Shown in pieces: positions 1 through 33,307 of a stretch of 33,307 bases of DNA (position 1 is its first letter; each line of letters starts with the position of its first letter). Where the stretch lies: NCBI GenBank assembly GCA_036490175.1, contig DASXEJ010000287.1, forward strand, positions 1 through 33,307, read 5' to 3'. A program made the position numbers and the translations under genes. Source of the DNA: Pirellulales bacterium. GTDB taxonomy: Bacteria > Planctomycetota > Planctomycetia > Pirellulales > JACPPG01. A model generated the notes under the pieces. It was not told the origin of the DNA and made no database searches. It was given only the letters and a program-made list of their open reading frames with translations.

Positions 1-1012
1 CGCCATTGACGCGCAGGCCGACCAGCTCGGGCCGGAAGGGAACGCCGGCGTATCCGGCTGCCGAGACGATGCGGCCCCAGTTGGGGTCCGCGCCCGCGAT
101 GGCAGTCTGTACCAACAGGCTTTCCGCGACGGTCTTGGCGATTTGACGAGCCGATTCGACGGTGGCGGCGCCCGAGATTTCGACGGTGACCAGATGCGTG
201 GCTCCTTCGCCATCGATCGGAATCGCCCTGGCCAGGTCGACACATAATTCATGGAGCGCCCGGCCGAACTCGGCCAACTGCGCTCCACTCAAGGGAGGAC
301 CTCCGGCGGCGCCGTTGGCGAGCAACAACACGGTGTCGTTGGTGCTCATGTGACCGTCGACGCTGATGCAATTGAAGCTTTCTTCCACGGTTGCGTTCAA
401 CAGCCGCTGAGCATCGGCCGGCGCGATCGCCGCATCGGTCAGAACGAGCCCCAACATCGTGGCCATGCGTGGCCCGATCATGGCAGCGCCTTTTGCCATT
501 CCCGTGAGGTGTACGGTGCGGCCGTCGAAATTGAGCGTGCGGCCGGCCAGCTTGTGCGTGGTGTCGGTGGTGAGCATGCCACGGGCCGCGGCGACAAGCG
601 ACGCTTCATCGCTAGCGAGTTGCGCGGTCGCTGCCTTGATCCCGGTGGCGATTTTTTCCATCGGCAGAAACACGCCGATGATTCCCGTCGACAGCACTAG
701 CGCCTGTTCCGGTTGCGCACCGCATGCTTCGGCCGCCCAGGTCGCCATTTGCTGCGCGTCGCGTTCGCCGCGTTCGCCAGTGCAAGCGTTGGCATTGCCC
801 GAGTTGACGACCACCGCGCGAATCGCGTCGCTGGGTGTCCGTTTTCGATCGAGGCCCACGGGCGCCGCGAACACCAGGTTTTGCGTGTAGACGCCGGCTG
901 CCGTGGCGGGCAGGTCGGACACGATCAGCGATAGATCCTGCTTCTCGGGGTTGGTCTTGATCGTGCAGTGTACGCCCGCGACACGATAGCCACGTGGAAG
1001 ACAAGGGGGCAT
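1..1012 (-). CDS. argJ: ArgJ, bifunctional glutamate N-acetyltransferase/ornithine acetyltransferase (3' part cut by window edge)
   Basis: This is the arginine-pathway enzyme that moves the acetyl group from N-acetylornithine to glutamate, and in bifunctional forms also makes N-acetylglutamate from acetyl-CoA. About 337 codons are visible; the family is about 400 residues, so only the C-terminus is missing. Visible family blocks are PRGYRVAGVHCTIK near the start, VVNSGNANACTG at about 68-79, LVLSTGIIGVFLPM at about 105-118, and the autocleavage block KGAAMIGPRMATML at 174-187. Thr185 there is the expected nucleophile that becomes the N-terminus of the beta chain. The ATG at 1012 is chosen because an in-frame stop lies about 20 bases upstream; a GAGG lies about 11 nt before it. 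It follows argC on the same strand after 142 bp, so the two probably form an argCJ unit. The substrate assignment is by family; bifunctionality cannot be decided here. Confidence 0.95.
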   Translation of the reverse strand, partial: MPPCLPRGYRVAGVHCTIKTNPEKQDLSLIVSDLPATAAGVYTQNLVFAAPVGLDRKRTPSDAIRAVVVNSGNANACTGERGERDAQQMATWAAEACGAQPEQALVLSTGIIGVFLPMEKIATGIKAATAQLASDEASLVAAARGMLTTDTTHKLAGRTLNFDGRTVHLTGMAKGAAMIGPRMATMLGLVLTDAAIAPADAQRLLNATVEESFNCISVDGHMSTNDTVLLLANGAAGGPPLSGAQLAEFGRALHELCVDLARAIPIDGEGATHLVTVEISGAATVESARQIAKTVAESLLVQTAIAGADPNWGRIVSAAGYAGVPFRPELVGLRVNG

Positions 1013-1055
1013 GGGCGGAGACCTCGCGGATTATTCGGGCAGGTAAGTAACGATG

Positions 1056-1072
1056 AATGTGGGATGTTAAAT
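1056..1072 (+). repeat. Intergenic ATGAAT-rich element, copy 1
   Basis: Matches AATGYGGAATGATGAAT at 14 of 17 positions, in the argC-argJ intergenic gap. It is the weakest of the four copies, but it also shares the preceding CGATG with the copy at 9890. Confidence 0.4.
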
Positions 1073-1154
1073 CCGTGGGCAATCGTCATTAACGCGTCGT
1101 CCATCGATAACGGCGTCGACTCGGCGTGCAAAACCGTCGGCTCGTGGAGGACGA

Positions 1155-2162
1155 TTACAGGGCCGTGTGCTCTGGATAGCCGTAGAGAAGATTGAAGTTC
1201 TGCACGGCAGCGCCGGCAGCCCCTTTGATCAAATTGTCGAGCACGCTGATCGTGATCACACGCCCGCGCACGATGCGGGCCGTGATGTCGCAATAATTTG
1301 TGTCGACGGTATCCTTGGTGCCCGGCAGGTGGTCGACTACGCGAACGAATGGCTCGGCAGCATAAAACTCTCGTAGTGTGTCGAGAATCTTTTCCTCGGT
1401 GACGCCCGATCGAGGCTTGGAATAAGCTGTCGTCAGAATGCCGCGATCCATCGGAATCAAGTGCGGTGTGAAAATCACCTCGATCGGTTGGCCGCTGGCC
1501 GTCGACAGGATTTGCTCGATTTCGGGCGTGTGGCGATGGCGTCCGATGTTGTACGCCGAGACGCTTTCGTTGCATTCGGGAAAAAGCGTCGTCAGCTTGG
1601 GCGTGCGGCCGGCGCCAGAAACGCCGCTTTTGGAATCGATCAGGATGTCTTCCTTTTCGATCACTCCGGCCTTGAGCAATGGCGCTAGCGCCAGGATGGC
1701 GCTGGTTGGATAGCAGCCGGGGTTCGCGATGAGAGTGGCTTTTTTGATCGACGACCGAAAGAGCTCTGGCAGGCCGTAAACTGCCGTCGCCAGGCGATCC
1801 GGATCTCCGTGTTCTTCGCCATACCATTTCGCAAAAACTTTAGGATCGCGCAGCCGGTAGTCGGCGCTGAAATCGATCACCCGGGCGCCACCAGCGAGCA
1901 GTTCCGGGACCAGTCCCGAGGTCACACCGTGCGGAAGGCAGCTAAAGACGCATTCGGCTCGGGCAGCGACCTCTTTCGGTCCGAGATCCTCGAGCGGCAG
2001 ATCGAGCCGCTTGACCAGCGACGGATGCACCGTCGAAATCGGCGGATTACCTTCTTGCCGGCTGGTGACGGCCGTTATGTTGGCCTGCGGGTGGCGCAGT
2101 AGCAGCTTGATCAATTCTAAAGCCGAATAGCCGGTAGCACCGAGAATGGCGACACGCGTCAT
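1155..2162 (-). CDS. argC: ArgC, N-acetyl-gamma-glutamyl-phosphate reductase
   Basis: Predicted to reduce N-acetylglutamyl phosphate to the semialdehyde with NADPH, the third step of arginine synthesis. The 335-residue length is normal for the family. The N-terminus has the Rossmann motif GATGYSA (8-14). The catalytic cysteine is Cys150 in NPGCYPT, and the conserved histidine block GRHRHTPEIEQ is at 207-217. The frame is open for another 167 codons upstream, but that part is Arg-rich, low-complexity and unlike ArgC. The ATG at 2162 puts the MTRVAILGATGY start exactly where the family begins, so it is preferred. argJ lies downstream on the same strand. Confidence is high. Confidence 0.96.
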   Translation of the reverse strand: MTRVAILGATGYSALELIKLLLRHPQANITAVTSRQEGNPPISTVHPSLVKRLDLPLEDLGPKEVAARAECVFSCLPHGVTSGLVPELLAGGARVIDFSADYRLRDPKVFAKWYGEEHGDPDRLATAVYGLPELFRSSIKKATLIANPGCYPTSAILALAPLLKAGVIEKEDILIDSKSGVSGAGRTPKLTTLFPECNESVSAYNIGRHRHTPEIEQILSTASGQPIEVIFTPHLIPMDRGILTTAYSKPRSGVTEEKILDTLREFYAAEPFVRVVDHLPGTKDTVDTNYCDITARIVRGRVITISVLDNLIKGAAGAAVQNFNLLYGYPEHTAL

Positions 2163-2533
2163 ATGATTTTGACTGATCCGAAGAGCATGAGGAATGCGGT
2201 CCAGAACCCGCTCGCACAAGTGGAGACGGGACGCGACGACGAGAACGCGGGTTTGGTCTCTGCCTGCCCGCGCCATCGGTACGACGCCTGTTCGACCCTC
2301 CACGTGCCAAAACTGTCGGACTGCGCCGCGCCCGCAGTATATCGGGCACGTCGCGCGGCCGCCAAGGGGATGGATTGGGCGTGAACGAGCTGAACATGGG
2401 TAATCAGCGACTGCTTGCCTTCGGAAACTCAAGACGTTCTGGAAATAGACGGACCCGGCATCGTATGGGTTCGCGCCAAAAGTTTTGCGAGCCGCGTGCT
2501 GGCGTGCCGGCCCTCTGGACTCGTGTCGCGATT
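2163..2533 (-). other. Intergenic region between photolyase and argC (371 bp)
   Basis: The gap lies between the photolyase stop and the argC start, both on the minus strand. Frames are open here on both strands, but their translations are Arg/Ala/Pro-rich, overlap one another and match nothing I recognise. It probably holds the argC promoter. I saw no convincing hairpin, operator or -35/-10 pair. Confidence 0.4.
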
Positions 2534-4024
2534 TCAATCGAACGGTGTTCGCTCGGGAGGGGTTCCATAACGTGCCAGGTATGGCCGCACGTCGAGCTTT
2601 CTGGCGGTGTTGGCGGAACTCATGTAGCGCACTGTGCCGAAGATCGGCCGCTCGGGTCCCCACGGGCGGTCGTATCGCCCCAAGATCCAGAAGATGCCCG
2701 AATATGAGTTCGGATTTCGTCCGTCGAGGGCGTATTTGTTATTCAACTCGATCATCACCTCGAGCGCTTCTTCCGGCGTGGCAGTCCATTCGAGAATCTT
2801 CTTCCCCCATAGCATGCGTAAATAATTGTGCATGCGCCCTTCGGTCACGAGCTGACGTTGAGCTGCATTCCACAAGGGATCGTGTGTGCGGGCCGCCGCG
2901 AATTCGGCCTGCGAATACGCGTAGGGCCGTGGATCGCCGGCATGCTTTGCCAGGGTGGCGTGGGCCCAGTCGGGTAGCGATTCATACCGATCGTAATCTT
3001 CACGCTGCACGCAGCAGTTGTAACCAAGCTCGCGCCAGGTAATGAGTTGATCAAGGAAGGCTTCGGCCGATTCGCTCATGCCCCACCAGCCAGACCGCTT
3101 GCCAGCCGCGCGCGTATGGAGCGCGTCGGGCGACCAATCTTCTTGCGCAGCCAATTGATGAAAAATCTCGTGCGCTGAAATATGTCCAAAGTGCAAATAG
3201 GGAGATAGTCCACTTGTTGCGTCAGCGGCGGGCTCGTTACGCAGCTCTGTGTATCGCGGCAGCGCCACGGTCAGGTAATGATCGAGCGAGTTCCTGGCGG
3301 CTTGCGACCCGCCATGAGTCGCCGCTAACGTTACGGACTGATCGATTGGCAATTGTGCGAGCGGCGCGGAACCGCCTGCCAGAAGGTCGTCGCCTGCTGC
3401 CGGCCAGCGGCGCAGGATGTCGGCATCAAGTTTGCCAGCCTTCGGTAGAACAACGCGCGCGAGCGCATCGCGCCGTGGTGCGTTGGGCAGATGCCTCGAC
3501 AGCTCATTTTGCAGGAACCGCCGGAATGCATAGGCGGTGGTAAACTCACGATTTGCGGCCCGCAGCGGCAGCAATCCGTTGGAGTCGATTTGTTCGCAGC
3601 GGACCGTTAGCTGGCTGGCTGCTGCCGTGACCATCCGCGGCAGAAAGAACGACGGAAAGTCGTCGGTCACGACAATGCACGCCCGGCGGGCAAGTGCTTC
3701 GAGCAATCCGCGTCCGTCACCCGCGCGTGGTTCGACGTACGGATAGTAGGTGACGTTCCGATTGGCAAGCGATTGTTGATTAGCCGCCATGCCGTCGAGG
3801 ACGAAGCGGTGTAGCCGGACGCTGGCCCAAGGATAGCCGCACCGCAAGGCCTCGAAGATCACCAGTGGCTTTTTCAGTTCGCGAGCCCAATGCACGGCTC
3901 GATCAAGCGAGAAGTTCCATTGCGTGCGCCGATTGGCGATCATCCAATAGAGGACGTAATCGCGATCGGCGTCGACGGGGCGCGCATTGGCGGAATGAAT
4001 GCGAATCTCGGGGACGTGGGTCAT
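2534..4024 (-). CDS. phr: Class II deoxyribodipyrimidine photolyase (CPD photolyase)
   Basis: Light-driven DNA repair enzyme expected to split cyclobutane pyrimidine dimers using FADH-. It has 496 residues, slightly long for class II. The N-terminal alpha/beta antenna-type domain covers about 20-180 (DYVLYWMIANRRTQWNFSL at 22-40). The FAD-binding helical domain covers about 240-480, with SGLSPYLHFG (271-280), FLDQLITWREL (323-333), MHNYLRMLWGKKILEW (398-413), LDGRNPNSYSGIFW (433-446) and WGPERPIFGTVRYM (455-468). The WGKKILEW, LDGRNPN and ERPIFG blocks distinguish class II from class I photolyases and cryptochromes. The ATG at 4024 gives an N-terminus with no obvious extension. tspO lies 100 bp upstream on the same strand, so co-transcription is possible. 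The exact lesion specificity is inferred from the class. Confidence 0.95.
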   Translation of the reverse strand: MTHVPEIRIHSANARPVDADRDYVLYWMIANRRTQWNFSLDRAVHWARELKKPLVIFEALRCGYPWASVRLHRFVLDGMAANQQSLANRNVTYYPYVEPRAGDGRGLLEALARRACIVVTDDFPSFFLPRMVTAAASQLTVRCEQIDSNGLLPLRAANREFTTAYAFRRFLQNELSRHLPNAPRRDALARVVLPKAGKLDADILRRWPAAGDDLLAGGSAPLAQLPIDQSVTLAATHGGSQAARNSLDHYLTVALPRYTELRNEPAADATSGLSPYLHFGHISAHEIFHQLAAQEDWSPDALHTRAAGKRSGWWGMSESAEAFLDQLITWRELGYNCCVQREDYDRYESLPDWAHATLAKHAGDPRPYAYSQAEFAAARTHDPLWNAAQRQLVTEGRMHNYLRMLWGKKILEWTATPEEALEVMIELNNKYALDGRNPNSYSGIFWILGRYDRPWGPERPIFGTVRYMSSANTARKLDVRPYLARYGTPPERTPFD

Positions 4025-4124
4025 GGCTCTTGGCGATGGGCCGGGGGCGATTAGGTATTACGCGCTCGCCGATGCGGGCGTTTGCATCGTACGAGCCCGC
4101 AGACCGCGAGACCAACCGAAATCC

Positions 4125-4694
4125 TTATCGGTTGAGCTGCCAGACGGCGAAGTTTAATACCGCCGCGAACGATACCCAAGTCAGGTAGGGTGCAAGAAGT
4201 GCGGCGGCGACCCGATCGATGCCGCAGAACAGGAAGACGGTTGCGGCAATCGCCAGCCATAGCAGCAAAACCTCGCCGAATGCGGCGGCCGGATTCTGGA
4301 GGGCAAAGAATAAGCCCGACCAGGCCACATTCAGCACGAGCTGGATTGCGAAAACCGTCAATGGCAGCGCCGCACTCCGCCATCCTTCGGCGCGCCACAC
4401 CAACCAGGCGGCGATCGCCATCAAGATGTAAAGCATCGTCCAAACTGGTCCGAATATCCAGTTCGGCGGATTCCAACTGGGCTTGGCCAGACCCAAGTAC
4501 CAGTCAGTCAGCGAAGTGGCCGTCAAGGCTCCGCCGATACCGGCAGCGGCAAAACAAACCGCTAGCGAAACCACGAGCCCCAAGGCCTCGCGCACAAGGC
4601 GGCGCCGCGCACCGAACGTGCGTATTGCCGCGCTAGATCGCGATCCGTCGGTGAACCCGCTGTTGGGCGGAGTGTCGAATAGAAGTGGTGTCAT
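4125..4694 (-). CDS. tspO: TspO/MBR family membrane protein (tryptophan-rich sensory protein)
   Basis: A five-helix inner-membrane protein of the TspO/peripheral benzodiazepine receptor family. Bacterial members bind porphyrins and affect tetrapyrrole and stress responses. It has 189 residues. The family signatures are clear: KPSWNPPNWIFGPVWTMLY (about 71-89), QLVLNVAWSGLFF, and the last helix PYLTWVSFAAVLNFAVW. There is a polar N-terminal extension of about 37 residues before the first helix, longer than the usual compact form. An internal start could remove it, but the ATG at 4694 is the only obvious methionine there. Its placement directly upstream of a photolyase gene suggests a light or oxidative-stress role, which is inference. 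The opposite strand begins ilvD 191 bp away, so the promoters diverge. Confidence 0.93.
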   Translation of the reverse strand: MTPLLFDTPPNSGFTDGSRSSAAIRTFGARRRLVREALGLVVSLAVCFAAAGIGGALTATSLTDWYLGLAKPSWNPPNWIFGPVWTMLYILMAIAAWLVWRAEGWRSAALPLTVFAIQLVLNVAWSGLFFALQNPAAAFGEVLLLWLAIAATVFLFCGIDRVAAALLAPYLTWVSFAAVLNFAVWQLNR

Positions 4695-4885
4695 GCACCT
4701 GAGATCGTAGACCTTTGGCGGGACTTGACCACTGCCTTTTGTCCAGGTGTTCGTTTGTAGACGTACTGGTTGCTATCGACACTCTGAGTCCCCGTTGTGT
4801 TGGGCGTCTCAGCCCACTGGACACTTGCACACGGAGCATGCAAGATTACACGATTACTCGCATTTGCCCGTGGGAGAATTGTCGC

Positions 4886-6565
4886 ATGTCGCAGCCGTTG
4901 AACCGATTCAGTTCTCGCGTCACTCAACCCCGCAGCCAGGGCGCCAGCCAAGCCATGCTTTATGGCACCGGGATGACCGAGGCCGACATGCAGAAGGCGC
5001 AGGTGGGCATCGCTAGCGTCTGGTACGAGGGGAACACCTGCAACATGCACCTCAACGACCTGGCAGCCCGCGTTAAGGAAGGGGTGGTTGCCGCCGGTTT
5101 GGTTGGCATGCGGTTCAACACCATTGGTGTCAGCGATGGTATTTCGATGGGGACCGAAGGGATGAGCTATTCGCTCCAGTCCCGCGACCTGATCGCCGAT
5201 TCGATCGAAACCGTGATGGGCGCGCAATGGTACGACGCTGTGGTCACCCTGCCCGGCTGCGACAAGAACATGCCCGGCTGCCTGATCGCGATGGGGCGCG
5301 TCAATCGTCCCGCGCTGATGGTCTATGGCGGCACGATTCGAGCCGGGCATTGGCACAACGAAGCCCTCGATATCGTGTCAGCTTTCCAATGTTATGGGCA
5401 ATACCTGAGCGGTTCGATCGACGATGCCAATCGCCAACAGATTGTGCGGCACGCTTGCCCCGGAGCAGGTGCTTGCGGCGGCATGTATACGGCCAACACG
5501 ATGGCCTCGGCAATCGAAGCTATGGGAATGAGCCTGCCCTACAGTTCGTCGATCCCGGCCGAGGATCCGGCCAAGCTTGACGAATGTTTTCGCGCCGGGG
5601 CGGCAGCCCGGCTGCTTTTGGAGCGCGATCTCAAGCCGCGCGATATCATGACCCGCCGCGCCTTTGAGAATGCTATGGTCGTGGTGATGGCCCTGGGGGG
5701 CTCGACCAATGCGGTCCTGCATTTGATCGCCATGGCACGGGCTGTCGACGTGCCACTATCGATTGACGATTTCCAGGCCACCAGCAATCGCGTGCCCTAT
5801 ATTGCCGACCTGAAGCCTAGCGGCCGATTCGTACAGGAGGACTTGCACGCCATTGGCGGGACGCCGGCCGTCATGAAGTATTTACTAGAAAAGGGACTGC
5901 TCGACGGCGATTGCATGACCGTCACCGGCAAGACATTGGCCGACAATCTGCGCGACTTGCCCGGCTTGGCCAGCGGGCAAGAGATCGTGCGGACGATCGA
6001 GAACCCGATCAAAGAGACCGGGCATATTCAGATTCTCAAAGGAAACCTGGCGCCCGAGGGGGCCGTGGCCAAAATCACCGGCAAGGAGGGGCAGTTGTTC
6101 CGTGGGCCGGCCAAGGTCTACGACTCGGAAGAGGACATGCTGCACGCGCTCGAGCGCAAAGAGATCGCCAAGGGAGATGTCGTAGTCATCCGCTACGAGG
6201 GACCCAAGGGTGGGCCTGGCATGCCGGAGATGCTCACGCCGACCTCGGCCATCATGGGGGCCGGGCTGGGCAAGGACGTGGCCCTGATTACCGACGGGCG
6301 CTTTTCGGGGGGCTCGCACGGGTACATTGTCGGCCACGTCACGCCCGAGGCGCAGGCCGGGGGACCGATCGCACTGCTGCGCAATGGGGATCTCATCACG
6401 CTCGACGCTCAGAACAACGCGATCTCGGTAGCGATCGACGATCGCGAATTGGCCGGACGTCGCGCGGCCTGGAAAGCCCCCGCGTATAAGGCCACTCGTG
6501 GCACGCTCTACAAATACATCAAGAATGTAAAGAGCGCCAGCGAAGGGTGCGTGACGGACGAGTGA
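4886..6565 (+). CDS. ilvD: Dihydroxy-acid dehydratase IlvD
   Basis: Dehydrates 2,3-dihydroxy-isovalerate and 2,3-dihydroxy-3-methylvalerate to the 2-keto acids, the penultimate shared step of valine and isoleucine synthesis. It has 559 residues, normal length. The three cluster cysteines are visible: Cys52 (GNTCNMHL), Cys125 ([10 protein letters not shown]) and Cys197 ([14 protein letters not shown]). The C-terminal catalytic block [11 protein letters not shown] is also present. The frame is open upstream to 4715, but the family starts at [12 protein letters not shown]. The ATG at 4886 has GGGAG about 10 nt upstream and is preferred. The gene is monocistronic in this window. The leader holds a weak GTGT/TGGGC-based hairpin at about 4797-4824 with no evident regulatory partner. 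Confidence 0.97.
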
Positions 6566-6628
6566 TCCGTGCCTGTTTGGACGCCGAATCGCTTCGTGAT
6601 CGGTTCTGGACATGCCTAGTTGCCCCGA

Positions 6629-7432
6629 CTATTGCCGCCGCTGGCGCAGGGCTTCGTAAAACAGCACGGCCGCGGTCACCGAAACGTTCAGACTATCGGC
6701 GATGCCCAGCATCGGTAATCGCACGGCCGCGACATCGGCTGTGCGCCACACGTCCGACAGCCCGTGCGCTTCGTTGCCGAGCACAATAGCGGTGGGACCG
6801 GTTAGATCGAAGGCGCTGTAATCCTGCGGCGCGTCGACCTGCGCCGCGACGATTCTAATGCCGCGGCCCAGCAACCACGATCGTGCTTCGGCGGCCGAGG
6901 CCACCGCGACAGGTACGGAAAAGATCGTTCCCAGGCTGGCCCGCAAGACGTTGGGATTGAATAAATCCGTGCGGCCATCGGCGACAATTACCGCCGACAA
7001 GCCGGCGCCATCGGCAGTGCGCAGAACCGCCCCCAGGTTGCCCGGCTTTTCGCATGCTTCGAGCACGGCCACCAGCGGCCGGTTGGGAAGCTGCAGGCTA
7101 TCGAGCGATGCCTTGGGCATCTCGGCCACGGCCAGAACGCCTTCGGTCCGCTCGCCGTATGCCAGTTTCTCGAACACGTGGGGCGATACATCGACTAGCG
7201 GCACGCTTACCTCTACTAGCTGCTCTATGAGGGCCTGCGCCACGTCGGTCGCAAGTAATTCATGACAGACGAACACTTCAATCAATTTTATGCCGGCCGC
7301 TACAGCGCGAGTCAGCTCGCGCACGCCGTCGATCAAGATCCGCCCCTGACGTACTCGTTCGCGGCGCTCACGCAGGTCGTACGCGGCTTGCACGCGCGGA
7401 TTACGCACGCTGGTGATTTTCAACTCGGACAA
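6629..7432 (-). CDS. SpoU/TrmH family RNA 2'-O-ribose methyltransferase
   Basis: A SAM-dependent methyltransferase with the trefoil-knot (SPOUT) fold, expected to 2'-O-methylate a ribose in rRNA or tRNA. It has 267 residues. The N-terminal half (about 1-110) resembles the L30e-like substrate-binding domain, with VRNPRVQAA and a GRILIDGVRELTRA segment. The three SpoU motifs are present: EKPGNLGAVLRTADGAG (128-144), IVLGNEAHGLSD (216-227) and LPMLGIADSLNVSVTAAV (239-256). The target nucleotide cannot be read from sequence. The exported M23 peptidase lies 67 bp upstream on the same strand. The ilvD 3' end converges 63 bp away. Confidence 0.93.
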   Translation of the reverse strand: MSELKITSVRNPRVQAAYDLRERRERVRQGRILIDGVRELTRAVAAGIKLIEVFVCHELLATDVAQALIEQLVEVSVPLVDVSPHVFEKLAYGERTEGVLAVAEMPKASLDSLQLPNRPLVAVLEACEKPGNLGAVLRTADGAGLSAVIVADGRTDLFNPNVLRASLGTIFSVPVAVASAAEARSWLLGRGIRIVAAQVDAPQDYSAFDLTGPTAIVLGNEAHGLSDVWRTADVAAVRLPMLGIADSLNVSVTAAVLFYEALRQRRQ

Positions 7433-7499
7433 GGGAAAGCCTCGGGGACGTGATACGCTGTGAGCGCCGGCGCGGGATACCTTTTTGGTATGGCAGATT

Positions 7500-8459
7500 C
7501 TAAGGCATAGGCGGCTGAGCGGCGTTCTTTTCGCGGAAGAATTCGGTCGGATCGCGCCACCCCTTGGTCGAAAGCCCGTAGCCGACGATCACAAATTCCG
7601 GGCTTTGCCAACCCTGCAGCACTGTGGCTGGCAGAAAATGCTTTCCCTCGCGACTATCGATCTCGAATGTTTTGTCGGGCAGCTGTAATGTCTTCGGGAG
7701 AGTGCCGTCAGCAACTACCTCGACTTCCGTTTCACCCACTTGGGCCACGCGCAGCGGTATCGCCTGCCCGTTGCGCTCGAAGGTGAGCAACAGGCGGCCG
7801 GGCTCTAGCGGCCGGCCAGTGCGGATCGCGAAGTGCAAGTGCGGCTTATAGCCTCCGTTTTCGACGCCGGCCCGTCCGACGGAGCCGATGCGTTGCCCGG
7901 CGCGAACCACATCCCCCTCCTGGACGAGGCGCTTGGACGCCAGGTGGCCGTAAATCGAGGTAACGAACGAGACGTCGGCCAGGCGGTGCTCGATGACGAC
8001 CAAGTTGCCCCACTCGGTGGCGCCGCGCGCGCCCCGGCCCGCGGCCTGTTGCTTTGCTTTCTTGCCGCGTTCGGGCCCCTGCGAGAGGCGTACCACGCCA
8101 TTAGCGATCGCAAACACCGGCTCGCCCGTGCGATACCAGGCTACGTCGGCCCCCAAATGAAGTAGATTCTGACCTTGCTCCTTCATCACCACAGGCAGGC
8201 CATAACCACCGTTGGGCATGTGCTGAGTCAGGCCGCCCGCGACTTCGAGAGTCGTTTCGACAACGTCCTCGGCATATGATCGGACAGGCACGCAGAATGC
8301 GTCAGCCAGCGGATAGTCGAGCACGTAGCGAGCGGTCGGCGCCGGGTCGGCCGCATTTGACTTGGAGCAAATGCAAATAGCGAGCAACAACATAAGTAGG
8401 ACGGGTGGAAACCTTCGCGCGCACGTTGCTACCGTCGGCAGGCAATTGTAACTCTTCAT
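7500..8459 (-). CDS. Exported M23 family metallopeptidase (LytM-like)
   Basis: Probably a zinc endopeptidase or peptidase-like protein acting outside the inner membrane on peptidoglycan-type cross-links. It has 319 residues. A hydrophobic stretch at about 18-32 followed by KSNAADPA looks like a signal peptide. The M23 zinc site is complete: His101 and Asp105 in HLGADV, the YGHL motif with His172, and the HLHF motif with His207 and His209. A charged Lys/Arg/Gly-rich loop (about 130-147) interrupts the beta core between the first ligands and the YGHL strand. The C-terminal about 100 residues have no domain I recognise. The ceramidase-like gene lies 56 bp upstream on the same strand, so the methyltransferase, peptidase and ceramidase-like genes may be co-transcribed. 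Confidence 0.92.
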   Translation of the reverse strand: MKSYNCLPTVATCARRFPPVLLMLLLAICICSKSNAADPAPTARYVLDYPLADAFCVPVRSYAEDVVETTLEVAGGLTQHMPNGGYGLPVVMKEQGQNLLHLGADVAWYRTGEPVFAIANGVVRLSQGPERGKKAKQQAAGRGARGATEWGNLVVIEHRLADVSFVTSIYGHLASKRLVQEGDVVRAGQRIGSVGRAGVENGGYKPHLHFAIRTGRPLEPGRLLLTFERNGQAIPLRVAQVGETEVEVVADGTLPKTLQLPDKTFEIDSREGKHFLPATVLQGWQSPEFVIVGYGLSTKGWRDPTEFFREKNAAQPPMP

Positions 8460-8515
8460 GGCACGCTCTCCGATGATCGCATTGTAATCGGTTCGAGGTC
8501 ACAATGCGTGCGAGG

Positions 8516-9874
8516 TCAGGCGATCGCGCGGCTGAGTGCGATTGTGTCCAGCATGGACTGGCACATCGTGGGGCCAGAATCGTGCGTAAAAGGGAATTGA
8601 TTGCAATATTTGGGAGACTGATACGCGGCGTAGGTGCGGCGGTCGATATCGTAGGCGTCTGGCATGTAACCAATTCGACCATTTGCGTAGCAGGCCAGCA
8701 TCAATTCGGCGGCAGGCGAACGCGAGCGCACGTCCTGCGCTAGCGTGGTGAAGAACTCAGACGCGTTGGCCACGATCGACAGATCGCCGATGCGCACGGC
8801 CTGCACCTCGGTGTCGAGCACTTCGGGGCGCGTGGCGACATCGGCCAGCATCTGGCTCGTCCATTCGACGTTGAATCGCGCCATCGCGCGGACTGCTTGG
8901 ACTTCGTTCCCGCCGTGGCGGGCCACCATGTCTGCCGGATTGTTGGTCATCACCCGGCCGATCCCCTCTCGCCAACCGGCGATGTCGCCCGTCGCCAAGC
9001 GACGCTCGGCCTCGACGCGATCGGCATCAATCTCCTCGCGCGCCCAACGCCGCGTAGGGATGCGTGCGGTGACAGTTGCGGTGCCGACAATTGGATCGAT
9101 CAGTGGAACCCCTCCGTCCTGACAGCGAAGCGCTGCCGTAGCAATCGCCTGGGCCGGTTCATGGCAGCGTTCTGTGGACGAAAAGGCCGGATCGAAATTC
9201 ACGTCGCCGCAAGCACCCTGGATGTACATTGCGGTGACGCCTGGTAGCGCCGCCTCAATGCGGTCGCAAACCTCGCCGGGCACGTCGCGCGTAACATCCC
9301 AGGGCCGTAATATCGTTTGAACGCAAGGGTGCGCCTGAAAGTTGACCACAAATGCCAGCGGCGCGCCGTCGACAGTCGCGATGCGCAGCGTAGTCAGTTG
9401 GGTATCGATCGGGCCGGCGGGCCGGGTGCGGTTGTATGACAGCCCGTGAATGTCGTCGTGCGCGATCGTCGCTCGCGCCGGGACACGATTACGCCATGCC
9501 AGCATGGTGGCGGTGGCGGCTTGGCGGCTGGCCCAATCTTCGTACGCCGGGTCGCACTCACCGACACCCCGCAGGCCGCCTGCCGCTGGCGCATTGTGAC
9601 TATGCGAGCAGGTCAGCAAGATGGCATCAGGCGGAATGCCGGTCGCCACGCTAATACGCTCGCGCGTGACGCGCGTGAATCGGTCGTCGATCACCATCAG
9701 ATCTAACGCGACAATGGCGGCCGTATGCCGGCCGTCGTCGACCACGAGCGCCGTGGCCTGCAAATCGTCGCGAATGTGTCGCCAGCGACGTTCGATGTAG
9801 TAGCCCCAGCCGGTTAATTCGACACCCTCGAAGGGAGTGATCGAAGCGCGAGAAACTCCAGCGGCGAAGGGCAT
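8516..9874 (-). CDS. Neutral/alkaline ceramidase-like protein
   Basis: A member of the family related to the N-terminal catalytic domain of neutral/alkaline non-lysosomal ceramidases, a zinc amidase fold common in planctomycetes and often of unknown substrate. It has 452 residues, shorter than full ceramidases (about 650 or more), and lacks their C-terminal immunoglobulin-like domain. Visible motifs are AGVSRASITPFEGVELTGWG near the start, the zinc-site TCSHSHNAP (88-96, His91/His93), NFQAHPC with His182, and QGACGDVNFDP (219-229). The later ASEFF and CYANGRIGYMPDA blocks correspond to the regions carrying the Glu and Tyr zinc ligands in ceramidases. No signal peptide is evident, unlike true secreted ceramidases, so the substrate may not be ceramide. 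The ATG at 9874 starts directly at the conserved AGVSRASITP block. Confidence 0.85.
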   Translation of the reverse strand: MPFAAGVSRASITPFEGVELTGWGYYIERRWRHIRDDLQATALVVDDGRHTAAIVALDLMVIDDRFTRVTRERISVATGIPPDAILLTCSHSHNAPAAGGLRGVGECDPAYEDWASRQAATATMLAWRNRVPARATIAHDDIHGLSYNRTRPAGPIDTQLTTLRIATVDGAPLAFVVNFQAHPCVQTILRPWDVTRDVPGEVCDRIEAALPGVTAMYIQGACGDVNFDPAFSSTERCHEPAQAIATAALRCQDGGVPLIDPIVGTATVTARIPTRRWAREEIDADRVEAERRLATGDIAGWREGIGRVMTNNPADMVARHGGNEVQAVRAMARFNVEWTSQMLADVATRPEVLDTEVQAVRIGDLSIVANASEFFTTLAQDVRSRSPAAELMLACYANGRIGYMPDAYDIDRRTYAAYQSPKYCNQFPFTHDSGPTMCQSMLDTIALSRAIA

Positions 9875-9889
9875 GGGAGCGAATCGATG

Positions 9890-9906
9890 AATGCGAAATG
9901 AGGAAT
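9890..9906 (+). repeat. Intergenic ATGAAT-rich element, copy 2
   Basis: Matches AATGYGGAATGATGAAT at 15 of 17 positions. It lies just upstream of the ceramidase-like gene start and is inverted with respect to the copy at 9955-9971. Confidence 0.5.
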
Positions 9907-9954
9907 TATAAAGCCGACGACTGTCGGTGGTGTCTGGTCGGTCAGCGCATTACG

Positions 9955-9971
9955 ATTCATCATTCTGCACT
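9955..9971 (-). repeat. Intergenic ATGAAT-rich element, copy 3
   Basis: The reverse complement matches AATGYGGAATGATGAAT at 15 of 17 positions. Together with the copy at 9890-9906 it forms an imperfect inverted repeat. Confidence 0.5.
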
Positions 9972-10043
9972 CCCCGTGACAGGTTGCAAACGGGTCTTTT
10001 GGGCGCGTTTCCGACCGCCTCTCTAACTCTATGACTGCTTTCA

Positions 10044-11162
10044 ATGCACATCACGCATGTTGAAACCTATCCGGTTCGCATACCGCTTAAGCCCGAGCGG
10101 CGGATGATCTCGGCGCTTGGCCGGCACGAGGTTTCGGAGTTTCTCATCGTGCGACTGCTGACCGATACGGGTCTGGAAGGGGTGGGCGAAGCCACGGTCA
10201 CGCCGCGCTGGAGTGGCGAGACGGTATGGGGCGCCCGGGCCGTCGTCGAACGGTTGTTCAAGCCGATTGTGATCGGCTGCGATCCGGCCGATATTACCGA
10301 AATCGAGCGACGGATGGATCAGGTTTGCACCCATAACTGGTTCGCCAAGGCGGCCGTCGAGATGGCCTGCTGGGACATTCAAGGTCGCGCAGTGGGCAAG
10401 CCTGTTTACGAGCTTCTGGGGGGCGCACAACGGTCCCGGGTCATACGCAGTCGATTTTCACTGGGAGCTTACGAGCCCGAGCGTGCGGCCCGCCGCGCCG
10501 GCGAGCTGGTCGCGGCAGGTTTTTCGACGATCAAGGTCAAGGTCGGGGGCGTGCCCAAGCGCGATGTCGAGCGGGTTCGCATCGTGCGGTCCGCGGCAGG
10601 ACCCGATGTGGCCCTGGTGATCGATGCCAATGGTGGGTGGGATGCTGATACCGCCGTTGCCGCGGTTCGTGCCCTGGATGATTGTCGCCTGTCGCTAGTC
10701 GAGCAACCGACGCCCGATGGTGACTACGCGGCGCTGGCCCGTGTGCGGCGCGAAACGAAGATTTCGGTCATGGCCGACGAGAGCTGTTTCAATCTCGTTC
10801 ATGCGCAGCAGCTAGAACGGCTAGGCTGTTGCGATGTAATCAGCGTTTATCCGGGCAAAAACGGCGGCATTGGCAAAGCGCGCGCCATTGCTGAATTCGC
10901 GCGAGCACATGGTTTGTCCGCTTCGATCGGATCGAATCTGGAATGGGATATTGCCTCGGCCGCCATGGGGCATCTAGTCGTGGCCTGCCGGGCAATTGAT
11001 GTGGAACGGTATCCTGGCGATCTGTTAGGGCCCGACTACCACCAGTTTTCGATCGCCCGCGAGCCGCTGGCAATAGATGGTCCGAGTTTGACCGTGCCCG
11101 ACCGGCCAGGGCTGGGAATCGATGTGGATTGGCAGATCGTGCGTGCGAATCCGTGCCTGTAG
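10044..11162 (+). CDS. Mandelate racemase/muconate lactonizing enzyme family protein (enolase superfamily)
   Basis: An enolase-superfamily enzyme expected to abstract the proton alpha to a carboxylate with Mg2+. It has 372 residues, normal length. The N-terminal capping domain (about 1-125) is followed by a TIM barrel. Catalytic residues typical of the MLE subgroup are present: KVKVGG with Lys164 and Lys166, metal ligands Asp194 (DANGGW), Glu220 (VEQPT) and Asp245 (ADES), and Lys272 (PGKNGG) on the opposite face. This two-lysine arrangement fits cycloisomerases, o-succinylbenzoate synthases and dipeptide epimerases more than mandelate racemase or sugar-acid dehydratases, which use a His/Asp pair. 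No neighbour fixes the substrate. No good Shine-Dalgarno sequence precedes the ATG. The 3' end faces the PEP-CTERM gene terminator. Confidence 0.9.
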   Translation: MHITHVETYPVRIPLKPERRMISALGRHEVSEFLIVRLLTDTGLEGVGEATVTPRWSGETVWGARAVVERLFKPIVIGCDPADITEIERRMDQVCTHNWFAKAAVEMACWDIQGRAVGKPVYELLGGAQRSRVIRSRFSLGAYEPERAARRAGELVAAGFSTIKVKVGGVPKRDVERVRIVRSAAGPDVALVIDANGGWDADTAVAAVRALDDCRLSLVEQPTPDGDYAALARVRRETKISVMADESCFNLVHAQQLERLGCCDVISVYPGKNGGIGKARAIAEFARAHGLSASIGSNLEWDIASAAMGHLVVACRAIDVERYPGDLLGPDYHQFSIAREPLAIDGPSLTVPDRPGLGIDVDWQIVRANPCL

Positions 11163-11213
11163 CCGTAGGGAAGGGCGATCTTTGCCAAGACAGCCGTCAC
11201 GCGCCAGGGCGCA

Positions 11214-11252
11214 AGAAAAAAGCCCGCACCGATTACTGAATCGGTGCGGGCT
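11214..11252 (-). terminator. Rho-independent terminator of the first PEP-CTERM gene
   Basis: A perfect 14-bp stem (AGCCCGCACCGATT, 11221-11234, pairing with 11239-11252) closes the loop ACTG as read on the plus strand. On the minus strand it is followed directly by a run of six T, 49 bp past the stop of the PEP-CTERM gene. On the plus strand no T-run follows, so it serves the minus-strand gene best. The same stem recurs at 12627-12658. Confidence 0.9.
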
Positions 11253-11300
11253 CGATTTGTGTCGAACGATCAGCCAGCTTGGTCAACAAGATCAACGATC

Positions 11301-12323
11301 TTAAGTCTCGGCGACAGTTCGCCGACGCATGCGCCGGCAGCCGATGGAAGCTAAAGCCACGCCGCCCATTCCCAACATCACGATCGACCCCGGTTCGGGG
11401 ACCTGATACGTCGCATGAGCGGCGATCTGACCGTTGATAGTGAGGACCTCGGTAGCGGGTGTGCTGCCAGAAATGATAAAGGTGAGCGCCGTGCTGACGG
11501 GGACGGTGAGCATCAATTGCTCAATCTGGCGCGCCGGATCGAGCATCGTCGTAGTCAAAGTGCCGAGAGCACCGACGCTTGGTGCAAATGTGGCGGGAAT
11601 TGTAGTGGTAAACCCGGAAGTCGTGGCGGGCGAACCACTTGTAATCGCGCCATCGTTGATGCCCGTGGCAATTCCGGACGCCAAGTTGCTATTGGTCACG
11701 AACGTTTGAGTCCCCACGACGCCGCTAAGCGCCTGGTTCAAGATGCCGGTATTCTGTTGGATATCAAACACCGCGGAACGCAAGACGGAATTGACCGAGG
11801 CCACAGTAACCAACCCGCCGACCTTAAGCGTGGTCGCAATCCCGTATTCTCCCACGTCCGTGCCAGTTGCGCCACCATTTGCGGGAGTAAGTGGAATTGG
11901 CGCCGCCGCAACTTCAGGATAGGTCCCGGTATAGAGTCCCGGTACCAGATTGCTGCTGCCCGGAAAAGAAATCGTCGTGGGCGTTACATTGGCGAGTAGA
12001 GTACCGCCAATATAAGAAACCAAGCTGCCCGGGTTGCCTGTCGAGAAACTGCCGCTGGGAAAATCGCCGGCTTGAGGTCCGAAATTTCCTACCGCCGTAC
12101 CGACGCCTGCCACCGGCACGCTTAGATTGCCCCCGACGGTAAGCCAACTACCGGCGTTGTATTGTCCAATGTTTCCACTGGTGTTTGCAATCGGCGTCAA
12201 ACCCGTTGCACCACCAGTAGTGTCTACAATGAACGAGAGATTTTGTGCATTTGCTGCTTGACTGATCGCCAGGGTGAGCAAAATCACCGCACCCTGAAAC
12301 GCCCTAACCCTTGTCAGTAGCAT
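11301..12323 (-). CDS. PEP-CTERM sorting domain protein, paralogue 1
   Basis: An exported protein of unknown function with a C-terminal PEP-CTERM anchor of the kind processed by an exosortase. It has 340 residues. The signal peptide is at about 1-26 (hydrophobic AVILLTLAISQAANA). The Ser/Thr/Gly/Ala-rich body is low in charge and probably beta-rich. The C-terminus has VPEPGSIVMLG from residue 308, a hydrophobic helix and an Arg-rich tail (RRMRRR). The start ATG at 12323 has AAGGGAG 6 nt upstream. The body aligns along its whole length with the next gene upstream: shared DTTGGATGLTPIA after the signal, STGNPGSL, GTLLANVTPTTI and DPxRQIExLMLTVP. The two are tandem duplicates. A strong terminator follows. 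No exosortase gene is in the window. Confidence 0.9.
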   Translation of the reverse strand: MLLTRVRAFQGAVILLTLAISQAANAQNLSFIVDTTGGATGLTPIANTSGNIGQYNAGSWLTVGGNLSVPVAGVGTAVGNFGPQAGDFPSGSFSTGNPGSLVSYIGGTLLANVTPTTISFPGSSNLVPGLYTGTYPEVAAAPIPLTPANGGATGTDVGEYGIATTLKVGGLVTVASVNSVLRSAVFDIQQNTGILNQALSGVVGTQTFVTNSNLASGIATGINDGAITSGSPATTSGFTTTIPATFAPSVGALGTLTTTMLDPARQIEQLMLTVPVSTALTFIISGSTPATEVLTINGQIAAHATYQVPEPGSIVMLGMGGVALASIGCRRMRRRTVAET

Positions 12324-12621
12324 TGGCGACTCCCTTGATCGTGTTGAGGTGTCAATGTCGGAAGAATATCTACCTCTACAGTAGGGTATGGCTGTACCAC
12401 CTGCAAGGAATATCCGGACTAACGTTTATATCTGTGCGAGCGCATTGAGTTCTTCGCCTGCTCGGCGATGGCACTGGGGGGGCCATGTCGCCGTTAGAAT
12501 GGCAATACACATCTCGCGAACCCGGCAAGGAGTAAGTCTGCGAGTGCGAGGGAGAATTCCACCTAAGATTTGGGCTGAACAGGCTTTAGAATGAAAAAGT
12601 ACAGATGGGGCCGGGCGCAAT
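12324..12621 (-). promoter_or_regulatory. Upstream region of PEP-CTERM paralogue 1
   Basis: About 300 bp with no credible gene lie between the terminator of paralogue 2 and the start of paralogue 1. The last 15 bases before the ATG (Shine-Dalgarno AAGGGAG at 12330-12336, then TCGCCA) closely match the leader of paralogue 2. A 68-codon plus-strand frame here has no family resemblance. I could not pick out a promoter. Confidence 0.4.
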
Positions 12622-12658
12622 AAAAAAGCCCGCACCGATTCAGTAATCGGTGCGGGCT
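12622..12658 (-). terminator. Rho-independent terminator of the second PEP-CTERM gene
   Basis: The same perfect 14-bp stem as at 11221-11252 (12627-12640 pairing with 12645-12658), but with plus-strand loop CAGT, the reverse complement of the other loop. A T-run of six follows on the minus strand. It lies 48 bp beyond the stop of the upstream PEP-CTERM gene. Flanking bases on both sides resemble the first copy, so it belongs to the duplicated unit. Confidence 0.9.
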
Positions 12659-12706
12659 GAATTTGTGCCGAACGATCGGCTAGCTTGGTCTATCTGATCG
12701 CTAAAC

Positions 12707-13747
12707 TTAGGCTTGACGTCGTGACCGCTGACGCATCCGTCGGTAACCGACGGAGGCCAACGCCACTCCACCCATGCCCAACATCACGATCGACCCAGGC
12801 TCGGGGACTTGGTACGTCGCATAGGCGGCAACCTGACCGGTGAGGCCGATGACGATGGTAGCCGGCGTGCTGCCAGTGATCGTCTCAGTGACCGTCGACT
12901 TGATGGGCACCGTGAGCATCAGACTCTCGATCTGACGAACGGGGTCCAAGATCACGGTGGTCAAAGTACCGACACCGCCCGTGCTTACGGCGATAGGAGC
13001 ACCGGCGAGCGTGCCGGTCCCGTAGAGGTTCGGAACGGTGTTTCCGAGTACGACTGCTCCCTTAAGGTTGTAATCCAGGTCACCGCCGGTTAGCGCGACC
13101 CCGATCCCGCCGGTGGTCGTAAACGTTTGGGTTCCTGGAGCGCCGATGAGGGCTTGGCTCAAAATGCCGCCCGTCTGCGAGATATCGGCGACCGCATTTC
13201 GCAAAGCTGCGTTACCGCTTGCCGCTGTGAATATCCCAAGGGCCTTGAGCGAGATGGCCACACCATAGTCGGCGGGGTCCGAACCGGGTGCGTTGTCAGT
13301 TCCGCCACCGATTTGCGGGGCGAGAGGAACCGCGGCGCCTCCAGCCACGGGATAGTGCGCGGTATAGAGACCGGCGTCGAGCGTGCTACCGCCCGGGAAA
13401 GCAATCGTCGTCGGGGTGACGTTCGCGAGCAGGGTCCCGCTGTAAAAGGACGTGAGGCTACCGGGGTTGCCAGTCGAGAAGGCGCCACTGGAGCCGGCTG
13501 TAGCGGTAAAGGCGCCGGAGGCACTAATGCCACTCGCGGATGCGCTGATGTTTCCACTCAGCGTTAGGAAGCTGCCCGCGGCGTACTTGCCGGTATTGGC
13601 AGTCGTGGGTGCGATGGGGGTCAAACCCGTTGCGCCACCGGTGGTATCCACCGTGAAGGTGACAGTTCCTGCATTGCTCACCTGGCTTAAACCCAGAACG
13701 AGAGCGATCGCTGCACCTTGAAACGCGCGAATTCTTGTCGATCTCAT
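12707..13747 (-). CDS. PEP-CTERM sorting domain protein, paralogue 2
   Basis: An exported PEP-CTERM protein of unknown function, paralogous to the gene downstream. It has 346 residues from the ATG at 13747. That start is chosen because AGAGGAG lies 6 nt upstream and the N-terminus MRSTRIRAFQGAA matches the paralogue's signal peptide; an earlier in-frame start at 13786 would add 13 unlikely residues. The signal peptide is about 1-26 (IALVLGLSQVSNA). The body is Gly/Ser/Thr/Ala-rich. The C-terminal anchor is VPEPGSIVMLG from 314, a hydrophobic helix and an Arg-rich tail (RRMRQRSRR). The sorting anchor is better conserved between the two copies than the middle of the body. It has its own leader and terminator, so each copy can be transcribed separately. 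Confidence 0.9.
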   Translation of the reverse strand: MRSTRIRAFQGAAIALVLGLSQVSNAGTVTFTVDTTGGATGLTPIAPTTANTGKYAAGSFLTLSGNISASASGISASGAFTATAGSSGAFSTGNPGSLTSFYSGTLLANVTPTTIAFPGGSTLDAGLYTAHYPVAGGAAVPLAPQIGGGTDNAPGSDPADYGVAISLKALGIFTAASGNAALRNAVADISQTGGILSQALIGAPGTQTFTTTGGIGVALTGGDLDYNLKGAVVLGNTVPNLYGTGTLAGAPIAVSTGGVGTLTTVILDPVRQIESLMLTVPIKSTVTETITGSTPATIVIGLTGQVAAYATYQVPEPGSIVMLGMGGVALASVGYRRMRQRSRRQA

Positions 13748-14174
13748 TAGCGACTCCTCTATTGCAAAAGGGACCAAGCTGTACAAATCTTTGGCTAAGG
13801 CTAATGGAGGGTTACAGGGATTTCAAGGTTTATTTCCGTTTTTAAGTCAAAACCGGCAAAAATCCCTTCGTAGGGGGGGTCGGCAATCTTTTATTGAACC
13901 TAGAGCGCCTTGGCCTCCTGAAATGGATTCTCGGAGAAAAAGCCTGATACTTGCCGCGATTTGCCGTGTCGGACGATTCTCGCCTCACCTTGCAAGGCAG
14001 AATTGCTCGCACTTTTCACGCGGCCCCCGTAAGCTCTAGATTCCTGGTCGATCTGCTAGATTCCCCCTGCCCTCGGCACGTTCATGCGGCCAGGGCAGAG
14101 ATATTACAATGGCAGTCAGGGTCCGATAGGCTCGCACACCCCTACTGAAATCCCACTTCAAGGCCACGCATCAC
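13748..14174. promoter_or_regulatory. Divergent intergenic region (427 bp)
   Basis: The gap lies between the divergently transcribed PEP-CTERM paralogue 2 and the phosphatase-like gene. It is AT-richer in its first half (about 13800-13900, with TTT/AAA runs and a G-run at 13875-13881) than its surroundings. An 82-codon plus-strand frame from 13791 has no recognisable feature. Apart from the Shine-Dalgarno sequence at 13754-13760 I can name no site. Confidence 0.4.
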
Positions 14175-15449
14175 ATGCCAAACTTCGATCGACGACGTTT
14201 CCTACAGGCCGGCTCGCTACTGTTGGCGGGCGGATACGTTCAAATTGCTTTTGGAGACGATGCCGGGCCGGCACCTGCGTTCGCTGCGCAACCGACGTTC
14301 GAACCCACGGCGCTGTTTCTCACCTGGCAGCGCGATCCGACGACGTCGATGACAATGCAGTGGATCGGCAGCGAAAAGGAAGGCGCGGATCGTCCGATCT
14401 GGTTTTCGCAGGCCGGCTCGAACCTGTGGCGGCAAAAGGCGGGCTCGCCGCGGCAGTACCCAATGACCGAAAAATGGATCCACCGCACCGAGCTGACGGG
14501 TCTTACACCGGACACCGAATACGTCTTTCGCGTCGGTCTTGATTCGCCCGAGCTGCGTTTCCGCACCATGCCGGCCAAGGCGACCAATACGATCCACTTT
14601 GTTTCAGGTGGCGATGCCGGAACTGGAACGCACCCTGTGCAGACCAATCGAGTGGCCGCGGTCCAGGCACCGCAGTTTGTCGTTATCGGCGGCGACCTGG
14701 CCTACGAAAACGGCAAAAGCCCGGACACGTTTCTCGAGTTCTTGAAGAATTATTCCCGCGACCTGCGCAGCGATCGGCAACAGCTGATTCCGATGTTGGC
14801 CTGCATCGGCAATCACGAAGTGAACGGCGGCTATGGCAAGTCGCGCAAAGAAGCGCCGTTTTTCTATGCCATGTTCGACGGCCTGTTCTCGGATTCAGGC
14901 TATGCATCGCTGGATTTCGGCGATTATTTATCGCTCGTGCTACTGGACACGAACCACACCACGCCGATCGAAGGTGCGCAGACGGATTGGCTCGCCAAGA
15001 CCTTGAAGGACCGCGAGGAATGCCCGACGGTCTTCGTGTTCAATCATGTACCGGCCTATCCATCGTTCCGGCCGATCGGCCTCGACTTCGCCGGCGATTT
15101 GGGTACCGGGACCGGCAATCGCAAACTTTGGGCGCCCTTGTTCGAACGTTACAACGTCGACGCCGTCTTTGAGCACCATGACCACACCTACAAACGCACG
15201 CACCCACTACTTGACGGTCATACGAACAAGAATGGCATCGTGTACCTGGGCGACGGGTCGTGGGGCAAGATCCGCAAGCCGGCCAAACCCGAGGCGCGCC
15301 CCTACCTGGCCGTGACGGACGAAGCCTATCACTTGTCCGTCCACCGTATCGAAGGGGACCAACGCTTTCACGTGGCCCTCTCGGATACTGGTCGCGTCGT
15401 CGATATATGTTCGACGACAAAGCGCGCCCGGACCGGCAGCCGAGCATAG
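14175..15449 (+). CDS. Tat-exported purple-acid-phosphatase-like metallophosphoesterase
   Basis: Probably a binuclear-metal phosphoesterase acting outside the cytoplasm. It has 424 residues. The N-terminus carries a twin-arginine signal (DRRRFLQAGSLLLAGG, 5-20), pointing to folded export. A fibronectin-like N-terminal domain covers about 45-132 (LTWQRDPTTSMTMQW, then TGLTPDTEYVFRVG), as in purple acid phosphatases. The metal-site motifs follow in order: GGDAGTG (Asp147), GGDLAY (Asp174, Tyr177), GNHE (Asn213, His214), FNHVPAY (His291) and HHDHTYKR (334-341). The Asp174/Tyr177 spacing, GDxxY, is the purple acid phosphatase hallmark. The usual GHxH is HHDH here, a conservative change that keeps both histidines. 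Substrate unknown; phosphate scavenging is plausible. Confidence 0.9.
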   Translation: MPNFDRRRFLQAGSLLLAGGYVQIAFGDDAGPAPAFAAQPTFEPTALFLTWQRDPTTSMTMQWIGSEKEGADRPIWFSQAGSNLWRQKAGSPRQYPMTEKWIHRTELTGLTPDTEYVFRVGLDSPELRFRTMPAKATNTIHFVSGGDAGTGTHPVQTNRVAAVQAPQFVVIGGDLAYENGKSPDTFLEFLKNYSRDLRSDRQQLIPMLACIGNHEVNGGYGKSRKEAPFFYAMFDGLFSDSGYASLDFGDYLSLVLLDTNHTTPIEGAQTDWLAKTLKDREECPTVFVFNHVPAYPSFRPIGLDFAGDLGTGTGNRKLWAPLFERYNVDAVFEHHDHTYKRTHPLLDGHTNKNGIVYLGDGSWGKIRKPAKPEARPYLAVTDEAYHLSVHRIEGDQRFHVALSDTGRVVDICSTTKRARTGSRA

Positions 15450-15466
15450 CCGGCCGACGACGTTTT

Positions 15467-16054
15467 TCAGCCATTGCCAACAGGTTCAACGGCCGCGCGC
15501 CGTTCCCATGTCGTGCGCGATAATCTGTACAGCACGTGGCGCAGCAAACGATCGCCAGCAGGCAGCTGCGGATGATCGAAGTCGTCCACCGGCGAATAGG
15601 TCATGCCGATGCGGTGCATGACGTCGCGAGAACGTTGGTTGTCCACGGCTGTCATCGAGACGATCTCGACCAGTTTCAACTCGTTGAAGCCCAGGGCGAG
15701 CGCTGCGCGCGCTCCTTCGCTGGCGTAGCCATGTCCCCAATACTGGTAGGCGAGCCGCCAGCCGATCTCGACGCAAGGCGTGAAATGGGCGTGGAATTGC
15801 GGAATGCTCAGTCCTACGAAACCCACAAAGGGCGCCACGCCCGGCACTTCGACGGCCCACAGGCCAAAGCCGTGTCGGGCGAAATGGTCGCGAATGCGGG
15901 TGGCCGTGGTGTCACTCTCGGCCCGATCCAGCACTTTTGGAAAATGCGCCATCACGCGCGGATCGGCGTTGAGTGCGGCAAATGCATCCTGGTCATTGTC
16001 GGTCCAATGGCGCAGCAGCAATCGTGCAGTCGTAATGCTGGGCTGGTCGGACAT
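15467..16054 (-). CDS. GNAT family N-acetyltransferase (RimJ/RimL type)
   Basis: An acetyl-CoA-dependent acetyltransferase. It has 195 residues. The RimJ/RimL-like opening TTARLLLRHW is at 8-17. Beta-strand VGFVGLSIP precedes EIGWRLAYQYWGHGYASE, whose YWGHGYASEG loop is the acetyl-CoA-binding motif A. VDNQRSRDVMHRIGM matches motif B. The closest functional guess is the group acting on ribosomal-protein N-termini or small amines, and the acceptor cannot be told. It lies 31 bp downstream of the MFS gene on the same strand, so they may be co-transcribed. The C-terminal tail is Arg-rich and variable. Confidence 0.9.
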   Translation of the reverse strand: MSDQPSITTARLLLRHWTDNDQDAFAALNADPRVMAHFPKVLDRAESDTTATRIRDHFARHGFGLWAVEVPGVAPFVGFVGLSIPQFHAHFTPCVEIGWRLAYQYWGHGYASEGARAALALGFNELKLVEIVSMTAVDNQRSRDVMHRIGMTYSPVDDFDHPQLPAGDRLLRHVLYRLSRTTWERRAAVEPVGNG

Positions 16055-16085
16055 GCCTGCTTCCTTGGTTTTTGCAGCAACTGCG

Positions 16086-17489
16086 TCAGGCGTGCGGCTG
16101 GCGCGTTCCCGTGGTGAAGACGGGAATCGTGCAGTTTACCGCCAGCCAAACCAGGCTGGAAATCGCGTACGTGGCAGCGATGAGGAGGAAAACGGCGTAC
16201 CAGGAGAAACGCTCCGCGACCATTCCCAGCGCGGGTGCCGCGATCACGGTGCCTAGTCCTCCCACGCCATTGCCCAGGCCAAAAATCGTGGCCGCGTAGG
16301 GACCGGATATATCGGTGACCGTACCCCAGGTGGTTGGTTGGGCCCAATCGCTGAATACTTTGGCGCAAAAGAGCAGGCCGCAAAAGACGGCCGGCTCTTC
16401 GATAAAGGCCAGCGCCACCAGGACCAACAGCCCAGCCGAAGCATTGCCGACGCAACCAACCACCGAGCGCGCCCAACGGCGGCCGATGACACGGATCAAA
16501 AAGTCATTGATATATCCCCCCAGCACGCCTCCCAGCGCGCCGCCGAGCAGCGGCAACGACGCAAAAATCCCCATTTGCAAGTTATCCATACCGTGTACTT
16601 GCTTGAGGACCGAAGGCATCCAGACGACGTAGATCGTGTCGGCGAACGTCGCGCCGAAAAACTGGAGCAGAAAGAAACCCAGGTTTGCCGCCGATCGAGC
16701 GCTGATACCTTGGGACCATCGCCACAGCACGGCGCCACGAGACCTGCTTTCGGCTGCCACCGGTGAATGTAAAAAAGTGGTCGCTTCTTCGACGAGGGTG
16801 CCGTCATCCGCAGGTTGACCGTCCTCGATGATCGCCAGTTCTGCGGCGTTGACATGCGGATGCGCGGCCGGCGAATTGCGGAATACGATCAGCACGGCCA
16901 CGCCTAGCACCACTCCCCAGCCAGCAAGAAGGAGGATACTGGTGCGCCAGTCGAGCCCCAGAAACCCCAGCATGACGGAAGCAAACAGCAAATTGGCAGT
17001 AAAGCCACCCATGCGACCAAAGAACGAGGCAATCCAGCCCTGCAGCGAGGTGCGGATCGATAACGGAAACCATGCCTGGGTCACCTTACCCAACGCCGGA
17101 TAGCAACCGGCTTGCGTAACGCCAAACAGCAGCCTCACCCAGTACATGGCCGCGGGAGTGGGGGCCCAGGCGTGCAGAGCCAGGACACCGGACCAGGCCA
17201 ACACAATGCCCCCCAGGAACAGGTGCGTCCCCAATCGATCGACCAGCAAACCGGTGGGGACTTGCAGCGCGACATAGCTGCTGTAGAAGGCCGATTGCAT
17301 GAAGCCCAGGCCGGACTGACTGACCCCCCACTGCTCGGCGAGGGTTGGCATGATGATCGCGAACGTATAGCGGTGCAGATAAAGCGTCCACGAAGTGGCG
17401 CAAGAGAGACCAAAAATTTGCCAGCGGACATGACTAGGCGCCAGGCGACGAGAGGCCGAAGGGGTTCCAGAGGTCGACAAAACGCCCAC
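16086..17489 (-). CDS. MFS transporter, anion:cation symporter (ACS)-like
   Basis: A 12-helix major facilitator, 467 residues from a GTG start at 17489. Helix 1 has the LYLHRYTFAIIMPTL segment (36-50), whose Arg40 matches the conserved YLxR of the ACS family (hexuronate, glucarate, phthalate and tartrate transporters). The loop between helices 2 and 3 carries a degenerate motif A (VDRLGTHLFLGG, 83-94). A long hydrophilic central loop (about 207-260) separates the two six-helix halves. The second half repeats a motif-A-like GGYINDFLIRVIGRRWARS. An acidic organic anion is the likely substrate, but none is fixed by sequence. It is divergent from the small membrane protein gene 167 bp away. Confidence 0.88.
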   Translation of the reverse strand: MGVLSTSGTPSASRRLAPSHVRWQIFGLSCATSWTLYLHRYTFAIIMPTLAEQWGVSQSGLGFMQSAFYSSYVALQVPTGLLVDRLGTHLFLGGIVLAWSGVLALHAWAPTPAAMYWVRLLFGVTQAGCYPALGKVTQAWFPLSIRTSLQGWIASFFGRMGGFTANLLFASVMLGFLGLDWRTSILLLAGWGVVLGVAVLIVFRNSPAAHPHVNAAELAIIEDGQPADDGTLVEEATTFLHSPVAAESRSRGAVLWRWSQGISARSAANLGFFLLQFFGATFADTIYVVWMPSVLKQVHGMDNLQMGIFASLPLLGGALGGVLGGYINDFLIRVIGRRWARSVVGCVGNASAGLLVLVALAFIEEPAVFCGLLFCAKVFSDWAQPTTWGTVTDISGPYAATIFGLGNGVGGLGTVIAAPALGMVAERFSWYAVFLLIAATYAISSLVWLAVNCTIPVFTTGTRQPHA

Positions 17490-17656
17490 GCGGAATTCTC
17501 CAGCCGGACTTATGGCGAGGGTATCTTGGCGGCAGGCTGTCTAGGCGTCAATCATGGACAGGGAATTTGCCATGCCTGTGCCGCGTGGGTTATGATCCTG
17601 ATCCCGCCCGTCTGCGTTGCCTGCCGACATTACCCGCTGCCCTCGCTCTGTAATCG

Positions 17657-17974
17657 ATGAATCGACCCGCCGCCGATCCCGTCTTCCTCAGCGCGCGCCG
17701 CGAGGCGCTGGTGGCGTTCGTGGTGTGGGCATTCGCCTTGGCCTGGTCGGTTGGCTATTGCGCGGTCAATGGGTATCACCGCACCGCCGAATCGCTGACC
17801 TTTGTGCTGTGGTTTCCGGATTGGGTCTTTTGGGGCATCGTCGTCCCCTGGTTGGCCTGCGTGGTGGTGTCGATCTGGTTTGCCTTCGGATTGATGCGCG
17901 ACGAGGATCTGGGAAGCAACGAGCAGGACGACGACGAGCATGAGTTCAGCGAGCCGGAGCATCGCCATGACTAG
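17657..17974 (+). CDS. Small two-helix membrane protein paired with the sodium:solute symporter (YhdT-like)
   Basis: A 105-residue protein with two predicted transmembrane helices (about 17-36 and 56-76) and a cytosolic acidic tail. The layout (REALVAFVVWAFALAWSVGYC, then FPDWVFWGIVVPWLACVV) resembles the YhdT/DUF997 group, which is typically encoded directly before PanF-type symporters. Its stop overlaps the symporter start, so translational coupling is likely. I infer a helper subunit role for the symporter. The last 22 residues are strongly acidic and end with EPEHRHD, a possible metal-interacting or regulatory tail. No good Shine-Dalgarno sequence precedes the ATG. Confidence 0.8.
   Translation: MNRPAADPVFLSARREALVAFVVWAFALAWSVGYCAVNGYHRTAESLTFVLWFPDWVFWGIVVPWLACVVVSIWFAFGLMRDEDLGSNEQDDDEHEFSEPEHRHD
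17956..17959 (+). promoter_or_regulatory. Ribosome binding site deciding the symporter start
   Basis: GGAG lies 7 nt before the ATG at 17967 and inside the preceding gene. The earlier in-frame ATG at 17940 has only a weaker AGGA about 11 nt upstream. This favours 17967 and an ATGACTAG-type overlap with the small membrane protein. Confidence 0.6.
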
Positions 17975-19679
17975 TGCGCTGCTGTGGGCCGCCGCCGAAA
18001 GTCCGGGCCTGGGAGCAATCCTGGCGCTGCTGATTGTTATCGCCATTTCTGTCTGGCTGGGCACTCTGGCCCAACGCGCCGTAAAGAAGGGTTCGTTTCT
18101 CAAGGGTTATTTCCTCGGCAATCGTGGGCTGGGTGCGTGGGCCCTGGCGCTGACGGCCACGGTGCAAAGTGGCGGGACGTTCATGGGCTATCCGTCGCTC
18201 ATCTATGCACATGGATGGGTCGTGGCCTTGTGGATTGGCAGCTACATGGTCGTGCCAATCACCGGTTTTGGCGTGCTGGGCAAACGCTTCGCTCAACTGT
18301 CGCGGCGCACTGGCGCGATCACCGTACCCGACTTATTGCGGATTCGATTTGGCAGTCCGGCGGTGGGATTAATCTCCTCCTTGTTCATCATCGTTTTCAT
18401 GTCGTCGATGATGGTGGCGCAGTTCAAGGCCGGCGCGATCGTGATGAAGCTGACACTGCCAGGCACGACTTCGCTGGCGCTCAGCGAAGAATTGGAAGAT
18501 ACAGCGACAGAATCGGTCCAAGGCGACAGTAAACCGGGAGCCGCCAAAAGCACCCTCGATCGACGATATCTGCTCGGTTTGGCCGTATTCTCGCTGACTG
18601 TCGTGGGCTACACGCTGATTGGCGGTTTTTTGGCCTCGGTGTGGACCGATCTTTTCCAAAGCGTGCTGATGCTGATCGGCGTCGTCATTTTATTCCTGCT
18701 GGTGGTGCCGCTGACGATCGGCGCGCCGATGCAAGCGGCGACATTGGAAGCGATGGCCAAGACCGGGCCGGATTACGCCTTCGGCCCGGGATTTTCGCCG
18801 TCGGGTCGACAATTTCTGCCGGTGAGCCTGGCATTTTCGTTTTTTGTATTGTGGATCTTTGGCGGCGTAGGGTCCCCTGCCGGCCAGGTGCGATTGATGG
18901 CCTCGCACGACACGCCAACAATTCGCCGCTCGATCGTATTGCTGTGCTTCTACAACACGCTGATCTATTTGCCGCTGATGATTATTTGCGTAACGTCACG
19001 GTCGATTTTTCCAGACCTCGACGCGCCCGACGAAGTGATTCCGCGGCTTGCTTTGTGGGCCACGCGCGACTTCTGGGGTGGTTCCTTCGTCGGCGGCATG
19101 ATATTGGCCGCGCCGTTTGGCGCCGTCATGGCCACGGTCAGCACCTATCTGGTCGTGATCGCGTCGGGCGTGGTTCGTGACGTGTATTTGCGATTCTTGC
19201 GACCGCACGCCGGTCAGACCGAAATCCGTCGGATTTCGCAAGGAGTGATGATATTCTTCGGCTTGCTCTCGGTGGCGCTGAACATCTATCCAGTCAAGTA
19301 TTTGCAAGCACTGGTCGTCTTCAGCACCTCGACCATTGCGGCGACCCTGCTCGTGCCCGCGATCATGGCGGCCTACTGGCGACGCGCGACTGTGCCCGGT
19401 GCGCTCGCCGCCATGTTGACCGGTTCGGCCACTATGCTCGCGCTTTTCGGAGCCGGCTGGATCATGGCCTTCTACGAGATGGATCAGAAACTGGGTCCTG
19501 ATACGTCCTTCCGAGCTTATTACTTGTTGGGCATTGAACCTATTGTGTGGGGAATGATCGTTTCCATGCTGGCCGGGGTGGGTGTGAGCTTGGCGACAGA
19601 GCCGCCGGACGAACGGCTCGTTTCGTGGCTGTTCGACCGTCAAGATGGCGAGCAACCGACCGCGATTCAGCACGGGTGA
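17967..19679 (+). CDS. Sodium:solute symporter (SSS family), PanF-like
   Basis: A sodium-coupled transporter with the LeuT-like SSS fold, about 13 helices, 570 residues from 17967 (579 if the ATG at 17940 is used). Family blocks include GYFLGNRGLGAWALALTAT, TFMGYPSLIYAHGW, FGVLGKRFAQLSRRTGAITV, TLIGGFLASVWTDLFQS (the conserved GG-D block) and ILAAPFGAVMATVSTYLVV. These fit the PanF/pantothenate branch, and the YhdT-like partner directly upstream supports it. True pantothenate specificity is not proven. There is an acidic, Ser/Thr-rich loop of about 35 residues (encoded by about 18453-18560) between two helices that E. coli PanF, as I recall it, lacks. It overlaps the upstream gene. Confidence 0.9.
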   Translation: MTSALLWAAAESPGLGAILALLIVIAISVWLGTLAQRAVKKGSFLKGYFLGNRGLGAWALALTATVQSGGTFMGYPSLIYAHGWVVALWIGSYMVVPITGFGVLGKRFAQLSRRTGAITVPDLLRIRFGSPAVGLISSLFIIVFMSSMMVAQFKAGAIVMKLTLPGTTSLALSEELEDTATESVQGDSKPGAAKSTLDRRYLLGLAVFSLTVVGYTLIGGFLASVWTDLFQSVLMLIGVVILFLLVVPLTIGAPMQAATLEAMAKTGPDYAFGPGFSPSGRQFLPVSLAFSFFVLWIFGGVGSPAGQVRLMASHDTPTIRRSIVLLCFYNTLIYLPLMIICVTSRSIFPDLDAPDEVIPRLALWATRDFWGGSFVGGMILAAPFGAVMATVSTYLVVIASGVVRDVYLRFLRPHAGQTEIRRISQGVMIFFGLLSVALNIYPVKYLQALVVFSTSTIAATLLVPAIMAAYWRRATVPGALAAMLTGSATMLALFGAGWIMAFYEMDQKLGPDTSFRAYYLLGIEPIVWGMIVSMLAGVGVSLATEPPDERLVSWLFDRQDGEQPTAIQHG

Positions 19680-19907
19680 CCGCAACGATTCCTACCCATG
19701 TTGGATCGATTTGAGAATGGCCCTTACCAGCTATGGACTACGGGTCATCGCAGGGTCGGGAAGTAAGCGCCGCCGCAATAACGTCACGTTTTGCAAGTTT
19801 CCAGCTTCGCTCGCACATTGACGCAGCGACGTGTGGCGGGTCGACTTAAGCTCGACTCATGCAGTTTCTTATTCTTGCCACGACCATACCAGGCGAGGCG
19901 TGCGACG

Positions 19908-21488
19908 ATGGCGAACCAGGCAACTCGACCCACAGATTCACCTCAAGCTGCGATTGCAGCGCAGCCCGGGGGAATTGGCAAAGCACAATACATGGCCCTC
20001 ACGGCTGCGCTGTTGGGCTGGTTATTCGACGGCGCCGAGATGGGGGTTTTTTCGATGGTCGGTCGCCCCGCCATCAAGGACCTCATGCAAACCACGGAAG
20101 AGGCCGTGATTGGCCTCCGGTTTGGCATCATTACAGCGTGCTTTCTGGTGGGGGCGGCCACCGGCGGCGTCCTATTCGGCTGGCTGGGCGATCGCATTGG
20201 CCGAGTGCGGGCCATGACCCTCAGCATTCTTACGTACGCGCTATTTACGGGGCTGTGCGGCATGGTCGGCAGCGTCTGGCAGCTAGGGGCGTTGCGCATG
20301 ATCGCTGCCTTGGGGATGGGCGGAGAATGGTCGCTAGGCGTTGCCCTGGTCATGGAGATTTGGCCCAATCGCTCCCGCGCCTTCATGGCCGGACTCATCG
20401 GCGCCGCGGCCAACGCGGGCTATTTGCTCGTCGGTGGAGTGGGCCTGGTGTTGAACAGCACATTGGAACGCCTGTCGATTTGGGGTAGCGAAGTCGGCTT
20501 TCGGCAAGAGTGGGTCGATGCCCTCACCGCCCACGGTGGCTGGCGGCTGTTGATGATGTGCGGCACGGCCCCAGCGCTGCTGACGTTCTTGATTCGGTTG
20601 TTTGTGCCCGAATCCGAACGGTGGGAGAAGGAACGAGATCGGGGCGCGACGGGTTACTGGGCCACACGCGATTTGTTGGCCGTGATCTTGGGATCGGCGG
20701 GGCCGGCCCTGATTATCTACTTGTGGGCCGACCGACCGGAGCCGCTCTCGGCCTTGGTGCGCCTGTCTGGAGCGGCGTTAGGTTTGGCGATCGCCACGCT
20801 GGGATACACGTACCCGGTGGTGCGGTACGTGCAGCGACTGGATGCCTCGGACGGACGGGCGCATGCCCTGACTCCTACGATTGCCCGCATGATGTTGGCG
20901 GCGGGTCTGAGCGGGGTGGCACTGTTGGGAACCTGGGGAGCGGCCCAATGGGTGCCGGCTTGGGCCGACAAGCTGACAGGCGGCGGCCTGCACGTGAAAG
21001 AATACACGCAGATGTGTTCGGCCGCGGGTGCCATTGTGGGAACGATCCTGGCCGCGCTCGCTGGTGATTGGTTGGGTCGGCGCTGGACCTACGTTCTGAT
21101 GTGTGTCGCGTCGTTGGCCTCAGCGATTTGGCTGTATCAATTTCATGCCCAGTACGACGCGGGATTTCTGGCGGCAACCTTTTTATTGGGCGCCTGCACC
21201 GCCTCGTTCTACGGCTGGCTGCCGCTGTACTTGCCCGAGCTATTCCGTACGAGCCTGCGTGCCACGGGGCAGGGCTTCGGCTTTAACTTCGGCCGCATTT
21301 TGGCGGCGATCGGCGCGCTGCAAACGGGCAATCTGATGGGCGCCTTCCAGGAAGGCGTTACGGTCGCGGGGGTTTCACTTCCCGGCGGTTACCCGTTGGC
21401 CTGCACAACGATGAGCTCGGTGTATCTGATCGGCATGGCCTTGATTTGGCTGGCACCAGAGACGAAGGGGCAACCCCTCCCCGATTGA
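19908..21488 (+). CDS. MFS transporter, sugar/organic-acid porter-like
   Basis: A 12-helix major facilitator, 526 residues from the ATG at 19908 (GAGG 9 nt upstream; the open frame continues upstream to 19791 but that part is Arg-rich and not family-like). Helix 1 has LLGWLFDGAEMGVFSM (35-50), whose Asp41 resembles the FDxxD/E signature of aromatic-acid and sialate:H+ symporters. Motif A is complete (GWLGDRIGRVRAM, 91-103), and helices 4-5 carry ALGMGGEWSLGVALVMEIWP. A second motif-A-like segment lies in the other half (AGDWLGRRW). A hydrophilic central loop separates the halves, and the C-terminal region has YLPELFRTSLRATGQGF. Substrate unknown; carboxylates or sugars are possible. It follows the symporter on the same strand after 228 bp. 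Confidence 0.88.
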   Translation: MANQATRPTDSPQAAIAAQPGGIGKAQYMALTAALLGWLFDGAEMGVFSMVGRPAIKDLMQTTEEAVIGLRFGIITACFLVGAATGGVLFGWLGDRIGRVRAMTLSILTYALFTGLCGMVGSVWQLGALRMIAALGMGGEWSLGVALVMEIWPNRSRAFMAGLIGAAANAGYLLVGGVGLVLNSTLERLSIWGSEVGFRQEWVDALTAHGGWRLLMMCGTAPALLTFLIRLFVPESERWEKERDRGATGYWATRDLLAVILGSAGPALIIYLWADRPEPLSALVRLSGAALGLAIATLGYTYPVVRYVQRLDASDGRAHALTPTIARMMLAAGLSGVALLGTWGAAQWVPAWADKLTGGGLHVKEYTQMCSAAGAIVGTILAALAGDWLGRRWTYVLMCVASLASAIWLYQFHAQYDAGFLAATFLLGACTASFYGWLPLYLPELFRTSLRATGQGFGFNFGRILAAIGALQTGNLMGAFQEGVTVAGVSLPGGYPLACTTMSSVYLIGMALIWLAPETKGQPLPD

Positions 21489-21594
21489 GAGCCACTTCGC
21501 GCGCGATAGAACCGTCCGTCGCTCTGAGACTAATTCTTCATCGTGCTGCGACTGGCTCGGGCGACTTCAGTAGAGTGCTGCTCTGAAAGCAAAC

Positions 21595-22209
21595 TCAATC
21601 GAGCGGGCTGCTCACCAGGAGCAGGCAACCATCGTCCGAGGATTGGACCGGCTGCGGTTCGCCAGGCTTCCAATAGCGATATTCCCCGGCACGCAGGCAG
21701 CGATGGCCGATCGACAGTTCTCCCTGTAGCACGACACACTGCTCGCCTTGATCGTGCTGATGAGGTGGCATCCTAGTTCCCGGGGCCAGCCGTATGAGTG
21801 CCGTCACGCGTTGGCGCTCTCTGTCGAAGCGCAGCGGCCGCACGTACATTCCTTCGATGGAATACGGCTCCCAGTCGCGCGCCGCTTGCAACAATTCTGG
21901 CAGACTTTCCTCTACGGCCGCGACAAGTTCGCCGACCCCCTGCATTTGCTGTTCGGACAACTCGCCGAGCGATTCGTTGGCGGCGGCTAATGTTACGACG
22001 CGGCTTAGGGCGCTGGGGGTCACCGGTGGCGCGAGTCGCGCGAGGGCCTCGAACACCGGAGTCAGAGCACGCAACTCGCGTTCGCAGTCGGCGCAGCCAG
22101 CGATAAGATGCGCCTCGAAAGTCGTGCGTTCGTCATCTTCTAGCGCACCTGTTAGATACAAGGCTGCCAATTCCGCGGGATCCCCCAAGTTGTGGTCACC
22201 ACTGGTCAC
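21595..22209 (-). CDS. ChrR-like anti-sigma factor with cupin domain
   Basis: Predicted to hold its sigma factor inactive until a stress signal releases it. Known ChrR responds to singlet oxygen and organic peroxide. It has 204 residues and starts with GTG at 22209, overlapping the sigma stop by 4 nt (GTGA). The N-terminal domain (1-60) has His6, then HLIAGCADC (34-42), a zinc anti-sigma (ZAS) motif. Its spacing is H-x4-C-x2-C, one residue longer than the usual H-x3-C-x2-C. The C-terminal cupin (about 118-200) has PPHQHDQGEQCVVLQG. His150, His152 and Glu156 match the H-x-H-x3-E zinc ligands of ChrR. The fourth ligand, normally His in a PGSVH-like turn, appears to be Gln186 (PGEPQ). Signal and target genes are inferred only. 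Confidence 0.9.
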   Translation of the reverse strand: MTSGDHNLGDPAELAALYLTGALEDDERTTFEAHLIAGCADCERELRALTPVFEALARLAPPVTPSALSRVVTLAAANESLGELSEQQMQGVGELVAAVEESLPELLQAARDWEPYSIEGMYVRPLRFDRERQRVTALIRLAPGTRMPPHQHDQGEQCVVLQGELSIGHRCLRAGEYRYWKPGEPQPVQSSDDGCLLLVSSPLD

Positions 22210-22856
22210 GTGCCGTTTCCTTCATGCGGAGAGAGCATTCTGCGCAGCGCCCGGATTCCGAGCAGGATGCGCGTTTTGGCGGTGCCCAGAGGGATGTCTT
22301 GCCTCTGAGCTACCTGTCTGTGTGTCAGACCTTCAAAAAAGGCGAGTGAAATCGCCGAGCGTTGTTCGACCGGAAGTTTGGCCAGGGCCGCTTGTATCTG
22401 CTCGGCCGCCTCGTCCTGGGCCAAGCCCAGCAGCGGATCGACAGGTGGCGCCGCGGACTGCACTGCGATGCCCGTTATGCCGGGCCGCCTGCGGCGTAGA
22501 AAATCCACCAACCGCGATCGCGCGATCAACGTCAACCAAACCTCGGGACTCGAGCGGTGCGGTGCGTACTTAGACGCCGAACGCCACAGTTGATGAAACG
22601 TATCTTGCAGAACATCTTCCGCGTCTGCCCGATGACGTAAACAACGCATCAACAAGCCGAGCACGCGCGGAGCGTGCAGATCATAGAACAGAGCGAAGGA
22701 TAGCCGATCGCCCGCGGCGATGCGCGCGAGCAACTCTTCGCTGCAAATCGCAGTCGTTGCGGGGACGGGCTCGACTGTTCTGCCGGCGCATGAATCCACG
22801 ATCGAGATGGCGCACCCGTGGGTCTTCGAGGGAGAGGGATTACGTAAAGCATACAT
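22206..22856 (-). CDS. ECF (sigma-70 family) RNA polymerase sigma factor
   Basis: An extracytoplasmic-function sigma factor, probably released by the ChrR-like protein encoded immediately downstream. Region 2 spans LFYDLHAPRVLGLLMRCL through HRADAEDVLQDTFHQLWR. Region 4 spans LPVEQRSAISLAFFEGL, the HTH segment THRQVAQRQDIPLGTAKTR and the basic end RALRRML. The pairing and 4-nt overlap are the usual genetic signature of an ECF/anti-sigma unit. The start is uncertain: ATG at 22856 gives 216 residues with a 50-residue lead-in, and the frame also extends to a TTG at 22898. A later start nearer ICSEELLARI would better fit the family's usual 180-190 residues, but no ATG lies there. No Shine-Dalgarno sequence decides it. 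Confidence 0.9.
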   Translation of the reverse strand: MYALRNPSPSKTHGCAISIVDSCAGRTVEPVPATTAICSEELLARIAAGDRLSFALFYDLHAPRVLGLLMRCLRHRADAEDVLQDTFHQLWRSASKYAPHRSSPEVWLTLIARSRLVDFLRRRRPGITGIAVQSAAPPVDPLLGLAQDEAAEQIQAALAKLPVEQRSAISLAFFEGLTHRQVAQRQDIPLGTAKTRILLGIRALRRMLSPHEGNGT

Positions 22857-23417
22857 CGCGCGCAGGGCGACCCGCAAGCAACTGTCAATATACGGCAATG
22901 GACGGCCGCCGCGCGGTCGATGGGGGCAAATTTTGAATTTTTAAGTTCGCTTGAATCCGATCGTAAAACTGCGACGTACTATCCAAGTTCAGGTTGCTGG
23001 CGCGAGTCCCTGTGTCTAATGATTTTTCGCCCAGACTAACGCCCCACAGAGTCCCGCCGATATCTGACCCTGTTGGCGCCGTCGCTACCAGCCCTACGAC
23101 GGTGCCGCAAATGCTCGCTGGCCGCCATGCCGTAAGAGATGGAGACGTTTGCGAAATATCGTCTTCGTCGCGCAAGCCTTGCGGTACGGCGGCCGCGGGC
23201 AGCTTTTTTAGGGGGCTGGGTTGGTAAGGACCCGGCAGTCGCCAGCCCATTTGTGAGTGGCCTGCGACGCCAATCACCCGCAGCTTGCCCGTTCGCACTC
23301 GACGCTCCCGCCCGCCGAGGGAATACGAGCGGGCCGAGGTCGCAGCAATTCGTCTGACAGTGACGCAGGGACTGTCTAACCACCGGGCGTCGGCTTGCGC
23401 GGCTTCAGGTCGGCGTA
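22857..23417. other. Intergenic region (561 bp)
   Basis: The longest gene-free stretch here, between the sigma gene and the amino-acid permease gene, both on the minus strand. A minus-strand frame of up to 137 codons crosses it, but its translation has no recognisable domain. The part nearest the sigma gene (22925-22990) is AT-rich and is the likely promoter zone for the sigma operon. I see no tRNA, hairpin with a T-run, or motif I can name. Confidence 0.4.
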
Positions 23418-25307
23418 CTATCCCGCCAGAGGCGCGTCGCTGCCCCCCATGCCATGTTTCTTGATCTCGTACATGGTGTCTCGCGCCAGCCGGCTATGGA
23501 AGCGACTGTAAAGTAGGTAAATCGCCAGGCCGATCGCCAGCCAGATTACCAGCCGCAGCCAAGTGCTCAAGGGCAGGAATAACATCATCGTCAGGTTGAC
23601 GACGATTCCGAGAGGGGCAACGACGTAGACCACCGGACAGCGAAAGGGACGATGGACTTCAGGACGTTGGATGCGAAGTAAAAGTACTGCCGCGCACACC
23701 ACGATGAAGGCCAAGAGCGTGCCGATATTGACCATTTTCGTCAAATCATTGATTGGCGTGAATGCCGCCACGACGCAAATAACGCCTCCCGTCAACATCG
23801 TGGCCAAGTGCGGCGAGCGATACTTGGGATGGACGTGGCTAAATATGGGGGGCAACAACCCGTCTCGCGACATGGCCATGAAAACACGCACTTGGCTGAG
23901 AAACGTCACCAGCAGCACACTGGTCATGCCCGCCAGCCCGCCGGCGGCAATCAGCCCCGAGGCCAGCCGTAACCCAGTGCTGTGTTCTTTCTCGCCAAGT
24001 TCCCCGAACGCACTCGCGATCGCGGCGTGCTGATCGATGGCAGGGTACGGAACCATACCGGTGATGATCGCGGAAACCGCGATGTACAAAACGGTACATA
24101 GCACCAACGATGCCATGATCGCAATGGGCATGTCGCGTTGCGGGTTGCGGGCTTCTTCCGCTTGCGTCGAAACAGCGTCAAATCCAATGAATGCGAAAAA
24201 TACCAGCGACGCCCCCAACATCAAGCCCGAAATGCCGTAGGGCATGAACGACGAGCGCGTGGCATCGTCTAACGGCACAAGATAATGGTTCAATCCCAAT
24301 AGCCCCAGCATTCCCCACTTTTCAGCAGCTTTCGCGGGTGCTTGCTCGTTAAGTTGGGCCAAGATTTTTGTTGTGGCCGCCACGTCTTTCTCCGCCGTCG
24401 CGATTTTGCCGGCGTGCAACTCTATCGCGGCGCCCACCTGAGCGTCCACTTCCGCTTGGGTTTGAATCCCCTCCTTTAGCATACGGGCGCCGTCTTGGCG
24501 GGCTTCCTCGATCTTGAACAGCGCCAAAGTCTGTTGGGCGAGCTGTTGGGAACGGGCCTTGGCTTCTTCTTTCGGCAGTTTTTCGACATCGAGCGCATAG
24601 GTGTATGCCAAGTCGGGGACGAGAACCTGCTCGGGCAATAGCCGCTCGTTGACGGGAACGCTCGTCCAGTTCGAAGGAACGACGTAGAAGGCACCCACCG
24701 CGATGACGAAAAGCACGACCGCAAGCTTGACAAATACAAGAATAGCGTTGGTGGTCGCGCTTTCGCGAATTCCGCGCACCAAGACGATGGTCACGATCAA
24801 CATGACCAATGCGCCGGGCAGGTTGAACCAGGCATCTCTATCCGTAAATGGATCGGAAATGAGGTAGCTGGGAATTCTGCTCATGTTGACCGAGGCCAGC
24901 AGCTCGTTCAAGTAGTGCGTCCAAGAGGCCGCGACCGTCGCGCAACTCATGGCATATTCCAGCATCAGGTCCCAGCCGATGATCCACGCAAAGACTTCTC
25001 CCAGTGTGGCATAGGCATACGTATAGGCGCTACCGGCAATGGGGACCATGGCGGCAAATTCAGCGTAGCACAGCGCGGCCAGCGCGCAGCCAATCGCCGC
25101 AAAGGTGAACGAGAGAATGATGGCCGGCCCCGCGTCGACAGCGGCCACCTGCCCTGTCATAACAAAGATTCCCGCGCCAATGATCGCTCCCACGCCCAAG
25201 GCAGTGAGCGAAATCGGACCGAGCACCCGACGCAATTGATGCTCGCCGGCCATGTCGGCCATCAAGGTTTCGATCGACTTAAGGCGGAAAAGTTGCTTCC
25301 AAAGCAT
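23418..25307 (-). CDS. Cationic amino-acid transporter-like APC permease with a large loop insertion
   Basis: A LeuT-fold amino-acid permease of the APC superfamily, CAT/YfnA-like. It has 629 residues; relatives without the insert are near 460-500. TM1 carries the unwound-helix motif GVGAIIGAGIFV (38-49), and YAEFAAMVPIAGSAYTYAY (81-99) follows. The TM6 region is FFAFIGFDAVSTQAEEARNPQRD (split here at FIGFD/AVSTQ), with LSQVRVFMAMSRDGLLP later. Between TM5 and TM6, about residues 216-352 replace a normal loop of about 15-20 residues. The segment is charged, rich in Lys/Glu/Gln/Ala and probably alpha-helical or coiled-coil (EKLPKEEAKARSQQLAQQT, then AEKDVAATTKILAQL). With the usual topology it lies outside the membrane. 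ATG at 25307 has GAGG 8-10 nt upstream. The substrate is inferred from the family. Confidence 0.9.
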   Translation of the reverse strand: MLWKQLFRLKSIETLMADMAGEHQLRRVLGPISLTALGVGAIIGAGIFVMTGQVAAVDAGPAIILSFTFAAIGCALAALCYAEFAAMVPIAGSAYTYAYATLGEVFAWIIGWDLMLEYAMSCATVAASWTHYLNELLASVNMSRIPSYLISDPFTDRDAWFNLPGALVMLIVTIVLVRGIRESATTNAILVFVKLAVVLFVIAVGAFYVVPSNWTSVPVNERLLPEQVLVPDLAYTYALDVEKLPKEEAKARSQQLAQQTLALFKIEEARQDGARMLKEGIQTQAEVDAQVGAAIELHAGKIATAEKDVAATTKILAQLNEQAPAKAAEKWGMLGLLGLNHYLVPLDDATRSSFMPYGISGLMLGASLVFFAFIGFDAVSTQAEEARNPQRDMPIAIMASLVLCTVLYIAVSAIITGMVPYPAIDQHAAIASAFGELGEKEHSTGLRLASGLIAAGGLAGMTSVLLVTFLSQVRVFMAMSRDGLLPPIFSHVHPKYRSPHLATMLTGGVICVVAAFTPINDLTKMVNIGTLLAFIVVCAAVLLLRIQRPEVHRPFRCPVVYVVAPLGIVVNLTMMLFLPLSTWLRLVIWLAIGLAIYLLYSRFHSRLARDTMYEIKKHGMGGSDAPLAG

Positions 25308-25595
25308 TGAGCGTCCTCGTGCCAGCCAAGATTCCCCGCAGCAGTTGGCGTAGTCTAACCGTGCGCCTCACCGAGGGCCAAGCCGGGAATGCCGATTTCA
25401 GAGGAAATGAAGGACGTTCGGAAATGCGTGCGTTGTCGAGGGGTGGTCGATCGATAAGCCGAAATCGACATCGCACTGCGTGCGGGGCACGAACGGCCTG
25501 TTGCTTGACCCGCGCCATCTGTACGTGCAAGATGATCTCGCGCCGCCAGCGGGCGGTCCTTGGCGCATATCAACCTATTTCGCGGAGAAAATCCG

Positions 25596-26627
25596 ATGAT
25601 ACTCAGGCGGTCGTGGCAACGGGCGACGGTGGCGGTCGGCATTCTCATTTTTTACGGATCGATGGCCATGGCGGCAGAGAAGAAGGTTTATCCGGCGTTC
25701 GGCAAGATCGAACGCAAAGATGCCCGCTTTGATCAACTCATACCGCAGGGCGCAGTCCTGGAAAAACTTGCTGACGGGTTCGACTGGGCCGAGGGGCCTG
25801 TCTGGGATAAGAAAGGCCAATACCTGCTCTTCTCGGACATTCCGCCCAACAGTGTGATGAAGTGGAAAGAAGGGGAGGGGATCACGCTGTTTCTCAAGCC
25901 CAGCGGCTACACCGGCAGCAAACCGCGCGGCGGTGAGCCAGGCAGCAATGGCTTGCACTTCGACGCGCAAGGACCGTTGGTGTTGTGCCAGCATGGCGAT
26001 CGGCGGATCGCGCGGCTCAAGGGAGACAAATCGTTCGAGACATTGGCCGATCGTTATGACGGCAAGCGCTTTAATAGTCCGAACGACGCCGTCTTCAAAT
26101 CCAATGGCGACTTGTATTTCACCGATCCCCCCTACGGGCTCGAAGGACTGAACGACGATCCGGCCAAGGAATTGAAGTTCAATGGTGTCTACCGATTGGC
26201 CAAAGACGGCACCGTTACGCTCCTGACCAAAGAAATGACCTTTCCCAACGGCATCGGCTTTTCGCCCGACGAAAAGACGTTGTACGTTGCCCAGTCAGAC
26301 CCGAAGCAGCCGATTTGGAAGGCTTTCGACGTTAAGCCCGATGGCACGTTGGGTTCGGGCCGCGTGTTCGCCGACTCGACGGCCTGGTTCGAGGCGGGCC
26401 GGAAAGGCTTGCCCGATGGACTAAAAGTCGACCAAAAGGGAAACGTCTTTGCGACGGGGCCGGGCGGCGTTCATGTGTTCGCGGCCGATGGTACGCATTT
26501 GGGAACGATCGACACCGGCGAAGCCACGGCCAACTGCGGCTGGGGTGAAGACGGCACTGTGCTCTACGTCTGTGCCGATATGTACTTGGGACGCATCAAG
26601 ACGAACACCAAAGGGCTGGGGTTCTAG
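25596..26627 (+). CDS. Exported SMP-30/gluconolactonase-like beta-propeller protein
   Basis: A six-bladed beta-propeller of the SMP-30/gluconolactonase/LRE family, expected to be a metal-dependent lactonase or sugar-lactone enzyme. It has 343 residues from the ATG at 25596 (GGAGA about 8 nt upstream; an upstream TTG at 25560 adds 12 unlikely residues). A signal peptide is visible at about 1-27 (ATVAVGILIFYGSMAMAA). The family metal-site blocks are present: WAEGPVW (64-70, Glu66), NSPNDAVF (160-167, Asn163), FPNGIGFSPDEKTLYVA (216-232), and PDGLKVDQKGNVFATG with a C-terminal Asp. The AAA ATPase gene starts 3 nt after its stop. Gluconolactone is the textbook substrate, but specificity is not fixed by sequence. 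Confidence 0.93.
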   Translation: MILRRSWQRATVAVGILIFYGSMAMAAEKKVYPAFGKIERKDARFDQLIPQGAVLEKLADGFDWAEGPVWDKKGQYLLFSDIPPNSVMKWKEGEGITLFLKPSGYTGSKPRGGEPGSNGLHFDAQGPLVLCQHGDRRIARLKGDKSFETLADRYDGKRFNSPNDAVFKSNGDLYFTDPPYGLEGLNDDPAKELKFNGVYRLAKDGTVTLLTKEMTFPNGIGFSPDEKTLYVAQSDPKQPIWKAFDVKPDGTLGSGRVFADSTAWFEAGRKGLPDGLKVDQKGNVFATGPGGVHVFAADGTHLGTIDTGEATANCGWGEDGTVLYVCADMYLGRIKTNTKGLGF

Positions 26628-26630
26628 CTC

Positions 26631-28109
26631 GTGCTCGAGGAACTAAAGCTGTCGATCCGTTCGGGACGGTCGCTGTTGGCTGTCGAGACGCGTGACGAGC
26701 AGCGGGCAACCGAGCTTGCGCAGCAGGCAGCCGAAGAGCTGTCGCTGATCGTATTCGAGTGGAGCATTACTTCAGGACTCGTGCAGACAGGGCCTACCCG
26801 CGTCGATACCGGCGCCGGCATCGCCAAGCCTACCGCGGCGCTTGAGCATGTGCTGAAGAATCAATACAAGAACGCGCTGTACGTATTCAAGGATCTGGGA
26901 GCCCACAGCCGCGATCCCTTTCTGTTGCGCCAGCTGCGCGACATTGCCGCCCTGGACCGGCCGACAGTGTTGTTGATCGATGCCGACGCGCTGCCCGAGC
27001 CGATTCGCCGGCTGACAATGCCGCTGTCGCTCAAGCTGCCGGAATCGGAAGAGCTGCGACAGGTGGTGCGGGACACGTTTCGCGCGGTCAAGAACCAGAG
27101 CCTGCACGAGGTGACCAGCCGGCTCACCAAGCGCGAAATGGACCATCTCGTGCAAACCCTGCGCGGCCTGACCCGAGCTGATGCCGCGCGGGTCGTCGCC
27201 GCGGCGATTCACGTCGACAATGCGCTCACGGCCGACGACTTGCCGCGCATCATCGAGGACAAGCGCAGCCTGTTGCAAACTGCGGGGTGTCTGGAGTCGA
27301 TCTCGGTGAACATAGCCGTCGACGAGATTGGCGGTTTGGATAACCTGAAACGCTGGCTCGCGCATCGCCGCGGCGGGATGTCGGCTCGGGCTCGCGACTT
27401 CGGGTTGGAGCCACCTCGTGGCATTTTGCTGTTGGGCGTGCAGGGGTGCGGCAAAAGTCTGTGCGCGAAGATCGTGGCCGCCGATTGGAACATGCCGCTT
27501 TTGCGGATGGATCCGGGCGTCCTGTACCAGAAGTACATCGGTGAAAGCGAAGACCGGCTGCGTGCCTCGCTGGCGCAGGCTGAACGGATGGCGCCGGTCG
27601 TATTGTGGATCGACGAAATCGAGAAAGCGTTTGCCTCGGCCGCCAGCGAGTCGGCCGATGGCGGGCTGTCGCAACGAATGTTCGGCACACTCTTGACCTG
27701 GATGCAGGAACGGACGTCGCCGATTTTCATGGTAGCCACAGCTAACAATATCGACGCCTTGCCGCCGGAGTTGCTGCGCAAGGGGAGATTCGACGAAGTG
27801 TTCTTCGTCGACTTGCCCAACGACGACGCGCGGCGGCGGGTGATAGAAATTCACCTGGCGCGCCGCAAGCGCGATCCGGCCGCATTTGCTCTGGCGGATC
27901 TGGTGGCCGCGACGGCTGGCTTCAGCGGCGCCGAGATCGAACAATTGATTGTGGCCGCTATGTACGAAGCGTTTGGCAGCGGCGCTCCGCTGCAAGACGA
28001 GCATCTGCTGACGCAGGCACGCGCTACAAAGCCGCTGGCAGTGCTGATGCGCGAGCGTATTGCCGAGCTGCGGGCGTGGGCCAACGGCCGATGTGTGCCG
28101 GCGGACTAG
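26631..28109 (+). CDS. Ycf46-like AAA+ ATPase
   Basis: A cytosolic AAA+ ATPase of the Ycf46/FtsH-like group, 492 residues, GTG start three bases after the SMP-30 stop. The N-terminal region (about 1-215) is characteristic of this family: SGRSLLAVETRDEQRA, then YVFKDLGAHSRDPFLLRQLRD, and a DUF-like LIDADALPEPIRRLTMPLSL segment. The ATPase core has Walker A GVQGCGKS (269-276), pore-type YIGESE (302-307), Walker B VVLWIDEIEKAF (323-334), sensor 1 at Asn372 (ATANNID) and the LLRKGRFDE finger region (381-389). The C-terminal helical lid has FSGAEIEQLIVAAMYEA. Ycf46 proteins are common in cyanobacteria and planctomycetes, with roles not well defined. Coupling to the lactonase gene is probably translational, and a functional link is unproven. 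Confidence 0.93.
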   Translation: MLEELKLSIRSGRSLLAVETRDEQRATELAQQAAEELSLIVFEWSITSGLVQTGPTRVDTGAGIAKPTAALEHVLKNQYKNALYVFKDLGAHSRDPFLLRQLRDIAALDRPTVLLIDADALPEPIRRLTMPLSLKLPESEELRQVVRDTFRAVKNQSLHEVTSRLTKREMDHLVQTLRGLTRADAARVVAAAIHVDNALTADDLPRIIEDKRSLLQTAGCLESISVNIAVDEIGGLDNLKRWLAHRRGGMSARARDFGLEPPRGILLLGVQGCGKSLCAKIVAADWNMPLLRMDPGVLYQKYIGESEDRLRASLAQAERMAPVVLWIDEIEKAFASAASESADGGLSQRMFGTLLTWMQERTSPIFMVATANNIDALPPELLRKGRFDEVFFVDLPNDDARRRVIEIHLARRKRDPAAFALADLVAATAGFSGAEIEQLIVAAMYEAFGSGAPLQDEHLLTQARATKPLAVLMRERIAELRAWANGRCVPAD

Positions 28110-28418
28110 CGAGCGTCGGAACTGCGTCCGGAAGCAGACCGGATCATGCGCGAGCACGTTCCAGATGCATTGCCTGTAGATACCACAAATCGAGGATCGG
28201 CCCACCGCGCACACTAAGAACAATTGCAGGAAATCGTGTCGGAATCCTCAAGGGCCGAACGCGGACGACGACGTAGCCCGCTATTCCTACCAACCCATTC
28301 ATCATTCAACATTTATCGTTCGTGATTCTCACCTTCGCCGGCTGGCCTTGACGTGCGATCGCACTAAGATTGAGGGGGCTCAGCGTTTCGGTTCCTCAGG
28401 TTCCCAGAGGGAGCAATC
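28110..28418. other. Intergenic region upstream of the SDR-SRPBCC operon (309 bp)
   Basis: Contains one copy of the ATGAAT-rich element (28297-28313) and, just before the SDR gene, a Shine-Dalgarno AGAGGGAG. A TTGACG at 28348 has no -10 at a usual distance. Otherwise I see no gene or hairpin. Confidence 0.4.
28297..28313 (-). repeat. Intergenic ATGAAT-rich element, copy 4
   Basis: The reverse complement matches AATGYGGAATGATGAAT at 16 of 17 positions, the best copy in the window. It is 106 bp upstream of the SDR gene. Confidence 0.5.
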
Positions 28419-29351
28419 ATGCGTGCGCTCGTCACTGGTGCGACCGGCTTCGTCGGCGGCAAATTGCTGGAGCAGATCGCCGAACCAGTTGTGTTGTCGC
28501 GCAATCCTCAGGCGGCGCGTGCCAAATGTCCCCGGGCTGAGGTCCATTATTGGGATCCTCTTGGTGGATTGCCTCCGGCCGACGCGTTTGCTGGTGTCGA
28601 GGCTGTTTTCCACCTGGCTGGCGAACCCGTCGGCGAAGGACGCTGGACGGCTCACAAGAAACGGCTGATTCATGATAGCCGCGTGACCGGCACTCGTAAT
28701 CTCGTCCAGGCCATCGCCGGGCTTGAGCAGCGGCCTGGCGTGCTAGTTTGTGCGTCTGCCATCGGCTACTACGGTTCACGCGGTGACGAGGTACTCGACG
28801 AGTCGTCCTCGCCAGGGAGCGATTTTCTGGCGGACGTTTGCCGTCAGTGGGAGGCTGCTGCCCAAGAGGCTCACCAACATGGCCTGCGTGTCGCCTGCAC
28901 GCGCTTCGGTATCGTGCTGGGGCAGGGGGGGGCCCTGGCCAAGATGCTGCTACCGTTCAAACTGGGCGCAGGGGGTCGATTAGGAAATGGCCATCAATGG
29001 ATGTCTTGGATCCACGTCGACGATGTGGTGGGCCTGCTGCTGCACGCCGCAGCGCATGAGCTGCACGGGCCTATGAATACTGTTTCGCCAACGCCGGTGA
29101 CAAATCGTGATTTCACGCGCGCGTTGGCCAAGGTCGTGCATCGCCCGGCGATTTTTCCCGTGCCTGCTATAGCGCTACGGCTGGCTGTGGGGGGCTTCTC
29201 CGAGGTTCTGCTCGGTTCACAACGAGTCGTGCCGCGGGCTGCCGAACGGGCCGGCTACACCTTCCGCTACACGTCGTTAACCGAGGCGCTCGAGGCAGCC
29301 GTTCATCCGCGCCCCATCTCGGCGGCCGGCGCGCCGGCCAGGGTACCTTGA
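28419..29351 (+). CDS. TIGR01777-type NAD(P)-dependent epimerase (SDR39U1/YfcH-like)
   Basis: An atypical short-chain dehydrogenase/epimerase of the YfcH/SDR39U1 family, 310 residues. The nucleotide-binding motif GATGFVG is at 7-13. The family signatures HLAGEPVGEGRWTAHKK, SRVTGTRNLV and SAIGYYGSRGDE (with the YYG of the active site) follow. Later come RFGIVLGQGGALAKML, FKLGAGGRLGNGHQWMSWIH and the C-terminal PVPAIALRL...LLGSQRVVP block. The ATG at 28419 has AGAGGGAG 6 nt upstream. The stop overlaps the next gene by one base (TGATG), so the two are translationally coupled. The substrate is unknown for the family, whose members are often loosely called cell-division inhibitors without proof. 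Confidence 0.95.
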   Translation: MRALVTGATGFVGGKLLEQIAEPVVLSRNPQAARAKCPRAEVHYWDPLGGLPPADAFAGVEAVFHLAGEPVGEGRWTAHKKRLIHDSRVTGTRNLVQAIAGLEQRPGVLVCASAIGYYGSRGDEVLDESSSPGSDFLADVCRQWEAAAQEAHQHGLRVACTRFGIVLGQGGALAKMLLPFKLGAGGRLGNGHQWMSWIHVDDVVGLLLHAAAHELHGPMNTVSPTPVTNRDFTRALAKVVHRPAIFPVPAIALRLAVGGFSEVLLGSQRVVPRAAERAGYTFRYTSLTEALEAAVHPRPISAAGAPARVP

Positions 29352-29854
29352 TGCGTGGGTTTGGCGTGCTCGGTAATCTCGCTGGTCATCTCGAACGGCA
29401 GCAATTCGTGCCGCGGCCGCGCAGCGAGATCTTCGCCTTCTTTGCCAATGCCGCAAATCTCGAGGCGCTCACTCCAGAATTCCTGCAGTTTCATATTCTA
29501 ACGCCGTCGCCAATCGTGATGCGATCCGGCACATTGATCGATTATCAACTCAAGCTCTTCGGCATCCGCTTCCAATGGCGAACGTTGATCGAGTCGTTCG
29601 AGCCCGAGGCACGCTTCGTCGATATCCAGATCACTGGGCCATATCGCCGTTGGCATCACGTGCATGAGTTTAAAGAGGTGCCCGGCGGCACGTTGATCGT
29701 CGATCGAGTCGATTACGAGATGCCGCTGGGCTCGTTAGGCCATATCGCACATTGGCTCTCGGTGCGATGGTCGCTGAAACAGGTTTTCGACTATCGCGAA
29801 ACCAAGATCCGCGAGCTGTTTGGAGATCGCGCGGCCGCGACGATCGCCTCGTAG
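29351..29854 (+). CDS. SRPBCC family protein (polyketide cyclase-like)
   Basis: A START/Bet v1-type (SRPBCC) hydrophobic-pocket protein, 167 residues from the ATG at 29351. The N-terminal helix-strand block has QFVPRPRSEIFAFFANAANLEALTP (20 and more residues, of which FVPRPRSEIFAFF is the diagnostic part). The central strand repeat includes YQLKLFGIRFQWRTLIESFE and FVDIQITGPYRRW. The C-terminal long helix covers HWLSVRWSLKQVFDYRE. It starts on the last base of the SDR stop codon. In many bacteria a SRPBCC protein of this type sits next to, or is fused to, the TIGR01777 SDR, which supports a joint role. Ligand unknown. Confidence 0.9.
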   Translation: MRGFGVLGNLAGHLERQQFVPRPRSEIFAFFANAANLEALTPEFLQFHILTPSPIVMRSGTLIDYQLKLFGIRFQWRTLIESFEPEARFVDIQITGPYRRWHHVHEFKEVPGGTLIVDRVDYEMPLGSLGHIAHWLSVRWSLKQVFDYRETKIRELFGDRAAATIAS

Positions 29855-29915
29855 GATAAGCTGTCGCGCGGGTTCCGCGTATCCGGCCATGCACCTTGCC
29901 GCAAGGCAAGTTATC

Positions 29916-30380
29916 ATGGCGTCTATGAACAAAGCTTTCGTGCGCGAACCAGAAGATACGGGTCAACGGCATTGTCCGCGTTGCGGGTCGCTGGGCGCGC
30001 CAGCCACGGCCGATGCGGTGCGCGAACATCTCGAACCGACGGCACTGGCAAACCTTTCCGAGACGGCCTGGTTCTGTCCATTTGCGCGCTGCGAGGTGGC
30101 GTATTTTGACACGTTCGAGCGCGTCACTACTGTCGAGCAGTTGCGCTACCCGGTCTGGCCGAAGGACGCCGACGCACCCTTGTGCAGTTGCTTTGGTCTC
30201 ACGCGAGACGACGTCGAACAGGACATTCGCGACGGGGGCGTAGTGCGGACCCGCGCGACGATCGACAAGGCGAAAACCGCTGAAGCCCGTTGCCACAGGC
30301 TTTCACCAGACGGCCATTCGTGCGTGGCTGAAGTCCAGCGCTATTACATGAAGTGCCGTCAGGCCGGTGGCAAGGCATAG
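29916..30380 (+). CDS. CopZ-like [2Fe-2S]/zinc-binding protein
   Basis: A 154-residue protein with eight cysteines, arranged as in the N-terminal domain of Archaeoglobus CopZ. Cys20 and Cys23 (CPRC) and Cys54 and Cys59 (FCPFARC) look like a zinc knuckle. Cys90 and Cys92 (LCSCFG), Cys126 (ARCHRL) and Cys136 (HSCVAEV), with the C-x-C and C-x9-C spacing, look like a [2Fe-2S] site of the BFD/CopZ type. No HMA copper-binding domain (MxCxxC) is present, and no copper ATPase is nearby. The start is chosen at the ATG at 29916 (AAGG 9 nt upstream; the ATG at 29925 is an alternative). The frame is open upstream into the preceding gene. A copper or Fe-S redox role is inferred only. Confidence 0.8.
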   Translation: MASMNKAFVREPEDTGQRHCPRCGSLGAPATADAVREHLEPTALANLSETAWFCPFARCEVAYFDTFERVTTVEQLRYPVWPKDADAPLCSCFGLTRDDVEQDIRDGGVVRTRATIDKAKTAEARCHRLSPDGHSCVAEVQRYYMKCRQAGGKA

Positions 30381-30690
30381 GGAAAACCTCAACGACGCTG
30401 GCTGCCCGATGTTTCTGCTGTCATGGCACGCTTTACACGCTACGGTCGATTGCCGATACTACCGGCTGCTTGGCCCGGCTTGGTTGCCCGCACGGACGTG
30501 ATCACGATCGCGAGAATGCTGTCTCGCGGGCAGCAAGGGTCTTAACCGTCGCACGCGATGGTCCAAGGTCCTCAGGCGGCGCCGGCATGAGGGTGGCGTG
30601 GCGCAGCGAAGGTGAGCGCTAATTGGCGGGGGGCGTCACCGTATTCAATCGGCCAACGGCATTCTGCCGGACTCGACGGAGCGAACGCGC
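30381..30690. other. Intergenic region (310 bp)
   Basis: No credible gene. A 7-bp hairpin (CGCGAGA, 30509-30515, with 30522-30528, loop ATGCTG) has no T-run and is not called a terminator. The last part carries a GGAG 9 nt before the next ATG. Confidence 0.35.
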
Positions 30691-31497
30691 ATGGCACGCT
30701 TGTCCATGAACGAAATGACGACCTATCGTTGGTCGTTTGAAGAAGACGTGGCTCACTATGCGGCGGCGGGCATCCCGGCCGTGGGCGTGTGGCGCCAAAA
30801 ACTCTCGGATTACGGCGAGGACAAGGGGATCGAGTTGCTCGTCGAGAGCGGCCTCGCCGTTTCGAGCCTGCTCTGGGCCGGCGGATTCACGGGGAGTGAC
30901 GGTCGGACTTTCCGCGAAAGCCTCGACGATGCAGCCGAAGCGGTCCGGTTGGCAGCCCAAATGCACGCCGGCTGCGTGGTGGTCTACAGCGGCTCACGCG
31001 CTGGCCATACGCACAATCATGCCAAGCGCCTGGTGCGCGACGCCTTGCGCGAGCTTTGCGCACAAGCCGCCAGTGCCAATGTCATCCTGGCCATCGAACC
31101 GATGCACGCCGGTTGTGCCGCCGAATGGACTTTCTTGACAGACATTAACGCCACACTGGAATTGATCGAGGCCGTCGGCCACCCGGCCCTGAGATTGGTT
31201 TTCGACACCTACCATTTCGGCTACGACGACGTCGTACGAGCCGGTATTGAACGGCTGGCCCCGCACATTGCCATCGTTCACCTCGGCGACAGTCGCCAAC
31301 CGCCGCAGCGTGAGCAGAATCGGGCACGCCTGGGCGAAGGCAATATCCGCCTTGCCGAAATCATCGAAGGTCTGGGCCGCGGCGGCTACGACGGTGACTA
31401 CGAGATCGAGCTAATGGGGGAGGAAATCGAGAATTCCTGCTACAAAGAACTGCTCGACCAGTCTAAAGATGCTTTCGCAAAGTTGTTGGTCGGGTAG
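30691..31497 (+). CDS. Sugar phosphate isomerase/epimerase family protein (xylose isomerase-like TIM barrel)
   Basis: A metal-dependent TIM-barrel enzyme of the AP-endonuclease-2/xylose-isomerase-like family, 268 residues. The metal ligands are visible: Glu136 (LAIEPMH), Asp172 and His175 (VFDTYHFG), His197 (IVHLGDS) and Glu240 (YEIELMG). The start follows the family pattern (ARLSMNEMTTYRWSFEEDV, a metal-site-independent opening common in planctomycete members). A GGAG 9 nt upstream supports the ATG at 30691. Substrates are usually sugars, sugar acids or inositol derivatives and cannot be told here. It lies between the CopZ-like and metB-like genes with gaps above 200 bp, so no operon is claimed. 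Confidence 0.92.
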   Translation: MARLSMNEMTTYRWSFEEDVAHYAAAGIPAVGVWRQKLSDYGEDKGIELLVESGLAVSSLLWAGGFTGSDGRTFRESLDDAAEAVRLAAQMHAGCVVVYSGSRAGHTHNHAKRLVRDALRELCAQAASANVILAIEPMHAGCAAEWTFLTDINATLELIEAVGHPALRLVFDTYHFGYDDVVRAGIERLAPHIAIVHLGDSRQPPQREQNRARLGEGNIRLAEIIEGLGRGGYDGDYEIELMGEEIENSCYKELLDQSKDAFAKLLVG

Positions 31498-31737
31498 CAT
31501 TTCATTTGGCTCAGCCGCTGACTGCTGGGCGGACGTTCCCAATGGCCCGCGTCGCATTACACTGCCGGCGGCACTGAACTAGCGAACCTGTGTTGGCTAC
31601 ACTGGGCTATTCAGGCCAAGCTGTGATGCGCGTGATGGCCTCGGTCCACGGGCGACGGTCCGATATCGCATGCGCCGCGAACCTGAACCTGCCGTCCTCC
31701 CTCTACAACTATTTCTCGCCCCTCTGGAAGATTCTCT

Positions 31738-32895
31738 ATGCAGTTCCGCACCCGCGCGATTCACGTCGGCCAACAGCCCGACCCCCACACCGGCGCCATC
31801 GTGCCGCCTATCTATATGGCTACCTCGTTTGTCCAGCCTACGGCCAGTTGCAGCGCCGAATTCGATTATTCGCGCAGCGGAAATCCCACGCGCAAGGCCT
31901 TTGAAACGACTCTCGCGGCGCTCGAAGAAGGAAGCCTGGCCTTGGCATTCGCCTCGGGTATGGCGGCCACGCATTGCGTGATGATGATGCTCGCTCCGGG
32001 CGATCACGTGGTGGCGAGCGCGGACCTATACGGCGGCACCTATCGATTGCTGCACAAAATACTCGATCACGTGGGAGTCCGCGTCTCGACCGTGCCGACC
32101 ACGGATCTGGCGGCGGTCGAGCGAGCATTCACGCCCTCGACCAAGATGTTGTGGGTAGAAACGCCGGGCAACCCGCTAATGTCGATCACCGATGTGGCCG
32201 CATGCGCCAAGATCGCTCACGTGCATGGGGCATTGTTGGCAGTCGACAACACTTTCGCCACGCCAGCACTGACACGACCGCTGGCATTGGGTGCGGACAT
32301 CGCCATGCATTCGGCCACGAAGTACATCGGCGGTCATAGCGACGTCTTGGGCGGGGCGCTTGTTGTCAATGACCACGCGCTGTTCGAACGTTTGTACTTT
32401 ATCCAGAACGCCACTGGCGGCGTGATGGGTCCGTGGGAATCGTTTCTCTGCTCGCGCGGATTGAAGACTCTTGAATTGCGCGTCCGCGAACAATGTCGTT
32501 CGGCGCGGCTTGTGGCCGAACATCTCGAAAAGCACGCGTGCGTGCGCGCGGTTCACTATCCGGGTCTGCCTGGGCACCCAGGGCACAAGCTGGCTGCCCG
32601 GCAGATGGACAACGCGTTTGGCGCCATGGTCAGCTTCGAGGTCGACGGGCAACTGCAGCAGGCGGCACGCGTTGTCGAAGGGACCAAACTGTTTCGTTTA
32701 GCGGTGAGTTTGGGGGCGGTCGAGTCATTGATCGAACTACCGGCCACCATGTCACACGCCAGCTACGATGCTGCCGCCCGTCGGACGTTCGGCATCAGCG
32801 ACGGCCTGATTCGCCTGAGCATTGGCCTGGAGGCGGCGGACGACCTGTGCTACGACCTCGACCAGGCAATCTCCCAGGCCTTTGTCGTCGGCTAA
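31738..32895 (+). CDS. Trans-sulfuration pathway PLP enzyme (cystathionine gamma-synthase/lyase family)
   Basis: A Cys/Met metabolism PLP enzyme, 385 residues, normal length. The opening TRAIHVGQQPDPHTGAIVPP is typical. The phosphate-binding loop YSRSGNPTR (44-52) and FASGMAATH (71-79) are present. The PLP lysine is Lys195 in HSATKYIGGH, preceded by the Asp170 block VDNTFATP. The C-terminal SLGAVESLIELPATMSH matches the substrate-carboxylate SLG/ESL region. Family members include MetB, MetC-like lyases and O-acetylhomoserine sulfhydrylases. MetB or cystathionine gamma-lyase fits best, but sequence alone does not separate them, so no symbol is given. GGAAG lies 9 nt before the ATG at 31738. 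It converges with dxs 62 bp away. Confidence 0.93.
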   Translation: MQFRTRAIHVGQQPDPHTGAIVPPIYMATSFVQPTASCSAEFDYSRSGNPTRKAFETTLAALEEGSLALAFASGMAATHCVMMMLAPGDHVVASADLYGGTYRLLHKILDHVGVRVSTVPTTDLAAVERAFTPSTKMLWVETPGNPLMSITDVAACAKIAHVHGALLAVDNTFATPALTRPLALGADIAMHSATKYIGGHSDVLGGALVVNDHALFERLYFIQNATGGVMGPWESFLCSRGLKTLELRVREQCRSARLVAEHLEKHACVRAVHYPGLPGHPGHKLAARQMDNAFGAMVSFEVDGQLQQAARVVEGTKLFRLAVSLGAVESLIELPATMSHASYDAAARRTFGISDGLIRLSIGLEAADDLCYDLDQAISQAFVVG

Positions 32896-32957
32896 GCGGC
32901 ACGGTGTCGGCGGAGCGATTGTGTACCAGCGCCCGCTACGACATGCCCGGCCGTGTT

Positions 32958-33307
32958 TTATCCTGCACGGCGCTCGTCGGAGCGAAGGAGTGGGGCTTCG
33001 GTGGCCCATTCACGCACGGTAGCGGCAATGCCGGCGGCATCGAGCCGTAAGTCGGCCAGCAATTCACCACGCTCACCATGCTCGACGAACCGGTCGGGCA
33101 TTCCCAAGCGGCGCACATGACTGGCGGCGACACCTGCGTCGGCGGCCGCTTCAAGGATTGCGCTACCAAATCCGCCGGGCAGCGCGCCTTCTTCGACCGT
33201 GACAACCAAGCTGGCCGTGTCGATGGCCCGCAGAATGGTTTCGGTATCCAGCGGCTTGATGAAACGCGCGTTGACGACGCCCACATCTAACCCTTCGCTG
33301 CGCAGCG
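32958..33307 (-). CDS. dxs: 1-deoxy-D-xylulose-5-phosphate synthase, C-terminal part (5' end beyond window)
   Basis: The last about 116 residues of DXS, the thiamine-dependent enzyme that joins pyruvate and glyceraldehyde 3-phosphate as the first step of the MEP isoprenoid pathway. The visible portion is the C-terminal transketolase-like domain: VGVVNARFIKPLD, LVVTVEEGALPGGFGSAILE, HVRRLGMPDRFVEHGERGEL and the closing LDAAGIA. These match the family closely. The reading frame continues to the right edge without a stop, so the gene begins outside. The C-terminal tail (ATEAPLLRSDERRAG) is variable. It converges with the metB-like gene. Confidence 0.93.
   Translation of the reverse strand, partial: LRSEGLDVGVVNARFIKPLDTETILRAIDTASLVVTVEEGALPGGFGSAILEAAADAGVAASHVRRLGMPDRFVEHGERGELLADLRLDAAGIAATVREWATEAPLLRSDERRAG

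Follow-up and report, generated by a model that had tools for sequence, protein, structure and literature searches.

The window analysed here, a stretch of 33,307 nucleotides from a Pirellulales bacterium (contig DASXEJ010000287.1), carries a gene for an APC permease whose features are collected in Table 1. The open reading frame scored above the curated cut-off for both PF13520 (165.7 bits; cut-off 27) and PF13906 (39.5 bits; cut-off 27). Against the NCBIfam equivalog for BcaP, NF053761, it reached 554.7 bits, which is under the cut-off of 690, and the permease is therefore not filed as BcaP itself, although the insertion described below may of itself depress the score. Genes for an SSF symporter, an MFS transporter, a ChrR-type cupin and an ECF sigma factor lie beside the permease gene (17940-22898), and these neighbours could possibly form a sigma-controlled transport cluster. 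An Rfam search of the window found no RNA element.

Table 1. Features of the permease gene in the window.
Feature	Residues	Position	Strand	Basis
CAT/BcaP-like APC amino acid permease, 629 aa		23418..25307	-	PF13520, PF13906 matches
TM5 (helix in AF2 model), carries K194 = GkApcT Lys191	184-208	24684..24758	-	
Whole EL3 insertion	216-352	24252..24662	-	GkApcT alignment, relatives
Entry motif, P-x-x-E-R-x-x-P-E-x	218-227	24627..24656	-	row alignment
Four-helix part, predicted helices 225-241, 246-278, 284-301, 306-331		24315..24635	-	AF2; absent in four relatives
Conserved pre-TM6 linker, KWGxLGLLGLxxxLxPxDDxxRSxF	330-354	24246..24320	-	row alignment
TM6 (helix in AF2 model), F371 and D377 = GkApcT Phe231 and Asp237	358-380	24168..24236	-	

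Bacterial APC permeases are used as pared-down models for human transporters. Across 835 bacterial sequences in one study, length averaged 475 plus or minus 20 residues (PMC7687128), compared with 629 in the window permease. The nearest solved structure is that of GkApcT (5oqt, 6f34). Its alignment with the permease covers residues 5-215 and resumes at 353, and the gap between means that all of residues 216-352 constitute an insertion at the TM5/TM6 junction, where it interrupts the NWT/PFxPYG sequence. We compared the 11 GkApcT positions to which PMC5803215 assigns roles. Nine of them (I40, G44, E115, K191, F231, A232, I234, D237 and R327) are identical in the window permease, and two differ (Thr43 is Ala45 and Met321 is Thr468). 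The transport residues are also kept in the relatives that carry the insertion: K194, F371, I374, D377 and G46 are present in all 30 insert-clade rows and E117 in 29. Because nine of the 11 positions are identical, it is likely, as judged from sequence, that transport function is retained. The protein would then be a functional, proton-coupled transporter of amino acids, probably of the CAT/BcaP type.

The earlier note on this DNA had singled out residues 216-352 as an extra segment, and the alignment with GkApcT returned exactly that interval. The note had also stated that relatives have about 15-20 residues at this place. The segment is indeed long, but loops of that size were not the rule: among 21 fetched sister-clade rows, the spacing from N213 to P356 was 5-6 residues in 19, and 9 and 16 in the other two, and in the permease's own clade the EL3 loop runs from 41 to 228 residues. 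The richness in Lys, Glu, Gln and Ala was correct in part. Across residues 215-353 (139 residues) Ala is the most frequent (23), but Leu (19) comes second, ahead of Glu (13), Gln (11) and Lys (10). There is no cysteine in the window insert, none in 19 of the 22 inserts compared, and one in each of the other three. The reading frame through the insertion is open and is kept in relatives; with an open frame preserved across many genomes, a frameshift or misassembly was rejected. A search of 24100-24800 for direct or inverted DNA repeats of at least 14 bases found none across the insert; one 15-base array (24137-24151) lies outside it. Tandem repeat expansion was rejected as well, there being no sign of a recent event of this kind. 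The EL3 loop of the LeuT fold lies outside the membrane, and by homology to LeuT-fold transporters the insertion is probably on the outer (extracytoplasmic) face.

The earlier note had allowed that the segment might prove disordered. AlphaFold2, given the segment alone (five sequences), instead predicted a folded structure, with a mean pLDDT of 82.9, a pTM of 0.75 and 75 of 141 residues at 90 or above; besides the four helices of Table 1, short helices were placed at 333-336 and 340-349. The full-length model (nine sequences) was poor, and its mean pLDDT of 63.3 permits no reading of how the domain would be seated on the transporter; the blocks over 231-320, which scored 82-87, were among its best. 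When 22 long inserts were aligned, 12 columns were at least 90% hydrophobic and 21 were at most 10% hydrophobic, against means of 0 (0 in each) and 0.18 in 300 within-sequence shuffles, a control that leaves shared ancestry in. Outside the linker, strongly conserved columns were few (R252, P225 and A262, 91%; P303 and D308, 82%). The coiled-coil-like heptads reported earlier turned out to be weak. At a fixed angle of 100 degrees, none of five helices, among them that of the linker, showed significant hydrophobic periodicity. In a re-run on the four helices after this null result, with the angle free between 90 and 110 degrees, single helices gave p values of 0.009-0.18 depending on the scale, mostly not significant, and the sum over the four gave 0.0005-0.001. 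The insert helices would probably pack compactly.

No Pfam family matched the insert at E 1, the best NCBIfam match had an E value of 0.015 (15.1 bits; cut-off 135), and PDB sequences gave no match at E 10; on these searches a known domain was rejected. Residues 276-296 have what we take to be a SHOCT-like look; with no Pfam match, SHOCT identity was rejected. The idea of a defence-system protein was also rejected, only a generic amino acid transporter model having matched (E 3.5e-16). In a Foldseek search of the PDB with the insert model, none of 92 matches had an E value of 0.001 or better, and the same was true of 152 matches in a search for viral fold relatives. The best VIA-align match (Z 7.3, rmsd 4.0, 106 aligned) was a designed protein, and Z values in this range are common among helical models. 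With confidently predicted helices and no match in the family libraries searched, the suggestion of a helical domain unmatched in those libraries was supported. The insert, as modelled, is a real domain that is unlabelled in any library searched and was found only in planctomycetes in these searches. Among the open-licence PMC papers listed in literature searches, judged by titles and the beginnings of abstracts, none dealt with a planctomycete permease with such a domain.

R222 of the entry motif is present in 29 of 30 insert-clade rows. The last ~25 residues of the insert, a hydrophobic linker (KWG...RSPF) that runs directly into TM6a, are much more conserved than the helical part: G332, G338 and D347 occur in all 30 rows, W331 and L343 in 29, and R351 in 28. 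The linker is kept also in forms that have no helical part.

Whether the insertion recurs in planctomycete permeases, as the earlier note had asked, was answered by a profile of six inserts, which found matches in 30 of the 397 class genomes, among them that of the window, and always in this permease. All 30 fetched loci encode it, as do two further places (L120, and one in the ORF of L058). Matches extended into the helical region in 24 of the 30, although the match begins only at profile position 75 in G278 and at position 65 in G344, where the ORF is cut; the other six (G004, G005, G040, G047, G091 and G140) matched in the linker only. In G278 an in-frame TAA splits the permease copy (L067) into two ORFs, representing either a pseudogene or a sequencing error. 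The profile score of G176 (37.6 bits) is barely above that of the linker alone (~35 bits), and its helical part may not be homologous. A phylum sample gave matches in three of 392 genomes: that of the window, a second from its order and a third from its class. The class and phylum scans each scored no more than 10 candidates from any genome. A GTDB-wide scan of 84,980 species with two patterns, both lying in the linker so that a helical part lacking the linker would be missed, gave 57 pattern matches, of which eight encode a relative, all eight planctomycete.

In a tree built from the membrane cores of 50 sequences, loops excluded, a single branch (97/93) separated all 29 insert-bearing rows from the 21 rows lacking the insert. 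EL3 is 41-43 residues long in four rows of the insert clade, 93 in another four and 125-228 in the remaining 21. The four short-loop relatives are nested among the full forms: the short L007 (G004) has the long L003 as its sister (99/96), and the short L008 (G047) the long L004 (100/95). The segment is therefore not simply the normal loop of close relatives, an outcome that the earlier note had named as fatal to a domain, since the short-loop relatives sit within the long-loop clade. Placing the short forms in a single clade was rejected (p-AU 0.0245, which is moderately low). Three losses of the helical part would be the simplest reading, tree counts alone being unable to separate loss from gain, and we infer loss rather than regain. 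In a comparison of G000 with G001, where dS is near saturation so that dN/dS ratios are rough, the helical part was 63% identical and the two membrane halves 89% and 93%. Such fast change fits an accessory role and fits a neutral filler equally. The 93-residue EL3 belongs to a subclade (100/98; L036, L037, L063 and L068) with the middle DYLxxxP ... LTxGxxLL, which showed no alignment with the long forms beyond the entry motif (HHalign probability 6, shared linker excluded).

Some sister-clade permeases carry an insert of their own in EL2, the TM3-TM4 loop. It was seen in seven of the 21 sister-clade rows (L015, L104, L106, L107, L110, L111 and L114), a count that is no frequency, the rows having been hand-picked, not at random, among the matches listed. 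Between reference positions 139 and 162 it measures 82-155 residues, with the common beta-like pattern YDxGHxLPN ... VGDxxxEAKIT, and the trait has undergone at least three changes on the tree. Permeases of the two clades adjoin on one contig in L108 (G234), less than 0.1 kb apart, and in L109 (G355), ~1.7 kb apart. A speculative and on balance doubtful extension would see exchangeable outer-face modules on planctomycete CAT-like permeases: in EL3 the four-helix part, the 93-residue variant or a linker loop of 41-43 residues, and in some of the sister clade the beta-like EL2 insert. These would act as regulatory lids or docking parts on a constant core, the KWG linker signalling to TM6a.

G001 and G003 share the gene order SSF symporter, MFS transporter, ChrR-type cupin, ECF sigma, permease, SMP-30-like protein and AAA protein, and the ECF sigma and ChrR-type cupin genes adjoin the permease in G000, G001 and G003. 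Sigma, cupin and MFS genes are still near the permease of G004 (L073 region), which has no helical part. Conversely, tblastn (E 1e-6) detected none of the neighbours, sigma and cupin included, in the regions fetched for six carriers of the insert (G024, G032, G284, G272, G184 and G338). Being found beside a short form and undetected beside several carriers, these genes are not what the domain is tied to.

TM6a is a helix that changes position from one functional state of this fold to another. The reading that we favour, with a modest lean, is that the insertion is an extracytoplasmic domain of helices, dispensable and tethered to TM6a, which would tune the outer gate or dock a partner. The domain is inserted at a single point of EL3 between TM5 and TM6a, probably on the outer face, and consists of the helical part (four predicted helices, ~107 residues) and the conserved hydrophobic linker KWG...DDxxRSPF. 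The linker is the fixed part, leading into TM6a, and the helical part would be a losable accessory that most likely docks a periplasmic partner or modulates how the outer gate opens, and would not be needed for transport itself. The position, the predicted helices, the carriers on one branch, the absence from nested relatives and the retained transport residues are computed anatomy; gate coupling or partner docking we infer by analogy with KCC4, CAT1 and Lyp1, and dispensability for transport is suggested in the same indirect way.

One could envision instead that EL3 simply tolerates insertions and that the charged helices are functionless filler, with the pre-TM6 linker alone being of consequence. 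The wide range of loop lengths, the internal parts that differ between lineages, the short forms that arose more than once and the fast evolution of the helical part would all be expected of such neutral growth. We nevertheless judge it unlikely, given that confident helices were predicted from five sequences, that hydrophobic and polar columns are conserved in 22 inserts, and that the insert keeps a length of 138-145 residues in 12 fetched rows from several genera and at least two orders. Another scenario, tentative and somewhat improbable, is that the helices serve specifically for oligomerisation or docking, packing on a second copy of the permease or on a periplasmic protein. A predicted helical domain with weak helical periodicity is in keeping with this, and there is a precedent for EL3 of an APC protein in mouse CAT1, whose ECL3 binds a retroviral receptor-binding domain according to PMC13022406; however, the neighbour genes do not track the domain. 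A third possibility is a transceptor, that is, a permease turned amino acid receptor that signals via its extra domain, like yeast Ssy1. The EL5-6 loop of Ssy1 is also lengthened, as described in PMC12958826, and the adjoining sigma and cupin genes of G000, G001 and G003 would suit a signalling role. This seems highly improbable, because the transport residues are kept, the sigma/cupin pair stands also by the short form of G004 and escaped detection near the six insert carriers, and the cytoplasmic N-terminal part is where Ssy1 binds its partners (PMC12958826).

The accessory outer domain that we favour can be set beside several known systems. GkApcT (5oqt, PMC5803215) and CAT/BcaP-type permeases share the transmembrane core and key residues with the permease, but GkApcT lacks the EL3 insertion, NWT passing straight into PFMPYG. 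Yeast Lyp1 and Ssy1, likened here by description, are an APC permease and an APC-type receptor with an extended EL3 (PMC7687128 and PMC12958826). Alanine changes in the EL3 extension of Lyp1 affect location or activity, as PMC7687128 reports. Ssy1 is a receptor that evolved from transporters, and its EL5-6 loop of ~60 residues is ~20 longer than in transporters, as PMC12958826 describes, compared with ~137 extra residues in the window permease. ECL3 of mouse CAT1 shifts together with TM1b from one state to another and offers a surface for protein binding (PMC13022406).

The closest precedent would be the EL3/EL4 outer domain of the KCC K-Cl cotransporters, which has the same position and a different make-up. 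Like the permease, these proteins belong to the APC superfamily and have a large structured outer domain to which EL3 contributes and which leads into TM6A; in KCC4 the EL3/EL4 domain does so via an extended segment, and activity falls when an EL3 glycosylation site or EL4 residues are changed (PMC7200160). EL3 and EL4 together make up the KCC domain, which comprises a three-stranded sheet, five short helices, two disulfides and glycans (PMC7200160), whereas that of the permease consists of four predicted helices in EL3 alone; with no cysteine in the window insert and none or one in all 22, the two disulfides have no counterpart. The likeness to KCC is one of description. EL3 is already known as a site where APC transporters grow outer domains. 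Close species with and without a whole outer domain, among them G003 and G004, a matched pair of one genus with and without the helical part, amount to a natural experiment on the function of such domains, comparable to the outer domain of the K-Cl cotransporters.
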